Assembly: GCA_947501845.1 (NCBI GenBank)
Contig: CANMXP010000011.1
Coordinates: 62,001 to 126,000 of the forward strand
From: an uncultured Flavobacteriaceae bacterium
Lineage (GTDB): Bacteria > Bacteroidota > Bacteroidia > Flavobacteriales > Flavobacteriaceae
Reading direction: 5' to 3'
Length of the DNA stretch: 64,000 nt
Shown: in pieces, positions 1 through 64,000 of the stretch
Layout: each line of letters begins with the position of its first letter
How positions within the stretch are numbered: the stretch's first letter is position 1
Position numbers and translations under genes: made by a program
The notes under the pieces: generated by a model
The model's input: only the letters and a program-made list of their open reading frames with translations
What the model was told of the DNA's origin: nothing
The model's database searches: none

Positions 1-1008
1 TTTTATTTTATTGATAATAGTTTCAGGTAAAATACTTCGGGTAACCTCTTTATAATTATCAGGATATTTATTTCCGTAAACCGAAGTCGGGATTTTAGGA
101 AACTGTTTTCGATCTGATAACAATGCGTATGCTTTAGGTTGATTAAAGGGTGTAAACCCAGCATAAGGATGAGTAACTCCCCAAATGGTAATTGTCTTAA
201 TTCCTAGCATAGCGGCAATATGCCCATTGCCAGAGTCCATAGAAAGCATAATATCTAGATGAGAAATAACATCCAACTCTTCATCTAACGACAATTTTCC
301 AGCTATGTTTATTACATTATCAAACTCACGTTCAAAGTCATTTAAAATTTCTATTTCTTTTTTACCCCCACCAAATAAAACAACTTGGTAATCCCTAGAA
401 AGTATTTCAATAACCTCTTTCATTAAGTCCAAAGGGTACATTTTACTTTCATGGGCTGCAAATGGGGCCACACCGATTTTCATCTTGGGGCTCCCTTTTA
501 ATAAATCTTGGCATTTTTTTGATAAAGTCGTTTTTTTAGGAAACTTTGGGTTTGATAAATCTATTTTAAACCCAAGTTTTTCAAATACATCAGCGTAACG
601 TTGATGGGTGTTTTTTAATGGTTTAAAAACCTTGCCTAAGACTAAGGCTTTTTTCTCTTTCCTACCTTTATCAATCTGAATAAAAGATTTACCAACTAAA
701 AATAACTTTAAAATATTACTGCGAAGTACATTATGTAAATCGGCAATTACCTCAATGTCCAGGCCTTTGAACTCTTTTGAAAGTTTATACAGCCCAAAAA
801 CACCTTTATGCCTTCCCTTTATCTCTGCTGGAAAGACAGAAACATTTGATAAGTCCTTAAAAAATGGTTCAAAAAATTTACGTGTTAAAACTGTAATCTT
901 AACATGTGGGTGTTGCTGCGATAAAGCCCTCAAAACAGGAACCGTCATAGCGACATCACCCATTGCAGAAAGGCGAATTACTAAAATATGTTTTGGTTGT
1001 TTTGGCAT
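1..1008 (-). CDS. Glycosyltransferase family 9 (heptosyltransferase-like), C-terminus cut by window edge
   Basis: The reading frame starts at the ATG at 1008 and stays open for 336 codons to the left edge, so the stop lies just outside. The N-terminus carries the family signature HILVIRLSAMGDV. The C-terminal half has the sugar-nucleotide site pattern MDSGNGHIAAMLGIKTI followed by WGVTHPYAGF. GT9 enzymes transfer heptose or related sugars from ADP- or UDP-sugars in lipopolysaccharide core assembly on the cytoplasmic side of the inner membrane. About 340 residues is usual for the family, so only a few residues are missing. It lies directly upstream of a DUF4254 gene on the same strand, a common Bacteroidota pairing. 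The exact sugar cannot be read from sequence. Confidence 0.88.
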   Translation of the reverse strand, partial: MPKQPKHILVIRLSAMGDVAMTVPVLRALSQQHPHVKITVLTRKFFEPFFKDLSNVSVFPAEIKGRHKGVFGLYKLSKEFKGLDIEVIADLHNVLRSNILKLFLVGKSFIQIDKGRKEKKALVLGKVFKPLKNTHQRYADVFEKLGFKIDLSNPKFPKKTTLSKKCQDLLKGSPKMKIGVAPFAAHESKMYPLDLMKEVIEILSRDYQVVLFGGGKKEIEILNDFEREFDNVINIAGKLSLDEELDVISHLDIMLSMDSGNGHIAAMLGIKTITIWGVTHPYAGFTPFNQPKAYALLSDRKQFPKIPTSVYGNKYPDNYKEVTRSILPETIINKIK

Positions 1009-1024
1009 CTCAACTTAAAGTGAG

Positions 1025-1044
1025 ATTCCTGCAAAAGCGGGAAT
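1025..1044. repeat. REP-like short hairpin, copy 1
   Basis: ATTCCTGC and GCGGGAAT form an 8-bp stem (one G-T pair) around AAAA, between the GT9 start and the DUF4254 stop. A closely similar palindrome is at 34615-34632. Two copies in unrelated intergenic spots suggest a dispersed REP-like repeat rather than a gene-specific terminator. Confidence 0.5.
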
Positions 1045-1045
1045 T

Positions 1046-1651
1046 TTATTTTTGAGAACGCAATACAGGATTAAGCTCATCATCATTGTACATTTTCATT
1101 TGCTTATAAACTTTCATGTACTTATCTCCGTTTTCAATATCGTTAAGTAATGTATCAATCGCTGTAGATAAGTCTACACGTTGTTCCAATAAAATATCTA
1201 ATTTTTTCTGACATGCATCTCTATGAGCATCAGAAGCATCTGTTCTTGTGGCTTCTTCATTCATATGATAAATTTTCAATGCTAAAATAGATAATCTATC
1301 AACGCCCCAAGCTGGACTTTCTGTATTAATAGTCGCATCTGCTTTAGCTTCAACATCATTATATTTTTCAAGAAAATAGCTGTCAATATATTCAACCATA
1401 TCCGTTCTGTCCTGATTTGAAGCATCAATTTGGCGCTTCAACGTTAAAGCCGCAACAGGGTCTATTTGAGGATCTCTAATAATATCTTCATAATGCCACT
1501 GTACTGTATCAATCCAGCATTTCCTATATAATAAATGTTCTAATAAATTACTCTTATCGTAGGCATTCTCAAATGATTGATCTACCGTATTGATTATATG
1601 ATATTTTTCAATTACTTCTTGAAATATTTTGTTAGCTTTTTCTGTAAACAT
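1046..1651 (-). CDS. DUF4254 family protein
   Basis: The 201-residue soluble protein matches DUF4254 in length and in its conserved core: LLYRKCWIDTVQWHYEDIIRD, IDPVAALTLKRQID and NQDRTDMVEYID. It is predicted all-helical and lacks a signal peptide or membrane segment. The biochemical function of the family is not known to me. It lies 37 bp upstream of the GT9 gene on the same strand, and this association recurs in Bacteroidota, which hints at a cell-envelope role. A -7 box lies 21 bp before the start codon. The family call is firm; the function is open. Confidence 0.85.
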   Translation of the reverse strand: MFTEKANKIFQEVIEKYHIINTVDQSFENAYDKSNLLEHLLYRKCWIDTVQWHYEDIIRDPQIDPVAALTLKRQIDASNQDRTDMVEYIDSYFLEKYNDVEAKADATINTESPAWGVDRLSILALKIYHMNEEATRTDASDAHRDACQKKLDILLEQRVDLSTAIDTLLNDIENGDKYMKVYKQMKMYNDDELNPVLRSQK

Positions 1652-1671
1652 GTTATCTATATTTTAAAGTG

Positions 1672-1679
1672 CAAACCTA
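1672..1679 (-). promoter_or_regulatory. Bacteroidota -7 promoter box for DUF4254-GT9
   Basis: On the minus strand the sequence reads TAGGTTTG, a full match to the TAnnTTTG consensus, 20 bp before the ATG at 1651. No convincing TTTG -33 element was found at the usual distance. Confidence 0.5.
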
Positions 1680-1814
1680 CGAAAATTATATAGAATACGT
1701 ATTTCTTTCAGTTAATGTGGATTCACAGTTTTTATTACATTAAAATAAATACGATAACGTAAATATACTTCATATTTAATTAACTTTACTACTACAAAAA
1801 AGACATAAAACGCC

Positions 1815-2474
1815 ATGCATATTCATAACATTTCTAAAGAAAATTCCATATTAAACACCTTCATTTCTGAAATTAGAAACATTAATATTCAAAAAGATAG
1901 TATGCGTTTTCGAAGGAATATTGAGCGCATAGGCGAAATATTAGGCTACGAAATGAGTAAATCTCTAAACTATGTTACTTCGACCATTAAAACACCTCTA
2001 GGAAATTGTGATATTGATTTGCCTAATAATGATATTGTATTATGCTCTATTTTAAGAGCTGGCGTCCCACTACATAATGGATTACTTAACTATTTTGACA
2101 CTGCTGAAAATGCCTTTATTTCAGCTTATAGGCATCATAAACATGACCCTGAAAGCTTTGAAATTATTGTAGAATATTTAGCATGCCCAAACTTAGAAAA
2201 TAAAACACTCATTCTTGCAGATCCTATGCTAGCAACAGGACAATCTATGGTAGCTACTTTTGAAGCTCTTAAACCATTTGGCATACCTAAAGAAATACAT
2301 TTAATTAGTGTTATAGGGGCTCAAGAAGGTGTTGATTTTGTTGAAAGCAATTTTGACAACAAAACACATTTGTGGATTGCAACCATTGATGACAAACTAA
2401 ATGACAAAGGTTATATTATTCCAGGACTAGGAGATGCTGGTGATTTGGCTTTTGGAAAAAAACTACAGCAATAA
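1815..2474 (+). CDS. upp: Uracil phosphoribosyltransferase
   Basis: Converts uracil and PRPP to UMP in pyrimidine salvage in the cytoplasm. The 219-residue protein has the PRPP-binding loop DPMLATGQS at about 136-144, LCSILRAGVPLHNG at about 76-89, and the C-terminal GLGDAGDLAFG uracil-site region. The start at ATG 1815 gives the expected MHIHNIS N-terminus. It is transcribed alone and its end overlaps the convergent membrane-protein gene by 12 bp. No terminator hairpin is evident at the convergence. Confidence 0.95.
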   Translation: MHIHNISKENSILNTFISEIRNINIQKDSMRFRRNIERIGEILGYEMSKSLNYVTSTIKTPLGNCDIDLPNNDIVLCSILRAGVPLHNGLLNYFDTAENAFISAYRHHKHDPESFEIIVEYLACPNLENKTLILADPMLATGQSMVATFEALKPFGIPKEIHLISVIGAQEGVDFVESNFDNKTHLWIATIDDKLNDKGYIIPGLGDAGDLAFGKKLQQ

Positions 2475-3389
2475 GGCTATAAACGGAATAATAATAATTA
2501 AAGAAAGAAAGACTTCTTTAAACCACTTCTCTTGAATAATCTCAATGTAATTTGATATAATTACAGTTAAAGGAGCAAACATAAATAAAAATTCACTCCC
2601 ATTTTTTTTAGGCGCCTGAAGCATTATCAAAAATGCAATTATAGCCATAACAATAATAATTTTGAAAGAGGCTCTAAATGCTTTTTTCTTCTTTTTTATG
2701 TTTTGCGAATAAAAAATAGATGACCAAATCCCGAAAGATAATAGTAAGGTAATAGCAACTAAATATTTTACAGAATTATAGTTACTAAAATCGTAACTAA
2801 TCCCCGGTGTTATATCAAATATTCCGAAAAAATCATCATATATAATTACCGAGACACTTATTGAGATCACAAAAACACTAGCGATTCCCATAAACGGGAT
2901 AATCCAATTTCCTAATTTATTGTTATCTGTATATAAAATTAGGGAAACTAATATTAAAGCAAAAAACAGAATAGCCCAAAAATAAAATAAGGCAGCAATA
3001 GCTATCCAAAATGCAGCATCAAACAATTTTTTTGTTACATCTTTTTGAGACCGCAAACTCATTATCCTTCTTAAGCCTAGTAAAATAAAAAAGTTTGAAA
3101 AAATGACATTAGTATTACTGGTCGTGTGAACAATTAATAATAAGAACAGACTAAATAATAAAATTTCATAGTTATTCTTCGTTGTTAAATTATTCTTGCT
3201 AACAATAAAGTTTAAAAGTAAAATAGATATGTAACTAACAAAAAGTAATACGATTTGCTTTAATACAAACATCCACGTTATTGGTTCATTTACCAAGCCC
3301 ACTCTAGCCATTATAAAAGCTAAAAGCGTAATAAAAAAAACAATGATGAAATTTATTGATTTAGATTTACTAAAAATGCTTGTTATCAT
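2463..3389 (-). CDS. DUF6427-like polytopic membrane protein
   Basis: The 308-residue protein is almost entirely hydrophobic, with about eight to nine predicted membrane segments, the first at about 12-32 after MITSIFSKSKSIN. It has no recognisable catalytic motif. In Flavobacteriaceae a protein of this size and topology sits beside upp and the small DUF6341-like gene, which is the basis for the DUF6427 call. Its stop codon lies inside the 3' end of the convergent upp gene. Function is unknown; the family name is from memory of context and composition. Confidence 0.65.
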   Translation of the reverse strand: MITSIFSKSKSINFIIVFFITLLAFIMARVGLVNEPITWMFVLKQIVLLFVSYISILLLNFIVSKNNLTTKNNYEILLFSLFLLLIVHTTSNTNVIFSNFFILLGLRRIMSLRSQKDVTKKLFDAAFWIAIAALFYFWAILFFALILVSLILYTDNNKLGNWIIPFMGIASVFVISISVSVIIYDDFFGIFDITPGISYDFSNYNSVKYLVAITLLLSFGIWSSIFYSQNIKKKKKAFRASFKIIIVMAIIAFLIMLQAPKKNGSEFLFMFAPLTVIISNYIEIIQEKWFKEVFLSLIIIIPFIALLL

Positions 3390-3459
3390 TAACTCTTTTT
3401 GTATTTTTGCTCCGTAAATATACTAACTATAAATGGTTAGAAAACAATAATTAAAACAC

Positions 3460-3687
3460 ATGAAAGATTTCTTTTACGCTATACAGGATTTATTTGTTGA
3501 TGTTCTTTTTGCACCATATGACGCTTTAAGAGCTCTCGAGCTAGAAAACTGGTTTGCAGCAAATACTATTTCATGGATTTTTCTTGCTATAGGTTTTGTT
3601 GCTACAGCTTATTGGATGAAGCAACTTAAAATATTTAACGATAATAACGAAGAAGACAAAAGTGTTTCTTCGCATTCGTTCCTATAA
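3460..3687 (+). CDS. DUF6341-like small membrane protein
   Basis: A 75-residue protein with an amphipathic N-terminal helix (MKDFFYAIQDLFVDVLFAPYD), one membrane segment at about 38-54, and a charged tail with FNDNNEEDKS. This layout is strongly conserved in Flavobacteriaceae next to upp and purD, where it is often mis-named as a uracil phosphoribosyltransferase. It is divergent from the preceding membrane protein, and its last 6 bp overlap the end of purD on the other strand. Function is unknown, presumably inner-membrane. Confidence 0.75.
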   Translation: MKDFFYAIQDLFVDVLFAPYDALRALELENWFAANTISWIFLAIGFVATAYWMKQLKIFNDNNEEDKSVSSHSFL

Positions 3688-4953
3688 ATCGAATCCTATA
3701 TCCTTACGATAATTCATCTTATCAAAATGTAATTTTTCTATATTTTGATAAGATTTTTTTATGGCTTCTTGGTAAGTATCGCCATACGATGTAATAGCCA
3801 TAACACGACCACCGGAAGTCATTACTTTCCCTTCATTTAATGTCGCACCCGCATGAAAAGGTATAGAATCTTGAATGTTTTCTATTCCAGTAATTTCTTT
3901 TCCTTTTTCATAAGCCTCAGGATATCCCCCAGACACTAACATGATAGTTGTCGCAGCACGTTCATCAATATCAATATCAATTTTATCTAATGTCCCCTTA
4001 GACATGGCCTCAAGTATTTCTACAAGGTCATTTTTTAACCTAGGAAACACGACTTCAGTTTCTGGGTCTCCCATACGAACATTGTATTCTATCACTTTGG
4101 GATCGTCTCCAACTTTAATAAGTCCAATAAACACAAATCCTATATAAGGTAAATTATCTTTTTTAAAACCTTCAATTGTAGGTTTTACGATGCACTCTTC
4201 TATTTTATTAAGGAATTCATCAGTAGCAAAAGGTACTGGTGAAATAGCTCCCATACCACCTGTATTTAACCCGGTATCTCCCTCTCCTATACGCTTATAA
4301 TCCTTTGCCGTTGGTAAAATTTTATAGTTCGTGCCATCCGTTAATACAAAACAGCTTAATTCTATACCGTCTAAAAACTCTTCAATAACGACCTTAGTAC
4401 TTGCTTCACCAAATTTGGCATCAACAAGCATACTTTTTAATTCAGCCTTAGCTTCCTCTAAATCATTTAAAATAACAACACCTTTACCAGCGGCCAATCC
4501 ATCAGCTTTTAGAACGTAAGGTGCTTTTAAAGTTTCTAAAAAAGCATAACCTTTTTCTACAGTTTCTTTTGTAAAACTCTCATATGCTGCGGTCGGAATA
4601 TGGTGCCGGTATAAAAATTCTTTAGCGAACTCCTTACTTCCTTCTAATTCTGCTGCTACTTTTTGAGGTCCAATAACAGACACATGCTTAATAGCATTAT
4701 CGTTTAAAAAATAATCATGAATACCATTAACCAGTGGATCTTCAGGACCAACAACAACCATATCAATACCTTCATTTAAAACAAGTTCTTTAATCGCATC
4801 AAAATCATTCACCCCAATATTGACATTCGTAGCAATCTCAGCTGTTCCAGAATTTCCTGGAGCAACAAATAATTGCTTGCATTTTGTACTTTGAGCAATT
4901 TTCCAGGCAAATGTATGTTCTCTTCCTCCAGAACCAAGAATTAAAATATTCAT
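3682..4953 (-). CDS. purD: Phosphoribosylamine-glycine ligase
   Basis: Joins 5-phosphoribosylamine and glycine using ATP to give GAR, the second step of purine synthesis. The 423-residue protein begins MNILILGSGGREH, the PurD N-terminal signature. It has the ATP-grasp element LKADGLAAGKGVV at about 148-160 and the metal/ATP segment YNVRMGDPETEVVFPRL near 290-305. Length is typical. It is monocistronic, 60 bp downstream of a structured element that may be an RNA gene or a leader. Confidence 0.96.
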   Translation of the reverse strand: MNILILGSGGREHTFAWKIAQSTKCKQLFVAPGNSGTAEIATNVNIGVNDFDAIKELVLNEGIDMVVVGPEDPLVNGIHDYFLNDNAIKHVSVIGPQKVAAELEGSKEFAKEFLYRHHIPTAAYESFTKETVEKGYAFLETLKAPYVLKADGLAAGKGVVILNDLEEAKAELKSMLVDAKFGEASTKVVIEEFLDGIELSCFVLTDGTNYKILPTAKDYKRIGEGDTGLNTGGMGAISPVPFATDEFLNKIEECIVKPTIEGFKKDNLPYIGFVFIGLIKVGDDPKVIEYNVRMGDPETEVVFPRLKNDLVEILEAMSKGTLDKIDIDIDERAATTIMLVSGGYPEAYEKGKEITGIENIQDSIPFHAGATLNEGKVMTSGGRVMAITSYGDTYQEAIKKSYQNIEKLHFDKMNYRKDIGFDL

Positions 4954-5013
4954 ATTATCTTATTTTTTTAGATTCCTAATTATTAGGAATAACTATTCTT
5001 TTTTTAAGGGTTT

Positions 5014-5138
5014 CTAAAAAGTGTTAGCCTGAATGAGTCCTGTTGAGGACAAACGACTGTGATAGTCTGTTTAATTTAAACAGGTTCTCACATTGCACTT
5101 TTGGTGCGCTTCAGAATAACAACTTATAAACTTTTTAG
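5014..5138 (-). ncRNA. Candidate structured RNA upstream of purD
   Basis: In the 332-bp gap between purD and the CapK-like gene, CTAAAAAGT (5014-5022) pairs with ACTTTTTAG (5130-5138). A second stem pairs CTGAA with TTCAG. Inside are four short hairpins: GTCC/GGAC, GACT/AGTC, CTGTTTA/TAAACAG and GCAC/GTGC. On the minus strand a TTG is followed 20 bp later by TATCTCTA, a weak promoter ending at the outer stem, so that strand is preferred. Size and place suggest a small RNA such as a flavobacterial 6S-like RNA, but I cannot confirm the family. A mobile palindrome is the main alternative. The rest of the gap shows nothing recognisable. Confidence 0.4.
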
Positions 5139-5285
5139 AGATAACCTCGTCATTTTTAAAATGCAAAAATAATGGCTTTTTAGGTTTAGCCATGAATTCA
5201 TCTATGTTTTTTTCTTATAATCATAACAAAAAACAGGATTTATCTTTAGTTTTGTTTTTCAGGTATTAACAAATAGCGTTTTCTA

Positions 5286-6605
5286 TTGAATCTATTCAAT
5301 CTTTCTTTAAAAATTAAAGGGTTTCCTATACGAGAAGCAAAACTGGCTTTAAAAGAAATTCAAAAGAAAAATGATGCGGAATTTAATATCTATCTTGAGA
5401 CTAAAAAGCAGGATATTGTTGCTTATCATTTAAAGCATAATTCGTTTTATAAATCCTTTGGAAAAAACGCAAACCCACAAGACTGGAATACCGTTCCAGT
5501 TATGACGAAAAAAGATTTACAAAACCCACTAGAAACACTCTTATCTGATGGTTTTTCACTAAAAAACATCTATGTCGACAAAACATCTGGAGCATCGGGA
5601 CAGCCATTCGTTTTTTCTAAAGATAAATTTACTCATGCTTTAACATGGAGTGTTATCATGGATAGGTTTTCTTGGTTTAATCTTAATTTTAATACTACAA
5701 AACAGGCTCGGTTTTATGGAATTCCTCTGGATAAAAAAGGGTATTATACTGAAAAACTAAAAGATTTTATTAGTAATAGGTATCGATTTAATGTGTTTGA
5801 TTTAAGTGATCATGCTCTCGAAAATTGGTTAGCCGATTTTAAAAAGAAGCCTTTTGCATACCTAAATGGCTATACGAGTCCTATTGTTCAATTTGCGAAA
5901 TATCTTCAACATAGAAATATTATACTTAAAACGGTTTGCCCTACTTTAAAAGCTTGTGTTGTGACTTCCGAAATGCTTTTTGAAAATGACAAGCAGCTTA
6001 TGGAAAAATGGTTAGGAGTACCTGTGATTAATGAATATGGTGCTTCAGAATTAGATCTGATTGCTTTTGAAAATATAAAAGGTGAATGGGTTGCTAATAG
6101 TGAAACACTATTTATAGAAGTTTTAGACGAAAACAATCATGTGTTGCCTTATGGCCAAGAAGGACGTTTAGTGATTACTTCTTTATATAATAGAGCGCAA
6201 CCATTCATAAGATATGATATTGGAGATATAGGCATTCTTTCAAAAAAAAGCACGCCCCATAAACCTATCTTGGAAAAATTAACGGGTAGAACAAACGACA
6301 TGGCCATATTGCCTAGTGGTAAAAAAGCGGCAGGATTAACATTTTATTATATTACAAAAAGTATTATCGAAAATGATAGCAGTGTTAAAGAGTTTATTAT
6401 TGAACAGTTAAAACTTGATACGTTTAAAATTCACTATGTTAGTGAAAAAAATCTTTCTTCGGCCAAAATACAAATGGTGAAAAATGAAATGGAAAACTAT
6501 CTTGAGAAAGGGCTTACCATTCTATTTGAAAGAGAAACTAAATTGAAACGTTCAAAAAGTGGTAAATTGAAACAGTTTTCATCATTAATAAACCCAAACA
6601 AATGA
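5286..6605 (+). CDS. CapK/PaaK-type adenylate-forming ligase of polysaccharide locus
   Basis: A 439-residue member of the phenylacetate-CoA ligase-like (CapK) branch of the adenylate-forming superfamily. Visible motifs are the ATP loop KTSGASGQPF at about 99-108, NEYGASE at 249-255, RYDIGD at 309-314 and LTGRTND at 332-338. CapK-type proteins occur in capsule loci, where they are thought to activate an acid for transfer to the glycan; the substrate is unknown. The frame is closed by TAG at 5274 and holds no early ATG, so the start is probably TTG at 5286. It overlaps wecB by 4 bp and heads a three-gene operon. Confidence 0.8.
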   Translation: MNLFNLSLKIKGFPIREAKLALKEIQKKNDAEFNIYLETKKQDIVAYHLKHNSFYKSFGKNANPQDWNTVPVMTKKDLQNPLETLLSDGFSLKNIYVDKTSGASGQPFVFSKDKFTHALTWSVIMDRFSWFNLNFNTTKQARFYGIPLDKKGYYTEKLKDFISNRYRFNVFDLSDHALENWLADFKKKPFAYLNGYTSPIVQFAKYLQHRNIILKTVCPTLKACVVTSEMLFENDKQLMEKWLGVPVINEYGASELDLIAFENIKGEWVANSETLFIEVLDENNHVLPYGQEGRLVITSLYNRAQPFIRYDIGDIGILSKKSTPHKPILEKLTGRTNDMAILPSGKKAAGLTFYYITKSIIENDSSVKEFIIEQLKLDTFKIHYVSEKNLSSAKIQMVKNEMENYLEKGLTILFERETKLKRSKSGKLKQFSSLINPNK

Positions 6606-7696
6606 ATATAACTATAGTTGCTGGTGCCAGACCTAACTTTATGAAAATCGCACCTATTATTGAAGCCATTCAGAATAAAAAAAAGGAAGGTATTAATATT
6701 AATTACAGACTTGTACACACTGGACAACACTATGATAAAAACTTAAGTGATACTTTTTTTGAAGAATTAAACATTCCTTTCCCAGACACTAACCTCAACG
6801 TTAAAAGTGGTACCCAAGCAGAACAAACTGCTGCAATTATGATTGGTTTTGAAAAGGAACTGGAACAAAACCCATGTGATTTGGTGATGGTAGTTGGTGA
6901 TGTTACCTCTACAATGGCTTGTACCATTGTAGCTAAAAAGGCCCGTATAAAAGTAGCCCACGTTGAAGCAGGCATTCGTTCTGGTGACATGAAAATGCCT
7001 GAAGAAATTAATAGAATTGTAACCGATAGTTTAACCGATTATTTTTTCACAACTTCAGTATATGCCAATGAAAATTTGATAAAACTCGGTACTCTAAAAT
7101 CGAATATCTTTTTTGTTGGCAATGTTATGATTGATACACTTTTAAAAAATGAAGGGCGGTTAAAAAAGCCTACGCTATGGAAGGATTTGGGTTTATCAGA
7201 TAAAGAGTATCTGGTTATGACACTTCATAGACCTAGTAATGTAGATGAAGAAGATCTTTTAAAAAAATTGGTCGCTCAAATTGTAACGTTAGGAGAAGAT
7301 TACCCCATAATTTTCCCTGTACATCCACGAACTAAAAAACTTTTAAGTGGTTTAAATTTAAATTTTAAAAACCTCCATTATGTTAATCCGTTAGGCTACT
7401 TGGAATTTAATTATCTGGTAAAACACGCTTTTGCCGTATTAACTGATTCTGGTGGTATCACTGAAGAAACTACTGTTATGAATGTACCCTGTATTACACT
7501 TAGAGATTCTACGGAACGCCCTGAAACTTGTGATATAGGAACCAATATCTTAGTTGGAAATGATTCTGAAAAGATTGAAAATGCTTTCAAAACTTTACTT
7601 TCCCAATCTTGGAAACAAGGAACTATTCCAGAATTATGGGATGGGCATGCTGCTAAAAGAATTGTTAATCATTTGCAAGATCTTTATAAGTTATAA
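6602..7696 (+). CDS. wecB: UDP-N-acetylglucosamine 2-epimerase (non-hydrolysing)
   Basis: Interconverts UDP-GlcNAc and UDP-ManNAc for surface polysaccharide synthesis. The 364-residue protein shows GARPNFMKIAPI at 8-19, HTGQHYD at 39-45, HVEAGIRSGD near 120 and the UDP-binding stretch DSGGITEE in the C-terminal half, all typical of the non-hydrolysing class. The ATG overlaps the upstream CapK-like stop (ATGA), indicating translational coupling, and the stop overlaps the next ATG by one base. It is distinct from the hydrolysing LegG-like epimerase at 26946-28049. Confidence 0.92.
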   Translation: MNITIVAGARPNFMKIAPIIEAIQNKKKEGININYRLVHTGQHYDKNLSDTFFEELNIPFPDTNLNVKSGTQAEQTAAIMIGFEKELEQNPCDLVMVVGDVTSTMACTIVAKKARIKVAHVEAGIRSGDMKMPEEINRIVTDSLTDYFFTTSVYANENLIKLGTLKSNIFFVGNVMIDTLLKNEGRLKKPTLWKDLGLSDKEYLVMTLHRPSNVDEEDLLKKLVAQIVTLGEDYPIIFPVHPRTKKLLSGLNLNFKNLHYVNPLGYLEFNYLVKHAFAVLTDSGGITEETTVMNVPCITLRDSTERPETCDIGTNILVGNDSEKIENAFKTLLSQSWKQGTIPELWDGHAAKRIVNHLQDLYKL

Positions 7697-8859
7697 TGAA
7701 GAATATCCTCATCATAACCAATTATTTCCCCCCAGAAACAGGTGCTGCCTCAAACCGTATCTTTCATTTAGCTGAAGGGCTCCAAAAGCATCATTTTAAG
7801 GTGTCCGTCTTAACGCCTTTACCTAACTATCCTACAGGTAAGGTTTTTGAAGCATATAAAGGACGGTTTAAACATTCTTCCATAAAAAACAATATTGCCA
7901 TTCATCGTTTATGGATCTATGCAAGTAACTCAAAAAACAAGCTATTACGCTTAATAGCCATGCTGTCTTATAGCTTTAGTTTAACTTGGTTTTTTTTATG
8001 GAATAAAATTCCTAAAACTGTTATCATACAATCACCTCCATTACTGGTTGCTTTTACTTCAATGTTCTTTCTACGTTCGAAAAAACGAAAACTCATTTTA
8101 AATGTAAGTGATTTATGGCCCATTGCGGGATTGGAATTAGGCGCCTTTAAAAAGAATTTCAGCTATAAAATGCTTGAAAAAATTGAACGTTTTAATTATA
8201 AACATGCTAATCTCGTTTTAGGACAAAGCAATGAAATTTTAAGTCATGTGATATCTTTATTTCCAGAAAAGGATACTTTTTTATATCGTAATTATCCAGA
8301 TTTTGCAGCTCCAAAGATTTCTGAAAGAAACACTTCTAAAGAAAAGCTAAAAATAGTGTATGCTGGGCTGCTAGGTATTGCACAAGGCATTTACAAACTG
8401 TGCAAAGAACTAGACTATACTCATATTCAATTTCATATTTATGGTGCTGGTGCAGAACAAAACAAAATTCAAACTTTTATTTCTGAAAATCCAGAATTAG
8501 ATATTATATATCATGGAGAAGTATCAAGAGATAAACTGCATAAGATACTTGTGGAATATGATTTAACTATTATTCCATTACTAAACAGGATTTATGGGTC
8601 TGTACCCTCAAAAATATTTGAATATGCCCGCTTGGGGCTGCCTATCATTTATTTTGGTGGAGGGGAAGGTGAGCAAATTATACAAAAATACGGTTTAGGT
8701 TGGATAGCTAAATCTGGAGATTATAATAACTTAAATCATGTTATTTCTAAAATAAATCTATCAGAAATCCATATGAAACAAAGAGAAACTATTAAAGCGA
8801 TTGCTTTTAAGAATTTCGATTTCAATACTCAATTAAACCTTTTAAGAGAAAAAATTTAA
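7696..8859 (+). CDS. Glycosyltransferase family 4 (WbuB/WcaI-like)
   Basis: A 387-residue GT-B fold retaining glycosyltransferase. The N-terminus ITNYFPPETGAASNRIFHLAEGL and the following LTPLPNYPTGK match the WbuB/WcaI branch of GT4. The C-terminal donor domain has YAGLLGIAQGI and SVPSKIFEYARLGLPII. It probably adds one sugar to the lipid-linked repeat unit at the inner membrane. Its start overlaps the wecB stop by one base. It converges with the phosphoglycosyltransferase gene, overlapping by 4 bp. Donor and acceptor cannot be inferred. Confidence 0.85.
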   Translation: MKNILIITNYFPPETGAASNRIFHLAEGLQKHHFKVSVLTPLPNYPTGKVFEAYKGRFKHSSIKNNIAIHRLWIYASNSKNKLLRLIAMLSYSFSLTWFFLWNKIPKTVIIQSPPLLVAFTSMFFLRSKKRKLILNVSDLWPIAGLELGAFKKNFSYKMLEKIERFNYKHANLVLGQSNEILSHVISLFPEKDTFLYRNYPDFAAPKISERNTSKEKLKIVYAGLLGIAQGIYKLCKELDYTHIQFHIYGAGAEQNKIQTFISENPELDIIYHGEVSRDKLHKILVEYDLTIIPLLNRIYGSVPSKIFEYARLGLPIIYFGGGEGEQIIQKYGLGWIAKSGDYNNLNHVISKINLSEIHMKQRETIKAIAFKNFDFNTQLNLLREKI

Positions 8860-10208
8860 TATGCTTTTTCTTCCCCTTTTAAAGCATTTAAAAACGTTTG
8901 AAAAATAATTTTCAAATCTAATAACAGAGACCAGTTTTCGATATAAAAGATATCATATTTTACACGATTAATAATATCTTTTTCTTCTTCTATTTCTCCT
9001 CTAAATCCACTTATTTGGGCTAACCCTGTAATGCCAGGTTTTACAAAATGACGCACCATAAATTTATCTACCCGCTGTGCATACATATTGGTATGACTTA
9101 CCATATGTGGCCTAGGCCCAACCACAGACATGTTTCCAAAGAGTACATTAAAAAATTGAGGGAGTTCATCTATACTGGTTTTACGTATAAACTTTCCTAT
9201 TTTAGTTATCCTCTGGTCTCCTTTTGTCGCCTGATGTAAATGAGCGTTTTCATTTGGCCTCATAGACCGGAACTTATAACAATCGAATTCTTCATAATTA
9301 AACCCATTTCTCGATTGCTTAAAAAATATAGGCCCTTTAGATTCTAACCTTATTAATATGGCCAATATTGGGGTTAACCACGACAATACAAATACAATAA
9401 TGAATGAAGAAAATAGAATATCGAACAAACGTTTAAGGAACTTGTTTAACGACTCTTGCAATGGTATTTCTCTTATGGATAAAATGGGGATGTAATCGTA
9501 ATACTCATACTTAAGTTTCTTTGAAAAAATATCCTTGTTATCAGGAATAAATTTTAGCTCTCTTAAATTGTTATCTGCAAAATCGATCAATTTGTTTATT
9601 TGCTTATTAGTCAGTGCAGATACAGAAAAATATATTTCATCAATATCATTGTCTATGATATACCTAAAACATTTTTCTAAAGAAAAATCGCCTTCATTAA
9701 CACCAAAATTACCTTTAAACTTATATCCAAAGTCAAGTCTTTTGTTAAACGTCTTTATTAACTGCCTTGTTTTTTCATTCTCGCCAATAACTATAATATT
9801 TCTAATATTGCCACTTAATACTGATCTATATTTTTTTAATAGTAAAAGCGTTAGCACTTTAAATACCGATACCAATAAAAAAATTAGCATTAAGTAATTC
9901 GCCAAGCCCAGCCGACTAATATTTGGTTGCTTAAAAAATCCTATAAAGGCATAAATAATAATTACAAAAAACACCATTTGCCTTAATAAAAGTGTTATGA
10001 TTTGAATTATTCGTGTATGTCTTTGAATTTCATAAAAGTGATTTATAAAAGATATAATAATCCACATTAAAGATAGATACGCAGTAAACAAATAAACGTT
10101 TATTAAGTTTATTTCAAACAAAATGACACATCCATTTATAATACCTAAATCAATTAAATATGAAATGGGCTTTAAAAACCCTGAATATCTTCCTTTTTTG
10201 TAACTCAA
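8856..10208 (-). CDS. Initiating polyprenyl glycosylphosphotransferase (WcaJ/WbaP-like)
   Basis: Transfers sugar-1-phosphate from a nucleotide sugar to undecaprenyl phosphate, starting repeat-unit assembly. The 450-residue protein has four N-terminal membrane segments (about 15-125), a CoA-binding-like middle region, a further membrane helix near 265-285, and the bacterial sugar transferase domain with FKQSRNGFNYEEF, CYKFRSMR, RKTSIDELPQFFNVL and MSVVGPRPH. Length and order fit the WcaJ-like polyisoprenyl-phosphate hexose-1-phosphate family. It is the last gene of the long minus-strand block, 2 bp after the decarboxylase gene. Confidence 0.92.
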   Translation of the reverse strand: MSYKKGRYSGFLKPISYLIDLGIINGCVILFEINLINVYLFTAYLSLMWIIISFINHFYEIQRHTRIIQIITLLLRQMVFFVIIIYAFIGFFKQPNISRLGLANYLMLIFLLVSVFKVLTLLLLKKYRSVLSGNIRNIIVIGENEKTRQLIKTFNKRLDFGYKFKGNFGVNEGDFSLEKCFRYIIDNDIDEIYFSVSALTNKQINKLIDFADNNLRELKFIPDNKDIFSKKLKYEYYDYIPILSIREIPLQESLNKFLKRLFDILFSSFIIVFVLSWLTPILAILIRLESKGPIFFKQSRNGFNYEEFDCYKFRSMRPNENAHLHQATKGDQRITKIGKFIRKTSIDELPQFFNVLFGNMSVVGPRPHMVSHTNMYAQRVDKFMVRHFVKPGITGLAQISGFRGEIEEEKDIINRVKYDIFYIENWSLLLDLKIIFQTFLNALKGEEKAY

Positions 10209-10210
10209 AA

Positions 10211-11197
10211 CTATCTCTTTATATGGTCTTTAAAATTTTTATGATCTCTTTTATAGAGTTCTTCCTTAGATAAACTTTTAAAATAGTTATATGTTTTTAA
10301 CATACCTTCATCCCTTTCAATTTTTGGCTCCCAACCTAATATTTTTTTAGCTAAACTAATATCAGGTTGTCTTTGAAGTGGATCATTTTGTGGTAATTCT
10401 TTGTATATTATTTTTTGATTTGTATCTGTTAACTTGATAATTTCCTCTGCAAAATCTTTTATAGATATTTCGTGTGGATTACCAATATTAACTGGATAAG
10501 CGTAATCACTTAATAATAATCTATAAATGCCTTCCACTTGATCATCAACATAACAGAACGATCTTGTTTGAGAACCATCTCCAAATATAGTTAAATCTTC
10601 GCCTCTTAAAGCTTGGCCCATAAATGCTGGTATAACTCTACCATCATTAAGACGCATTTTAGGGCCATAGGTATTAAATATACGGACGATGCGGGTCTCT
10701 AGACCATGAAATCTATGATAAGCCATAGTTATGGACTCTTGAAACCGCTTAGCTTCATCGTATACACCTCTTGGACCAATAGTATTTACATTTCCATAGT
10801 AGTCTTCTGTTTGTGGGTGTACCAAGGGGTCTCCATAAATTTCTGATGTTGATGCTATAAGGATTCTTGCTTTTTTAGCTTTCGCTAGCCCCAATAAATT
10901 GTGCGTTCCTAAAGAGCCTACTTTAAGTGTTTGAATAGGTATTTTTAAATAATCTATAGGACTGGCTGGTGATGCGAAATGAAGTATATAATCTAAGTTC
11001 CCTTCTATACTTACAAACTCAGTAACATCATGCTCTATAAACTCAAAATTCGGGTTTCCTTCTAAATGAGAAAGATTTTTTTTATCTCCAGTAATAAAGT
11101 TATCCATCCCAATGACATCGTAATCTTTATCGATAAATTTATCGCATAAATGTGATCCCAAAAAACCGGCTGCTCCTGTAATTAAAACTTTTTTCAA
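10211..11197 (-). CDS. UDP-glucuronate decarboxylase (UDP-xylose synthase type)
   Basis: A 328-residue extended short-chain dehydrogenase. It has [10 protein letters not shown] at about 8-17 for NAD binding, [15 protein letters not shown] and the active-site STSEIYGDP with YDEAKR, the combination typical of UXS proteins that turn UDP-glucuronate into UDP-xylose. The substrate enzyme, UDP-glucose dehydrogenase, is encoded two genes upstream, so the pair supplies UDP-xylose or a 4-keto-pentose. A separately inserted ATPase gene lies between them, ending 3 bp upstream of this start. Confidence 0.9.
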
Positions 11198-11200
11198 CGC

Positions 11201-12358
11201 TTATGCTTTAATTTTTTCATCCATCAAATCTAAAGGAATTACTTCAAAATTATGGCTTCTTTTTTGATAATCTTCACCTCCATAAACAATTTTTCCTCCT
11301 TCATATCTCGTTAAATTATTCCAATACTTTAACCCTTTAAAATAATCACTTGTAACGGTTTTTCCCGATTTTATTTCAACAGGTATTAATTCATCAAAAT
11401 TATCTATTACAATATCAATTTCGTTTCCTTTACTATTCCTCCAAAAATATAAATTATTTGCTTTTCCTTTATTTAATCGTTGTTTTAAAAGTTCAACTAT
11501 AACCATATTCTCAAACAAATTTCCTCTAAATGGATGTAAATTTAATTGATTAGCATTCTGAACTCCTAATAAAGCACTTGCCAATCCTACATCGTAAAAA
11601 TATAGCTTAGGCATTTTTACAACACGCTTATTAAAATTATTATGATGTGGTTGCAATCTAAATAAAATAAAACTGGCTTCTAACACCCCTATCCAAGATT
11701 CAATTGTTTTACTATCTACTCCTACTTCAACACCTAAAGCATTTTTATTTAGCAAATGGCCTATTCTGCCTGCACATAGTTTTATAAACCTTTCAAACAC
11801 AACTAAGTTTTCAATCCCTTTTAATTGTCTTACATCCCTTTCTATATATGTTTTAATGTAATTTAGAAACCACTTTTGAGTCTCAAAAGGTTTATCATAC
11901 AATGGCGGATAAAATCCTTTAAAAAGTTTTTCGTGAATGGTTCTAGGCACTATATCTTTTATTTCAGATAATGAAAAAGGTAATAAGTTTAAATAACCCA
12001 CTCTACCTGCAAGACTTTGCGTAATGCCTTGTTGCAACAAAAAATTGTTTGAGCCTGTTAGTATAAACTGTGCTGTTTTATTACTTTCATCTAAGATTTG
12101 CTGTAAGTATGAAAATAACTTTGGAGTTCGCTGAACCTCATCCAGTATAGCGCCTTTTGAATATTGTTCCAAAAACGCCTTTGGATCTTCTAGAGCAAAA
12201 CTTCTTGTGTCTAGATTTTCTAAACTTACATAAGGTTTATCTGGAAACACTAATTTCACTAATGTTGTTTTCCCTGACTGTCGAGGCCCAACAACAGCTA
12301 TTGCCTTGTATTGCTTAGATAACTTTAAAAGTTCTTTATGAGCTTCTCTTAAAACCAT
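11201..12358 (-). CDS. AAA ATPase with DUF4143 domain
   Basis: The protein (385 residues from ATG 12358) has the P-loop GPRQSGKTTL near 25-34, the Walker B region KGAILDEVQR, and a C-terminal DUF4143/nuclease-like part with FWRNSKGNEIDIVI and PVEIKSGKTV, the D-ExK-like pattern seen in this family. Such ATPases are widespread, often patchily inherited, and of unclear function. It has no evident place in sugar metabolism. I prefer ATG 12358 because the upstream in-frame TTG at 12364 lies inside a -7 promoter box. A perfect hairpin immediately upstream should isolate it from ugd transcription. Confidence 0.85.
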   Translation of the reverse strand: MVLREAHKELLKLSKQYKAIAVVGPRQSGKTTLVKLVFPDKPYVSLENLDTRSFALEDPKAFLEQYSKGAILDEVQRTPKLFSYLQQILDESNKTAQFILTGSNNFLLQQGITQSLAGRVGYLNLLPFSLSEIKDIVPRTIHEKLFKGFYPPLYDKPFETQKWFLNYIKTYIERDVRQLKGIENLVVFERFIKLCAGRIGHLLNKNALGVEVGVDSKTIESWIGVLEASFILFRLQPHHNNFNKRVVKMPKLYFYDVGLASALLGVQNANQLNLHPFRGNLFENMVIVELLKQRLNKGKANNLYFWRNSKGNEIDIVIDNFDELIPVEIKSGKTVTSDYFKGLKYWNNLTRYEGGKIVYGGEDYQKRSHNFEVIPLDLMDEKIKA

Positions 12359-12361
12359 GTA

Positions 12362-12369
12362 CAAATATA
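12362..12369 (-). promoter_or_regulatory. -7 box of the DUF4143 ATPase gene
   Basis: On the minus strand TATATTTG matches TAnnTTTG exactly and ends 3 bp before the ATG at 12358. Transcription from it would start at or near the start codon, giving a leaderless or nearly leaderless mRNA. A TTTG in the loop of the adjacent hairpin is 26 bp upstream, rather far for a -33 element. Confidence 0.45.
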
Positions 12370-12372
12370 CTT

Positions 12373-12421
12373 AAAAAATCGCACAATTTCGGAATCAAAT
12401 TCCGAAATTGTGCGATTTTTT
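12373..12421. terminator. Perfect 22-bp inverted repeat, bidirectional terminator-like
   Basis: Positions 12373-12394 and 12400-12421 are perfect reverse complements around the 5-base loop TCAAA. Each arm begins or ends in six A or T, so transcripts from either strand get a stem followed by a U run. It lies 30 bp after the ugd stop on the minus strand, so it most likely terminates ugd transcription. Its near-perfect symmetry is unusual beside other hairpins here. Confidence 0.8.
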
Positions 12422-12451
12422 CATAAAACAGAACCAGCCCGTTCTCAAATT

Positions 12452-13852
12452 TTACTTACCACTACCAATTTTGTAATAAGTAAAACCTATTTCTTCTAAT
12501 TCTTTTTTGTCTAAAAGGCCTCTTCCATCAAAAACAAAAGCAGGTTTTTGCATGTTTTTATAAATATGTTTCCAATCATAATTTTTAAACTCATCCCATT
12601 CAGTTAAAATAGCTATGGCATGAGAATCTTTACAAGCTTTATAAGGATCATTATTTACAGTTAATAAGCTTTTATTCTCATCTGATGAACGCGTATTTAA
12701 ATAATTTAAATCGGTATATATTCTTTCCTCAGGAACTTTAGGATCATAAACAGATATTTGGGCCTGCTCATTTAATAAATTATCAGCAACCTTAATAGCC
12801 GCCGACTCACGGGTATCGTTCGTATCTTTTTTAAACGCCCAACCTAAAAATGATATTTTTTTTCCTGAAACTGTATTATATAGCGTACTTACAATATTAT
12901 TCGAAAAACGATTTTTTTGATGCTCGTTCATAATAATAACTTGCTCCCAATAATCAGCCACTTCATTTAACCCATAACTTTTTGCTATATATACTAAATT
13001 TAAAATGTCTTTTTGAAAACAAGACCCTCCGAAACCAACAGAAGCATTTAAAAACTTAGAACCTATCCTAGAGTCCATCCCTATGGCTTTCGAAACTTCT
13101 CTTACATCTGCCCCTGTTTTTTCACATATTTCAGACATGGCATTTATAGAAGATACTCGTTGTGCCAAAAATGCATTAGCAGTAAGTTTGGATAGCTCAG
13201 ATGACCACACATTGGTAGTCAATATTTTTTCTTTAGGAACCCAATTTGCATAAATATCTTCCAAAGCCCGTATAGCAACCTCTCCCTTTTTAGTCGAAGT
13301 ATCTCCTCCAATTAATACCCGGTCTGGGTTTAACAAATCTTGAACCGCTGTCCCTTCAGCTAAAAACTCTGGATTTGATAATATTTGAAATTGCACACCA
13401 TTTCCAGTGTTATCTAAAATACTTTTAATTGCTGATGCAGTCCTAACTGGGAGTGTTGATTTTTCAACAACGATTTTGTCTTGTTTAGCAACTTTAGCTA
13501 TCTGTCTGGCACAAAGCTCAATATATTTTAAATCGGCTGCCATCCCTTTTCCCTTACCATAAGTCTTAGTAGGTGTATTGACAGAAATAAAAATCATATC
13601 GGCTTCGTCGATTGCTTTGTCAATATTTGTTGAAAAAAATAAATTTTTTCCTCTTGTTTCATTTACTATTTCAGATAAATCTGGTTCGAAAACAGGAAGT
13701 TTATTTAAATCTTCGGAATTCCACGCTGCTATTCTAGCCTCATTAATATCTACTATCGTTATTTTTATACTTGGACACTGTTGAGCTATTACTGCCATTG
13801 TAGGGCCTCCAACATAGCCTGCTCCTATACAACATATCTTTGTTATTTTCAT
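12452..13852 (-). CDS. ugd: UDP-glucose 6-dehydrogenase
   Basis: Oxidises UDP-glucose to UDP-glucuronate with two NAD. The 466-residue protein starts [19 protein letters not shown] with the GxGYVG dinucleotide fold. It has [22 protein letters not shown] and the catalytic cysteine segment [10 protein letters not shown] near 270-280, then [14 protein letters not shown]. Length fits the longer, animal-like UGDH subgroup rather than the roughly 390-residue bacterial form. Its product feeds the decarboxylase at 10211-11197 or is used directly as glucuronate. Confidence 0.94.
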
Positions 13853-13960
13853 ATATTAGATTCTTTATGCAAAAATAATTAAACAGCATTTATGAAGATT
13901 GCTTTTTATTAATTATATTTTAATAAAAATTATTGTTTCAAATTTAGTTTCAAGAGACTC

Positions 13961-15253
13961 TTATGTCAAGCTCCTTGAAGCCTTTTTCTCTAATGAATAA
14001 TTGGAGACGAACAAGCAATAAAAAAAAGTAAAAAAAGAAATTCCAGAATACCGTTCAAACATAGATTCAAACAAAAAATTTATTGTAATAATTAAAAAAA
14101 GATTAATCGTAATTAATTTCAAGTTTTCATTGTTGTATTTGAAAGTCTTAGATAAAAAAGAAATAAGTAAAAAAAGAAAAACTGAAAAACCAATTATGCC
14201 TAAATCTAAAAATATTTGTAAATATTGATTATGAGCGTGGTACTTTTCTTTTTTCCAATACCATTGTCTTTTTACTGCGAACACCTCATATAGTCTATTA
14301 TCTGAACCTCCTGCTCCTATACCAATTAATGGGTTTTCTTTTATTAAATCCAATGCAGATGACCATAACATTACTCTATAATTATAATCATTGGATTTTA
14401 TGTTTTTAATTTTTTTATAGTCTTTAACCTTTAATTCAGACTTATTTATAACAAAATTACTTCTATAAAAACTTTTAAAACGTGGGTTAAACAAAAATAC
14501 GCAAACAGCTGTAACAAATAACAATACGACACTTATACCTGCTATCCTTTTACTTTTTATGGATTGAAAAACCTTAAATATCAAAAGAACAAACAATATA
14601 ATCAAAGAAGCTTTATTTATAATTTGAAATAGTCCTACGAAAAAAAAGAACAATAAACCATATTTTATAATTCTATTTTTAAAAAAATCTGTATAAAATA
14701 GAATCGCCATCGAAAACAATAAATACATGGCAAAATATACTGCCTGGTGTATAAATGAAAAATTAAAACTAAAAAAATGATTTTCTTCTTTCTGTATAGA
14801 ATTATAAAAACTAATGCTTTTATCTTTTCTTGAATCAAATATTAAATTAGTGAAATCAAAAGAATTATAAAAGGCATTAAATTCACATATAGTCAATGCA
14901 ACTAAACACCCAAAAACAAAATATTTTAAAATCAAACTGGGACATCCTGGCAAGTCCCTGTTTAACATAAAAATTATGGGAAATACCAATAAGGAAGCTT
15001 TTTGTTCAATAATGCTAAATTCTAATTCTGAAGAATATAACAAGGATATGCAATAAAGAGCATAAAGACATATTGGAAGAACAAACCCTATTTTAAAATA
15101 AAATTTGTTATTTCTAAAATTGAATATGGAAACAATTAATAAAAGCCCAATATTAATTGTTGAAATCTTTTGACTTATTGGAAGAAAAAAAGCAAAAGAT
15201 GCAAATAAAAACATCTTTACCAAGCCAATTCTATAATTATATTTATCTGACAT
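13961..15253 (-). CDS. O-antigen ligase / polymerase family membrane protein (WaaL-like)
   Basis: A 430-residue protein with about ten to twelve predicted membrane helices and one long polar loop at about 250-330. That loop contains MLWSSALDLIKENPLIGIGAGG and YHAHNQYLQIFLDLGIIG, the Wzy_C-type pattern shared by O-antigen ligases and some polymerases. Such proteins act on the periplasmic face, joining glycan to lipid A core or to another acceptor. An EpsG-like candidate polymerase is encoded separately at 17570-18796, so ligase is the likelier role here. Confidence 0.8.
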   Translation of the reverse strand: MSDKYNYRIGLVKMFLFASFAFFLPISQKISTINIGLLLIVSIFNFRNNKFYFKIGFVLPICLYALYCISLLYSSELEFSIIEQKASLLVFPIIFMLNRDLPGCPSLILKYFVFGCLVALTICEFNAFYNSFDFTNLIFDSRKDKSISFYNSIQKEENHFFSFNFSFIHQAVYFAMYLLFSMAILFYTDFFKNRIIKYGLLFFFFVGLFQIINKASLIILFVLLIFKVFQSIKSKRIAGISVVLLFVTAVCVFLFNPRFKSFYRSNFVINKSELKVKDYKKIKNIKSNDYNYRVMLWSSALDLIKENPLIGIGAGGSDNRLYEVFAVKRQWYWKKEKYHAHNQYLQIFLDLGIIGFSVFLFLLISFLSKTFKYNNENLKLITINLFLIITINFLFESMFERYSGISFFTFFYCLFVSNYSLEKKASRSLT

Positions 15254-15278
15254 ATAAAATATTCGTACTTTAAAAGTT

Positions 15279-16007
15279 TTACAAGGAAGACAAACTAAAC
15301 TTTGTTTTTATAATGTAAAAAGCAAATTTAGCATTACCAATTAGGTATCTTTGCCACATCCGTTTAGGTTCTAACATAAGTCTGTAGAACCATTCAAGTC
15401 TAATATCCCTCATCCATTTAGGAGCTCTTGGAATAGATTTAGAAATAAAATCAAGAATTGCTCCTCCTGCTATAGCCAATTTAATATTTGATAAATTTTC
15501 AATATTGTCATTCAACCATATTTCTTGTTTTGGAACTCCCATACCCAAAACCAAGATATTTGCATTAGAGTTATTGATTTCATTTAAAATTTTTTTATCA
15601 TCATGAAAAAAACCATTATGAAAACCAACTACATTTAGTTTCGCTTTAACAAGCTCATTCATTGCTTTTTCTGCAACATCTCTCTCTCCTCCTAATAAAA
15701 ATATTTTCCCATCATTAGACAATTCATTTAAAATTTGAGGTATTAAATCGGTCCCATTTAAATTATCTTTAAACCTTATTCCCCCTAATCTTCCACCTAA
15801 TTCAACACCAATACCATCATTCAATAATATGTCTGCATTATTTAAAACATTTTTATACTCTATATTTTTTCTTGAAATATTATAACAATGGGCATTTAGA
15901 AATAATAAAATAGTTTTAATTTCATCAGAAAATCGTTGTTTTACATCAATAATTATATCTTCCTTAGATCCTAAATTTACTTTAATACCAAAAAAATCAG
16001 TTTTCAT
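15279..16007 (-). CDS. WecG/TagA/CpsF family glycosyltransferase (GT26)
   Basis: The 242-residue protein matches the GT26 family: FLNAHCYNISRKN near 37-49, LLNDGIGVELGGRL near 72-85, KIFLLGGERDVAEKAM, and LVLGMGVPKQEIWLNDN near 150-166. The C-terminus with RAPKWMRDIRLEWFYRL is also typical. Members transfer ManNAc, ManNAcA or glucosyl residues to lipid-linked acceptors. UDP-ManNAc could come from WecB in this locus. It is separated from the O-antigen ligase gene by 25 bp on the same strand. Confidence 0.9.
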   Translation of the reverse strand: MKTDFFGIKVNLGSKEDIIIDVKQRFSDEIKTILLFLNAHCYNISRKNIEYKNVLNNADILLNDGIGVELGGRLGGIRFKDNLNGTDLIPQILNELSNDGKIFLLGGERDVAEKAMNELVKAKLNVVGFHNGFFHDDKKILNEINNSNANILVLGMGVPKQEIWLNDNIENLSNIKLAIAGGAILDFISKSIPRAPKWMRDIRLEWFYRLMLEPKRMWQRYLIGNAKFAFYIIKTKFSLSSL

Positions 16008-16086
16008 AATACTATTGTTACTTTTAACATTTACACTTAACTCTTTTCCTTGTTTAGTTTTTGATTAAAAAACTTACTTATCTATA

Positions 16087-17004
16087 TTAACTTTTATTTT
16101 TAAGGTAAACTTTATTTTCCCTTTGATTTAACACTTTTTTAATTTTAAATATCTTATTCATTCCTATAAATAAGTTTGAACGGTTCTTTAATAGTTTAGC
16201 ACATACCGTAATCACATATTTTATTCCAAACATATAAGATTTTGCTAAAAAGTATAAAACAGATTGTTGATATTTTCTTTTATTAATTGAACATAAAAAT
16301 TTATTGGCACGTAAAGCGGCGTTAAGTCTAGTATCAAAATGGTTTAAACTTATTGAATTTGTTAAACTTCCGTGAGTCATTGTTATATTATATAAAACTC
16401 CCTTAGATGCAGAAATAGACTTTGCAAAAAAAGCGGATTTTAATGAAAAGTAAATATCATTAGAGGTTATAATTTCATCAAATTTGATATTGTTTTCTTC
16501 AATAACTTTTCTCCTAATCATTTTGCTCCAAGGAGGCGTATAGAAATACTTTAGCGCATCTTCTTTACTTTTGTCTTTTATAAAATCATTAACAAGTTTC
16601 ATATAACGCTCGTGACGGTAAGCTATTTTGCCGTTATCAATATAGTTACTAGTTGTACCAAAATAAATAATATCACTACTAGATTCAAAATGTTTTTCTA
16701 GCAAGGTTTCTATGTTCTCTGAAAAAAAATCATCAGCATCAGCAAAAAGTACCCATTTGCCTTTTGCTTCTTTTAGCCCAATATTTCTAGCCTTACCAGC
16801 CCCTTCTGAATTATTGTTATATAATATTTTAACGTTTTTGTTAAATACATTATTTTTTAACTTTTCTTTTTCTTGAAACTCACTATTGTCATCAACAATA
16901 ATAACCTGATAACTATCACTAGCTGGAATTGACTTTAAAAGCTTCAACAATAAATCAAATGAATCCTTATGAGGAATAATGATTGTATATTTCACGTTAA
17001 TCAT
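16087..17004 (-). CDS. Glycosyltransferase family 2
   Basis: A 305-residue GT-A fold enzyme. The N-terminus has TIIIPHKDSFDLLLKLL and VIIVDDNSEF, followed by GAGKARNIGLKEAKGKWVLFADADDFF with the metal-binding DxD at about 91-93. The C-terminal 100 residues are basic and hydrophobic, suggesting membrane association. It probably adds one sugar of the repeat unit. Its start is 81 bp upstream of the GT26 gene's ATG region and it follows the decayed GT2 gene. Confidence 0.87.
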   Translation of the reverse strand: MINVKYTIIIPHKDSFDLLLKLLKSIPASDSYQVIIVDDNSEFQEKEKLKNNVFNKNVKILYNNNSEGAGKARNIGLKEAKGKWVLFADADDFFSENIETLLEKHFESSSDIIYFGTTSNYIDNGKIAYRHERYMKLVNDFIKDKSKEDALKYFYTPPWSKMIRRKVIEENNIKFDEIITSNDIYFSLKSAFFAKSISASKGVLYNITMTHGSLTNSISLNHFDTRLNAALRANKFLCSINKRKYQQSVLYFLAKSYMFGIKYVITVCAKLLKNRSNLFIGMNKIFKIKKVLNQRENKVYLKNKS

Positions 17005-17248
17005 TTTATTTTAATCATAATTTTGGAAAAAAAATCTCTTAAATAATTATTTATAAAAACCTTACTAACAACAAAAAAATCTCTGTATTTTATGTACGTA
17101 TAAAAAAGTTTCTAAGGATTCATAGCTAAAGGCAAATAAAAATAATTTATTCTAGAAAAAAAATGTATCTTCAGTGTAAAAACATGTTTTTATAACATTA
17201 CTTAATTTACATATACCAATATAGTATGTAACCACAAATGATTTTATT

Positions 17249-17568
17249 TTATTTCTTTATGCTCTCATACCGTACGTAATCAATAACTCCAAACGAATGA
17301 CGAAATTTATAATCTAACTTACTAAGTTTTTTATAAACACTATTAGGCATTAAAACAAAGTTATCATTAAATATTAAGCATTCTCTCATCATCTTACCGT
17401 CGCTCTAATTTCTTCCTCTCCGATCACTATATATCTTTAATTGTTTGTTTAAAATCGAATAGGAAATCCAACAATATTAGTATTACTTTGGATAAAAAAC
17501 TTTCCCAAGCATTTAATAGTTTTTACTTCTCGATTAAATAATATCATTAACACCGCAATAATCTTCAT
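17249..17568 (-). pseudogene. Decayed glycosyltransferase family 2 gene
   Basis: The 565-bp gap between two intact genes is not empty. An ATG at 17568 opens a frame beginning MKIIAVLMILFNREVKTIKCL, like a GT2 N-terminus, which stops after about 39 codons. Further on, a frame gives FNDNFVLMPNSVYKKLSKLD then KFRHSFGVIDY, matching the GT2 acceptor-side motif NGNFVLIPxxVxxKLGxLDxxFxHxxGDxDYGLRA. After DY the match continues in another frame (YGMRA) and then hits a stop. The middle of the gene is missing. It sits one base after the EpsG-like stop, so it was once part of this operon. Confidence 0.62.
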
Positions 17569-17569
17569 T

Positions 17570-18796
17570 CTAAATTATATAATTTAATAATGAATAATAA
17601 TAAATCTTTGGACCTAACGTATAAGTCCACATTCCTGCGCCGAGATAATAAATAAAGAAAATCATAACAAAAACTACTATACTCATTAACATTACTCTAT
17701 GCAGCTTAAAATACCATGCATATAAAAGAAATACAAATGGAAAAAATTGCCATACATAAAAATTCAACCTATTTGAAAGTTCAGATTGGTGTAAATTTGC
17801 AAGAATAAATATAACTAAAACTAGAAGTATATTGAAAAAGTGTATTACCCCATTTTCTTTTTTTAATCTTGGTTTTAAAAAATATATTAGAATTAAAGGT
17901 AAACAAGCTAATAAGGTAGATGTAATTATTTTCGAGGTAGACAAATACCCCAAGCCAACAAAGGTTGTGTCCTTGCTTGCCCTTATAAGGATATATTTAA
18001 GTACAGATATATCATCAAATATTGGCAGTAAAACTAATGCAATGTTTTGTACATTAAAAAGGACAAACACCATTAATAAATAATATAGTAATGTCTTTTT
18101 ATTTAGTAAACTTTTTTTAAAAAAAGGAAGAAATAAAAAAGGAACAAATAAAAATGAGGAAGAATGAATTAAAACCATACAAAACACTAAAAAGTAAGAT
18201 CTTTTATTATAACAAAGTTTATTAACTAAAATATACATTAAAAGAGATGCTGCTAAAAACTGCCTTAATAAAATTGCAGACATTGTAAAAATATATGGTG
18301 TAAATGACATTATAAATATGGCAGTAACAATAAACCTATTTGATATTTTGATTGCCTTACCAAATTTATATATGGCTAAGTTCAAAAAGCTATAAGCAAC
18401 AAAACTATAGAAAATCACAAATAGTTTAGTATTGTCTCCTAAAAATTGATATGTTATGTAGTTGAATATTGTGAATACAGGTTCTTTAGCCAAATCTTTA
18501 CTGCTTGCTCCAAAGCTAAAAAGATATTCTAAAAGCGTCACTGTTCCAGCCTCAAGATACTCTATCAAATACCAAATTAAATCATTTTCAGGCACTTTGG
18601 TTGAGTTAACACATCCTATAAAAAAAGCAACTAAAAAAGGTGTAAGCTTGAGAAGTAAACTATTAGTTCTATTACTTAATATTAAATAAACAGCTAGAAA
18701 TACTAATCCAAATAAAGGGTTTACAATAAAAAACATTAATAATAGAATAGAAAACGAGCTTTCTACTCCAATCTTTTTACGATTCAAAACATCCAT
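17570..18796 (-). CDS. EpsG-like polysaccharide polymerase (Wzy role)
   Basis: A 408-residue protein with about ten to eleven membrane helices and a polar N-terminal third containing ENDLIWYLIEYLEAG and KEPVFTIFNYITYQF. That resembles EpsG-family polymerases, where a D-x-x-x-Y/E-P-x-F region follows the first helices. It probably polymerises flipped repeat units in the periplasm. Sequence conservation in this family is low, so topology and context carry the call. The downstream intergenic stretch holds the GT2 remnant; upstream 169 bp show no recognisable feature. Confidence 0.7.
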   Translation of the reverse strand: MDVLNRKKIGVESSFSILLLMFFIVNPLFGLVFLAVYLILSNRTNSLLLKLTPFLVAFFIGCVNSTKVPENDLIWYLIEYLEAGTVTLLEYLFSFGASSKDLAKEPVFTIFNYITYQFLGDNTKLFVIFYSFVAYSFLNLAIYKFGKAIKISNRFIVTAIFIMSFTPYIFTMSAILLRQFLAASLLMYILVNKLCYNKRSYFLVFCMVLIHSSSFLFVPFLFLPFFKKSLLNKKTLLYYLLMVFVLFNVQNIALVLLPIFDDISVLKYILIRASKDTTFVGLGYLSTSKIITSTLLACLPLILIYFLKPRLKKENGVIHFFNILLVLVIFILANLHQSELSNRLNFYVWQFFPFVFLLYAWYFKLHRVMLMSIVVFVMIFFIYYLGAGMWTYTLGPKIYYYSLLNYII

Positions 18797-18965
18797 TTTT
18801 CTTTTAATCTGTCAATTTAGATCTATTCCGTTATCTATTTTCACTTCCTCTTTTGACCCCAGGTGGTTTTACTTTTCAAAGGTATTAACAATCAATTGAA
18901 CAAAACTCTTGAATTTAGATTATTTTTACGTAACGTGAGTTAATAAAAAATATAGCTCTTTTGTA

Positions 18966-20378
18966 TTAGGATTCATTCAATATGTCTAGATGCTTTTTTA
19001 TATTTATAATTGCGTTTCTTTCAAAATAATCACTTGTCTTATTTTCAATATTTATATTGTAAGCTGTCTTTAGTATTTCAACAACTTCAATGTCATTATT
19101 CGCAAAATGTATTTGGTCACTTTCTTTCAAATCTTCGAAATACTCCCATCCTGATAATTTTAAAATTACCATTTTACAATTAAAATATAAAGCCTCAATT
19201 ATAGCAGTTGAATTAATTCCAAGCACAAAAGTACTTTGTTTAAATAATTCATATAATTGAATATCATCATTATCTATTATTTCTACATTTTTAGCAGTAA
19301 GAATATTTTTATATTTCAATTTTGCATTAGAATATTCTTCTGGGTGAGCTTTGAATATGATTTTATTTGATGGCATTTGTAGTGCTATTTTATTTGAAAA
19401 ATCAGCTAGATCAGCCCTTAACTGCGAAAGTACCACAATTTGTTTTTGATTTTTGTTTACATTAATACTGGACTCTTCTATTTCAATATTAGGAAACCCT
19501 ACTACTTTTACATGTTCTTTTTTTATTGGAAAACTTACCCCATTTACCCAAGCCTCCCCCCAAGCTAAAAAGGCATCTGGAAACGAAGGTACTTCAATCC
19601 CTTTAGGGAAATTGTAACCGATGTGATACTCTCCTATGGTTCCGTGTTGCAATTCAGTAACTGGTATCCTCCTCTCTTTTGCAATAATGGTAATTAGTTG
19701 GTTTAAAAAACTGTAAGAAACAACCATTAATATATTCTTTGGATTTATTATATTAAATAATTTTTCAAGTTTAGGAATTAAGTAGTTATATCTTTTAACT
19801 TTTCTATAAGCCAAATTACTAATGGAAAATGAATTTAATTTCCATTCTTTACAAATTAACAACTCAAGTGATTTAATTTTTTTACAATCATGTTCACTTA
19901 ACTTCTTTTGGAATGGCAAATAATCTACTATTCTTGACGGAAACTCTATCACGTCTAAATAATACATGTTTTTTGTTTTACTAGGTCTTAAATGCTTTAA
20001 ATTGAAAAACTGCTCAAAAACAATGTAGTCTGGATTTAATTCAGATAAAAAAGGATCTGTATATATATCAAGAAAATACTCTCCGTTAAATTTCCTTCTG
20101 GGGTGATTTAAAATGAGTAAATCGGTCTGTTGTTTTTTAATTTTGAAAGGATTATTGAATATGCTATTTACTACAAACTCTTTTAAACCATTTAATATGG
20201 TTTTTGAATTTTTATCTGTTTGTTCAGAATATTTGGTAACAAGTTCATTTTCTAATAGGAAACATACTTCAAATCTAATGAATTGCCATATATTAATGTT
20301 TTCTATTTTTAAGTCAAATAAACTATGCTTAGTTTCAAAATCAATAAATTCTTTTATAAGATCTTTCTGGGTTTTCAT
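18966..20378 (-). CDS. Predicted GT-B type surface-polysaccharide transferase
   Basis: A 470-residue soluble protein without signal peptide. The N-terminal half (to about 230) is not recognisable. The C-terminal half resembles capsule and teichoic-acid type GT-B transferases: RRIPVTELQHGTIGEYHIGY with the HGT element, PDAFLAWGEAW, VVGFPNIE, IIFKAHPEE, and TFVLGINSTAIIEALY near the donor site. Context in a nonulosonate-containing locus makes it a candidate nonulosonate (CMP-sugar) transferase, but this is inference. Other acceptable readings are a Kdo-transferase-like or glycerophosphotransferase-like enzyme. Confidence 0.55.
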   Translation of the reverse strand: MKTQKDLIKEFIDFETKHSLFDLKIENINIWQFIRFEVCFLLENELVTKYSEQTDKNSKTILNGLKEFVVNSIFNNPFKIKKQQTDLLILNHPRRKFNGEYFLDIYTDPFLSELNPDYIVFEQFFNLKHLRPSKTKNMYYLDVIEFPSRIVDYLPFQKKLSEHDCKKIKSLELLICKEWKLNSFSISNLAYRKVKRYNYLIPKLEKLFNIINPKNILMVVSYSFLNQLITIIAKERRIPVTELQHGTIGEYHIGYNFPKGIEVPSFPDAFLAWGEAWVNGVSFPIKKEHVKVVGFPNIEIEESSINVNKNQKQIVVLSQLRADLADFSNKIALQMPSNKIIFKAHPEEYSNAKLKYKNILTAKNVEIIDNDDIQLYELFKQSTFVLGINSTAIIEALYFNCKMVILKLSGWEYFEDLKESDQIHFANNDIEVVEILKTAYNINIENKTSDYFERNAIINIKKHLDILNES

Positions 20379-20534
20379 TTTATTATTGACTTCATGTAAA
20401 ACTTAAGGCTTATTTCTATCTAGTAAGATGATTACTCCTCTTTTATATTCTTCAAAAAAATGATTTTACAATAAATAAATTTTTGTTATGCATTTTCTTA
20501 CAAGTTTTAATCATAAATTTCATATTACTTTTCA

Positions 20535-21080
20535 TTACTTATTAGTATAAACACTTTTATATTTAATAATTTTTGCTGGTACACCTCCTACTACGGCATA
20601 AGGAGGGACATCTTTAGTTACTACACTGTTTGCTCCTACAATGCTGTTTTCTCCAATTGTCACCCCTGGTGATACTACAACATTAGCCCCAATCCAAACT
20701 GCGTCATTTATTATAATATTGCCGATTTTGGATGTAATTTCATTCTCTAAATTATAATCATGGTCTACATTTGATGTCTGAGTCCAAATACAAAAAAAAG
20801 GTCCAATCTTACAGTTTTTACCAATTTTTACATGATAGTTTCTAGTTGATTGTATTGAAGAATGGCGACCGATATACGAATTTTTACCAATCTTTATTAT
20901 CCCATCCCCATACATTAAAATTCCATCTCCATTAAAAATAAAAGATTTATCAATTTCATATTTTTTTCTAAACCCATTATAAATGTTTTTTTGATAAGCT
21001 AACCTAAAATAATAATATGGTATAGATATAATTTTTATTAAAAATGGGTTAAATAAAAAATACTTTAAATACTGTTTCAT
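20535..21080 (-). CDS. Left-handed beta-helix O-acetyltransferase
   Basis: A 181-residue hexapeptide-repeat acyltransferase. Repeats of the [LIV]GxxxxI type run from about 65 to 165 ([71 protein letters not shown]). The closing [12 protein letters not shown]-like segment is typical of serine- or sugar-acetyltransferases. It presumably O-acetylates a sugar of the repeat unit. The N-terminal 50 residues are basic and aromatic. It lies 57 bp after the flippase gene on the same strand. Confidence 0.85.
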
Positions 21081-21137
21081 ACGGTATATAGGTTTACATA
21101 CAACATTGTAATGTGAAAAATCCGACCAGATAGTGTT

Positions 21138-22400
21138 TTAAATCCGTGTTGCTCTATAGGTTAAATAAATTCCTGAAATTAAATTAAATAAATTTGCCAT
21201 TAAAACTCCATATGCAATTCCCGTAATATTATGGTAAAATTGAAAGCCAACATAAGTTAAACTTATTAAGAGTATAGAATATATAAATTGATAAATAATC
21301 ATATATTTCCAATTTTTAATACTCCATAATGCATTTACTCCAACAACACAGCCTTTAAAAACTCCTGCAAAAAGAAGAACTTGCATTGCAAAAATACTTA
21401 AAATATATTCTGGGAAATATGTCTCTATTATAACAGGTAACAAGTAATAGCAAATTATTGCTATTGGTATTTGTACGATAAAAAGAAGTAAGGTAATCTT
21501 CTTAACATATTTCCATAGAATAGATTTATCATTACTCTGACCATAGCTATATGTCATTCTTGGATAAATATAACTTGCAACTGAGGCTGAAAATAAAGAA
21601 AAAGTACTTAAAGCATAAAAAGCAAAAGAATACAAACCTACTTGAGTTAAATTTGAAAACTTAATCAACCAAAGCTTATCTGCTGTTGCTGAAAATGAAT
21701 CAAGCAGAACAAGTCCAAAAATAGGGAAACCTACTTTAAATAGGGTTCTAAATGAAGATTGATCCCAAATTAAGCCAACTTTAATAGGTCTAAAAAAATA
21801 AAGAAAGAGTGTATAAATAAAAATTACAATAACAGCCTTAACTATCATCCCATAATACCCATAAAAAATAACTAGCAATAATGTCGCTATATTCAAACAA
21901 GAATGAAGGATTTGAATCAACGAGAGCTTAAAGAATGAACTTTTTGAACGAAACGTAGAAATTAGATAATTTTGATAAAAACTAAATACAATTACAAATA
22001 TTATCGCCAATACTCCAAATTTTATTTTGTGATCCTGTTCTGGAGAAAAAATAAAATATATTATCCCTATTACAAACACAACAAGTGCAGATATAACAAC
22101 AGAAGATTGAACCGTTCCGGCCATTAATTTTGCCTTAATATCCTCTCCTTTTCCATATGCCAATGGTAATTCAAGATTAAGACCATTAATCAAGCCAGAC
22201 TGAAGAAAAACTGAATATGTAAGAGCTAAATTTACTGTGGTCCATAAACCAAGATCATGTGGAGAAATATATCTCGCAATTACAAGACCAACAACCATAG
22301 TTGCTAAAGCTTTAATAATCGAACTCCCTGAATATAAAATTGGAGTTTTATATTTTTGGAAGACATTCTGGGCCTTAATTAATTTGCCTTTTATTTGCAA
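21138..22400 (-). CDS. wzx: Wzx-type polysaccharide flippase
   Basis: A 420-residue protein with about twelve membrane helices. It has the MATE/MOP-like N-terminus SGSSIIKALATMVVGLVIAR followed by YISPHDLGLWTTV, typical of polysaccharide biosynthesis (PST) exporters. It would move undecaprenyl-linked repeat units to the periplasmic leaflet for the EpsG-like polymerase. It lies between the amidotransferase genes and the acetyltransferase gene on the same strand. The exact substrate is not readable. Confidence 0.87.
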   Translation of the reverse strand: MQIKGKLIKAQNVFQKYKTPILYSGSSIIKALATMVVGLVIARYISPHDLGLWTTVNLALTYSVFLQSGLINGLNLELPLAYGKGEDIKAKLMAGTVQSSVVISALVVFVIGIIYFIFSPEQDHKIKFGVLAIIFVIVFSFYQNYLISTFRSKSSFFKLSLIQILHSCLNIATLLLVIFYGYYGMIVKAVIVIFIYTLFLYFFRPIKVGLIWDQSSFRTLFKVGFPIFGLVLLDSFSATADKLWLIKFSNLTQVGLYSFAFYALSTFSLFSASVASYIYPRMTYSYGQSNDKSILWKYVKKITLLLFIVQIPIAIICYYLLPVIIETYFPEYILSIFAMQVLLFAGVFKGCVVGVNALWSIKNWKYMIIYQFIYSILLISLTYVGFQFYHNITGIAYGVLMANLFNLISGIYLTYRATRI

Positions 22401-22466
22401 TTTCTATGATATTTTATAAAATAAATTCTTATTAAGAATGGTGTATTATTATTTAATTTATACAAA

Positions 22467-23699
22467 TTAATCATCTAATCCTTTACCCGCAACATTATGT
22501 CTTAACTTCCAATTTCCCTCTGCATCTTTACCCCACAAATGTGGCGATCTAAATTTATCGCATAGTTCATGAAAATACTCAGGTTTCATGCCTATATATT
22601 CCATTATTTCATCAAAATATCTATCTGGAAATTCTCCATCAAATCTATTAACTAGAGCAACCCCTTCCTCTCTAGTAAGATGTCTATTTCTTATTTCTTG
22701 GGCAGCATCATATGTTGCACGACCAATTCCAAATTTAATGAACGTGGTATAAAAATGTAAATCATCAATTTTGTCATCGATACCACTATACTTGCTAAAA
22801 GTACCTTGTGTCCTGTGAGGTCTTGCCTTGAACCCAGTATTTTCAACTGAATAGTAGTAAACTTCTTGTGGCGTCCATTTGAGATAATATCCCAAATAAT
22901 GCACTTCAATATTGGCTTTTTCTAAATCCTCCAATTTTGGAGGCAGAAATGACATTAAATCACTCAATCGAACATCATATTTTTCAATCAACTCTTTAAT
23001 TGAAACACCAGCTAAAAAAACTTCGTCTAAATGATCAAAACTAAAATAAGATTTATCACGTAATGAAGTAGTATTATCAGCTAAAGGGTTACCATATTCC
23101 GCCTCATTTTCTCCGTAAAACACAAGATTAATTCCATGCTGAGCCGCAATCTTTGGTGCTAAATTTTTCTGCCCAAGAATAAATGTTTGGAAAGGATGAA
23201 GTAAATTTTCAATAGATAATTTAGTTAACAACTTCATTACCTTTCCATTACGATAGAAAGAAATATTATCAAACCCAGCATCCAACCAGTTTTTCCAATT
23301 TTTCAATCCATAGTCTGTATATAAAATGGGAGGCCAAGTTACTGTTAATGGATTCATATTGTATTTATATTTTAATACGTGCGCTTGATAAGCGCTGTCT
23401 TTACCTCCACTTCCAGGGACTAAACAATCATATGAACCGTCATTTTTTCTATGCTTATCAAGAAGTTTTACTAACTCTTCTTCACGCATTCCCCAATCGA
23501 TATTATCTTTTATTTCAGCTGTTCTACAAGCATCACAAACTCCATCCTCATCAAAGTTCATTGTGGTTTTTTTACTATCTTTTGTGTGTTTAAACTCCAC
23601 TGCAGAAGTAGGCCTTTGATTTGACATTATACATTTTGTACAAAAGGTCACTTCTTGAGGCAAACCATAGTATGCTTCTAATTTTTTATTTTCTGACAT
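22467..23699 (-). CDS. N-acetyl sugar amidotransferase (WbuX/WbpG/PseA family)
   Basis: Converts an acetamido group on a sugar to acetamidino, using ammonia delivered by the HisH/HisF-like partners. The 410-residue protein has cysteine pairs at 20/23 (CTKC) and 55/58 (CDAC) for zinc, and the PP-loop SGGKDSAYQ from about 97, which adenylates the substrate. Its ATG overlaps the HisH-like stop by one base, so the three are coupled. In this operon the likely substrate is the CMP-activated or nucleotide-linked nonulosonic acid precursor; an amidino-hexose is the alternative. Confidence 0.9.
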   Translation of the reverse strand: MSENKKLEAYYGLPQEVTFCTKCIMSNQRPTSAVEFKHTKDSKKTTMNFDEDGVCDACRTAEIKDNIDWGMREEELVKLLDKHRKNDGSYDCLVPGSGGKDSAYQAHVLKYKYNMNPLTVTWPPILYTDYGLKNWKNWLDAGFDNISFYRNGKVMKLLTKLSIENLLHPFQTFILGQKNLAPKIAAQHGINLVFYGENEAEYGNPLADNTTSLRDKSYFSFDHLDEVFLAGVSIKELIEKYDVRLSDLMSFLPPKLEDLEKANIEVHYLGYYLKWTPQEVYYYSVENTGFKARPHRTQGTFSKYSGIDDKIDDLHFYTTFIKFGIGRATYDAAQEIRNRHLTREEGVALVNRFDGEFPDRYFDEIMEYIGMKPEYFHELCDKFRSPHLWGKDAEGNWKLRHNVAGKGLDD

Positions 23700-24358
23700 T
23701 ATAATAAGTTATTAATTATCGCCCAGTTTTTATATATTGATATTCCTTTAGCTGCACTTTTCTCTGGATGAAATTGAGTCGCAAATATGTTATTTTTGGT
23801 TACAGCCGAACAAAATTCAATTCCATCATAATTTGTTTTTGTTAAAATACATTCATTATCTGAAGGTTTAACATAATAGGAATGAATAAAATACATGAAA
23901 TCATCATTTTTTAAATCTATTAGTGGAACTTCAGACCAATTCTGTTCAAATTTATAAATAGTATTCCAAGCAATATGAGGCACCATTATTTTTCTGTTCT
24001 CAAGATTGTCTGGAAATTTCTTTATTACACCCGATATTAAATCTAACCCTTTACCTGCACCAAACTCTTCGCTTTCAGAAAACAATAATTGTAATCCTAA
24101 ACACACACCAAACAAAGGTGTATTATTATTTACTTTTTCTATTATGGCTTCGGCTAATCCCAATTGCTTTAGATTAGTCATAGCTTCTAAAAAAGCCCCA
24201 ACACCAGGTAAAATAAGAGCATCTGCATTTAAAACATCTGTTTTATCAGAACTAATAATTGCATTCATTCCAACTGTATCGCAAGCTTGCTTTACACTAA
24301 ATAGATTACCTAGTTTGTAATCAATAATTACAACTTTTTTCTTGTCAATATTACCCAT
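23699..24358 (-). CDS. hisH: HisH-like glutamine amidotransferase subunit (WbuY type)
   Basis: A 219-residue class I glutamine amidotransferase that hydrolyses glutamine to supply ammonia. The nucleophile is C86 in GVCLGLQLLF and the His-Glu pair is in QFHPEKS near 197. The N-terminus has VVIIDYKLGNLFSV typical of HisH. Although alike to histidine-pathway HisH, its place between the HisF-like and WbuX-like genes, with no other his genes nearby, marks it as the sugar-amidation paralogue. It overlaps both neighbours by one base. Confidence 0.9.
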   Translation of the reverse strand: MGNIDKKKVVIIDYKLGNLFSVKQACDTVGMNAIISSDKTDVLNADALILPGVGAFLEAMTNLKQLGLAEAIIEKVNNNTPLFGVCLGLQLLFSESEEFGAGKGLDLISGVIKKFPDNLENRKIMVPHIAWNTIYKFEQNWSEVPLIDLKNDDFMYFIHSYYVKPSDNECILTKTNYDGIEFCSAVTKNNIFATQFHPEKSAAKGISIYKNWAIINNLL

Positions 24359-25203
24359 TAAAATCTAACTTTAATATTATTCTCAATCAAAAGCTTTTTT
24401 GAATCGTTTATGCTAGAAGGCTCAAAAGTATGAAAATTTCTTTTTTGCTTCAAAAACTCTACGTTACCCTCAAGAGTAGAAGCTTTTGATTCGTTTTCTT
24501 TTATAAAATGATAATGAAATAATGAAGAAACCATTATTGCATCAGCCGATTCTTGTTTTAATAGATTAACGATGTCTTGACTCTTTCCAGCTCCACCGTG
24601 AGCTATTACGGGTATGGAAACCAAACTTCTAATTTTAGTTATTAAATCTATATCAAAACCTTGACCTGTACCTTCTCTATCAACTGAAGTTATTACTATT
24701 TCACCTGCACCTAATTCATCCACTTTTTGTGCCCATTCAAAAACATCAATCCCCGTATACTCACGACCATTATCTGTATACGCCAGATACTTTCCTTCCG
24801 ATTCTTTTATAGCTTCAATTGCAACAACGATCGTTGAAGAACCAAACATTCTTGAAGCATCCCTAATTAATTGTGGGTTTTTTATTGCAGCTGTATTCAA
24901 ACAAACTTTATCAGCTCCAACTCGGAGAACTTCTTTTATATCTGAAATTGATCTTAAACCTCCGCCAACAGTTATCGGGATAAATATTTTTTTTGCGGTT
25001 TCTGAAATAATATCGTGAAGACTGTTTCTTTCGTATAATGATGCTACAACATCCATAAACATTAATTCATCTGCTCCCTGTTCATAATAATACTTGGCAA
25101 AATCCGATGGTTTTCCAAGAACGCGTAAGCCTTCTAAGTGAATTCCTTTCACTAAATTGGGGCCTTTTATATCTAAGCGAGGTATAATTCTTATTGTTTT
25201 CAA
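24358..25203 (-). CDS. hisF: HisF-like cyclase subunit for sugar amidation (WbuZ type)
   Basis: A 281-residue TIM-barrel protein of the HisF family. It shows IPRLDIKGPNLVKGIHLEGL at 7-26, VGGGLRSISDI in the first phosphate site, and ITSVDREGTGQGFD with the second conserved aspartate. It presumably channels ammonia from HisH to the sugar amidotransferase, as described for the WbpG/HisH2/HisF2 set of Pseudomonas. It is longer than biosynthetic HisF (about 255) by a C-terminal extension. One base separates it from the cytidylyltransferase gene. Confidence 0.9.
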   Translation of the reverse strand: MKTIRIIPRLDIKGPNLVKGIHLEGLRVLGKPSDFAKYYYEQGADELMFMDVVASLYERNSLHDIISETAKKIFIPITVGGGLRSISDIKEVLRVGADKVCLNTAAIKNPQLIRDASRMFGSSTIVVAIEAIKESEGKYLAYTDNGREYTGIDVFEWAQKVDELGAGEIVITSVDREGTGQGFDIDLITKIRSLVSIPVIAHGGAGKSQDIVNLLKQESADAIMVSSLFHYHFIKENESKASTLEGNVEFLKQKRNFHTFEPSSINDSKKLLIENNIKVRF

Positions 25204-25204
25204 T

Positions 25205-25888
25205 TTAATTTTTTTTTGAGATTAATAGATTTGCTAACAACAAATCTGTTTCATTGTCTATATCTATAGAGTCCTTTTCTTCCATCACATATTTTTTTAT
25301 TTTTTTATCTTTTAAATTAATTCTATTAGTATTATAAAAATATATGGCTCCATTATATTCCCAAACCAAAGGGCAATCTTGTCTTCTGGTATAATTTCCG
25401 CTTTTAGATTTTTTCAGCAACCCTTTTTCATCTTCTTCAAATAGATTAAAATAAGGATTCGTTTTTGTAGACTTTACTGATACAACCATATCATTATCAT
25501 CCTTCAGCAAAGCGTATGCTTCTTCTATATGGATAGCAGACCGAAAAGGGCTGGTGGGTTGTAACAAACACACTTTTGAATATGTTTTATTAAAATTATT
25601 CTTATAATAATTAATAGCGTGATGAATGACTTCTAATGAACTAGCTGTATCACTAGCTAATTCTTGAGGACGCTTAAACGGAACCTTTATACCATAATCT
25701 TCAACTAATTTTGTGATTTCTATATCATCGGTACTAACACAAATATTCTCATCTGCAGTAACGCCTCTTGCCGAATCAATCGTATAATAAATTAAAGGTT
25801 TACCGTTTAACGGCAAAATATTCTTACGAGGTAACCCTTTTGACCCTCCTCTTGCAGGTATGATAAAAAGTGTATCAGTTATTTCCAT
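25205..25888 (-). CDS. legF: CMP-nonulosonate cytidylyltransferase (LegF/NeuA-like)
   Basis: Activates the nonulosonic acid with CTP to the CMP-sugar. The 227-residue protein starts with the family signature IIPARGGSKGLPRKNI at about 9-24, followed by LLQPTSPFRSA near 108-118 and the C-terminal DIDNETDLLLA metal-binding region. The position after the PtmE-like gene and before the amidation triad fits LegF; PseF or NeuA cannot be excluded on sequence alone. Its start overlaps the PtmE-like stop by 14 bp. Confidence 0.88.
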   Translation of the reverse strand: MEITDTLFIIPARGGSKGLPRKNILPLNGKPLIYYTIDSARGVTADENICVSTDDIEITKLVEDYGIKVPFKRPQELASDTASSLEVIHHAINYYKNNFNKTYSKVCLLQPTSPFRSAIHIEEAYALLKDDNDMVVSVKSTKTNPYFNLFEEDEKGLLKKSKSGNYTRRQDCPLVWEYNGAIYFYNTNRINLKDKKIKKYVMEEKDSIDIDNETDLLLANLLISKKN

Positions 25889-26924
25889 TTCTTAAATGTT
25901 TTACTATTTCTTTTGCATTTAAATAATCCTGAGGTTGCCCTATATCAATCCAATATCCCACTATAGGGTTGTGGATTAATAGCTGATTACTTTCAATAAT
26001 CTGACTCATTAAATCTGTAATATTATAGAATGAATTGAATGGAATTTGATTAATTAGCTTCTTTTTTAAAATATAAATCCCCGCATTTGCATAGTTTGTA
26101 AATGTTGGTTTTTCCTTTAACCCAGTAATAACTTTCTCGGTTTCTGTAAATATCCCAAAAGGTACTGTTACATTATAAGGAATTGAAGCAGCCGACATAT
26201 CAGCCTTTTTATTCATAAAATTTAAATATAAATCTTCATAATCAATATCTGTAAAAAGATCACTGTTCATTAAAAGAATGTGATCAGTGCTAAAATCCTT
26301 AACTAATGAAAGTGCTCCAGCTGTGCCCAAAGGCTCTTCTTCCCAAATATATTCTATGCTTATTCCTTTTGAAGAACCATCTCCAAAGTAATCTACAATT
26401 TGTTGCCCTAAATATTTTATAGAAATATAAATCTTCTTGATTCCAAAGCTTATTAATCTATCAATATTATGCTCAATTATTGGTTTATCACCGATAAGGA
26501 GCATTGGTTTTGGAGTTGTGTCTGTTAATGGGCTTAAACGCTTTCCTCTTCCTCCAGCCATAATCATACATTCAAGTGGAAGCATAGCTTTCATGGTTTC
26601 TAGATCAATAATTCTTAATAGCCTTTTTTGTCGATCTAGTATTGGCAAATTCTTGATATCCTTTTTTCTATATGATTTTAAATCTATGAAATTCGTATCA
26701 TCGTATTCAAAAACAAAATTTCTATTACACACCTCTTCTACTTTTTTATGCAAATCAGCATGTTCAACTAAAGACCTTCGAACATCTCCGTCGGTTAAAG
26801 TCCCAACTATACGATTATCGTCATCATTTACAAAAAGTATTAGTCGGCTAACATCATTAATGGTGTTTAATTTCTCTAAAGCTTGAAATATCGTATTGTC
26901 TTTATGGATAAGTTTATTTTGCAT
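25875..26924 (-). CDS. ptmE: CBS-domain nucleotidyltransferase (PtmE-like)
   Basis: A 349-residue fusion. Residues 1-118 form a CBS pair (VGTLTDGDVRRSLVEH; NLPILDRQKRLLRIIDLE). Residues 119-349 are a sugar-1-phosphate nucleotidyltransferase with MAGGRGKRLSPLTDTTPKPM at about 122-141 and MNSDLFTDIDYEDL. The same architecture is described for Campylobacter PtmE, a glucosamine-1-phosphate guanylyltransferase that makes the GDP-sugar precursor of legionaminic acid. It overlaps legF and lies 21 bp after legG. The GDP preference is inferred from architecture and neighbours. Confidence 0.85.
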   Translation of the reverse strand: MQNKLIHKDNTIFQALEKLNTINDVSRLILFVNDDDNRIVGTLTDGDVRRSLVEHADLHKKVEEVCNRNFVFEYDDTNFIDLKSYRKKDIKNLPILDRQKRLLRIIDLETMKAMLPLECMIMAGGRGKRLSPLTDTTPKPMLLIGDKPIIEHNIDRLISFGIKKIYISIKYLGQQIVDYFGDGSSKGISIEYIWEEEPLGTAGALSLVKDFSTDHILLMNSDLFTDIDYEDLYLNFMNKKADMSAASIPYNVTVPFGIFTETEKVITGLKEKPTFTNYANAGIYILKKKLINQIPFNSFYNITDLMSQIIESNQLLIHNPIVGYWIDIGQPQDYLNAKEIVKHLRNGNN

Positions 26925-26945
26925 ATATTTTGATTTAAAATAGCC

Positions 26946-28049
26946 CTATTTAAAACCCTTTAAAATTTTAATTATTTTGTCTGCAGTTCCTTTTTTATAA
27001 TATACATTTTCACCATGATAATCTCCTTTACTTAAAGCTGTAGAAACAGCCTCAGAAATTTGCGAAGATTCAAAAGGAACATTAAAAACATTAGGGCTTT
27101 GCAATCTTCCTTTCTGTCTATTACCTACATTCACAACATATCTACCAAATGAAGCCGCTTCCAAAATACCGCTTGATGTATTTCCAATTAATATTTTGGA
27201 AAAATACATTGCAGAAAAATAATTTTTTTTACCAAAATTTTCTACAAGAAAAACCCTATTAGGCATTTCATTTTTTAATTTGATAATTTCATCTCTATAG
27301 ACAGAGCCCAAAGTATCTGCATTGGGCATTGTTATTACAATATTTATGGTTTTAGAAATTTCGAATAAAGCTGACCGCATGGCATTTGCGTAATCAATAT
27401 TTTTTGTTGAAGTTACTGTTTCTGGATGAAAAGTAACTAATGCAAATTCATCATTAGGAATACCAAAATTTTTGAATAGCACCTCTTTTTTAACTGGTTC
27501 AAAAGAACTTAAATTATCTAAGCTCAATGAACCAACATTAAATACATTTTCTTCAGTTTCAATTAAATTAGAAACTTTTTCTTTAAAAATTTTAGTTGCT
27601 GAAAAATGAAGTGTTGAGATTAATGTGATTTGATGCCTGTATATATTATCAATAGCTCCTAAAGTAGTTTCCCCCCCATGTAGATGTGCGAATTTCACTC
27701 CAAACGGAATACCTGCTTGAACGGCTGCACTCATTTCAAACCGATCTCCTAGGCAAAAAACCAAATCATAGGTATTGTTTGCCCAAAAATCTGCAAATTT
27801 AAGAGTTGTTAATCCATAAGAGGTAGCTATTGCTTGCTCATCATCATTTGAAATTAAGGAGGTTATTCTATGGATAACTGAATAAGTATCTCTTTCAATT
27901 TCTGTGATAGTGTAGCCATGGTTTCTTGACAAATGTGTGCCAAAAGCAATAATTTCTAAATTAAAATAAGAGTCAACTTTAAGTTTTTCTAAAAGTGGAA
28001 GATATATCCCGTAGTCAGCTCTGGAGCTTGTTAATATTCCTATTTTCAT
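26946..28049 (-). CDS. legG: Hydrolysing NDP-sugar 2-epimerase (LegG/NeuC-like)
   Basis: The 367-residue protein hydrolyses and epimerises an NDP-2,4-diacetamido hexose (or UDP-GlcNAc in NeuC) to free 2,4-diacetamido-mannose or ManNAc. It has ILTSSRADYGIYLPLL at the N-terminus, LGDRFEMSAAV, HLHGGETTLGAIDN and GNTSSGILEAASFG, typical of the hydrolysing class. It overlaps legI by 4 bp. With LegB, LegC and LegH in the same operon, the LegG reading is much more likely than NeuC. Confidence 0.9.
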   Translation of the reverse strand: MKIGILTSSRADYGIYLPLLEKLKVDSYFNLEIIAFGTHLSRNHGYTITEIERDTYSVIHRITSLISNDDEQAIATSYGLTTLKFADFWANNTYDLVFCLGDRFEMSAAVQAGIPFGVKFAHLHGGETTLGAIDNIYRHQITLISTLHFSATKIFKEKVSNLIETEENVFNVGSLSLDNLSSFEPVKKEVLFKNFGIPNDEFALVTFHPETVTSTKNIDYANAMRSALFEISKTINIVITMPNADTLGSVYRDEIIKLKNEMPNRVFLVENFGKKNYFSAMYFSKILIGNTSSGILEAASFGRYVVNVGNRQKGRLQSPNVFNVPFESSQISEAVSTALSKGDYHGENVYYKKGTADKIIKILKGFK

Positions 28050-29071
28050 ACAATATCTGAAAAAGATAGTTTATCAAATTTCTTTTTGTCAACTTTAAGT
28101 TTTTTTCCAATAATAGTATTCCATTCCATCGGAGAAATACCGTCACCAGGACGTAACGCAATTATATCGTCATTGCTTATAATATGGCCTTTTGCTAGGT
28201 TTTTATTTAAATGAATGCTTTTTCTTGCAATTGCAATATTTTTCATTTCACTCTCACTCGGCATTTTTAAACCGTCACCACTCATGGCTAGTTCTATATT
28301 TCTAATAGCTTTTACCATTGCTTTCAAATCATCAGGTTCTAATGATGCGGCATGATCTGGTCCAGATAAATTTCTATTTAATGTAAAATGTTTTTCAATA
28401 ATTCTAGCACCTAAAGCAACTGCCGCAACTGGAACTTCAATACCTAATGTATGATCCGAATACCCTATTTCAACATCAAAATTATCTTTAATAGACAGCA
28501 TGGCCTTTAAATTCACATCTTTCATAGGAGTTGGATATTCGGTATTGCAATGCAAAATAGAAATCATTTCCTTTGAAATTCCAAATTGAAACAAAACATC
28601 AAGCGCTTGTTTAATTTCATGTTCGGTACACATACCGGTAGACATAATAACCGGTTTACCACACAAAGCAATCGCTTTCAAATAGGGATAATTTGTTATT
28701 TCTCCACTGGGAATTTTAAATAATTCCAATCCTAAATCATTTAAATAGGTAACTCCTTCAACATCAAATGCGGTAGAGAAAAACTTGTTTTTTTTCTCAT
28801 TGCAATACCTCATTAATTCTAAATGATCATTGTGACTCAACTCTAGCTTTTTTAGCATATTATATTGAGAATCATCACCATCATTTATATTTGCATGCTG
28901 ATAACTAGCTTTTTTCGCTGTTTTGCTAACAAGCTTGTCTGCTTTAAACGTTTGAAATTTAACGTAATCTACCCCTGCCTCAACTGCAACATCTATTAGC
29001 TTTTTTGCAGTTTGAATATCTCCGTTATGATTTACTCCTGCTTCTGCTATTATGATTACTTTATTTTTCAT
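28046..29071 (-). CDS. legI: Nonulosonic acid synthase (LegI/NeuB-like)
   Basis: Condenses phosphoenolpyruvate with the 6-deoxy-mannosamine derivative to give the nine-carbon acid. The 341-residue protein shows IIAEAGVNHNGD at 7-18, YVKFQTFKADKLV, IPSGEITNYP, MSTGMCTEHEI, and GYSDHTLGIEVPVAAVALGA with EKHFTLNR. It ends in an SAF (antifreeze-like) domain at about 285-341. Length and order are standard. It is coupled to legG and legH by 4-bp overlaps. Confidence 0.93.
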   Translation of the reverse strand: MKNKVIIIAEAGVNHNGDIQTAKKLIDVAVEAGVDYVKFQTFKADKLVSKTAKKASYQHANINDGDDSQYNMLKKLELSHNDHLELMRYCNEKKNKFFSTAFDVEGVTYLNDLGLELFKIPSGEITNYPYLKAIALCGKPVIMSTGMCTEHEIKQALDVLFQFGISKEMISILHCNTEYPTPMKDVNLKAMLSIKDNFDVEIGYSDHTLGIEVPVAAVALGARIIEKHFTLNRNLSGPDHAASLEPDDLKAMVKAIRNIELAMSGDGLKMPSESEMKNIAIARKSIHLNKNLAKGHIISNDDIIALRPGDGISPMEWNTIIGKKLKVDKKKFDKLSFSDIV

Positions 29072-29691
29072 ATTTCTCTTGATGGATTTCCAACAATTTT
29101 TTTCCCATCTAGTACATCTTTTATAATTACTGAACCCGCTCCAATAATAACATCTTTGCCAATATTGATTCCTTGTTTTATTACTGCGTTTGCTCCAACA
29201 AAACTTCTCTCTCCAATAATTACTTTACCTGCTAAAACAGCGCCTGGCGCTATATGAACGGCGTCCTCTAAAACACATTCGTGTTCAATTACACAACCTG
29301 TATTTAATATTACATTTTTCCCAATTACAGCAAGTGCATTAACAGACACATTTCTGTTTATAAAAGTACCGCTTCCAATAACCGAATTCTTAGAAACAGA
29401 AGCCGATGAATGAATAATGGTCTTAATTATCTGCTTTTTATCTTCGATTAGCTTGGCAATATTTTGTCGTAACCTATTGTCTCCAATCCCTAAAATAAAG
29501 GAACTATTTTCTCTCCATCCAACAAAGTTATCATCCTTTTCGAAACCAAAATAATCTAATTTAAAAGGGTTTAATACGGCCTCCTTCTTATCCGAATATC
29601 CTTTTATAGAAATTCCATTTTCCAGTGCTGTCTCTGCAACTACAAAGGCATGTCCTGAATATCCGATAAGAATTGTGGCATTATCTAACAC
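29068..29691 (-). CDS. legH: PglD/NeuD-like sugar N-acetyltransferase (LegH role)
   Basis: A 207-residue acetyltransferase with an N-terminal PglD-like Rossmann part (ILIGYSGHAFVVAETAL) that binds the NDP-amino sugar and a left-handed beta-helix from about 90 to 195 (hexapeptides such as VIGSGTFINRNV, IGKNVILNTG, PGAVLAGKVIIGERSFVG). In the pathway it would acetylate the 4-amino group made by LegC. Its start overlaps legC by 11 bp. It could alternatively be a NeuD-like O-acetyltransferase. Confidence 0.87.
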   Translation of the reverse strand: MLDNATILIGYSGHAFVVAETALENGISIKGYSDKKEAVLNPFKLDYFGFEKDDNFVGWRENSSFILGIGDNRLRQNIAKLIEDKKQIIKTIIHSSASVSKNSVIGSGTFINRNVSVNALAVIGKNVILNTGCVIEHECVLEDAVHIAPGAVLAGKVIIGERSFVGANAVIKQGINIGKDVIIGAGSVIIKDVLDGKKIVGNPSREI

Positions 29692-30823
29692 TACTTGGAA
29701 TATTAACGATTCTTTCTTCTAAAAACAAAGCATTTACTTGTTCATCTTTCTGACAGTCTTGATACATGGGTAAACGAAACATCAATTGCCATATTGGCCT
29801 AGTCATTACGTTTTCATTATTTGTTGTTTTTAAAAATAAATCACGTTCTTGTTTATTTTCTAATTCGACACACATCAGCCAATAATTGGCTTTTGTTTCG
29901 GGAGTTTCTGTTCTAAAGCAAATTCCTTTATTGCTAAAAAAGGATTTATATTCTTGGGCTAAATCCCTCTTGTTTTCTAAAAACCCATTTAGCTGTTCTA
30001 ATTGCGCACAAGCCAAAGCCGCATTTAAATTGGGCATTCTATAATTGTACCCTAATTCATCATGTATATATTCATAAGGATGCGGAATTTTGGCAGTAGT
30101 AGTTAAATATTTACCTTTTTCTCCTAATGCTAAGTTATTCGTAACAATAGCACCTCCACCGCCACTTGTAACTATTTTATTTCCATTAAACGAAAAAACA
30201 CCTAAATCCCCAAAACTTCCTGTTGGCTTTCCTTTGTATTCACTACCCAGTGATTCAGCAGCGTCTTCAACCACAGGAATTTTCCATCGTTTACAAACCC
30301 GTATCAAATCATCTAAATGAACTGAAAAACCAAATGTATGCATTGGGACACAAGCGCTTATTTTTCGCCCTGACTTTTTATTATAACAGCCATCTTCCCG
30401 CAAATCACCAAATTCTAAAAGAAATTTCTCAACAGCTTTAGGTGATAATCCCATAGTATCCAAATCAACATCTAAAAAAACAGGATGTGCATTACAATAC
30501 GCAATAGCATTTACCGTTGCCACAAAAGTAAGTGCTTGTGTTAATACTTCATCGTTATCTTTAACACTTGCTAATCTCAGTGCTATCTGTATCCCTGCCG
30601 TTCCATTTACGACAGCTACTGTTTTTTTAGTTTTAGTAATCTCACCCATCATCATTTCGAAATCATCTACAAACTTACCCACACTCGATACAAAAGTAGT
30701 GTCTATGCATTCATCAAGATACTTCTTTTCATTGCCATTAAACACAGGCACATGAAGAGGCACAAAGCTGTTTGTTTTATGTTTTTCTTTCACAAAAGAA
30801 ATTACTTCATTAAAATCTGCCAT
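29681..30823 (-). CDS. legC: PLP-dependent LegC-family sugar aminotransferase
   Basis: Transfers an amino group to C4 of the 4-keto-6-deoxy sugar made by LegB. The 380-residue DegT/DnrJ/EryC1 protein has the LegC start VPLHVPVFNGNEKKYLDECID near 21-41, PVVEDAAESLGSEYKGKPTG, and the PLP lysine in FSFNGNKIVTSGGGGAI near 195. The two-base gap to legB and the overlap with legH place it in the operon core. Length matches the LegC family. Confidence 0.92.
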   Translation of the reverse strand: MADFNEVISFVKEKHKTNSFVPLHVPVFNGNEKKYLDECIDTTFVSSVGKFVDDFEMMMGEITKTKKTVAVVNGTAGIQIALRLASVKDNDEVLTQALTFVATVNAIAYCNAHPVFLDVDLDTMGLSPKAVEKFLLEFGDLREDGCYNKKSGRKISACVPMHTFGFSVHLDDLIRVCKRWKIPVVEDAAESLGSEYKGKPTGSFGDLGVFSFNGNKIVTSGGGGAIVTNNLALGEKGKYLTTTAKIPHPYEYIHDELGYNYRMPNLNAALACAQLEQLNGFLENKRDLAQEYKSFFSNKGICFRTETPETKANYWLMCVELENKQERDLFLKTTNNENVMTRPIWQLMFRLPMYQDCQKDEQVNALFLEERIVNIPSSVR

Positions 30824-30825
30824 AA

Positions 30826-32007
30826 TTACATTTTTGAATCTAAATATTTCCCTGTTTCCTTATGCCCAAAATTAGGAATTAAATCATGAAATAAATCAAC
30901 GATCATTTCTTTTGTCCAAGAAAGACTAGATTTCATTAAACCAATTTGATTTGTGAAATTTTCTAGTTTTGGTTGATCGAAATCTGCTTTATTTTTTATT
31001 ATACCTAAATTTTCAAAACGATCCATATCTAATATCTCATTATCTGTATAAAACTCTTCAAAATCTTTTTCGCCAGTCGTATTACTACCTGTAAATAAAC
31101 AAGGCCATTTTTTTTGAGCAATTAATTCATCTCCTTTACCTCGAGCCTCATCTTCAGTAGTACATAAATAAGGTTCGTATCCAATTTCTGCTAAATATTT
31201 AATTGCTATATCTGCAAAAGATATCAGGTTTAAATTTTCATCTAATTTAGGAAAGAAAATATCTCTATTTTCGCCAAATATACAAGACATCAAACATAAT
31301 TCCCCTGATTCTTCGGGTGTTACAAAATATCGTTTGATATCGTTTGGCGCTACAATAGGTTGCTTCTTTTGAATACGCTGGTTAAATCCATGTAAAAGAG
31401 AACCATCTGAAAAGGCAACGTTTGCAAAACGAGCAGTTGAAATTTTTATTTGTTTACTTTTACGCATCAAATACATTTCCATAATACGCTTAGAAGCTCC
31501 CATCATATTTACAGGGTTTGCTGCTTTATCAGTAGATACACAAAAATATTTTTTAGTATCATTTTCAATACATTGTTCTAATGTTTTCTCTGTGTTAAAA
31601 ATATTGACATCAATCATTCTCATCAAAGTAAAAACATCTTTTTCACTTCTTACATGCTTTAAAGCAGATAAATTTAATACATAATCAAACTTCCCATCTG
31701 CTTTAATAAAAGCATCATATTCTACGGAACCAATATCTAAAGCAAAAGTTTGAAAATCACCTTCGATATAGCCATAAGAACTTCTTAAATCTCTAACCAA
31801 TTCTACCATATTGTTTTCACTAATGTCCACAACATGAAGTTTCTTCGGATTTCTTTTAAATATTTCTTTTGTTACTGCCTGCCCTATTGTACCAGCTCCG
31901 CCAATCACCAAAAAAGAAGAACTTGACAGAATACTTTTAAGTTCATTTTCATATTTATTAATATCAATATCAAACAATTTATTTTTTCTACCAATTAAGT
32001 TTAACAT
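30826..32007 (-). CDS. legB: NDP-GlcNAc 4,6-dehydratase (LegB-like)
   Basis: First dedicated enzyme of the nonulosonate pathway: dehydrates a nucleotide-linked GlcNAc to the 4-keto-6-deoxy form. The 393-residue extended SDR has VIGGAGTIGQAVTKEIF near 34-50, LSALKHVRSEKD, and CVSTDKAANPVNMMGASKRIME carrying the catalytic region. The C-terminal 100 residues are longer than in FlaA1/PseB types, as usual for LegB. It heads the operon after a 398-bp non-coding stretch, so a promoter lies there. Confidence 0.9.
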   Translation of the reverse strand: MLNLIGRKNKLFDIDINKYENELKSILSSSSFLVIGGAGTIGQAVTKEIFKRNPKKLHVVDISENNMVELVRDLRSSYGYIEGDFQTFALDIGSVEYDAFIKADGKFDYVLNLSALKHVRSEKDVFTLMRMIDVNIFNTEKTLEQCIENDTKKYFCVSTDKAANPVNMMGASKRIMEMYLMRKSKQIKISTARFANVAFSDGSLLHGFNQRIQKKQPIVAPNDIKRYFVTPEESGELCLMSCIFGENRDIFFPKLDENLNLISFADIAIKYLAEIGYEPYLCTTEDEARGKGDELIAQKKWPCLFTGSNTTGEKDFEEFYTDNEILDMDRFENLGIIKNKADFDQPKLENFTNQIGLMKSSLSWTKEMIVDLFHDLIPNFGHKETGKYLDSKM

Positions 32008-32405
32008 ATTTATAATCTATATTATTTTGTACATAGTACATTTATTCTAATTGTATATGATGCAATCAACTAACACATTGTTTACTCTAATACTCATTAA
32101 CCGTTCATCTATTATTAAAAAAACGTCACTTATATTCTCTTAAAATTTTATATAACCAACTATTTCATGATTCGTGATAATTTAATCATTATTATTCGAA
32201 ATAAATCAACATCGTATAAGCCTTGTTTTTATATATTAATCTTTTGTATATTTATTAATATCATTTTGTTTATCGAACCTCGTAAATCGCATTTACAATC
32301 CTAACCTAATTTCGTTTGCGTTTCGGACGAATCTTCAATTAACAAATAGACTTTTCTGTAGACCTAAAACATTTAATATCAACGGCAAGTATTTCTTTTC
32401 CTATT
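32008..32405. other. Non-coding interval upstream of legB
   Basis: 398 bp between the legB start and the rfbD stop show no reading frame with protein-like composition and no clear terminator. A small inverted repeat, TGTAC-ATA-GTACA at 32028-32040, lies 20 bp before the legB ATG and could be an operator or part of a promoter. No clean TAnnTTTG box was found. The interval probably separates two transcription units. Confidence 0.35.
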
Positions 32406-33200
32406 TTATTTAAATTTTTCTACTAAAATTGACTTTTTTGGCCTCTTAGCAAAAGTACGATATTTGTTTACTCTAACAAGATTTACATTATTACTAATCT
32501 TATTCTCTCGTAATATTTGTTTAGCAAAATCGTACCAAGTCATAGGTACCCCATCACAAAAATGATATATACCAAAACTGTCATTTTTGGTTTTAATTAA
32601 TTGAATAATATATTTAGATAAATTAATAGTATCTGTTGGGCAGCCTATTTGTTCAACAGTAACTGAAAGGTTTTTTTTTGTTCTTGCTTTTTCTAAAATT
32701 GATCTATAAAAATTTTTACCATATTTTTTGCTATACAACCAAGATGTTCTAATAATAAAATATTTTTTCAATTTTTGCTGAATATATTGTTCCCCTAATA
32801 GTTTAGATTTTCCGTATTCATTAATTGGATTTGGGCTATCATTAATTGTATAGGGTTCATTCTTTTCACCATCAAAAACATAATCAGTTGAAATATGCAT
32901 TAAAACGACATCCTTTTCTTTGCAGATTTCAGCTAAGTTTTTAACCCCTTCCGCATTTACTTTAAAAGCAATTTCAGGAGTTTTTTCTGCCTGCTCAACA
33001 TTGGTATACGCTGCACAGTTTATGCAATAATCGAATTTATTTTTATTAAAAAACAACCTTAACTCTTCGGCTTCAGTGATATCTAATTTTGCCTTAGACA
33101 CAAAAATAAAATTAAGTTCATTCTGATTATTAAAATATAGATCTTCAATGGTTTTACCTAATTGCCCATTAGCTCCTGTTACTAAGATTTTATTGCTCAT
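32406..33200 (-). CDS. rfbD: dTDP-4-dehydrorhamnose reductase (short C-terminus)
   Basis: Last step of dTDP-L-rhamnose synthesis: NADPH reduction of the 4-keto group. The 264-residue protein has VTGANGQLGKTIED at about 5-18, NCAAYTNVEQAE, HISTDYVFDG, YGKSKLLGE with the YxxxK pair, and IRTSWLYS. It ends at KRPKKSILVEKFK, about 20-25 residues earlier than most RfbD proteins, before the usual final helix. It overlaps rfbC by 11 bp. Catalytic parts are intact, so it may still function. Confidence 0.9.
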   Translation of the reverse strand: MSNKILVTGANGQLGKTIEDLYFNNQNELNFIFVSKAKLDITEAEELRLFFNKNKFDYCINCAAYTNVEQAEKTPEIAFKVNAEGVKNLAEICKEKDVVLMHISTDYVFDGEKNEPYTINDSPNPINEYGKSKLLGEQYIQQKLKKYFIIRTSWLYSKKYGKNFYRSILEKARTKKNLSVTVEQIGCPTDTINLSKYIIQLIKTKNDSFGIYHFCDGVPMTWYDFAKQILRENKISNNVNLVRVNKYRTFAKRPKKSILVEKFK

Positions 33201-33741
33201 TTAGAAAATCTTTAAATGAAGATAATTGCTTATCTTTTTCTGATACAATATAATTACTCAAAGAGAAACCCCAATCTATATTCAGATCTTTATCATTGTA
33301 TAAAATACCTGATTCCGATTCTTTATTATAGAAATTATCGCATTTATAAGAAAAAATAGTATCATTCTCTAAAACCAAAAAACCATGTGCAAATCCTTTG
33401 GGAATATAAACTTGTTTGTGATCAATATCATCCAAAATAATTGAAAAATACTTTCCAAAAGTTGGAGAACTTTTTCTAAAATCTATACAAACATCAAGAA
33501 CCTTTCCTTTTATAACTTGTATTAACTTAGCTTGAGCATATTCTCCAGTTTGAAAATGCAGACCTCTTAAAACCCCTCTTGAAGATTTTGATTGATTATC
33601 TTGTACAAAATTAGCTACAACTCCTGTCTCTGCTTCAAAGGTTTTCTTATTAAAACTTTCAAAAAAATAGCCTCTTTCATCTTCAAATACTTCTGGTGTT
33701 AAAACAAAACAACCTTTTAAACCTGTTTCTTCAACTGTCAT
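33190..33741 (-). CDS. rfbC: dTDP-4-dehydrorhamnose 3,5-epimerase
   Basis: A 183-residue cupin enzyme that epimerises dTDP-4-keto-6-deoxyglucose at C3 and C5. Motifs are GCFVLTPEVFEDERGYFFESFN at about 10-31, FVQDNQSKSSRGVLRGLHFQ with the catalytic histidine, VIKGKVLDVCIDFRKSSPTFGK, and VYIPKGFAHGFLVL. Length is standard. It lies 6 bp after rfbA and overlaps rfbD, so it belongs to the rfbBACD unit. Confidence 0.95.
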   Translation of the reverse strand: MTVEETGLKGCFVLTPEVFEDERGYFFESFNKKTFEAETGVVANFVQDNQSKSSRGVLRGLHFQTGEYAQAKLIQVIKGKVLDVCIDFRKSSPTFGKYFSIILDDIDHKQVYIPKGFAHGFLVLENDTIFSYKCDNFYNKESESGILYNDKDLNIDWGFSLSNYIVSEKDKQLSSFKDFLNEQ

Positions 33742-33747
33742 ATTAAA

Positions 33748-34608
33748 TTAATCTATTAGTCGTTGAAGGTATTCTCCATATCCGCTTTTTAGCAATGGCT
33801 GTGCTAATCTACTTAATTGAAGATCGTCAATATATTCCATTTTATAAGCCATTTCTTCAATACAACCTATTTTTAGACCTTGCCGCTCTTCAATGACCTG
33901 AACAAATTGGGACGCTTGCATAAGAGAATTAAACGTTCCCGTATCTAACCATGCAGTACCTTTGTCCAAAATTTCTACATTGAGTAATCCTTCTTCTAAA
34001 TATACTTTATTAATATCTGTTATTTCTAACTCACCCCTTTTGCTGGGCTTCATGTTTTTTGCAAAACCAATTACTCTATTATCATAAAAATAAATCCCTG
34101 GAACAACAAAATTTGATTTTGGTTTTTGAGGTTTTTCTTCAATGGAAATAGCTTTATTGTTCCTATCAAACTCTACAACACCATAGCGTTGAGGGTCTAA
34201 AACGTGATACGCAAAAATAACCCCTCCATTAGGAGTAGTATTAGCTTTCAATATTTGTTCGAGTCCCGATCCATAAAAAATATTGTCCCCTAAAATTAGT
34301 GCCACACTATCTTTTCCAATAAAATCTTCTCCAATTATAAATGCTTCAGCTAAACCATTAGGCGCTTCTTGAACAGCATAGTGAAAGCTACAGCCATAAT
34401 CATCTCCATCTCCTAATAACTCTTTAAATTTTGGTGTATCTTTTGATGTAGAAATAATTAAAATTTCATTTATACCAGCAGACATTAGTGTTGTTAAAGG
34501 ATAATAAATCATAGGTTTATCGTAAACAGGCATGAGTTGTTTGCTTACTACTTTAGTAAGCGGATGCAAACGCGTACCAGACCCTCCTGCTAATATAATT
34601 CCCTTCAT
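33748..34608 (-). CDS. rfbA: Glucose-1-phosphate thymidylyltransferase
   Basis: Makes dTDP-glucose from dTTP and glucose-1-phosphate. From ATG 34608 the 286-residue protein begins [18 protein letters not shown], the family signature, and has [46 protein letters not shown]. An in-frame TTG at 34623 would add five residues not found in the family, and lies in a small hairpin, so ATG is chosen. First enzyme of the rhamnose branch, 6 bp before rfbC. Confidence 0.95.
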
Positions 34609-34614
34609 ATATAT

Positions 34615-34632
34615 TTCCTGCAAATGCAGGAA
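34615..34632. repeat. REP-like short hairpin, copy 2
   Basis: TTCCTGCA and TGCAGGAA are perfect reverse complements separated by AA, located between rfbB and rfbA. It closely resembles the hairpin at 1025-1044 (TTCCTGC core). A dispersed palindrome is likelier than a terminator, because both genes belong to one pathway unit and no U run follows in the direction of transcription. Confidence 0.5.
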
Positions 34633-34643
34633 TCTTTTTATAA

Positions 34644-35651
34644 TTAAATGTTATACTTTTTAATATACCAATCAACCGTTTTTCTTATCCCTGTCTCAAA
34701 ATTCTCTTCAGCTTTCCAACCTAACTCTTTTTCAATCTTAGTGGCATCAATAGCGTATCTAAAATCGTGACCAGGTCTGTCTTTAACAAAGGTAATCTGC
34801 TCTTTGTATGATGTGTTTTTTGGTAACTTTTTATCTAAAATATCACAAATTGCATTAGCAATATATAGATTATCTCGTTCGTTCTTACCTCCTATATTAT
34901 ATGTTTCTCCAGAAACTCCTTTACTAAAAGCCAAATCTATGCCCTTACAATGATCCTTAACGTATAACCAATCACGAATATTATCTCCTTTCCCGTAAAT
35001 AGGAATGCTTTCTCCTTTTAACGCTCTTCTAATAATGGTTGGTATTAATTTTTCATCATGCTGCCTTGGCCCATAATTATTTGAACAATTTGTTGTCACA
35101 ACATTCATTCCATAAGTATGAAAATAACTTCTAACAATAAAATCTGAAGACGCTTTTGATGCACTATAAGGACTGTTAGGTGCATATGGTGTCTGTTCAG
35201 TAAACAGCCCTGTATTTCCTAAAGACCCAAAGACCTCATCGGTAGAAATGTGATGAAACCTAGATGTTTCATAACCCTTTTTCACTTTATTTGGTTCGGC
35301 CATCCAATGGTTTTTAGCAACATCTATTAAATTAAATGTTCCTAAAACATTCGTATTTATAAACTCATTTGGTCTTTTTATAGAATTATCTACATGCGAT
35401 TCGGCAGCAAAATGTATAACGCTATTAAAGTTATATTGTTTAAATAAGCTTTCTATTAAAGCTCTATCACAAATATCTCCTTCAACAAACTTATAATTCT
35501 TGTTGCTTTTAATCTCGCTCAGATTAGATAACTCTCCCGCATAAGTAAGTTTGTCTATATTTATTATTTTAATAAGCGGATTTTGTTTTAAAAAGTAAGT
35601 TATAAAGTTAGAGCCTATAAATCCAGCACCTCCAGTTATTAAAATATTCAT
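34644..35651 (-). CDS. rfbB: dTDP-glucose 4,6-dehydratase
   Basis: A 335-residue extended SDR that converts dTDP-glucose to dTDP-4-keto-6-deoxyglucose. It shows [13 protein letters not shown] at 5-17, [37 protein letters not shown] with Yxxx[11 protein letters not shown] and [20 protein letters not shown] [16 protein letters not shown]. It starts directly after the Wzz-like stop without a spacer, showing that chain-length control and rhamnose synthesis are cotranscribed. Confidence 0.96.
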
Positions 35652-36728
35652 TTATACCTTGTCCTTATATTGCTCTAAAAGTTTAATAAATCTTAAACCA
35701 AGCAATACTATAAAAGTAAGCCCTGTTAAAATTATGGCAAAATATCGCTTAGAGCCCATTTTAGTACCGAAAAGCTCTTTTTTATTATCTATAGTTCCAC
35801 TATCTTGTTTGCTTGATGTGATTTCTATGATATGTTCCTTATCAGCTAGTTCTCTCTCTATTTCAACTAATTCTTGTCTTAACTCCAAATCCTTTTTGTA
35901 AAGCTCAAATTCTTTGGAAGAATTTACATTCCCTCTACTGGCAGCTATTGTGATTTGAGCTGGGGAGTCGCTATTGTTTTCTGCCGACTTCACAATCGCT
36001 TTTTGGTAAACAGCTAATAAGGTATCTGATTTAATTAATGATTTAGATATTGCAGCAGCCTGTTCTTTTAATTCTCTCAAATCCTTTTCTTGTCCTCGTT
36101 TAAAATATACATTCGAATCAATATTTGTAATGATCTTGCGAAATACCTTCTTAAAGTTCTTTCTTTCTTTAGCCTTTATGGTAATTTGCTGATATTGATG
36201 ACTATAATCTCTTGAATTTTCTACAAAGGTTTTGTATTCTATCGTTTTTGAAACGGCAGTATCTAATGTTTGAAGGTATCCATCAAACTCCTTGATTCTT
36301 TCGTTCTCGTTAATTAAAGGCTCAATTTCAAAATCTAAAATCGATTTTGCTTCTCCAGATCCAATATCCAAAACCTTTTCTAATGTACCCATATCTTCTT
36401 GTTTCACTAAATCTTTGTAATAACTAATTGTATTATACAGATTCTCTCCAGTATCATAATTCTGCTTCACTGTAATATAAGATTTATAAACAGGCTCAGA
36501 TGTTTTTTCTAAAACTACTCCTAGAATAATACCAGAAATACCAGCAATTACTAATTTCAAAACATGTTTCTTTATAAAAAACACCAACCATACAAAAGCT
36601 AAAAAGAGCTTATTGAATAGGCTACCTATAAAACGGAAAAAATTGTTAAAAGCATTCCCAATTAATTTAAATAATTGCCCTAAATCTACTTCTTCGGATT
36701 GCTGCGGTTGTGGCAAATCTTTACTCAT
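35652..36728 (-). CDS. Wzz-like chain-length determinant protein
   Basis: A 358-residue inner-membrane protein with two membrane helices at about 45-70 and 330-348 flanking a periplasmic region rich in heptad-like charged sequence (about 120-310, coiled-coil prone). After the first helix it has EKTSEPVYKSYITVKQNY, the Wzz-type pattern. Such co-polymerases set glycan chain length with the polymerase. A 45-residue cytoplasmic N-terminus with amphipathic FNNFFRF segment is present; there is no kinase domain. It heads the polysaccharide block in transcription order. Confidence 0.8.
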   Translation of the reverse strand: MSKDLPQPQQSEEVDLGQLFKLIGNAFNNFFRFIGSLFNKLFLAFVWLVFFIKKHVLKLVIAGISGIILGVVLEKTSEPVYKSYITVKQNYDTGENLYNTISYYKDLVKQEDMGTLEKVLDIGSGEAKSILDFEIEPLINENERIKEFDGYLQTLDTAVSKTIEYKTFVENSRDYSHQYQQITIKAKERKNFKKVFRKIITNIDSNVYFKRGQEKDLRELKEQAAAISKSLIKSDTLLAVYQKAIVKSAENNSDSPAQITIAASRGNVNSSKEFELYKKDLELRQELVEIERELADKEHIIEITSSKQDSGTIDNKKELFGTKMGSKRYFAIILTGLTFIVLLGLRFIKLLEQYKDKV

Positions 36729-36739
36729 AATTATATTTG

Positions 36740-38428
36740 TTAATTAAGTATTTGTTTTAATATCGTTCTTGTTATTAAATATGTTGGTCTTACTCCTGAA
36801 GTTCCTAAACCTCCCGAGGCAAGTGTAGCTCCTGTTTCTAACGGATTATCACTGGCATAATAGGCATACCTCACTTTTACATTAGGACTAATACTGCCTC
36901 TAACTTTTGAAGCTGCTTGAATTGCTTTTTGGTAATGTGCTCCTTCCATTTCTAATCCTATGACCTGCCAAGTTGAGTTGTAAAAGAATTTCAAAATATC
37001 TTTATTTTGCAATGATGTTCCTAATACGGTAATCATAGACCCTTCATATATATCAACCCCTTGGCCCTCTAAATCTTCCTTTTTTAGCTCATTTGCAAAA
37101 GGGTAATTATCGGCAGTACCTTCAAAAATATGTGCAGAAGGTATCATAATATCCCCTTTACCGCCTTCTAAAATTCCTGCTTTACCCATAATCGATACCG
37201 ATTCCACATTCAAATGCGTTTTTTTGCCTTTATTTTTATACGGCTTCAATAGCTCATCAATCGTCTCATACGCTTGTTCTCCAAAAGCATAATCCATAAC
37301 TAATATAACAGGTTTTTCTTGTTCTAATAGTTTTTCACTGACTTCAAGATCTGTTTTAGAAACATCAATTTTACTAGTATCAAAAATTTGAACATCGATA
37401 TTAGCTCCAGATGTATCTTTAATATAAATCATACCTCGACGTAACGCTTCTTTGCTTACTTTATTTCGAAGACTTTCATTTTCTTTTTTACTCAAAGACT
37501 CATACACCTCAAAAATATCCTTTTTAGATGTTGTTGGATTTAATACACACGACGCAAAAAGTGTATTCATAACACTATGCATATTCGCACTTATTATATG
37601 TATAGGTCTTTCTAGTAATTTATTTTTAAACAACTTTTCCTTTATGGTGTCAGCCCATATTTCTCCATGGATATGATGCCCAATCCGCTCTCTTAACACA
37701 GGGCTAAATGTTACGGTTCTTTTATTATTATGTACTTGTTCTTCTATAGCTAATTTACCTAACCAATATACAATATGAAGCAATCTTTCTGGTTGGGAAG
37801 TTGTGGCAAACTCACCATAAACAGATATTAATTCATTAAATGTTCTACCTAAAATATTGGCTACATGCGTAATAGCTACTTCACGCTCATTTTGCGTCAG
37901 TTTCTTTTTCGATAAAACTGCTTTTTCAAGCTTTATCCAATCTCTTGTTGTCGACCCTTGTTCGTCAATTAAAACACGGTTACTTATTTTATGAGATTCA
38001 ATAAAAAGAAAGGTGAGATGCGTTAATATATCATAGATTTCCGATCGCCCTCGGGTAATCTCAATATTCATTTGTTCTGCATCTATTCTATAACAATTGC
38101 GGCGCCTTTTTTCTGGAATTATAGGCTTAAAGTGAGAATTCCCGTAGCCTTCATCACTCGTTAAATTAATAAATGTACATTCTTCAATGCCTACAGGAAG
38201 CCTGTCTATCACATAAAGTAACCCTTCTAATTCGGCCTTTTCTTCTCCTACAGATCCATATATTTCTGGACGCAAAAGTAATAATGATTGCCGTAAGGTT
38301 TCTCCCGAAATCCCCATAGGCTTATAAAACCCTCTATTGAATAAATGGCGCATGGTAATATACATCCTTTCAATGGCATTCGAACTTTCTTGAGCTCTTG
38401 TTCTAGAATGATGTTTTTTATTACTCAT
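36740..38428 (-). CDS. DUF6909-like protein with nucleotide-phosphorylase-like C-terminal half
   Basis: From ATG 38428 the protein has 562 residues, beginning MSNKKHHSRTRAQESSNAIERM. No signal peptide or membrane segment is visible. The C-terminal part has ILVMDYAFGEQAYETIDELL, SVSIMGKAGILEGGKGDIMIP, and LEMEGAHYQKAI, the last resembling the nucleoside-binding EMEG motif of phosphorylases; this similarity is my reading only. The family is, from memory, DUF6909 of Bacteroidota. An upstream in-frame start at 38491 is rejected because the -7 box would fall inside the gene. It lies 11 bp before the wzz-like gene. Confidence 0.6.
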   Translation of the reverse strand: MSNKKHHSRTRAQESSNAIERMYITMRHLFNRGFYKPMGISGETLRQSLLLLRPEIYGSVGEEKAELEGLLYVIDRLPVGIEECTFINLTSDEGYGNSHFKPIIPEKRRRNCYRIDAEQMNIEITRGRSEIYDILTHLTFLFIESHKISNRVLIDEQGSTTRDWIKLEKAVLSKKKLTQNEREVAITHVANILGRTFNELISVYGEFATTSQPERLLHIVYWLGKLAIEEQVHNNKRTVTFSPVLRERIGHHIHGEIWADTIKEKLFKNKLLERPIHIISANMHSVMNTLFASCVLNPTTSKKDIFEVYESLSKKENESLRNKVSKEALRRGMIYIKDTSGANIDVQIFDTSKIDVSKTDLEVSEKLLEQEKPVILVMDYAFGEQAYETIDELLKPYKNKGKKTHLNVESVSIMGKAGILEGGKGDIMIPSAHIFEGTADNYPFANELKKEDLEGQGVDIYEGSMITVLGTSLQNKDILKFFYNSTWQVIGLEMEGAHYQKAIQAASKVRGSISPNVKVRYAYYASDNPLETGATLASGGLGTSGVRPTYLITRTILKQILN

Positions 38429-38445
38429 TTGTTTTTTTAATGTCC

Positions 38446-38453
38446 CAAAGATA
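38446..38453 (-). promoter_or_regulatory. -7 box upstream of the DUF6909-like gene
   Basis: Minus-strand TATCTTTG matches TAnnTTTG and ends 17 bp before the ATG at 38428. It lies just beyond the GH3 stop at 38466, so the DUF6909-like gene and perhaps wzz-rfb are expressed from here. No -33 TTTG was seen at 19-21 bp. Confidence 0.5.
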
Positions 38454-38465
38454 GTATTATTTGAC

Positions 38466-39959
38466 TTAATTGTTATGAGAAAACCCCTCAACTATTTTTC
38501 TATCATTTGATAGTCTTGGTAATTTATTTTGCCCGCCTAATTTCCCAATAGACTTCATATAATCCTGAAAACCACCTTTTTTCACCTTGGTTATCTTAAG
38601 CATTTGCAAGACTTTTCCCTCTATTAAATCAAAATAATATGAATTTTGTTTTTGAAGCGATTCATCGATTTTTTTTGCCAGACCTAAAATATCTTCTGGT
38701 TCTTTTTCAAATTCTACAAACCATTCATGGTATGGCAGTCCTTCTTTTGGGTTTATTTGAGGCGCTACCGTAAACTCAGTGACGCTAACACTAGAGTTTA
38801 AAAGAGCTTCCTTCATGGCCTGTTCCACTTCTTTACCTATAACATGTTCTCCAAAAGCCGATATGAAATGTTTTATGCGTCCAGAAACAATAACCCTATA
38901 AGGTTTTGTTGAAGTAAACTGCACTGTATCTCCTATATTATATGCCCAAAGACCAGCATTCGTGGAAATAATCATGACATAGTTTACACCAATTTCAACA
39001 TCTTTAATGGTAACCCTTTTAGGGTTTTCTTCAAAGAATGATTCTGTTTTAACAAATTCATAAAAAATTCCAGAATTCAATTGAAGCAACATTCCTTTTT
39101 CGTTTTGGGTATCTTGAAATGCAAAAAAACCTTCACTAGCAGGATATAGCTCTATACTATCTACTCTTCTTCCTATTAAACTTTCGAACTTAGCTCTATA
39201 GGGCTCATAATTAACGCCTCCAAAAATGAATAAATTGAAGTTTTTAAAAATATCACCTATTTTTTTTCCTGTTTTTTGCTGAAGCTTTTCAAAATACATT
39301 TGTACCCAAGAAGGAATACCAGAGATTATGGTCATATTCTCGGACAATGTTTCTTCAACAATAGCATCTACTTTTGTTTCCCAGTCTTCAATACAATTAG
39401 TTTCCCATGAAGGCAATCTGTTTTTCTGAAGGTATTTAGGAACATAATGAGCTACAATACCCGAAAGTCGACCTAATTGAATACCATTTTGCTCATTTAG
39501 AATAGGACTTCCCTGAAGAAAAATCATTTTTCCATTTACAAACTTAGCATTTCCTGTTTCATGAATATACATTAAAATGGCATTTCTGGCCGCCTCAACA
39601 TGCGCGGGCATGCTTTCTTTGGTAATAGGAATGTATTTAGCCCCCGAAGTCGTTCCAGATGTTTTAGCAAAATAAATAGGCTTTCCCTCCCAAAGAATAT
39701 CGCCTTCTCCAGCTACTACTTTTTCTACATATGGTTTAAGGGTCTCATAATCTCGAATAGGAACTCTTTTTACAAAATCGTCATAAGAATTTATATTTAC
39801 GAAATCATGATCTTTACCAAACACAGTGCTCTTGGCAGCAGATATTAAATTTCGAAATACTTTTTCCTGAGTTTCAACAGGGCTATTTGCCCACTTTTGA
39901 ATGCTTTTGTAAACACGCTTTGCAAATGGCTTCGCTAATACAGATTTTAATGATAGCAT
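38466..39959 (-). CDS. GH3-family acyl-adenylate/amidosynthetase-like protein
   Basis: A 497-residue protein of the GH3 family, adenylate-forming enzymes best known from plants as acyl-amino acid synthetases but common in Bacteroidota with unknown substrate. It has the ATP motif FAKTSGTTSGAKYIPIT at about 108-124, IFGGVNYEPYRAKFE, LYPASEGFFAFQ and YNIGDTVQF with SGRIKHFISAFGEHV. Its product is cytoplasmic. It is upstream of the DUF6909-like gene with 37 bp between the ATG-based ends. Confidence 0.9.
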   Translation of the reverse strand: MLSLKSVLAKPFAKRVYKSIQKWANSPVETQEKVFRNLISAAKSTVFGKDHDFVNINSYDDFVKRVPIRDYETLKPYVEKVVAGEGDILWEGKPIYFAKTSGTTSGAKYIPITKESMPAHVEAARNAILMYIHETGNAKFVNGKMIFLQGSPILNEQNGIQLGRLSGIVAHYVPKYLQKNRLPSWETNCIEDWETKVDAIVEETLSENMTIISGIPSWVQMYFEKLQQKTGKKIGDIFKNFNLFIFGGVNYEPYRAKFESLIGRRVDSIELYPASEGFFAFQDTQNEKGMLLQLNSGIFYEFVKTESFFEENPKRVTIKDVEIGVNYVMIISTNAGLWAYNIGDTVQFTSTKPYRVIVSGRIKHFISAFGEHVIGKEVEQAMKEALLNSSVSVTEFTVAPQINPKEGLPYHEWFVEFEKEPEDILGLAKKIDESLQKQNSYYFDLIEGKVLQMLKITKVKKGGFQDYMKSIGKLGGQNKLPRLSNDRKIVEGFSHNN

Positions 39960-40101
39960 TATCTTGTTTGTATTTTAAAATCAAGAGGGTTTTTAATGGG
40001 GTTTAAAAAAGACGCAAGACAGAAAGACAAAATATATTTCATCAGATTAGTAAAATAGTTTTTGTGAACTGAATACTGCAACTGAATGCTGGAGACTTTT
40101 T

Positions 40102-40968
40102 TCATTTAAAATCTATAAAATTTGTTGGGTTAATTGGGTAGCCATCATTCCAGAGTTCGAAATGCAAATGAGGTCCTGTTGACAATTCTCCTGTACTTCC
40201 TGCGGTAGCGATTACCTCTCCTGATTTAACCAAATCGCCTTGTATTTTTGTGAGTGCCGAATTATGCTTATAAACAGATATTAAACCATAACTATGTTCT
40301 ATAATAATAACATATCCTGTATTTACTGTCCATTCTGCAAAAATCACAATACCATCTGCCGTTGCTTTTATAGGGGTATCTTTAGCTAATACGATATCTA
40401 CAGCATAATGTTTTTCTTTTAAATTATAGGGTTCACTTATTGTACCATTAGCTGGCGGAAACAACACAAAATTAGTAGACGAAGTTGCAGACTCAAACAG
40501 GTTGTATTTGTCTTCTTTGTCCACTTTCTCTCTTAAAATTGAATCTTCCAATATAGGAGCAAAATCAACTTCACTCGCTTCTGTTCTAACGGCTTCAATA
40601 ATAGAATCTTTATTAAAATCGCTTGCACTCACATCGCCTTTTAATACCTTTTTTATAGAAGTATAATACAACTCATTCATCGCAATAACCCGTTGCAAAG
40701 AATCTGTTTTATAATTTAATTCTGTGGCTTGTTTTTTTAATGCTGTTGATGAATATCCTGGTATATATTCTCGAAGTGGTGTATAAGCTATTAATATATA
40801 AGTAAACGTTATTAAAAAGACCGCTATTATAGAGCCTAAAACAAAAACATTTAGCCGTGTTAACTTAAATGACAATCGCTCCTCAAACGTATTCTCATTA
40901 AGTATAACCAACCGATACTTATCTAATAATTTCCGTTTTATTTTTTTAGGTTTCTTCTTTTCTTCCAT
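40102..40968 (-). CDS. Membrane-anchored M23 family metallopeptidase
   Basis: A 288-residue zinc peptidase that likely cleaves peptidoglycan cross-links or acts as an activator. A basic cytoplasmic N-terminus (MEEKKKPKKIKRKLLDKYR) is followed by a membrane helix at about 40-62, a short coiled-coil region, and the LytM domain with H187-x3-D191 (HYAVD) and H267-L-H269 (GPHLHFELW), the full zinc-ligand set. The catalytic domain therefore faces the periplasm. A -7 box lies 6 bp upstream of the start. Confidence 0.92.
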   Translation of the reverse strand: MEEKKKPKKIKRKLLDKYRLVILNENTFEERLSFKLTRLNVFVLGSIIAVFLITFTYILIAYTPLREYIPGYSSTALKKQATELNYKTDSLQRVIAMNELYYTSIKKVLKGDVSASDFNKDSIIEAVRTEASEVDFAPILEDSILREKVDKEDKYNLFESATSSTNFVLFPPANGTISEPYNLKEKHYAVDIVLAKDTPIKATADGIVIFAEWTVNTGYVIIIEHSYGLISVYKHNSALTKIQGDLVKSGEVIATAGSTGELSTGPHLHFELWNDGYPINPTNFIDFK

Positions 40969-40974
40969 TTAGAA

Positions 40975-40982
40975 CAAAATTA
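40975..40982 (-). promoter_or_regulatory. -7 box of the M23 peptidase gene
   Basis: Minus-strand TAATTTTG matches TAnnTTTG, 6 bp before the ATG at 40968, so the mRNA would have almost no leader. Confidence 0.4.
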
Positions 40983-41057
40983 AATAAAATAATTACAAGA
41001 CCTGTTTGTCTTTATACTAAAATTATGCTTAAAACGGTATTATTAAACATTAATTAT

Positions 41058-41065
41058 TAACTTTG
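41058..41065 (+). promoter_or_regulatory. -7 box of tatA
   Basis: TAACTTTG matches TAnnTTTG and ends 18 bp before the tatA ATG. No clear -33 element is present. Confidence 0.5.
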
Positions 41066-41083
41066 TAACATAAAATAATTATT

Positions 41084-41266
41084 ATGAGCTTATATATGTT
41101 ACCATTAGCAATTGGACCTTGGCAAATAGCATTAATTGTTGTTGTTGTTTTATTATTGTTTGGTGGGAAAAAAATACCAGAATTAATGCGCGGATTAGGT
41201 AGTGGTATTAAAGAGTTTAAAGACGCTAGTAAAGAAGAAGAACTAGAAGAAGATAAAAAAGAGTAA
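41084..41266 (+). CDS. tatA: Sec-independent translocase subunit TatA/E
   Basis: A 60-residue protein forming the pore component of twin-arginine export. After a short periplasmic N-terminus, [36 protein letters not shown] contains the single membrane helix (about 11-26), the FGGKKIPEL hinge and the amphipathic helix. A strongly acidic/basic tail ([11 protein letters not shown]) follows. It is monocistronic, with its own -7 box and a strong terminator 17 bp after the stop. No tatC is in the window. Confidence 0.95.
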
Positions 41267-41282
41267 TTACTCATTTTCAAAT

Positions 41283-41310
41283 AAAAAAGACCCTATAGCG
41301 GGTCTTTTTT
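41283..41310. terminator. Bidirectional intrinsic terminator between tatA and the DUF4837 gene
   Basis: AAAAAAGACCC (41283-41293) pairs with GGGTCTTTTTT (41300-41310) around TATAGC. A-T ends give a U run on both strands, so it ends tatA on the plus strand and the DUF4837 gene (stop at 41336) on the minus strand. Confidence 0.9.
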
Positions 41311-41335
41311 ATTTGAACAATTATCTGTGTTTAAT

Positions 41336-42313
41336 TTAATCAAGTTTAACAGATTTAATAATCGCTTCCAATTCCAGCATATAGTTACGTTTATCTACAG
41401 AAGGTGCAAATGCAAAACCTTCAACAACCACCCATCTTTTGTTAATTTTATCTTCAATAGCATAATTAATAAATGGGCCTCCCATAAAAGCATTTTTTAT
41501 ATCCCAAACCCCCTTAGTTTCCAGAGCTGGTTTATTATCTAAAACTGTTTCTCCATGAAAAGGAGTATACGCTTTTTCGGTAGTTAAATAAGAGCCTTCT
41601 ACAGGGCCTTCAATGTGAACTTTTCCAATAGAATCTCTAATTTTAATTATTTGATTTACCACACTATCATTCCTTTTAATGGCATTAAATGGTAATTCAT
41701 AAATCATTAAATTAGTAGTCCCTGTGGTGATATCTTTACGAATCCAAAAAAAGTTATCTGTCTGCTTTGCTATTCTATATATAGATTGAAACTTAATACT
41801 TAAGCCTAATTCTTCTTGAATAGATTTAAAATTATGAGGAGATTTTGCCATTTGACGCTGTCTTTCTGCAATTTCCTGATTTCTAAAAGTCTCAATTATT
41901 TTCGTCTCATTTTTGGCAATTAAATCAATAACATCTTGTTTAGTTTTACCAGAAACTGCTATAACTTGTTGAGGTTTAGCATAAACATCTTTTAAAAACT
42001 TTATACTTGCTTCTTTATTCATTTCTATTTTCAAAACAGTCCTGTTTTTAGTTACAAAACCAGAAAAAACAGCTGGTGGTATTTGGCTAATAGTAAATGT
42101 AGGCTCATCTTGCGGCAAACCATAAATTGGTTTAGCAAGTACATTTCTCATAGCCTCTCCAACAATGCCGTTCCATAGTTCATTATCAACAACAACAGAA
42201 ACATTATTAATGCTACCTGAAGAATCTAAAAGAAATTTTTCGTTTGAAGACTTTTTCTTGTCTCCACAAGAAAAAACAAATAATAACGATGCTAAAAAAA
42301 GAATATGTTTCAT
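41336..42313 (-). CDS. DUF4837 family lipoprotein
   Basis: A 325-residue protein with a lipoprotein signal: MKHILFLASLLFVFSC with the lipobox cysteine at 16, then charged GDKKKS. The mature part matches DUF4837 (ELWNGIVGEAMRNVLAKPIYGLPQDEP near 48-74; YINYAIEDKINKRWVVVEGF-like FINYAIEDKINKRWVVVEGF near the end). The family is restricted to Bacteroidota and its function is unknown. It follows the lytic transglycosylase gene by 22 bp, so a role in envelope maintenance is plausible. Confidence 0.85.
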   Translation of the reverse strand: MKHILFLASLLFVFSCGDKKKSSNEKFLLDSSGSINNVSVVVDNELWNGIVGEAMRNVLAKPIYGLPQDEPTFTISQIPPAVFSGFVTKNRTVLKIEMNKEASIKFLKDVYAKPQQVIAVSGKTKQDVIDLIAKNETKIIETFRNQEIAERQRQMAKSPHNFKSIQEELGLSIKFQSIYRIAKQTDNFFWIRKDITTGTTNLMIYELPFNAIKRNDSVVNQIIKIRDSIGKVHIEGPVEGSYLTTEKAYTPFHGETVLDNKPALETKGVWDIKNAFMGGPFINYAIEDKINKRWVVVEGFAFAPSVDKRNYMLELEAIIKSVKLD

Positions 42314-42335
42314 AAATAGTCTTGGTTTTCGGAAT

Positions 42336-43889
42336 TTAACCCTTAGATATCTTAAGTTTCATTCCTGGTTTTAATTTATTACCACTAATACCGTTCCAAT
42401 CTTTAATATTTTGAACAGAAACTCCAGGGAATTTTTGAGAAATGCTCCATAAAGAATCTCCATTTTCGACAACATAGGTAATAACATCACCCGTAAGAGG
42501 CTTTACTACTGTTGGTTTTTTTGCAGTTTTTACTGGTTCAACATAAGGTTTTCTGGGGTAAATAGTTAAACGCTGTCCTATTTTTAAATTATTACTTCTT
42601 AAGCCATTCCATTTCTTTATATCACTAACCCTAACACCATACCTTCTGGAAATTTTTCCTAAAAAATCTCCAGATCTTACTCGATATCTTACCCTGTCTG
42701 TTGCATTAAAAAATTGAGGCAACGGCTTTTCGCGTCTATCAAATTCGGCTTTGGCAAATGCATAAATCTTTTCTTCATTATTTACAAATTCGCCTATAAC
42801 ATCAACAGGCAACCTTAAAACATAATTTTCTCCCTTAATAACTGGGATGATATCTAATTTATACGATGGATTTAAAAACTGAAGCGCTTCAATAGGAGTT
42901 CCTGTAACTTCTGAAACCTGATCCAAGGTAATCATATGTTTCACTCTAACTGTATCGGTTTCAAAATATGCTACTTCTGGCCTATATTTTTTGAAACCAT
43001 GTTCTTCAGCATATTCAAAAATATACATATTAGCCAAAAATGCTGGTAAATAACCTGCTGTTTCGCGAGGTAAATTATGTCGTATATTCCAATAATTCTG
43101 ATACCCTCCAGAACGTCTAATCGCTTTGGTAACATTTCCTGGCCCCGAATTGTATGCTGCTAAAGCTAAATCCCAATCACCAAAAATCTCATACAACTTC
43201 GATAAATATTTTGCTGCTGCTTCGGTAGATTTAATAGGGTCGCTACGCTCATCAACATAACTACTTACATCCAATCCATACATCTTGCCTGTACTAAACA
43301 TAAACTGCCACAAACCTGTAGCACCTACTCTAGATTTGGCTCTAGGTTTTAGTGCAGATTCTACAATGGCTAAATATTTTATTTCTAGGGGAATATTATG
43401 ATTATCTAACTCTTGTTCGAATAAAGGAAAATAAAAATCACTTAACGTTATCAGTTTTTGAAGATATTTTCTTCGATGTTTTAAGTAGGATTTAATAACA
43501 CTTTCTAGTGCTGGATTATATTCTACATTAAAAGGTGTTCTGGCATCTAATTCTTTTAGCCGTGCTTTAAGTGTATCGGTAGGGAGTTCAGGATAATCAA
43601 CAGCTTCAAAAGTTAACTCTGTAACAGACTTATATATGGTATCGAACAAACGATTACTATAAAGCTCTTCCAACCATTTTTCGTCTAATTTTGCAGCAAG
43701 AGCATCATCTTTAAGGTTTTTTATCGAAGTACTATCTACTATTTCTTTGATGGGTTTTACTACCTGAGAATCTCCATCAACTAAAGAGTCCTTAACCTGT
43801 TCCTTTTGCGAAGAAACAGAGTCTTGGGCTTGCGGAAAACAAGTTCCAATATTTAGCAATAATATAATTATAAAAAAACGAAAAGCCAT
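42336..43889 (-). CDS. MltD-like lytic transglycosylase with two LysM domains
   Basis: A 517-residue exported murein lytic enzyme. A signal peptide (hydrophobic 3-16) is followed by a spacer to about 110. The SLT catalytic domain has the glutamate at 177 in LAIVESAL, then SRVGATGLWQFM and LALAAYNSGPGNV. Two LysM peptidoglycan-binding modules end the protein at about 404-447 (YRVRSGDFLGKISRRYGV) and 470-515 (YVVENGDSLWSISQKF). The order is that of MltD. It presumably acts in the periplasm. Confidence 0.93.
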   Translation of the reverse strand: MAFRFFIIILLLNIGTCFPQAQDSVSSQKEQVKDSLVDGDSQVVKPIKEIVDSTSIKNLKDDALAAKLDEKWLEELYSNRLFDTIYKSVTELTFEAVDYPELPTDTLKARLKELDARTPFNVEYNPALESVIKSYLKHRRKYLQKLITLSDFYFPLFEQELDNHNIPLEIKYLAIVESALKPRAKSRVGATGLWQFMFSTGKMYGLDVSSYVDERSDPIKSTEAAAKYLSKLYEIFGDWDLALAAYNSGPGNVTKAIRRSGGYQNYWNIRHNLPRETAGYLPAFLANMYIFEYAEEHGFKKYRPEVAYFETDTVRVKHMITLDQVSEVTGTPIEALQFLNPSYKLDIIPVIKGENYVLRLPVDVIGEFVNNEEKIYAFAKAEFDRREKPLPQFFNATDRVRYRVRSGDFLGKISRRYGVRVSDIKKWNGLRSNNLKIGQRLTIYPRKPYVEPVKTAKKPTVVKPLTGDVITYVVENGDSLWSISQKFPGVSVQNIKDWNGISGNKLKPGMKLKISKG

Positions 43890-43969
43890 AAAATCTATTC
43901 AGTTAATTATTGAACGATACTATGGCTAAAATCGTATTTTTTAAGCTAATCTGAAAGCTTAATTGAGTT

Positions 43970-45157
43970 TTATTCTAAAATAGCAGCTATTCCAGGTAAT
44001 GTTTTACCTTCTAAGCTCTCGAGCATAGCGCCCCCTCCTGTGCTTACATAACTTACTTTCTTTTCGAATCCAAATTGTTTTACAGCAGCCACAGAGTCAC
44101 CTCCTCCAACTAACGAAAAAGCACCATTTTTAGTAGCCTCAGTAATAGAGTTTCCTAATTCTATAGTACCTCCAGCAAAACTTTCCATTTCGAAAACGCC
44201 TAACGGGCCATTCCAAAGTATTGTTTTAGACTGCATAACAATATCATGGAATTGTGCTCTCGATTTTGGGCCAGCATCTACACCTTCCCAGCCATCTGGA
44301 ATATTATTTATATCTAAAGTCTGCGTATTAGCATCATTACTAAAATCATCAGCAGCAATTACATCTACAGGAATATGTACTTGTACATTTTTCTCTTTTG
44401 CTTGTTTTAAGATATCTAAAGCTAATGGCATCTTATCATCTTCGCAAATAGAATTACCTATTTTGCCTCCCTGCGCTTTAATAAATGTAAATGACATACC
44501 ACCTCCAATTATTAAATGATCTACTTTATCTAAAATGTTTTCTATAATTGTAATTTTAGACGACACCTTAGCACCTCCTAATATTGCCAAAACTGGTTTT
44601 TCTCCAGTTTTCATCACTTTTTCAATACTCTCTATTTCTTGGGACAATAAGCTTCCAAAACACTTGTTTTCTGGAAAAAACTCTGCCACAATGGTTGTAG
44701 ATGCATGTGCTCTATGTGCTGTACCAAAAGCATCATTTACATAAACATCACCTAATTTAGACAGTTTTTCGGCAAAGTCTTTATCTCCAGCTGTTTCCTC
44801 TTTGTAATAACGTAAGTTTTCCAATAGTAAAACCTGCCCAGGTTCTAAACTTGCTGCCGCAGCCTCAACATCATCTCCTATACAATCTTTTACAAACTTT
44901 ACTTCTACACCTAGAACATCTTCAACTTTTGCTGCGATATGACCTAATGAAAACGCTTCTTGGAATCCTTTTGGGCGTCCTAAATGAGACATTAAAATAC
45001 AGCTTCCACCATCTTCTAAAATTTTAATAATTGTTGGTTTTGCAGATATAATCCTTGTAGCGTCTGTTACTTCAAAATTTTCATTCAAAGGCACATTAAA
45101 GTCTACACGTATTAATGCTTTTTTATTTTCAAAATTAAAATCGTTAAGCGTTTTCAT
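43970..45157 (-). CDS. pgk: Phosphoglycerate kinase
   Basis: A 395-residue glycolytic enzyme interconverting 1,3-bisphosphoglycerate and 3-phosphoglycerate with ADP/ATP. It has [13 protein letters not shown] at about 13-25, [40 protein letters not shown], and [13 protein letters not shown] with [15 protein letters not shown] at the C-terminus. Length is standard. It has its own promoter box and no operon partner. Confidence 0.97.
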
Positions 45158-45195
45158 TTATATTTATTTTGTATGTTGTTTAACTAATTGACACA

Positions 45196-45203
45196 CAAAT
45201 GTA
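45196..45203 (-). promoter_or_regulatory. -7 box of pgk
   Basis: Minus-strand TACATTTG matches TAnnTTTG, 38 bp upstream of the ATG at 45157. A GGTTT lies about 23 bp further upstream, a weak -33 candidate. Confidence 0.5.
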
Positions 45204-45285
45204 ACTAATTAAAGACAGCTATAAAACCTGTTTTTCCACGAAAACGATATAGCTTGTAAAGATTTTTGATTAAACCGTTATTTCT

Positions 45286-46341
45286 TTATTTTTTTGTTGA
45301 AAATCCTGAGTCTATAAGCTGTATAAGCTCTTTAATATTTTCCGAAATAGCTTTTTTTATATTTCTTTTCATTAAGGGTTTCATAAGAACTCCAAAAGGT
45401 TTAAAGTCTGCAAAAACCTCAACCCGTAGCTTGGTATAATCATGTTCTGTTTCTTCCAAAATAAAATAATTATTCATGCGTTTTGTAAACGGCACATTTT
45501 TAGTAGACTCCCCATAAACTAATTGATTTTTGCCCACAGCTTTAGTAATCGTGGTCTGTTCTACTTCCTCATTTTTATTTATTAGGCACTTATGTTTTTG
45601 ACCTGCACGATTCACTTTATTTTTATCATATTCTAGTTTGTCCACACCTTTTGTCCATAGTAGTCTATAATCAAAATTACTAATCACTTCATAAAGCTCC
45701 AATGCAGGGATTTTTACCAATTGGGTTTCATCAAATAATTTATGCTTCGGAACATTATCTGGAATGGGTTCAATTTCTGGAAGCTTCTCCTTTAAATGCG
45801 ATAATGGATTATAGGTAAAAGTGATCGTGCCAAAATCATATTCCGCAATTAATTGATTCTCTTCATTTACAGGCAGGACACTTTCGGTAAAAATAGCGTA
45901 TTCTTCTAAAGGCACATTGTTTTTAAGCAGACGGTGTATTTGTATCACGTGGCTCCCATAGGGTTTTTTAGAATCTTTAACTTTTATAAACTCTATTTCG
46001 CCATAATGTACAACAAACTTAATTTTTAAATTATATGCAGAAGAACAAGCCCCACAATGACATATACGTTGGTATTCATATCGTTTAAGATGCTTATGAA
46101 ACGCCAAGTACATGGCTTCAATTTGCTTTTCGATAGTCAAAACATCAACATGATTCTCAAGCTTATACATAAACAAGGCATCGCCTTCAATTTCCGCTAA
46201 TTCCAAATTCATGGTATTGGCATCAATCAGCAATTCCAATAACTCCGCAATAATATGCCTGCTATGAGTAATATCTGTATGATGTACAAACTCTGTAAAC
46301 CCTGAAATATCTGGAATAAAAAGAATAGCGTTTTGAGTCAT
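45286..46341 (-). CDS. DUF2652 protein with cyclase-like N-terminus and SRPBCC-like C-terminus
   Basis: A 351-residue protein. The N-terminal half (1-190) begins AILFIPDISGFTEFVHHTD and has AEIEGDALFMYK, a layout shared with nucleotide cyclase-type domains and assigned to DUF2652. The C-terminal half (about 205-345) has the alternating pattern of polyketide-cyclase/START-like SRPBCC proteins. A CHCGACSS cluster at about 95-103 could bind metal. No catalytic assignment is possible. It is divergent from holB. Confidence 0.8.
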   Translation of the reverse strand: MTQNAILFIPDISGFTEFVHHTDITHSRHIIAELLELLIDANTMNLELAEIEGDALFMYKLENHVDVLTIEKQIEAMYLAFHKHLKRYEYQRICHCGACSSAYNLKIKFVVHYGEIEFIKVKDSKKPYGSHVIQIHRLLKNNVPLEEYAIFTESVLPVNEENQLIAEYDFGTITFTYNPLSHLKEKLPEIEPIPDNVPKHKLFDETQLVKIPALELYEVISNFDYRLLWTKGVDKLEYDKNKVNRAGQKHKCLINKNEEVEQTTITKAVGKNQLVYGESTKNVPFTKRMNNYFILEETEHDYTKLRVEVFADFKPFGVLMKPLMKRNIKKAISENIKELIQLIDSGFSTKK

Positions 46342-46516
46342 TTTTATTAATCGGCATTTATTTAATGTATAAAAATAAGTCGATTTATTTTGTGTTTATT
46401 ACAAGATAATGTTAAAAACCGAAAAGCATTCGCACAATAATAAATTCAATTTTAAAAATAGCAGATGCCTTACTGTACTAATCGTTTTCGTTCTTTAACA
46501 TCTAATAAAAAATGTG

Positions 46517-46524
46517 TAGGTTTG
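46517..46524 (+). promoter_or_regulatory. -7 box of holB
   Basis: TAGGTTTG matches TAnnTTTG and ends 4 bp before the holB ATG, which predicts a leaderless or nearly leaderless transcript. Confidence 0.45.
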
Positions 46525-46528
46525 TTTC

Positions 46529-47683
46529 ATGCTTTTTGAAGAGGTTTTAGGTCAGGATCATATAAAAAAACATTTAACACAAAGTGTTGATAATGGTAGA
46601 ATTCCGCACGCACAATTATTTGTTGGGAATGAAGGCTGTGGTACCTTACCAATGGCATTAGCTTATGCTCAATATATTCTGTGTTCGAATACGGGTGGAG
46701 AAAACACAACAGGAAATGACGCTTGTAACCTAAAGTTTAAAAACATATCGCATCCCGACTTACATTTTGCTTTTCCAGTGACTACTAGCAACAAGGCAAA
46801 AAGTCATCCAGTTTCTAGTCTTTATCTTGAAGAGTGGCGCCAATTGTTAAAAGAACAGCCTTACGGGAATCTTTTTGATTGGTATAAATTGCTTGGTGTT
46901 GATAACAAACAAGGACAAATAGGTGTGGATGAGGCACATGATATTGTAAAATCCTTAACTTTAAAATCTTACGAGGGCGGTTATAAAATCATGCTTATTT
47001 GGATGGCTGAAAAAATGAATGTTGCCTGTGCCAATAAGCTTTTAAAGCTTATTGAAGAGCCGCCAAATAAAACCATTTTTATTCTTATTGCCGAAGATGA
47101 GGAACAAATAATTAATACCATTAGATCACGTTGCCAAATTCTACACTTTCCACCTTTGGCAGAGGATGTTATAAAGGATGCTTTGGTTAAAAATTATAGC
47201 TTAGATATGGCTATTGCTACTAAAATTGCACATCAATCTAATGGAAATTATAATAAAGCTTGCGATCTGGTATACCAAGATTCTGAAGACTTACAATTTG
47301 AAGAATGGTTTATTTTCTGGATTCGGAGTGCCTTTAAGGCAAAAGGCAATAAAGCTGCCATACACGATCTTATTTCCTGGAGCGAAGATATTGCCAAAAC
47401 AGGACGCGAAACACAAAAGCAATTTTTACATTTCTGCTTAGATTTTTTTAGGCAAGCCTTATTGTTAAATTATAGTGCTACAGATTTGGTTTATTTAGAG
47501 CCAAAAGCACCAAAGTTTAAATTAGAAAATTTTGCGCCTTTTATACATGGTAACAATGTTTTAGAAATTAGCGACGAAATTCAAGATGCCATTTATCATA
47601 TTGAGCGCAATGGCAATTCTAAAATTATTCTAACCGATCTGTCTATCAAGCTTACTCGTTTGCTTCATAAAAAACCTTCGTGA
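46529..47683 (+). CDS. holB: DNA polymerase III subunit delta prime
   Basis: A 384-residue clamp-loader subunit. It starts MLFEEVLGQDHIKKHLTQSV and HAQLFVGNEGCG, a degenerate P-loop lacking the lysine, as is normal for delta prime. It has VDEAHDIVKSL, ANKLLKLIEEPPNKTIFILI (clamp-loader box) and RSRCQILHFP (SRC motif). Only two cysteines remain in the zinc-module region (about 51-70). It stands alone between divergent DUF2652 and convergent SDR genes. Confidence 0.92.
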   Translation: MLFEEVLGQDHIKKHLTQSVDNGRIPHAQLFVGNEGCGTLPMALAYAQYILCSNTGGENTTGNDACNLKFKNISHPDLHFAFPVTTSNKAKSHPVSSLYLEEWRQLLKEQPYGNLFDWYKLLGVDNKQGQIGVDEAHDIVKSLTLKSYEGGYKIMLIWMAEKMNVACANKLLKLIEEPPNKTIFILIAEDEEQIINTIRSRCQILHFPPLAEDVIKDALVKNYSLDMAIATKIAHQSNGNYNKACDLVYQDSEDLQFEEWFIFWIRSAFKAKGNKAAIHDLISWSEDIAKTGRETQKQFLHFCLDFFRQALLLNYSATDLVYLEPKAPKFKLENFAPFIHGNNVLEISDEIQDAIYHIERNGNSKIILTDLSIKLTRLLHKKPS

Positions 47684-47768
47684 TGAGTTGAACATAAGTT
47701 TTTGGCTCAAATGGTCAAAAAAATAAAATTCTATTATTTAACTCGACATAGGCTTTGATTAATATAAC

Positions 47769-48596
47769 TTACACCTTCACTCTCAGTAAATTTTTACCTT
47801 CATTGATAACATCTTTTTTATTGGCAATTGCTTCATCAATATTTTTATCATCAGAGAAAAAATACCGCCCACTTAATTCATCTGCTTTCCCGCTAATCAA
47901 AGCAGTTATCAAACCTATTGAATCTTGAGGTTTAGACATTTCTCCATACTTAAATACTTGTTCAAGCTTAGGCATATACCTTCTTGCTACGTTTGATTCT
48001 ACCAGCATTTCAGTACGTTTATTTTTTATAAACCCTGGATTAAAAGAAAACACTTTTATATTTAAATTTTCCGCTTTCAATTCCAGACTAACCGTTTCTA
48101 TAAACTTGACTATAGCGGTTTTTGCAGCTCCATAAGCAGAGCCAAACGGTTTTGGTTCTTGCACACCTCCACCACCAAGATTTATTATATATCCAAAATT
48201 TCTGGTTTTCATAAGGTTAATAGCTGTTCGTGTACCCAAAAAAGCGGTGTATAAATTTAAGGAAACTTCGGCCCACCAGTTTTCTGGCTCCAATTCCCAA
48301 GTTGGCCCTATAGCATCATGATTGTTAACACCCACATTATTAATCCAAATGTCTATGCCTCCTATTTCCTTAACAATTTTACGGCCAACACTTTCAACGG
48401 CTTGGTCATGCATCATATCACACACTTCAAAGGAAGCACTTCCTCCTTTACATTTAATAATGCTTACCAATTCCTGTAAGCGTTCTTGGTTCCTCCCAAT
48501 ACAAATAATATGGTGATTTTTATTTGCTAAACCTTTGGCAAGCATACCACCAATACCACCACTGGCTCCTGTAATTACAATGTTTTTTTGAGACAT
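47769..48596 (-). CDS. Classical short-chain dehydrogenase/reductase with altered active site
   Basis: A 275-residue SDR. It has ITGASGGIGGMLA at about 8-20 and NNVGVN (NNAG-equivalent) near 87, so NAD(P) binding is intact, and the YGAAK pair is present at about 160-164. The catalytic serine expected about 13 residues before the tyrosine is replaced by glycine (NLGGGG). Substrate is unknown. It converges with holB, with 85 bp between and no clear terminator. Confidence 0.88.
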   Translation of the reverse strand: MSQKNIVITGASGGIGGMLAKGLANKNHHIICIGRNQERLQELVSIIKCKGGSASFEVCDMMHDQAVESVGRKIVKEIGGIDIWINNVGVNNHDAIGPTWELEPENWWAEVSLNLYTAFLGTRTAINLMKTRNFGYIINLGGGGVQEPKPFGSAYGAAKTAIVKFIETVSLELKAENLNIKVFSFNPGFIKNKRTEMLVESNVARRYMPKLEQVFKYGEMSKPQDSIGLITALISGKADELSGRYFFSDDKNIDEAIANKKDVINEGKNLLRVKV

Positions 48597-48770
48597 AATC
48601 TATTGGAATAGTAAGAGTAAACCTCAAAGTTAGGGAATTAAAATTATGCCTGAGAAATGCCCATAGTTTTTGAGGTTGACCCACTCCAAAAGCACAAAAA
48701 AAGCTATTACTCAAAAAAAGAAACAGCTTCTATAAATGTGGTCTCCCTGCTTCTTCACGCTAGTGACAAA

Positions 48771-48812
48771 GAATCACGGATTGCAACCTTAAATCCGCGC
48801 TATTAGGGTAGC
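48771..48812. repeat. REP-like palindromic element, left copy
   Basis: The stretch with CACGGATTGCAACCTTAAATCCGCGCTATTAG can fold as an imperfect hairpin (GCGGATTT-type arms). It is about 70% identical in direct orientation to the element at 49335-49369. The pair flanks a gene remnant. Confidence 0.55.
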
Positions 48813-48815
48813 AGC

Positions 48816-49298
48816 TTGCAGTTGGCCTTAGAAAATAAAGAACTGAAAAAAAGCAAAGATGCCATTTACGAAAAATTAAAAGACTTAATTAATATCCCAG
48901 ATGCTATTGGCTATGCTTATGCCATAAACGGAGAAATTTATGGTGTCGAAATATATAACAACAAACAACTTTTTGCCGATTTGTGGGATAAAATATTAGA
49001 ATCTGTAATTGTAGAAGCCATTAGTAAAGAAGGTGAAGCTGTTACGGCAGAGAAGACAAAAAAAGAAGTTTTGGCTTATATAAACGCCGTAAAAATCAAT
49101 GATAAAAAGACAGCCAAGAAGCTTAATAAGGCAACAAACTTTAAAACTATTAAGAATAAAAAGGGAAACATCGTTTTTTCAACTGAAGATCTGGAAAAGC
49201 AAAAGTGGATTCATAAAAGTTATATGAAAATTGATACGGCTGCTGTAGCACAGAATGAAAACCTGTTACAAAGAAACGATACCCAAAAGTATGAATAA
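48816..49298 (+). pseudogene. Truncated DUF6569-like protein, C-terminal fragment
   Basis: The 160-codon frame begins directly after a REP-like element with only TTG available as start (TAG at 48804 closes it upstream). The encoded IPDAIGYAYAINGEIYGVEIY then LFADLWDKILESVIVEAI resembles the C-terminal part of DUF6569 (ARPP-1-like) proteins, which normally have a further 200 or so residues before this. The tail (KKTAKKLNKATNFKTIKNKK) is basic. I read it as the remnant of a gene whose 5' part was lost; expression as a short protein is not excluded. Confidence 0.55.
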
Positions 49299-49334
49299 AA
49301 AAAGATTGAGGGTTTGTCTTTTTAAAATTGACCT

Positions 49335-49369
49335 GATAGCGCGGATTTATACCTTAAATCTGTGCTATC
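49335..49369. repeat. REP-like palindromic element, right copy
   Basis: GATAGCGCGGATTTA (49335-49349) pairs with TAAATCTGTGCTATC (49355-49369) with two G-T pairs and a 5-base loop. The left copy is at 48771-48812. The GCGGATT core is the kind seen in REP elements mobilised by RAYT transposases; no such transposase is in the window. Confidence 0.6.
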
Positions 49370-49380
49370 GAGGTTTGACA

Positions 49381-49833
49381 TCAGTTTAATAAGGAATTAA
49401 ACCATCTTTCAAATTTCTGTTTGTCATATGGTGAAGTATCAATAACATTCAATTCAAAGTTATTTGTAAATGTAACCATATCGACACCTTTTTTACTAAT
49501 CAACACAATCAGAATAACCGAACCTTCTCCAAGATTGTCCTTAAGAGCAAAAGCCGTCAATTCCTCAACCTCGATTATTCTCTTTTTTAGTAATTTCCAA
49601 TTTTCTATACTTTCGCCATATCTTTCCAATTTTTTCAAAAAATTACTTTTACTGTATCCAGATGCATCTAAGTAATAATCATAAAAGTCATAAAAATTCA
49701 GTACCTCACTGGTTACATTTTCGATAGGAATATATTTAAGCTCTGTACTTTCGGCTGTTGTCCACAGGAATTGTTGTGCAGATAGTGTTTGAGTCAAAAT
49801 TGATAGACAGAAAAGTAAAATTAACTTACTCAT
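49381..49833 (-). CDS. Hypothetical secreted protein
   Basis: A 150-residue protein with a clear Sec signal peptide (MSKLILLFCLSILTQTLSAQ, cleavage probable after SAQ). The mature part of about 130 residues has no motif I recognise; it is mixed alpha/beta in character with a conserved-looking hydrophobic stretch GSVILIVLISKKGVDMVTF. It lies immediately after the right REP-like element on the opposite strand and has no evident operon partner. Function unknown. Confidence 0.65.
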   Translation of the reverse strand: MSKLILLFCLSILTQTLSAQQFLWTTAESTELKYIPIENVTSEVLNFYDFYDYYLDASGYSKSNFLKKLERYGESIENWKLLKKRIIEVEELTAFALKDNLGEGSVILIVLISKKGVDMVTFTNNFELNVIDTSPYDKQKFERWFNSLLN

Positions 49834-50006
49834 ATTATTTATTTAAGGAATACTTTTAAATATTGTCTTTTCCTTTAATAAGGATGGGTTTTTATTGTAC
49901 TGAACGTTTATAATTAGTAAAAGGAAACGAACCAGATAAAAATCTTTAAAATTTTCCGAGTACACTCAGAACCAGCAATTAATTATACATGTAGACATCT
50001 GTCCTT

Positions 50007-50849
50007 TTATGATTTGAATTTTTTAATTACTTCTTTTATATCACTCTTTTTCATTATTGGTTCAAGTCCTAATTCGTTTTCAAACCTTTTTAATTTCTTT
50101 CTATTAAAATGGAATTTTTGAATAAGTTTTATTTTAAAATACCTTTTGTGCTTTTTCTTTTTTAAACGCACACTCATTTTCAATAACAAACTTTCATATA
50201 ATGAATAAAGAGCTACGGAGTATAGAAATGGTAAAGTTGCAAAAGTCAAGATAATAGGAAGTGTAAAAGTTTTTAATGTCTTTACACTTAAGAAATCTGA
50301 AGGGTTCTGTGAAGTCTTATATAGCATTATGCAAAACATTGTAAAAGTTATGATAGCTAATAAGCCACTTAATAAATTAGAAATTTGATTATATTCTTTC
50401 TTATTCTCACCGAATACTTGCAAAAGACCTATAAAGAGAATTATCGGCATAATTATTAGTTCAACAGCTATAGGGAAACTGTAGAAGTTTGCAATGAATT
50501 CAACCAATACAATTCCTTTTAAACTATCATAAACGATAGTTCTAAAATAATTTTTTTCTGAGTCCACTTTTTCAAAACTAAATACCAAAGGAATACCAGC
50601 AAATACAAACCAATAAATAGAATCTTTAAGAAAATCCAAATTCCAAAAACCTATAATAGATAAGACTAGTATAATTAGTTCTACATAAATTAACGTCATA
50701 AAAAAGACATCAACAAGCTGACGTGAGAATAGTGCAGAAAACACAGGTTTTAAACCTTTCCGAATTGATTTGCTTGTAAGCAAAATTATTAAAATTATAG
50801 AAAACCATATTAAAATGGAGAGTTCTCGATTACTAAAAATATTAATCAA
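50007..50849 (-). CDS. Hypothetical polytopic membrane protein
   Basis: A 280-residue protein with about seven membrane helices (about 10-28, 45-68, 78-93, 112-145 as two, 158-176, 193-220) and a basic C-terminal cytoplasmic tail rich in lysine (KKKKHKRYFKIKLIQKFHF). No catalytic or transport motif is recognisable. It is 87 bp after the HELLH protein gene on the same strand, so the two may be cotranscribed. Function unknown. Confidence 0.6.
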   Translation of the reverse strand: MINIFSNRELSILIWFSIILIILLTSKSIRKGLKPVFSALFSRQLVDVFFMTLIYVELIILVLSIIGFWNLDFLKDSIYWFVFAGIPLVFSFEKVDSEKNYFRTIVYDSLKGIVLVEFIANFYSFPIAVELIIMPIILFIGLLQVFGENKKEYNQISNLLSGLLAIITFTMFCIMLYKTSQNPSDFLSVKTLKTFTLPIILTFATLPFLYSVALYSLYESLLLKMSVRLKKKKHKRYFKIKLIQKFHFNRKKLKRFENELGLEPIMKKSDIKEVIKKFKS

Positions 50850-50936
50850 TTTTATAGTATTAATGTGTTGATATTCATTTTTTTATAAAAATTGCAATTA
50901 GTTACATGTTCAAGAATATAAAATGAATTAATATTT

Positions 50937-51659
50937 TTAGTAATCAAGAAAATCACCACATTTGATTTTTCTTTTTTCTAAATATTGATTTAATTCTAAT
51001 CCAAAATCAGAAAATTTTTCAGCTAAATTATAATCTTGTGAGTTATCCCATTTTGCGTCAAAATCTGAGATAATTTTAAATAGAATAGGTTTGAGTTCTT
51101 TTAGTTTTAATAGATATTTTGCACATTTTACTTCATCTATTTTAACTACATTATTCATTAAAGAAATTGTATGACCTATGAATTTTTCCACAGAGCAACA
51201 GACAGTTTTCCTTGATTTGCTTAAGTTTTTAATGTTTATTAAATCCCTTTTGCTAAATAAAATTCTTTCTTGAACAAAACTTTCTTCTGAAAAGTTCATT
51301 GATTTGAAAAAAGGGAACATCTTTTTGTGGGAACTAAAATTATAAATTTCAGCAACCAAATTACTGTCTAATAAAAATGAAAAAGCATACTCGCCAATAA
51401 TATTATGAATTACTTCCTCCAAACTAGAAAGCCCAAGATGATCCATGTATATATGCAATAATTCATGAGTGAAAGAGTGATGTTCTATAAGCTGAGTTGG
51501 TGTTATTATTATAGCAGTTTGTCCGTCCGCTTTTCCTTTCCATGAGGTTTCTGTTATATCTAAGAAAAGTGTGAATGAATATTCTTCTTTTAGTTCGTTC
51601 CAAATAGAAATGTTTTGTTTATTAATGTATGATTCTATTTGCGAAGTAATATCTTTCAT
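50937..51659 (-). CDS. Predicted zincin-like protein with HELLH motif
   Basis: A 240-residue soluble protein. Residues 65-69 are HELLH inside SFTHELLHIYMDH, the HExxH zinc-metalloprotease pattern. A glutamate-rich helix follows with EEVIHNIIGEYAFSFLL near 82-98, where a third ligand could lie. The rest is helical with two adjacent cysteines (CCSVE near 154). Family is not recognised; ImmA/IrrE-like or minigluzincin folds are possible. Starts at ATG 51659; the 127-bp interval upstream shows nothing clear. Confidence 0.6.
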   Translation of the reverse strand: MKDITSQIESYINKQNISIWNELKEEYSFTLFLDITETSWKGKADGQTAIIITPTQLIEHHSFTHELLHIYMDHLGLSSLEEVIHNIIGEYAFSFLLDSNLVAEIYNFSSHKKMFPFFKSMNFSEESFVQERILFSKRDLINIKNLSKSRKTVCCSVEKFIGHTISLMNNVVKIDEVKCAKYLLKLKELKPILFKIISDFDAKWDNSQDYNLAEKFSDFGLELNQYLEKRKIKCGDFLDY

Positions 51660-51786
51660 TTAGTGTTTATGTGTAAAAACAGTTTTATGGTTGATCATCT
51701 AATTTAGCAAAATGAAAATCCGCGAGGATTTTTGTAAGTAGGCTGGAACTAACATAAATTATAGAATACTTTATTGTGTACAGTTT

Positions 51787-52353
51787 TTATTTTACTCTCA
51801 ATATTACTTTTATAAAAATCGGTTTCGTTTCGTCAATTACTTTTTTAAGGTTTAAATTTTCAACATCAAATTCTTCATCTGGATTGTTTTGTAATTTGTC
51901 CCCCAAGTAGGCATAGCATTCTTTTCCATGTTTTAAATTCAGGACTTGAAACAAATAAAAAGAATGTTGGTATTCGTTTTTTATTTCTTCACTGTTTGTC
52001 AATCCTATATTGCAACTATAATATTCCCACTCTCCATCTTCATTTGGATAAGGTTCGTAATCCTTTAGTTTTATTCCTTTTTGAAGTTGGTTATTTTTAA
52101 TAATTCCATAGATAAATTCGCATGTATTAAATTCGGTGGCTGGGTCAAGTTTACAATCAGTTACGTACTTCAAGAGTTGCTGAAATTGATTCTCTGCATA
52201 TTTAAAGTTTCTATGAATTTTTGTATAATTACTTATATGGTTCAAATCTCCGAAACCACTGATTTCCGAGAGTTTTTCTATTGCCTGTTCTAATTCTTTT
52301 CCAACTTTTTGATATTTGGAATGTAATACAGTATATTTTTCTTCGTATGTCAT
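51787..52353 (-). CDS. Hypothetical protein, unassigned
   Basis: A 188-residue soluble protein with an N-terminal coiled-coil-prone helix (YEEKYTVLHSKYQKVGKELEQAIEKL) and an acidic middle part (DYEPYPNEDGEWEYYSC). It ends KPIFIKVILRVK. No family match is evident to me. Its start is 8 bp downstream of the next membrane-protein gene's stop, suggesting a two-gene unit. Function unknown. Confidence 0.55.
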   Translation of the reverse strand: MTYEEKYTVLHSKYQKVGKELEQAIEKLSEISGFGDLNHISNYTKIHRNFKYAENQFQQLLKYVTDCKLDPATEFNTCEFIYGIIKNNQLQKGIKLKDYEPYPNEDGEWEYYSCNIGLTNSEEIKNEYQHSFYLFQVLNLKHGKECYAYLGDKLQNNPDEEFDVENLNLKKVIDETKPIFIKVILRVK

Positions 52354-52361
52354 TTTAAATT

Positions 52362-52844
52362 TTAATAAGTTATTACTTTTATTGCCAGATAAATAGATAT
52401 TGAAATAGTTATTACGATTGCAAATAAAGATTTTAGATTCTGCCTGTTTATCATTTTCCCATATTTAGCAACGTCTTTATCAAAATTCCAATTCATTCTT
52501 TGGGATGCGTGTCTATATATTCCCATTTGTTGCCGTTCCAAAAAAACTAAATAACCTAAAACTGAGATAGGTAAAATAACTAACCATAGACTAACAATTG
52601 GATTATCAGTCGGAAATTTACCAAGTCCAAAAAAGGATGCAATTAAAATTCCGTTTATTGTAAATAGTTTGTCGTGAATTCGGTCAAAAGTAGATTGGAT
52701 TTTTTTGCTTGCTTCTTCTCCTTCTTTTTCGGCTTTTTCAATCAGTTTGTCTCCTTCGGCACTCATTTCGTTAGTAGAAATTCTAGCTTCATTTTTTGCT
52801 AGCATCTCTAATATTTTCTGTAATATTTTATTTGTTTCGTTCAT
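52362..52844 (-). CDS. Hypothetical two-helix membrane protein
   Basis: From ATG 52844 the protein has 160 residues: an acidic, coiled-coil-like N-terminal segment (about 1-60), two membrane helices around 66-105, an arginine-rich loop (ERQQMGIYRHASQRMNW), and a final membrane helix at about 138-157. An upstream start at 52898 is rejected because a perfect -7 box lies between. The layout recalls SLATT-type effectors but this is only topology. It lies 8 bp before the 188-residue protein gene. Confidence 0.6.
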   Translation of the reverse strand: MNETNKILQKILEMLAKNEARISTNEMSAEGDKLIEKAEKEGEEASKKIQSTFDRIHDKLFTINGILIASFFGLGKFPTDNPIVSLWLVILPISVLGYLVFLERQQMGIYRHASQRMNWNFDKDVAKYGKMINRQNLKSLFAIVITISISIYLAIKVITY

Positions 52845-52847
52845 TTC

Positions 52848-52855
52848 CAAAATTA
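52848..52855 (-). promoter_or_regulatory. -7 box upstream of the two-helix membrane protein
   Basis: Minus-strand TAATTTTG matches TAnnTTTG, 3 bp before the ATG at 52844. It supports the shorter start and a leaderless mRNA. Confidence 0.45.
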
Positions 52856-53158
52856 CATACAACTTATTTATATGCAGAACTTTCATCCATTTACACACCC
52901 ATTTTAAAGACTATACGGAACTTCAAATTGCTTCTATCATTTTATCCATGTTTCTTAATTTCAAGTAAGACCACGAACAAAACAATTTATACACCAAATG
53001 TAAATCGCTTTACAAAATATATAATACGGAAAACCGTAAGCGCTCTAAAATAAAATGCTTAATTAATTATAGGGAGAAATTAAATATACTAAATAATAGT
53101 AAGGAATTACTCTATTAAAACGAAAAATAAAAAATAGATTTATCTGGACAGCTATCTA

Positions 53159-53443
53159 CTATTTAGATTTATTTGATAGCTTTTTATATTTATTCATATC
53201 AAAATTGAAAAGCTCATTTATTGTAACCTGCAATTCTTTTGAGATAAGTAAAAGAGTTTCATATCTTGGATTTGTATTTCCTCTTTCAATTTCGCCAACA
53301 GTTTTTTTTGCATGACCAGTCCTTAGGCTTAATTCTTCTTGGGAAATATATTTGTTTGTATCTGGGTTTATAACCTTACTTCTAAGTTCTCTTATTCGGT
53401 AACCTAAAGCCTCTTTTTCTCTTTTGAAACTTTTCTTCTCCAT
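53159..53443 (-). CDS. XRE-family transcriptional regulator
   Basis: A 94-residue protein consisting of one Cro/CI-type helix-turn-helix domain. It has LGYRIRELRSK, ISQEELSLRTGHAKKTVGEIERGNTNPRYETLLLISKEL (helices 2 and 3 with the usual S-x-EL and E-x-G-x-x-x-P positions) and a hydrophobic C-terminal helix. It likely binds DNA as a dimer and could regulate neighbouring accessory genes. No operator is visible. The gene is alone on its strand here, 715 bp from the membrane-protein start at 52844 via a 260-bp empty gap. Confidence 0.88.
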   Translation of the reverse strand: MEKKSFKREKEALGYRIRELRSKVINPDTNKYISQEELSLRTGHAKKTVGEIERGNTNPRYETLLLISKELQVTINELFNFDMNKYKKLSNKSK

Positions 53444-53472
53444 AAGAGTAAATTTCTCATATTAAAACCAAA

Positions 53473-53500
53473 AAAAAGGACACTTATATGTATCCTTTTT
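53473..53500 (-). terminator. Terminator downstream of the 53513-53734 frame
   Basis: AAAAAGGA-C-AC pairs with GT-A-TCCTTTTT around TTATAT. On the minus strand the stem is followed by eight T in a row (including the arm), so it should end a minus-strand transcript coming from 53734. Confidence 0.6.
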
Positions 53501-53512
53501 GAAGTTATTTTC

Positions 53513-53734
53513 TTATGTTTGTAAAAGAATTACATTATTAATGTAGTTTTGCGATTCTTCGTATAGAAAATATTTGAAGCATTCGCTTTGAGTCTCGTCC
53601 TTGAAAACTGGTAATTTTTGCAACGAGCTGATAAGTAAGATGCTCACGTCTATGGGCGTGGGCTCACTTATTGTTGCAAGGTATACCAGTACCACAAGGG
53701 CAATAAGTTGAGTTCCGCGCCTTTTTGTTTCCAC
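53513..53734 (-). other. Possible small gene or remnant with internal hairpin
   Basis: A 73-codon frame starts at GTG (no ATG). Its C-terminal half, LPVFKDETQSECFKYFL then YEESQNYINNV, reads like real protein; its first half overlaps a bulged inverted repeat. A second, overlapping 24-codon frame opens at ATG 53738. A terminator follows at 53473-53500, so the stretch is probably transcribed. It could be a truncated gene, a small protein, or an RNA. No family is recognised. Confidence 0.3.
53618..53679. repeat. Bulged inverted repeat
   Basis: TTGCAAC (53618-53624) pairs with GTTGCAA (53673-53679), ATAAGT (53631-53636) with ACTTAT (53666-53671), and CACG (53645-53648) with CGTG (53657-53660). 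Three colinear stems with bulges form one long hairpin, locally more G+C rich than its surroundings. Confidence 0.55.
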
Positions 53735-53901
53735 TCATTAAGGTCTTAATGGTATGTTATCTCATTTTTAAGGGAACTTCAACTTTATAGAACATTATAA
53801 AATAAGCTTTTAAACTTTAAATAGTGATGTGCTATTTTTTATTTAAAGAGCACTTGTGATGCGTAACCACAAGGATAAAGGAAAACCTAAAAACCGAATC
53901 C

Positions 53902-54159
53902 ATGAAAAAAACCAAAGTTAATAATTCGCGTGAAATCTTGATTTTAACACACGATGCACTTTCAAATTCCTTAATGCTAATAATTAATCGAACGTCTCTT
54001 AAAGACGAAGCAAAAAAGCATTGCAAACTGGCATTAAAAGTTATTGGAATCATTTTAGCCGATTTAAAATACGATACAGGAACTCATTTGTTAATGAAAA
54101 AAGAATTCGATCCATTCTTTGCTTCATTTCCTGCAGAATACTACAACAAAAGAGAATAG
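53902..54159 (+). CDS. Hypothetical small protein
   Basis: An 85-residue protein from ATG 53902, starting MKKTKVNNSREILILTHDAL. It is predicted mostly helical, with a final YDTGTHLLMKKEFDPFFASFP segment that looks conserved in character. It has no signal peptide and no motif I recognise. It is followed, out of frame, by a 35-codon open stretch ending at 54264 (VAKNIESCIKTNAIVYNLED), which could be another remnant. It precedes the truncated sigma factor on the same strand. Confidence that it is a real gene is moderate. Confidence 0.45.
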   Translation: MKKTKVNNSREILILTHDALSNSLMLIINRTSLKDEAKKHCKLALKVIGIILADLKYDTGTHLLMKKEFDPFFASFPAEYYNKRE

Positions 54160-54266
54160 AAAATTGGTTTGTGTTTATACGGTAGCAAAAAACATAGAAT
54201 CTTGTATTAAAACCAATGCCATTGTTTACAACCTGGAAGATAAAACCGAAAACACCTTGATTTAAA

Positions 54267-54518
54267 ATGATAGGGAGTAAAAAAGAATTCACGCTTAAGT
54301 GTTTTGAACAGCTTTTTGAAAGCTTGTATCCGCAACTTTGTGTGTTTGCATACAGGTATCTCGAAGATTTGGATACCTCTAAAAGCTTAGTACAGGCCGT
54401 TTTTTTAAGGGTTTGGGAAGATCAAATTGCTTTTCAAAATGAAAAACATAGAACACACTATTTTTATAAAGCTGTAAAAAATGAATGCCTCAATTATTTA
54501 AAAACGAAACAGCTTTAA
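54267..54518 (+). pseudogene. Truncated ECF sigma factor (region 2 only)
   Basis: The 83-codon frame matches ECF sigma-70 region 2: FEQLFESLYPQLCVFAYRYL near 13-32, then LVQAVFLRVWED (QExFxxxWE-type core) near 41-52 and a C-terminal FYKAVKNECLNYLKTK. A complete ECF sigma of about 180-190 residues would continue through region 4, but the frame stops at 54518 and the next 150 bp show no region 4 in any frame. It is thus probably a non-functional remnant. No anti-sigma or TonB-receptor gene follows. Confidence 0.65.
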
Positions 54519-54649
54519 AGCCCATGGGTTTTTAAATTCACGGGGGTTCTGTAGTTATTATCATAGAAAAAAACTGTTAAAATATTCTTTTGATTGTGAG
54601 CAATCAAAATTGACTATTCAATTTTATTGAGGGAAAATAGTCAAATATC

Positions 54650-54673
54650 AAGCCTCCGAAAAAAAGGAGGCTT
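54650..54673 (+). terminator. Intrinsic terminator after the sigma remnant
   Basis: AAGCCTCC (54650-54657) pairs with GGAGGCTT (54666-54673) around an A-rich loop, followed by TTT on the plus strand. It ends plus-strand transcription in front of the convergent operon. The minus strand lacks a U run behind the stem. Confidence 0.75.
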
Positions 54674-54685
54674 TTTAGTATACCT

Positions 54686-56026
54686 TTAAAGCTTCCTACC
54701 TTTTTTTGTATGCTTTTCGCTTCTTATATAGCTCTCATCTAAAGCAACTTCTTTAAGCTCAACAGATCCCGCTTCTTGCATTTTATCAACAATAATAGAT
54801 AAATCTTCGTTTTCCAAAATCGCTTTAATTTCATGGAATTCGTCGCACCAAACCTCTTCTTGATTTTTATCAAGACTCGGCGTTCTTTCATTTTTTCTGT
54901 TTTCATCGGCAATAACCCTTGCTTGAATACGACTTAAGTTTTTGGGACTCATAAATTCCACACCATAAAGAGCGTTTTTTGCTTTTTTTACCACCAAACG
55001 TCCATTCTCCACCCAAGCGGTTTCCATACCATCATTAACCTCATAACCAGCATCTTTCAATGCTTTTTTAATGGCTTTTCGTCTGGTTTCAGTAATAATT
55101 CTTTGAGATTCTTCGTCGTATAGCCTAGTTGCCTTTTCTAATGCATTTTGTAAATCGGTTAAGTTATCCAATTTAAGTAACGCTTTCCATTTACTTATAA
55201 ACTGAATTTTTAGTTCTAATGTTTCCAATTGAGCAATTATACGCTCTAAACTTTCCTTAATTTCTCTAAGCTCTAACTGTTCTTTATAAAACGTTGCCGC
55301 CTCTATAGTTAACGAATCCAATAAGAGAGAATAATTAGTATCGCTACTGTTAAGTTCATTACAGCGCTGTATAAATTCCTGAATTTTACCTTGAGAAACA
55401 TCTGTAACATACATTTCTTTTAAAGTGTTTTCCAGCTTCTTAAGTCTTGTTATAACTTTAGGACGATTTGATTTCCATTTTTCAACAGAAAGCAAACTAT
55501 CGCCCGAAGATAAACGCGTCTGAATTTCTACCTGTTCGCCTGTTAGTTCTTGTTCATTAAAAGCAGCATTTTTTAAGATGGTATATAAAGCATCAATATG
55601 TTTACTGTATATTTCTATCTGTTCTTCAGAAATTATTGATGGCGCCTCAAAGTCATTAAATTTTATATGCTTCTTTTTTAGCAAAAACCGCAACTCGTTA
55701 TGTGTGCTCTTTAGGTTTTTATATGTTTCCCATTTAGAAGCTCTTTCTTTTACAACTTTTTTAACTAAGTTTTTCTTTTCTGTTTCCAGAAATTTAATTT
55801 GATTAGGTATTTCTCTTTCTATTCTTGAGTAATCATCTTCTGAAATATTTTGATAATGATTTAGTGTTTTTTGTAATGCAGTTTTCAAGTCGCCATTAAG
55901 CGCATTATGTTTTAAAGCATACGATTCTACATTAGCAATTTTACTTTTTAATCTGCTAATCCATTTTTGCTTAATTATTCTTCGTTCTTCTGGAGTTACA
56001 ATTCTTACAACTTTAGGGCCACTCAT
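54686..56026 (-). CDS. Helical protein starting MSGPKVVRIVT, last gene of the kinase-helicase operon
   Basis: A 446-residue, mostly helical and highly charged protein. The first ten residues, MSGPKVVRIV, form a distinct N-terminal tag that I associate with proteins found in similar gene sets, though I cannot name a family. From about 20 to 330 the sequence is coiled-coil prone. A compact C-terminal domain from about 335 has GYEVNDGMETAWVENGRLVV and LYGVEFMSPKNLSRIQARVI. Stop-start with the preceding helicase gene is immediate (TAG then ATG), so it is translated with it. It may be a scaffold or sensor; function unknown. Confidence 0.6.
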   Translation of the reverse strand: MSGPKVVRIVTPEERRIIKQKWISRLKSKIANVESYALKHNALNGDLKTALQKTLNHYQNISEDDYSRIEREIPNQIKFLETEKKNLVKKVVKERASKWETYKNLKSTHNELRFLLKKKHIKFNDFEAPSIISEEQIEIYSKHIDALYTILKNAAFNEQELTGEQVEIQTRLSSGDSLLSVEKWKSNRPKVITRLKKLENTLKEMYVTDVSQGKIQEFIQRCNELNSSDTNYSLLLDSLTIEAATFYKEQLELREIKESLERIIAQLETLELKIQFISKWKALLKLDNLTDLQNALEKATRLYDEESQRIITETRRKAIKKALKDAGYEVNDGMETAWVENGRLVVKKAKNALYGVEFMSPKNLSRIQARVIADENRKNERTPSLDKNQEEVWCDEFHEIKAILENEDLSIIVDKMQEAGSVELKEVALDESYIRSEKHTKKGRKL

Positions 56027-59000
56027 CTATTTTGTATTTAGTACATTTTCTATTGTTCTTTTTAATCTGTTTTTCTCCCCGTCTTCATCATGAAGCCATC
56101 TGTAAGAAGTCGTTCTATGTATCACAGGAATCGATTTTTTAAGTATCAACGGACGCCATAATTCTCTGTATCTAGCATTTGCCAGTAACTCATTATTTGG
56201 CACATCACACTCAATACCAATAACAAACCTGCCAGTTTCTTTATCCTCAATTGCTAAATCCAGGTAAAACACATTGTAGTCGTTATTTTCTACCACATTG
56301 TAACCAATACTTTCAATATAATTTTTAACCGTATTTTTAAAACCATCATTTTTTATAATTGTGTCTTGATACGTGCTGTTTGCTGATAGTTTTTTTATTT
56401 GCTTATCGGCTATTTCAATGTGTGTATTAGAGTGATTTTCGGCATAATTCAAATAACTCTGTATATAATCTCTTGGTTTGGATGGCGATCTTCCTGTTGA
56501 TAACATATCTGAAATATCTTTAATAGGCATTGAAGTAGCAATAACAACTTTATAACGAGCCCTGGTAATCGCTACATTTAAGCGTCTTTCTCCTCCACGA
56601 TGACCTAAGACACCAAAATTACGACGAAAAACACCATGATTGTTGTACCCAAAAGTGGTACTAAATAGAATCATATCCCGTTCATCTCCCTGTACATTTT
56701 CTACATTTTTCACAAAAAAGCCCATATCTTCACCCTCTTGTTGCCTGCTGCGTTCTCTAGTCAAAATTGCCATGAAACCTTCATCACCAAGAGCTCTTTC
56801 TTCTATTTTTTCTTCAATAAGTTCGGATTGCTTTTTATTGAAAGTAACAATACCTGTACTTAGTCTTTCGTTTTCGGGCAACTGCCAATGGTTGTACAAG
56901 TATTCAATTAAGCTATCTGCCTCACCTTTATTAGCCTGTTCATTATAAACTGAATTTACTCGAATTACTTCAAGGGGTTTTGTCTTTTCTATTTCATTTA
57001 GAGGGTGATAAGCTGGAATATGTAATTGCCCGCTATAAAAGGCATGATTAGAAAAATTAATTAAAGCCTTAAATTGAGAGCGATAGTGAATTTGAAGCGT
57101 TGTTGTTGGCAATACCGTTTTAGCCAAGGTTAATAAATCTGGGCAATCTTTTACCTCTTGTTTATTCCAGGCATCTTGGAAACTTACTAATTCTTCTTCA
57201 GAATTGTCTTCACTTAATTCAGTATTCGTTACATCATCATCGGTTTCTATTTTATGAGCAAAGAAATCTGCAGGAGGCATTTGTTTTTCATCGCCACTTA
57301 TAATTACCCTTTTGGCTCTATATAAAGAAGGAATGGCATGATCTATTAGCATTTGAGAAGCTTCATCAAAAATAACCACGTCAAACATACCTGCTTGTAA
57401 TGGCAATGCTTGCGAAACCACCTCGGGACTCATTAACCATATTGGCCTTAAGTTTAATAATCCTATTTCTTCTCCTAAATGGATAAATTCGCGAAGCTTT
57501 TTGTAATTCTTTCCTCGTAATCTGGTAATTGCATTCCAATCTGATTTGGGTCCAATTTCATTAAAGTTATAATTAAGATTTAGTAATTTCTTATTTAACC
57601 CTTTAACTTCAGTCAAAGATTTATCTAATGACTTAATATTTTGCGCTATGTTGTTCTCTGCCATAAGTAAGGCAGGCGATTCTTTTTCTATTCGTTGTTT
57701 CCATCCAAGCAAACCTTCACGCCTAATCGTTTTTGCTATAAGCTCATTCCAACTACCAATGGGAAACTCATTTATTTTATGATCATATTTTCTAACTAAT
57801 GCCAATAGTTTTAGTGTATCATCAACGAGTTTGTCATCTCCTAATCTTATTCTAAATTTCTGATAAGGTATATAGTAAACCATATCTGCGATCATCATTT
57901 TTAGAAGCTCTAAACTAGTATTGTTATTCCTAATGTTCTCTTCAAATTTCGCAAAACTAGCAGGGGTTAGCCATGGCTTAAGTACATTGATTTTTTTATT
58001 AGATTTTTGTCTAATATTAAATCTATCACTAGCATCTTTTAAATCCTGAATAAACTGCAGATACTCTTTTTTTGCTCCTGTCTTTAGTAAATTTCTGGCT
58101 TCATTCTTTAAAGGGCAACTTTTCAAAGCCTGCGCCAATTCAATGGATGAAGAAAGGTCATTAAGTTGACTACCAATTTTTACTGCCAGAAGTTTCGTTT
58201 CAAAAATCGGCTTAAAACTAATGTTCAACTTCTTTAACTGAAGTTTAAATTGATTTCGATAATCTCTAAAGGTAGACTCATAACCCAATACTATTTTTAA
58301 TTGATTTGCATTCTCATGGTTTAATTTTAATTGATGAATTCCTAAAACTTTTTTCAGTCTATAATCGTAAATCCAAGAAAAAGGATTAAGCATCCTGAAT
58401 TTTGACTTTCTTAAATAACTATCACAGACTTTTTTGGTTTTATACAATAAATCATCTGAGGCTTGAATTACCCATTCAGAAAATATTTCATTTCTACTAC
58501 CTTCGAGTAACGTTAATGTGCTTTTTGACAATTGAAGCAGGTTCTCTGAAATATCCTCTGCTATTGATTTTTTATTGAATTCATCATAGATTAAATCAGA
58601 CCAATTACTGGCATTGCTTGCTTCTACATCAGAGATTTTAAGTAGTGTCTTCTCATTTTCAATCAACCATTTCTCATAAAATTGAGCTTTTTCATTATCA
58701 AAAACCTTTGAGGTTTGCTTAATACAGATAACTCTTTTTTCTTCAATTTCATAAAAGTCTTTTAAGTCATTACTAATAGTATTTTGTGTAACTTCATCTG
58801 GTTGTAATATTTTAAGATGAGCAAGTGCATTTTCTTCATATTTTGAAGGTAACCAATCATTAATTAACGCTCTAGTTTGTTCTTCTATAACATTTAGTTC
58901 GTTTGCGGTGGTATTCTCTAAAACGCCTCTAACTTCTGGAACATCGATATATGTTTCAGATTGAATTTGAATGAGTTCGGACAATATATTTCGATAACTT

Positions 59001-62000
59001 AGGCCTGCGGTATGGTCTAATACATGTATTTTCTCAGATAATACATTTAGTTTTCGTTCAATTCTATCTATTTGCCCAGTTAAATTGTTTCGCCTATATT
59101 GAAGTTCTTCAAGTGCATTTTGTTGCTCTGTTTTTTTAAGATGATGCGATACATGCTCTCGCACATTTTTAATAATACTTTGACGATCCTTGGTAATATC
59201 TGTAATTGTTAAAGTTCTTTTTTCTAAACCAGCAGCTTCCAGACGCTTTAAAATCACCTGAATAGCTGCTCTTTTTTGAGATACTACAAGCACTTTTTCA
59301 TTTCTACCCAGACAGTCTGAAATAATATTCACTATAGTCTGGCTTTTACCCGTGCCAGGAGGTCCTTCTACTACAATGCCCGGGCTTAATCTGCTATGTA
59401 TTACTGCTTTCTCTTGCGATGGGTCTACAGGTACCACAGTATATCTATCGTTTTCAGAAGTGGTAGGGTTATACTTAGGAATTTCAGGAATATTTATCTT
59501 TAAAACAGGCTCCATTGCTGTACCCGTATGTGGTAGCTTTTGCAATAAGCGTAAATCTTCGCTAATTGCCTGCCCTGTAAAATTAGCGTTAAAAATTACT
59601 GCAGAACAATGAATTTGTACTCCCAAATCCTTCATCTTATAAATACTTTCGGGATGAGGGCTAAGCTTTGAGGTATTCAATTCAAAAAAAGAACCAAATG
59701 CATTTATTACATCCGAGATACTTAATGTTTGTCTTCCAAGGATTTCGCGATAGATCTGTTTGATTTTTTTATATTCGTCAACCTCTAAAGTACTTCCAAG
59801 CGCAGGATTTAACCGTATTTCTTCACGTATTTTATCAAATTCTAGTTCTAATGCTGGCGCCGACCTATTCTTTAATTCTAACGCTACAGGCCATAAAAGT
59901 ATAGGCAATATTCGTGGTCTGTGTGTTGTTTTGGCTTGATTAATTAAAAACGGAAATCCCATATACAATGAATCTAAGCCTGTGTCTCGCTTATGGTTCG
60001 CCGTTTTTAATAACATGCGCCTGGTTCTGTACTGCAAAATTGGGTTTTCACTAAAAACCCTTGGGTCTACAGCCTCTGCACCAGCATACCGATTAATGAT
60101 TTTAAGTAGTAATTTTTCTGAAGGTTTTAGAGAAGTACCCAGCTCATTTAAGTCGAGACGTGGAGAATGTTTTGAAATAATTAGTCTAACCAAAGGCCCT
60201 CTTGAAGAGGCATAAACTATTTTCTTTTCAAAAAACTGCAATAAGCTAGACGCATATTCGTGTTTTGGCGGGGTAATCCACTTATCTTTAGGTAGTGACA
60301 AACATAAAACCGATTTTAACAACGAAAGCCTTTTTTCAATTCTAAAACGATCTGCCCAACGATTTAAAGATTCGTTACTCGTATTGGAAAAACCTTCTAA
60401 ATGTGAATTTAGCAGTTTGTAAATATCAATTATTGGCCTTATAAGCAGGTCTCTATAAAAATTTACGTCTACATCAATTTTGATTTTTTTTGCTAAATCG
60501 GTCGCTTTTTTTACCAATTCGTCTAATGGTATAAACTGTCTGCTATCTGCACTTAGTATGAGTATTAAGTCTTCTTCATTTAGTCTAATATCGCCCATTA
60601 AGCTGGATAAGTCTTCATTATTAGCATCAGGATAAATTTGACGGAGTAAATCTATTTCAGATTTTAGCCTTACTCTCGAAGTGCTAAGCACATTTATCTC
60701 AAATTTATTCTTATCTATATCAATGTCTAACTTTTTCGCTTTTTCTACTATATTTTGTTTTCGGGCTTTTAGGTTAACCAGCCATTTTTCTCGATTAATT
60801 TGACCTAAATAATTAGGAATTCCCCCATCTATTAATTTTGAAGCAGCGATAGGATTTCCCAATAACCAAGCGGGAATGATTATTTGCCCTCTCCAGGTTA
60901 AAGGCAGTGCTTCATTTAAATGCATTAATGCTAAGGAAAAACGCCACTCTAAATCAATATCCTCTTTGGTACGTAAATTTTTAATGGAAGCACTTATCTT
61001 ATCTTCTCCTAGAATTTCATTTACCCAGTTTGAAAGTGCTCCCGATGTAAATAAGGAAAGCCCTTCTTCCCAGTTTTTTTCCTCGGCTGCAGCAAGAGCA
61101 AAATAATTGATATTGGTATACGTTTCTCCTCCTAAAACAATCTTTTTTTCCTTTCCTTGGTTTGGGGCTACCCAAGTTTCTATGGGAGGAGCTACATATT
61201 CTTTATTTAACCATTTATTTACCTGTTCCCAATTCCAACGTTTTAAGGGGTCTCTACATAATAGGCCTTTTAGCAATAGTAAGATCCTTTCGTCTAGATT
61301 AGTTGGTAATTCAACTCCTCTAGTTACTAAATGAATCATAAAAGCCTTATCATTTATGTTCTTAAAAAATTCCCCATTAGTAGCTTGCTCCAAAATAATC
61401 ATACCTAGACTCCACCAGTCTGAAGCCGGACTAACACCACCTATAATCGCTTCTGGAGCTGTATATTTTGTTAATTCTAAAGGTGTATCGGTATCTAAAT
61501 CATAATCGGATAAACGAGCAGAGCTCAAATCAATAATTACCAGATCAAAATTTTGATTATTTCTAATAAGTATATTCCAAGGGCATAAGTCGCGATGACG
61601 CAATCCTGCTTCTGAAAAATCGTGAAGCGCTCTTCCAATTTCGTCAACTAACTTTTCTAGTTGATCTTCATTAAGATAATCAAGCGTATCTAATGACCCT
61701 CCTTTTATTTGTTCGGTAACCTCAAAAAAGCGATCATTCCAATATCCTGTTTTAATTAGTTCTGCTATATGGTCAACATCTGCCTTTCTTAAAACATTGT
61801 AAATTGCTTTATCGGGTTCGCAATTTTCATGATATAGCGTTAAAAAATAAACCGTTTCTTTATCGTCCTTAACCAAAAAGCATTCTTTGGTTACTTGTGC
61901 CGTTTGTATAGATTCTATAACGGTATATTCATCTATAAGCTGTATCTTTTCTTCTGCGGCTATCTCTTCTTTTATATCAGCTCCACATTCCATACACATA

Positions 62001-62209
62001 AAGTCAGATTCTCCCACTTCATGGCCCATTTCACAGTAGCGTTTTTTTTGCTCTAGAGTTGTATGTACGTCTACATTGCCACCTACCAGTGTTTGCTTAA
62101 CGTTCATGAGAAGCCAACTACATGCAGTATCTTCAACAACATTCTTACAATACATTTCGCTTACAGGTCTTTCGCTATTACAAGCTGGGCAAAGTCTTAT
62201 ATACTTCAT
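56027..62209 (-). CDS. Zinc ribbon-kinase-DUF4011-SF1 helicase-endonuclease fusion
   Basis: A 2060-residue protein. Residues 1-80 hold CxxC-type zinc ribbons (CPAC at 7-10, CEMGH, CMEC at 72-75). A kinase-like domain spans about 92-335 with HRD 205-207, N212, DLS 227-229 in place of DFG, and APE 251-253; the VAIK-type lysine appears absent. A long unassigned part follows. A DUF4011-like segment lies near 765-815. The SF1 helicase starts with GPPGTGKS at 949-956 and continues with FDEASQM near 1613, GDEKQMPP near 1637, VQGDERD near 1837 and NVAITRAR near 1877. The C-terminal 100 residues (YLDLAIED, IGIECD) resemble the MTES-type endonuclease domain. It overlaps the radical-SAM gene by one base. 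Confidence 0.85.
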   Translation of the reverse strand: MKYIRLCPACNSERPVSEMYCKNVVEDTACSWLLMNVKQTLVGGNVDVHTTLEQKKRYCEMGHEVGESDFMCMECGADIKEEIAAEEKIQLIDEYTVIESIQTAQVTKECFLVKDDKETVYFLTLYHENCEPDKAIYNVLRKADVDHIAELIKTGYWNDRFFEVTEQIKGGSLDTLDYLNEDQLEKLVDEIGRALHDFSEAGLRHRDLCPWNILIRNNQNFDLVIIDLSSARLSDYDLDTDTPLELTKYTAPEAIIGGVSPASDWWSLGMIILEQATNGEFFKNINDKAFMIHLVTRGVELPTNLDERILLLLKGLLCRDPLKRWNWEQVNKWLNKEYVAPPIETWVAPNQGKEKKIVLGGETYTNINYFALAAAEEKNWEEGLSLFTSGALSNWVNEILGEDKISASIKNLRTKEDIDLEWRFSLALMHLNEALPLTWRGQIIIPAWLLGNPIAASKLIDGGIPNYLGQINREKWLVNLKARKQNIVEKAKKLDIDIDKNKFEINVLSTSRVRLKSEIDLLRQIYPDANNEDLSSLMGDIRLNEEDLILILSADSRQFIPLDELVKKATDLAKKIKIDVDVNFYRDLLIRPIIDIYKLLNSHLEGFSNTSNESLNRWADRFRIEKRLSLLKSVLCLSLPKDKWITPPKHEYASSLLQFFEKKIVYASSRGPLVRLIISKHSPRLDLNELGTSLKPSEKLLLKIINRYAGAEAVDPRVFSENPILQYRTRRMLLKTANHKRDTGLDSLYMGFPFLINQAKTTHRPRILPILLWPVALELKNRSAPALELEFDKIREEIRLNPALGSTLEVDEYKKIKQIYREILGRQTLSISDVINAFGSFFELNTSKLSPHPESIYKMKDLGVQIHCSAVIFNANFTGQAISEDLRLLQKLPHTGTAMEPVLKINIPEIPKYNPTTSENDRYTVVPVDPSQEKAVIHSRLSPGIVVEGPPGTGKSQTIVNIISDCLGRNEKVLVVSQKRAAIQVILKRLEAAGLEKRTLTITDITKDRQSIIKNVREHVSHHLKKTEQQNALEELQYRRNNLTGQIDRIERKLNVLSEKIHVLDHTAGLSYRNILSELIQIQSETYIDVPEVRGVLENTTANELNVIEEQTRALINDWLPSKYEENALAHLKILQPDEVTQNTISNDLKDFYEIEEKRVICIKQTSKVFDNEKAQFYEKWLIENEKTLLKISDVEASNASNWSDLIYDEFNKKSIAEDISENLLQLSKSTLTLLEGSRNEIFSEWVIQASDDLLYKTKKVCDSYLRKSKFRMLNPFSWIYDYRLKKVLGIHQLKLNHENANQLKIVLGYESTFRDYRNQFKLQLKKLNISFKPIFETKLLAVKIGSQLNDLSSSIELAQALKSCPLKNEARNLLKTGAKKEYLQFIQDLKDASDRFNIRQKSNKKINVLKPWLTPASFAKFEENIRNNNTSLELLKMMIADMVYYIPYQKFRIRLGDDKLVDDTLKLLALVRKYDHKINEFPIGSWNELIAKTIRREGLLGWKQRIEKESPALLMAENNIAQNIKSLDKSLTEVKGLNKKLLNLNYNFNEIGPKSDWNAITRLRGKNYKKLREFIHLGEEIGLLNLRPIWLMSPEVVSQALPLQAGMFDVVIFDEASQMLIDHAIPSLYRAKRVIISGDEKQMPPADFFAHKIETDDDVTNTELSEDNSEEELVSFQDAWNKQEVKDCPDLLTLAKTVLPTTTLQIHYRSQFKALINFSNHAFYSGQLHIPAYHPLNEIEKTKPLEVIRVNSVYNEQANKGEADSLIEYLYNHWQLPENERLSTGIVTFNKKQSELIEEKIEERALGDEGFMAILTRERSRQQEGEDMGFFVKNVENVQGDERDMILFSTTFGYNNHGVFRRNFGVLGHRGGERRLNVAITRARYKVVIATSMPIKDISDMLSTGRSPSKPRDYIQSYLNYAENHSNTHIEIADKQIKKLSANSTYQDTIIKNDGFKNTVKNYIESIGYNVVENNDYNVFYLDLAIEDKETGRFVIGIECDVPNNELLANARYRELWRPLILKKSIPVIHRTTSYRWLHDEDGEKNRLKRTIENVLNTK

Positions 62210-62835
62210 TATTCTTTCTTTATTACAGCTTGAGTACTTTTAATGTAAACTCCGTTTTGTTTAAACGCTTTGGATATTTTTTCCATTCCATATATTGGAA
62301 TTCCTGCCATCCATACCTCATTAGAATCAAACTGTACATCTAGCATTTTTTCTGGTGCTTTTTCAGCATAAGCCGAAAAGGATTCTTTTCCTAAAGTAGA
62401 TAGGAAATGTATTTTTTGGTTATCACTACCCAATAACGCTTTGGTTTGAGTTTTTTTATAATCGTATGGTTCTGATATTAAAACATCTATTAGATTCAGA
62501 ATTTCTTTTTGCTTTTGAAGTTTTTGAAACGAATAACCGCTATAAACCAAGACCGATAAATTATATGATCTTAGAAAACCAAGCAATTCAAATAGTGCTG
62601 GTTGTTGATCAAAAGGTTCTCCTCCCGAAATGGTTATCCCTTCTGCTTTTGGCAACCACTTTTTTAGCATTTTCTTCACGTCCTCTAAATCCACCAAATT
62701 CGTATTTAACTGCCATGTATCTGCAGAAATACAACCTTCGCAATGAATGGAACAGCCTTGAAACCAAATGCCTATTCTTTTTCCTGGGCCAAGTGTTGCG
62801 ACTGGAAAATGTAAACGAGAAATAGCAATTTTCAT
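62209..62835 (-). CDS. Radical SAM activase-like protein (4Fe-4S)
   Basis: A 208-residue protein with the radical SAM cluster motif CSIHCEGC (C28, C32, C35; CxxxCxxC) and SAM-binding GGEPFDQQP near 76. Size and the FQGC start resemble the NrdG/PflA-type activating enzymes, which install a glycyl radical on a partner. No glycyl radical enzyme is encoded in the window, so the partner is probably another member of the operon or a small substrate. It has LVYSGYSF and ends in a basic tail. It starts 3 bp after the AAA+ stop and overlaps the helicase gene by one base. Confidence 0.85.
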   Translation of the reverse strand: MKIAISRLHFPVATLGPGKRIGIWFQGCSIHCEGCISADTWQLNTNLVDLEDVKKMLKKWLPKAEGITISGGEPFDQQPALFELLGFLRSYNLSVLVYSGYSFQKLQKQKEILNLIDVLISEPYDYKKTQTKALLGSDNQKIHFLSTLGKESFSAYAEKAPEKMLDVQFDSNEVWMAGIPIYGMEKISKAFKQNGVYIKSTQAVIKKE

Positions 62836-62838
62836 AGT

Positions 62839-64000
62839 CTATTTTCTAATCAAATTAATCGTAGTAGTTCTATGTTCTAATAAAATACTTGAAGCCTCTA
62901 CCGCATCACCTTTAACTGGATTTAATGAAAACAATGCTCTGGAAATAGGCGAGATGAAGTGGTATTCTATTTTATTTCTGATGCCTCTACCACCATTATT
63001 TAAATCGGCAATAGATAATTCCTTAAGCGTTTGCATCACTTTTTGCTGAAGATGAAGTGAAATACCTAGTTGTTTTTGAATGGCATTGATATGGTTTTCC
63101 ATCATCATATCAAAGATCATTTTACCAACATCTTTTCTTATGAAATCAAAAACAATAATATTATCTCCAATTCTATTCAGTAGTTCGGGACGGTTTAAAT
63201 CCAATTTAAAATACCGCTCAATTTCATGCTTCACTTTCTTTTCTACAGTTTCAAACGTATCTTCAAAAGTCACATTTGGAAAACGTTCTCCTGTTGGCGA
63301 TTTTTTATAAATTCCTAAGTTGGAAGTAAAAATAATTAGAGTTTCAGAAAAATAGACCTTGTCACCTCTTCCACTTGTAAGTACGCCATCATCTAAAATC
63401 TGTAGAAATTTATCTAATATTCTGGGATGTGCTTTTTCAATTTCGTCAAACAATACCACGCTAAAAGGTTTTTCCCTTACTGCATTGGTAAGTTCACCAC
63501 CAACATCATACCCTACATAGCCTGGAGGTGCTCCAATAAGTCTTTGGTCAGAATGTTCAGCACTAAACTCAGACATATCAAACCTAATATATGCGCTTTC
63601 ATCACCAAATAGAAGGCTAGTAAGTGTTTTGGCTAACTCTGTTTTTCCCACACCCGTTGGTCCTGCTAAGAAAACAACACCTCTGGGACGATTATTTCTT
63701 TTTGAAGAACCAACACCTGTTATGGCTCTTTTTACAATATCCATGATATGTAGAACCGAATGATTCTGCCCTTTTACCCGCTTTCTTATAAAAGTTTCTC
63801 CGTTCTTTATTTTTTCTCTATCAATTTTAACCCAGGGATCTTCGGTTACACCTACTTTATATCTTCTCACCGCATCGGCAATAAACGAAATAGGAATAGA
63901 CTCAGCTCTGGCCAATTCTATAATTGCTACCAAATCTAATAACAATAATCCTTCGGTTTCATCAACAAAATCTGTAACTATCTTGCTTACTTCAGCTTTA
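62839..64000 (-). CDS. Clp-type AAA+ ATPase, N-terminus beyond window edge
   Basis: The frame is open to the right edge (387 codons visible), so the start lies outside. Residues from the edge inward show the end of one domain (LARAESIPISFIADAVRRYKVG) and then a full ClpB/ClpA D2-like domain: Walker A GPTGVGKTELAK, pore loop GYVGYD, Walker B VVLFDEIEKAHP, sensor FTSNLG, arginine finger RPELLNRIG and sensor 2 GGRGIRN. The pore loop and Clp layout suggest threading of protein substrates. No ClpP-binding loop is seen. It heads the visible operon; a first AAA domain is likely upstream. Confidence 0.9.
   Translation of the reverse strand, partial: KAEVSKIVTDFVDETEGLLLLDLVAIIELARAESIPISFIADAVRRYKVGVTEDPWVKIDREKIKNGETFIRKRVKGQNHSVLHIMDIVKRAITGVGSSKRNNRPRGVVFLAGPTGVGKTELAKTLTSLLFGDESAYIRFDMSEFSAEHSDQRLIGAPPGYVGYDVGGELTNAVREKPFSVVLFDEIEKAHPRILDKFLQILDDGVLTSGRGDKVYFSETLIIFTSNLGIYKKSPTGERFPNVTFEDTFETVEKKVKHEIERYFKLDLNRPELLNRIGDNIIVFDFIRKDVGKMIFDMMMENHINAIQKQLGISLHLQQKVMQTLKELSIADLNNGGRGIRNKIEYHFISPISRALFSLNPVKGDAVEASSILLEHRTTTINLIRK

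Follow-up and report, generated by a model that had tools for sequence, protein, structure and literature searches.

A horizontally mobile operon of a Clp-like ATPase, a radical-SAM enzyme, a helicase-nuclease and an adaptor-like protein as a candidate bacterial defence system

Four consecutive genes on the minus strand of the window (the whole stretch of DNA analysed, 64,000 nucleotides from an uncultured Flavobacteriaceae bacterium) encode a Clp-like ATPase, a radical-SAM enzyme, a large helicase-nuclease and a protein beginning with MSGPK (54686..64000). This set is a real unit that is conserved as a whole, and it is horizontally mobile. We consider it reasonably probable (about 0.6) that the operon is a four-protein defence system directed against phages or other foreign genetic elements. 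That reading draws on the conservation of the unit, its mobility, its defence-rich setting and its conserved catalytic motifs; it draws also on the resemblance of the effector half to the anti-phage models ProA, PDC-S37 and Hhe and on a plasmid-borne sister set that keeps the Clp and radical-SAM proteins together with a helicase and a PIN protein.

The operon and its four proteins

The genes are tightly packed: the Clp stop (62839) and the radical-SAM start (62835) are 3 bp apart, the radical-SAM stop and the helicase start overlap by one base (TAATG) at 62209, and the helicase stop codon TAG ends at 56027, with the ATG of the MSGPK gene at 56026 (a gap of 0 bp). Coordinates, strand and junctions all match those of the preliminary description of this DNA. 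The features are:

62839..64000 (running past the window edge), minus strand: Clp-like AAA+ ATPase, first gene (AAA_2, conserved columns, homologues)
62209..62835, minus strand: radical-SAM enzyme, NrdG/PflA-like, 208 aa (Fer4_12, NrdG below cut-off, cysteine conservation)
56027..62209, minus strand: predicted zinc-ribbon / pseudokinase / helical / SF1 helicase / MTES-type nuclease protein, 2060 aa (domain scans, alignment)
61985..62197, minus strand: N-terminal Cys/His cluster of the large protein (C7, C10, C21, C30; C59, H63, C72, C75), at least 90% conserved in 84 sequences
61208..61927, minus strand: kinase-fold domain (Pkinase, 82 bits in Pfam; Foldseek E 2e-11)
56531..59425, minus strand: SF1 helicase core (AAA_11/AAA_12, 68 and 63 bits in Pfam; alignment), motifs GPPGTGKS and DEAS
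56051..56341, minus strand: PD-(D/E)XK nuclease of MTES_1575 type (PF18741; 56.0 bits in Pfam, cut-off 38.2)
54686..56026, minus strand: adaptor-like protein with MSGPKVV start, 446 aa (conservation, AlphaFold model)
56012..56026, minus strand: MSGPK N-terminal motif, each of its five residues present in 77 of 79 rows
54675..54676, strand not applicable: right edge of the insert, where homology with the operon-free genome G125 picks up again 11 nt past the stop of the MSGPK gene

The full Clp-like gene encodes 606 aa in the genome (L003:6840-8660), and its start would fall at window position 64659. The protein consists of an unusual N-domain and one ClpB-D2-type AAA domain (AAA_2, 169 bits in Pfam for the 386-aa part within the window; Walker A at 63640-63663); it is 54-57% identical to its Rhizobium and Caballeronia homologues, and 236 of its columns are conserved in at least 90% of 84 sequences. 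It is not a ClpB/ClpA unfoldase with two AAA modules: Clp proteins in the PDB match the full 606-aa protein only over residues 251-588, to their second AAA module (ClpB 525-836 of 854), and the 386-aa window part scores 255.6 of 1232 bits against the NCBIfam ClpB model. With the N-domain as query, 48 matches were found in 296 Bacteroidota genomes. In nine of the 10 neighbourhoods opened, nothing around the AAA gene matched the radical-SAM enzyme, the helicase or the adaptor at E<=1e-4, and such relatives are not the same system; five of the nine adjoin PspA-like and CorC-like genes (named by eye).

The second protein carries a CX3CX2C cluster motif at 62731-62754 (C28, C32 and C35 in at least 90% of 84 sequences) and matches Fer4_12 at 98.5 bits (Pfam), and by this motif it is an NrdG/PflA-like member of the radical-SAM superfamily. 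It falls short of both the NrdG equivalog, the class III RNR activase (87.8 bits, NCBIfam cut-off 126.1), and prokaryotic viperin (12.6 bits, cut-off 180). The radical-SAM and Clp motifs are kept across relatives; of its partners, the Clp ring keeps the radical-SAM enzyme most steadily.

For the operon as a whole, the preliminary description had listed an AAA+ protein, a radical-SAM enzyme, a zinc ribbon, a kinase-like domain, DUF4011, an SF1 helicase and an MTES-like nuclease. Pfam and Foldseek confirmed the AAA+, radical-SAM, kinase-fold, helicase and nuclease parts, but the window protein showed no Pfam DUF4011 match at E<=0.1. The Cys/His positions are conserved, and the cluster probably forms zinc ribbons, although no Pfam model matches it. 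The kinase-like domain was rightly recognised by its fold (only kinases appeared among the 50 Foldseek matches listed for the model of the protein's N-terminal part), but its catalytic residues are gone in nearly all relatives. Across 83 rows (one of the 84 being too short), the beta-3 Lys is present in 1, the HRD Asp in 77, the catalytic Asn in 26 and the DFG Asp in 15, and the window protein has Thr, Asp, Asn and Asp at these four sites. Judged by these residues, nearly all members carry a pseudokinase and not an active eukaryotic-type Ser/Thr kinase; since Thr replaces the ATP-binding Lys in 78 of the 83 and so few keep the DFG Asp, the phosphorylation-like control step proposed earlier is unsupported. 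The copy from Verrucomicrobium retains all four residues, and an active kinase may therefore be ancestral to the family.

Residues ~340-905 of the large protein gave nothing above the Pfam cut-offs and no PDB match by sequence. Its C-terminal domain is, by gathering score and acidic residues, an MTES_1575 nuclease, in which D1984 (77/77), E2000 (76/77) and D2002 (76/77) are presumably catalytic; seven of the 84 rows are gapped at these sites. Helicase and nuclease motifs alike are conserved among relatives.

The MSGPK protein has a helical body and a C-terminal alpha/beta domain in its AlphaFold model (pLDDT 86) and matches nothing above cut-off in Pfam; PDB searches by fold (best E 0.5) and by sequence profile (best E 0.52) gave no significant match. 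Homology with DUF1257/Ycf35, with the sister-set adaptors and with MSG-starting proteins of Aristaeella, Geminocystis and Calothrix, suggested by eye, found no support in HMM comparison (whole-sequence E at least 0.013), and profile comparison gave probabilities of 0.1% for the sister set and 1-4% for the Aristaeella, Geminocystis and Calothrix proteins. The sister-set adaptor profile itself matches the Geminocystis MSG-starting protein (probability 87%, E 4e-6). The motif is not tied to the radical-SAM enzyme, since the plasmid sister set has that enzyme without an MSGPK start.

Conservation, mobility and genomic setting

All four genes occur, always in the same order, at 75 of the best 80 of 205 confirmed related loci. 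Four of the remaining five are truncated by a contig end and the fifth is a broken copy, so 75 of the 76 loci without a contig-end cut retain the complete set. Median intergenic gaps are +2, +3 and -4 nt. In three of the 75 complete loci the large or the last gene is damaged, and the large gene is broken in L032, L075 and L086. All four genes are under purifying selection (dN/dS 0.04-0.20), which together with the constant order makes the set more than a product of chance; its retention at these loci rules out chance neighbours. The multi-component unit proposed in the preliminary description is thereby borne out, and the neighbourhood comparison named there, which asked whether the genes fail to stay together in other genomes, brought no refutation.

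Seven phyla carry the four-gene set. In the window's genus the operon is a precise insert of ~10.4 kb beside a tRNA-Met gene relative to G125, and it is found in 3 of 12 genomes of that genus, in 2 of 100 genomes of the family (the source genome counted) and in 1 of 25 genomes of the genus of G114. Its dS is 0.08-0.21 vs 1.7-2.1 for the neighbouring genes ftsX and rbfA, so its transfer was recent. Plasmids of Rhizobium and Caballeronia bear copies, one of these plasmids being typed as conjugative, and the tree groups Legionella with Chlamydiota and Hahella with Bacteroidota. Occurrence in E. coli was rejected (no match to the Proteus Clp-rSAM DNA in 20,395 records), as was occurrence in phages (none of 148 matching records spans 80% of the Clp protein).

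The flanks of the operon are rich in matches to defence-gene models: 136 flanking ORFs pooled from 20 genomes matched 88 defence-model families vs 25 for 126 control ORFs. Among the flank matches listed (25 of the 88 families) are HamA, KwaB, AriA, JetB, JetD, type II MTase/REase, mad2 and PDC-S54. Control ORFs have matches to defence models too, some of them very strong (Pycsar cyclase at 1.7e-214, E1-E2, 2TM effector); flank and control differ in the number and kind of defence matches, not in presence vs absence. At the tRNA site of the genus, a PADLOC scan of eight large ORFs from five genomes found a type I R-M system near the same tRNA in one genome, G132, and six of the eight ORFs matched no PADLOC model at 1e-12. 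Together with the position in PA7 described below, these are defence-type contexts of the kind that the preliminary description had proposed to look for.

In Pseudomonas aeruginosa PA7 the operon lies opposite pheS and tRNA-Pro, with ~19 kb between it and them; this is the layout of core defence hotspot 1 of the species, and the operon sits where the right border of that hotspot is described. There a small hypothetical gene, a large DUF4011 gene and a radical-SAM gene face the hotspot; they served as a core marker, and in the available text the authors assign them no function and do not mention the Clp-like gene (PMC10250203). From its position, and not from the PA14 sequence, the operon would be the PA14 border gene set, PA14_RS11765 and its neighbours. 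As regards an earlier description, the DUF4011 and radical-SAM pair had already been noted as a hotspot border in the accessible part of that paper, with no function given.

The same text reports the DUF4011 gene in every P. aeruginosa isolate (PMC10250203), which is unusual for a defence system and fits a housekeeping role, in which the Clp protein and the helicase-nuclease would form a stress or nucleic-acid repair complex (acting, for example, on damaged RNA or stalled nucleoprotein) and foreign elements would not be the target. The purifying selection on all four genes agrees with such a role. Clp proteins and SF1 helicases are, moreover, common in repair and quality control. Elsewhere, however, the operon is patchy within genus and family, has been transferred recently, is carried on plasmids, has a broken large gene at three loci, and is flanked by more defence-model matches than the controls; we therefore regard the housekeeping role as unlikely.

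Relation to known systems

No model in Pfam, NCBIfam, PADLOC or PHROGs covers the whole four-gene set, and a literature search for a system of such composition found none and no function; within these libraries and that search, the earlier statement that no described system has this composition held. The closest likeness is to ProA (NF058533) and PADLOC PDC-S37, to which the SF1 helicase and nuclease half (residues 887-2058) aligns at 478.7 and 465 bits, respectively. The curated NCBIfam cut-off for ProA is 1500 bits, which rejects membership, and none of the NCBIfam models of ProA partners was matched by the Clp (386-aa window part), radical-SAM or MSGPK proteins; a literature search for a paper on ProA found none. 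Hhe (NF042953) aligns to the helicase-nuclease segment at 279.8 bits, below its curated cut-off of 2000 (NCBIfam). Hhe is described as a single-gene system, whereas four genes are present here, and the window protein is without a Pfam DUF4011 match.

Mokosh (MkoA/MkoB/MkoC) combines an active Ser/Thr kinase with a helicase (type I) or is a helicase-PLD fusion (type II). The operon shares with it a kinase fold and an SF1 helicase (MkoA, 170 bits on the helicase), but the kinase here is degenerate throughout the family, the nuclease is of MTES_1575 type with no PLD match, and the Clp, radical-SAM and adaptor genes are extra; it is not a Mokosh system. The predicted vWA-MoxR "FtsH ternary" conflict systems pair an AAA+ ATPase with a stand-alone radical-SAM enzyme, as the operon does; as set out in the available part of the source (PMC7159879), they differ in their effectors, and the operon has no vWA, MoxR or FtsH gene.

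The plasmid sister set, identified in the present analysis, comprises a helicase, a PIN protein, a coiled-coil protein, a Clp protein and a radical-SAM enzyme. Its Clp protein is homologous to that of the operon and has the same N-domain (32-34% identity), and its radical-SAM enzyme is also homologous. By contrast, its helicase and PIN protein come from separate genes, and its adaptor has no detected homology to the MSGPKVV protein. In the Moellerella sister set no kinase-like Pfam match was found in the proteins scanned.

Proposed mechanism and alternative readings

If the operon is a defence system, the helicase-nuclease is most likely under the control of the Clp/radical-SAM pair. The large protein would bind nucleic acid, its SF1 helicase feeding the C-terminal PD-(D/E)XK nuclease, which would cut; the zinc ribbons and pseudokinase would serve as a sensing or docking platform with no phosphorylating role. 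The MSGPK protein may hold the large protein, acting as an elongated adaptor; the Clp-like ring may remodel the adaptor-effector complex as a switch or a reset. The radical-SAM enzyme would mature one of the proteins (our best guess is the adaptor), and without this modification the complex would not be competent.

A different arrangement would be abortive infection, in which the triggered helicase-nuclease hits the host's own nucleic acid and the Clp and adaptor proteins normally restrain it. Restraint of toxic effectors by AAA+ proteins is a known theme, and the four genes are conserved together and tightly coupled, in line with such an arrangement; the present data do not separate self from foreign targets, and we hold this arrangement to be rather improbable. 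Less probable again is a plain four-gene member of the DUF4011/ProA/Hhe family of anti-phage helicases with accessory genes of no special role, which the ProA and PDC-S37 scores (479 and 465 bits) on the helicase-nuclease half favour, but which sits badly with the distance from the curated cut-offs, with retention of all four genes and with the recurrence of the Clp-rSAM pairing beside an unlike nuclease.

Going beyond the defence reading itself, we tentatively suggest that the Clp-like ring could pair with the NrdG-like radical-SAM enzyme in a general control module, of a kind undescribed for immunity, that serves varied helicase-nuclease effectors (MTES here, PIN on plasmids); these effectors would be licensed by radical modification and ATP-driven remodelling, and the border of P. 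aeruginosa hotspot 1 would then be a species-wide immune system.

The best-known defence hotspot of P. aeruginosa apparently has this operon as one of its borders, and the operon's role is open to genetic test there. If it does act in defence, a Clp-like unfoldase and a glycyl-radical-activase-like enzyme would join the controls of helicase-nuclease immunity, and the plasmid sister set suggests that one control module may serve several effectors.

A conserved four-gene operon

The preliminary description had placed four minus-strand genes at 54686-64000, with junctions of 3 bp, a 1-bp overlap and 0 bp; re-reading the window DNA (C11:62001-126000 within a 5.37-Mb genome) bore out both positions and junctions, and the Clp-like gene was found to extend beyond the window edge to a full length of 606 aa in the genome stretch. 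The operon proteins matched the Pfam families AAA_2, Fer4_12, Pkinase, AAA_11/AAA_12 and MTES_1575; the DUF4011 domain that had also been ascribed to the large protein was not confirmed, with no Pfam match at E<=0.1. The 446-aa MSGPK protein (starting MSGPKVV) had no Pfam family above the cut-off, and NCBIfam, PADLOC and PHROGs reported no family for it at the limits applied. The family scans of the Clp-like protein covered only its 386-aa window part, while the PDB comparison used the full protein, whose matches were limited to residues 251-588. No model in Pfam, NCBIfam, PADLOC or PHROGs covers the four-gene set, and literature searches of open-licence PMC papers returned no functional description of it.

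An alignment of the radical-SAM (rSAM) enzyme, searched against 84,980 species, each represented by a single genome, gave 205 confirmed loci, of which the best 80, picked by rSAM similarity, were examined. All 80 carry the Clp and rSAM genes and a complete or partial large gene, and 75 also have the MSGPK gene, a figure that is not valid for all rSAM relatives because of the way the loci were picked. Where the MSGPK gene is missing, the contig ends inside the operon in four cases (L057, L078, L084 and L085) and the large gene is broken in the fifth (L086). Gene order is identical in 75/75 loci with all four genes, the median gaps being +2, +3 and -4 nt; more than 60 nt precede the last gene in five loci, the large gene ends prematurely in L032 and L075, and the last gene is a fragment in L088.

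The closest of these 80 loci, by named genome, belong to uncultured Flavobacteriaceae, and the 80 span Bacteroidota, Pseudomonadota, Acidobacteriota, Chlamydiota, Myxococcota, Planctomycetota and Verrucomicrobiota (phylum names follow the submitters' titles, and several sources are metagenome bins). Rhizobium and Caballeronia plasmids bear the same four genes, with identities to the window of 54-57% (Clp), 50-52% (rSAM), 38% (large protein) and 25-26% (MSGPK protein). Each of 20 whole genomes searched had one rSAM match at E<=1e-30. The operon is rare: it was present in 2/100 genomes of the family, the window's own included, and in 1/25 genomes of the genus of P. aeruginosa PA7, a sample that possibly does not include P. 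aeruginosa proper.

The tRNA-Met site, transfer and flanking genes

Every genome of the window's genus (12 in all) has a tRNA-Met adjoining mce/rbfA, and in 11 of them enough DNA lies beyond it for comparison. The operon is present in three of the 12: the window genome and G019, which also have several following genes in common, carry it immediately next to the tRNA, and in G131 it lies ~14.5 kb farther away, with other cargo between. The cargo of G125 and G128 has only a few small genes in common with the window genome and G019; in the other genus genomes nothing in the cargo matches the window's genes, except for the operon in G131. G125 has the same site without the operon: homology breaks at the tRNA end and returns 11 nt beyond the last stop codon, so that an insert of ~10.4 kb in the window compares with ~80 bp in G125. 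Just beyond the right insert edge (54267-54518) is an 83-aa ORF resembling, by eye, a sigma-factor fragment, with an 80%-identical counterpart in operon-free G125.

As for other occupants of the site, the PADLOC scan found, in G132, a set of type I restriction-modification genes no more than 12 kb from the tRNA, and no match at 1e-12 for four large ORFs in G123, G124 and G127 or for two in G131 (2887 and 678 aa). The ORF row preceding the operon in G131 (L176:1391-15136) includes the one of 2887 aa.

Between the window and L013 (a stretch of the G131 genome), dS is 0.08-0.21 for the operon and 2.1 and 1.7 for rbfA and ftsX; values so far below those of the two reference genes mark a recent transfer of the operon. 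Across the four genes and three relatives, dN/dS is 0.04-0.20. A tree, made by a quick method and with some long branches, places Legionella next to Chlamydiota, and Hahella next to Bacteroidota.

In 20 genomes, we compared 6 kb either side of the operon with a 12-kb control taken from the same contig at a distance of 100-200 kb. The flanks held 214 ORFs and the controls 176 (one control stretch yielded none); with the seven longest per genome kept and ORFs above 1000 aa excluded (3 flank, 7 control), 136 flank and 126 control ORFs were scanned. Pooled over genomes, the number of PADLOC families matched at E<=1e-15 was 88 for flank ORFs vs 25 for control ORFs. The 25 flank families listed include HamA, KwaB, AriA, JetB, JetD, mad2, PDC-S54 and a type II methyltransferase and restriction enzyme. 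Since control ORFs match 25 families (Pycsar cyclase/TM, E1-E2, 2TM-effector and GlgB kinds, some with very strong E-values), the controls also bear defence-model matches, many of which may be ordinary relatives. The Pfam families Phage_integrase and rve were found in three and two flank ORFs, respectively, and neither is among the 25 of 129 control-ORF families listed.

In PA7, ~19 kb of cargo separates the operon (2.540-2.550 Mb) from pheS (2.516 Mb) and tRNA-Pro (2.520 Mb) at the far end. The stretch from tRNA-Pro to the operon (L202:2005-16692) holds an 1830-aa ORF among a row of large minus-strand ORFs. Judging by position, the DUF4011 gene of PA14 would be the operon's large gene; PMC10250203 reports the markers merR and DUF4011 in every P. 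aeruginosa isolate.

Protein anatomy

Residues 1-915 of the large protein gave an AlphaFold model with pLDDT 84.9, in which Foldseek recognized a kinase fold for the kinase-like domain. Two kinases from the Aristaeella relative, in which none of the four catalytic residues is missing, served as reference for an alignment of 83 rows: Thr occupies the position of the ATP-binding Lys in 78 (Lys in one), and 77 rows retain the HRD Asp, 26 the catalytic Asn and 15 the DFG Asp. Because catalytic residues are lost in most rows, nearly all members have, on these residues, a pseudokinase; the domain in L089, a relative's locus, retains all four and may be active. Conservation is at least 90% for Walker A and DEAS of the helicase, for the rSAM cysteines and for what we take to be the Walker and sensor motifs of the Clp-like protein, in which no ClpP-binding loop was seen by eye. 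The nuclease residues D1984 (77/77), E2000 (76/77) and D2002 (76/77) are kept, with gaps in 7/84 rows. In the MSGPK protein, each residue of the MSGPK motif is retained in 77/79 rows and G327-Y328 in 79/79; its model (pLDDT 86) is mainly helical with a C-terminal alpha/beta domain and had no PDB match.

Related sets and a proposed mechanism

Six plasmid records with a full-length Clp match (32-34% identity) were examined. Five, from Moellerella, Photobacterium, Polaromonas, Leisingera and Acinetobacter, hold a helicase, a PIN-domain protein (checked by Pfam in the Moellerella set only), a coiled-coil protein, Clp and rSAM in a single row. The SF1 helicase resembles MkoA, the Mokosh helicase (340 bits in Moellerella), and the Clp N-domain and rSAM can be aligned with those of the operon; the set is probably an undescribed defence-type relative. 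In the sixth, Geminocystis, rSAM lies ~9 kb from Clp and, by annotation, no such helicase or PIN gene is present in the row. An Aristaeella lactis plasmid carries a further cluster.

Plasmid gene sets related to the operon
L094:4499-14452, five-gene plasmid set
L095:4710-14417, five-gene plasmid set
L096:4575-14486, five-gene plasmid set
L097:4018-14420, five-gene plasmid set
L099:4719-14438, five-gene plasmid set
L009:3790-21652, Aristaeella lactis plasmid cluster

The Clp N-domain, whose model matches 48/296 Bacteroidota genomes at 1e-12, recurs in a 570-aa AAA protein (L190, L191 and L195-L197, at about 6000-9500) adjoining genes that by eye are PspA-like and CorC/hemolysin-like. An rSAM relative also occurs on Paenibacillus and Paenarthrobacter plasmids (L010:11676-14543, L100:4564-8257) with a DUF2997 protein and an AAA protein that is presumably Ycf46-like; the Paenibacillus plasmid additionally holds a DUF1257 protein.

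The Aristaeella helicase resembles the anti-phage models ProA (1187 bits) and PDC-S37 (1308 bits), and the cluster further holds an MSGPK-starting protein, an FHA/zinc-ribbon protein, rSAM, Clp, a PP2C phosphatase and two separate kinases with all four catalytic residues kept. This composition suggests a kinase-regulated ancestor, whose kinase would later have been fused and then inactivated.

As rivals, the operon could be a plain relative of ProA/Hhe, an abortive-infection system or housekeeping repair. Clp and rSAM are adjacent in the best 80 of the 205 loci, in the five plasmid sets and in Aristaeella, though not in Geminocystis. The best reading is that the large protein would be the effector, combining helicase and nuclease with a sensing front end, with the MSGPK protein as putative adaptor and Clp and rSAM as a candidate control pair.
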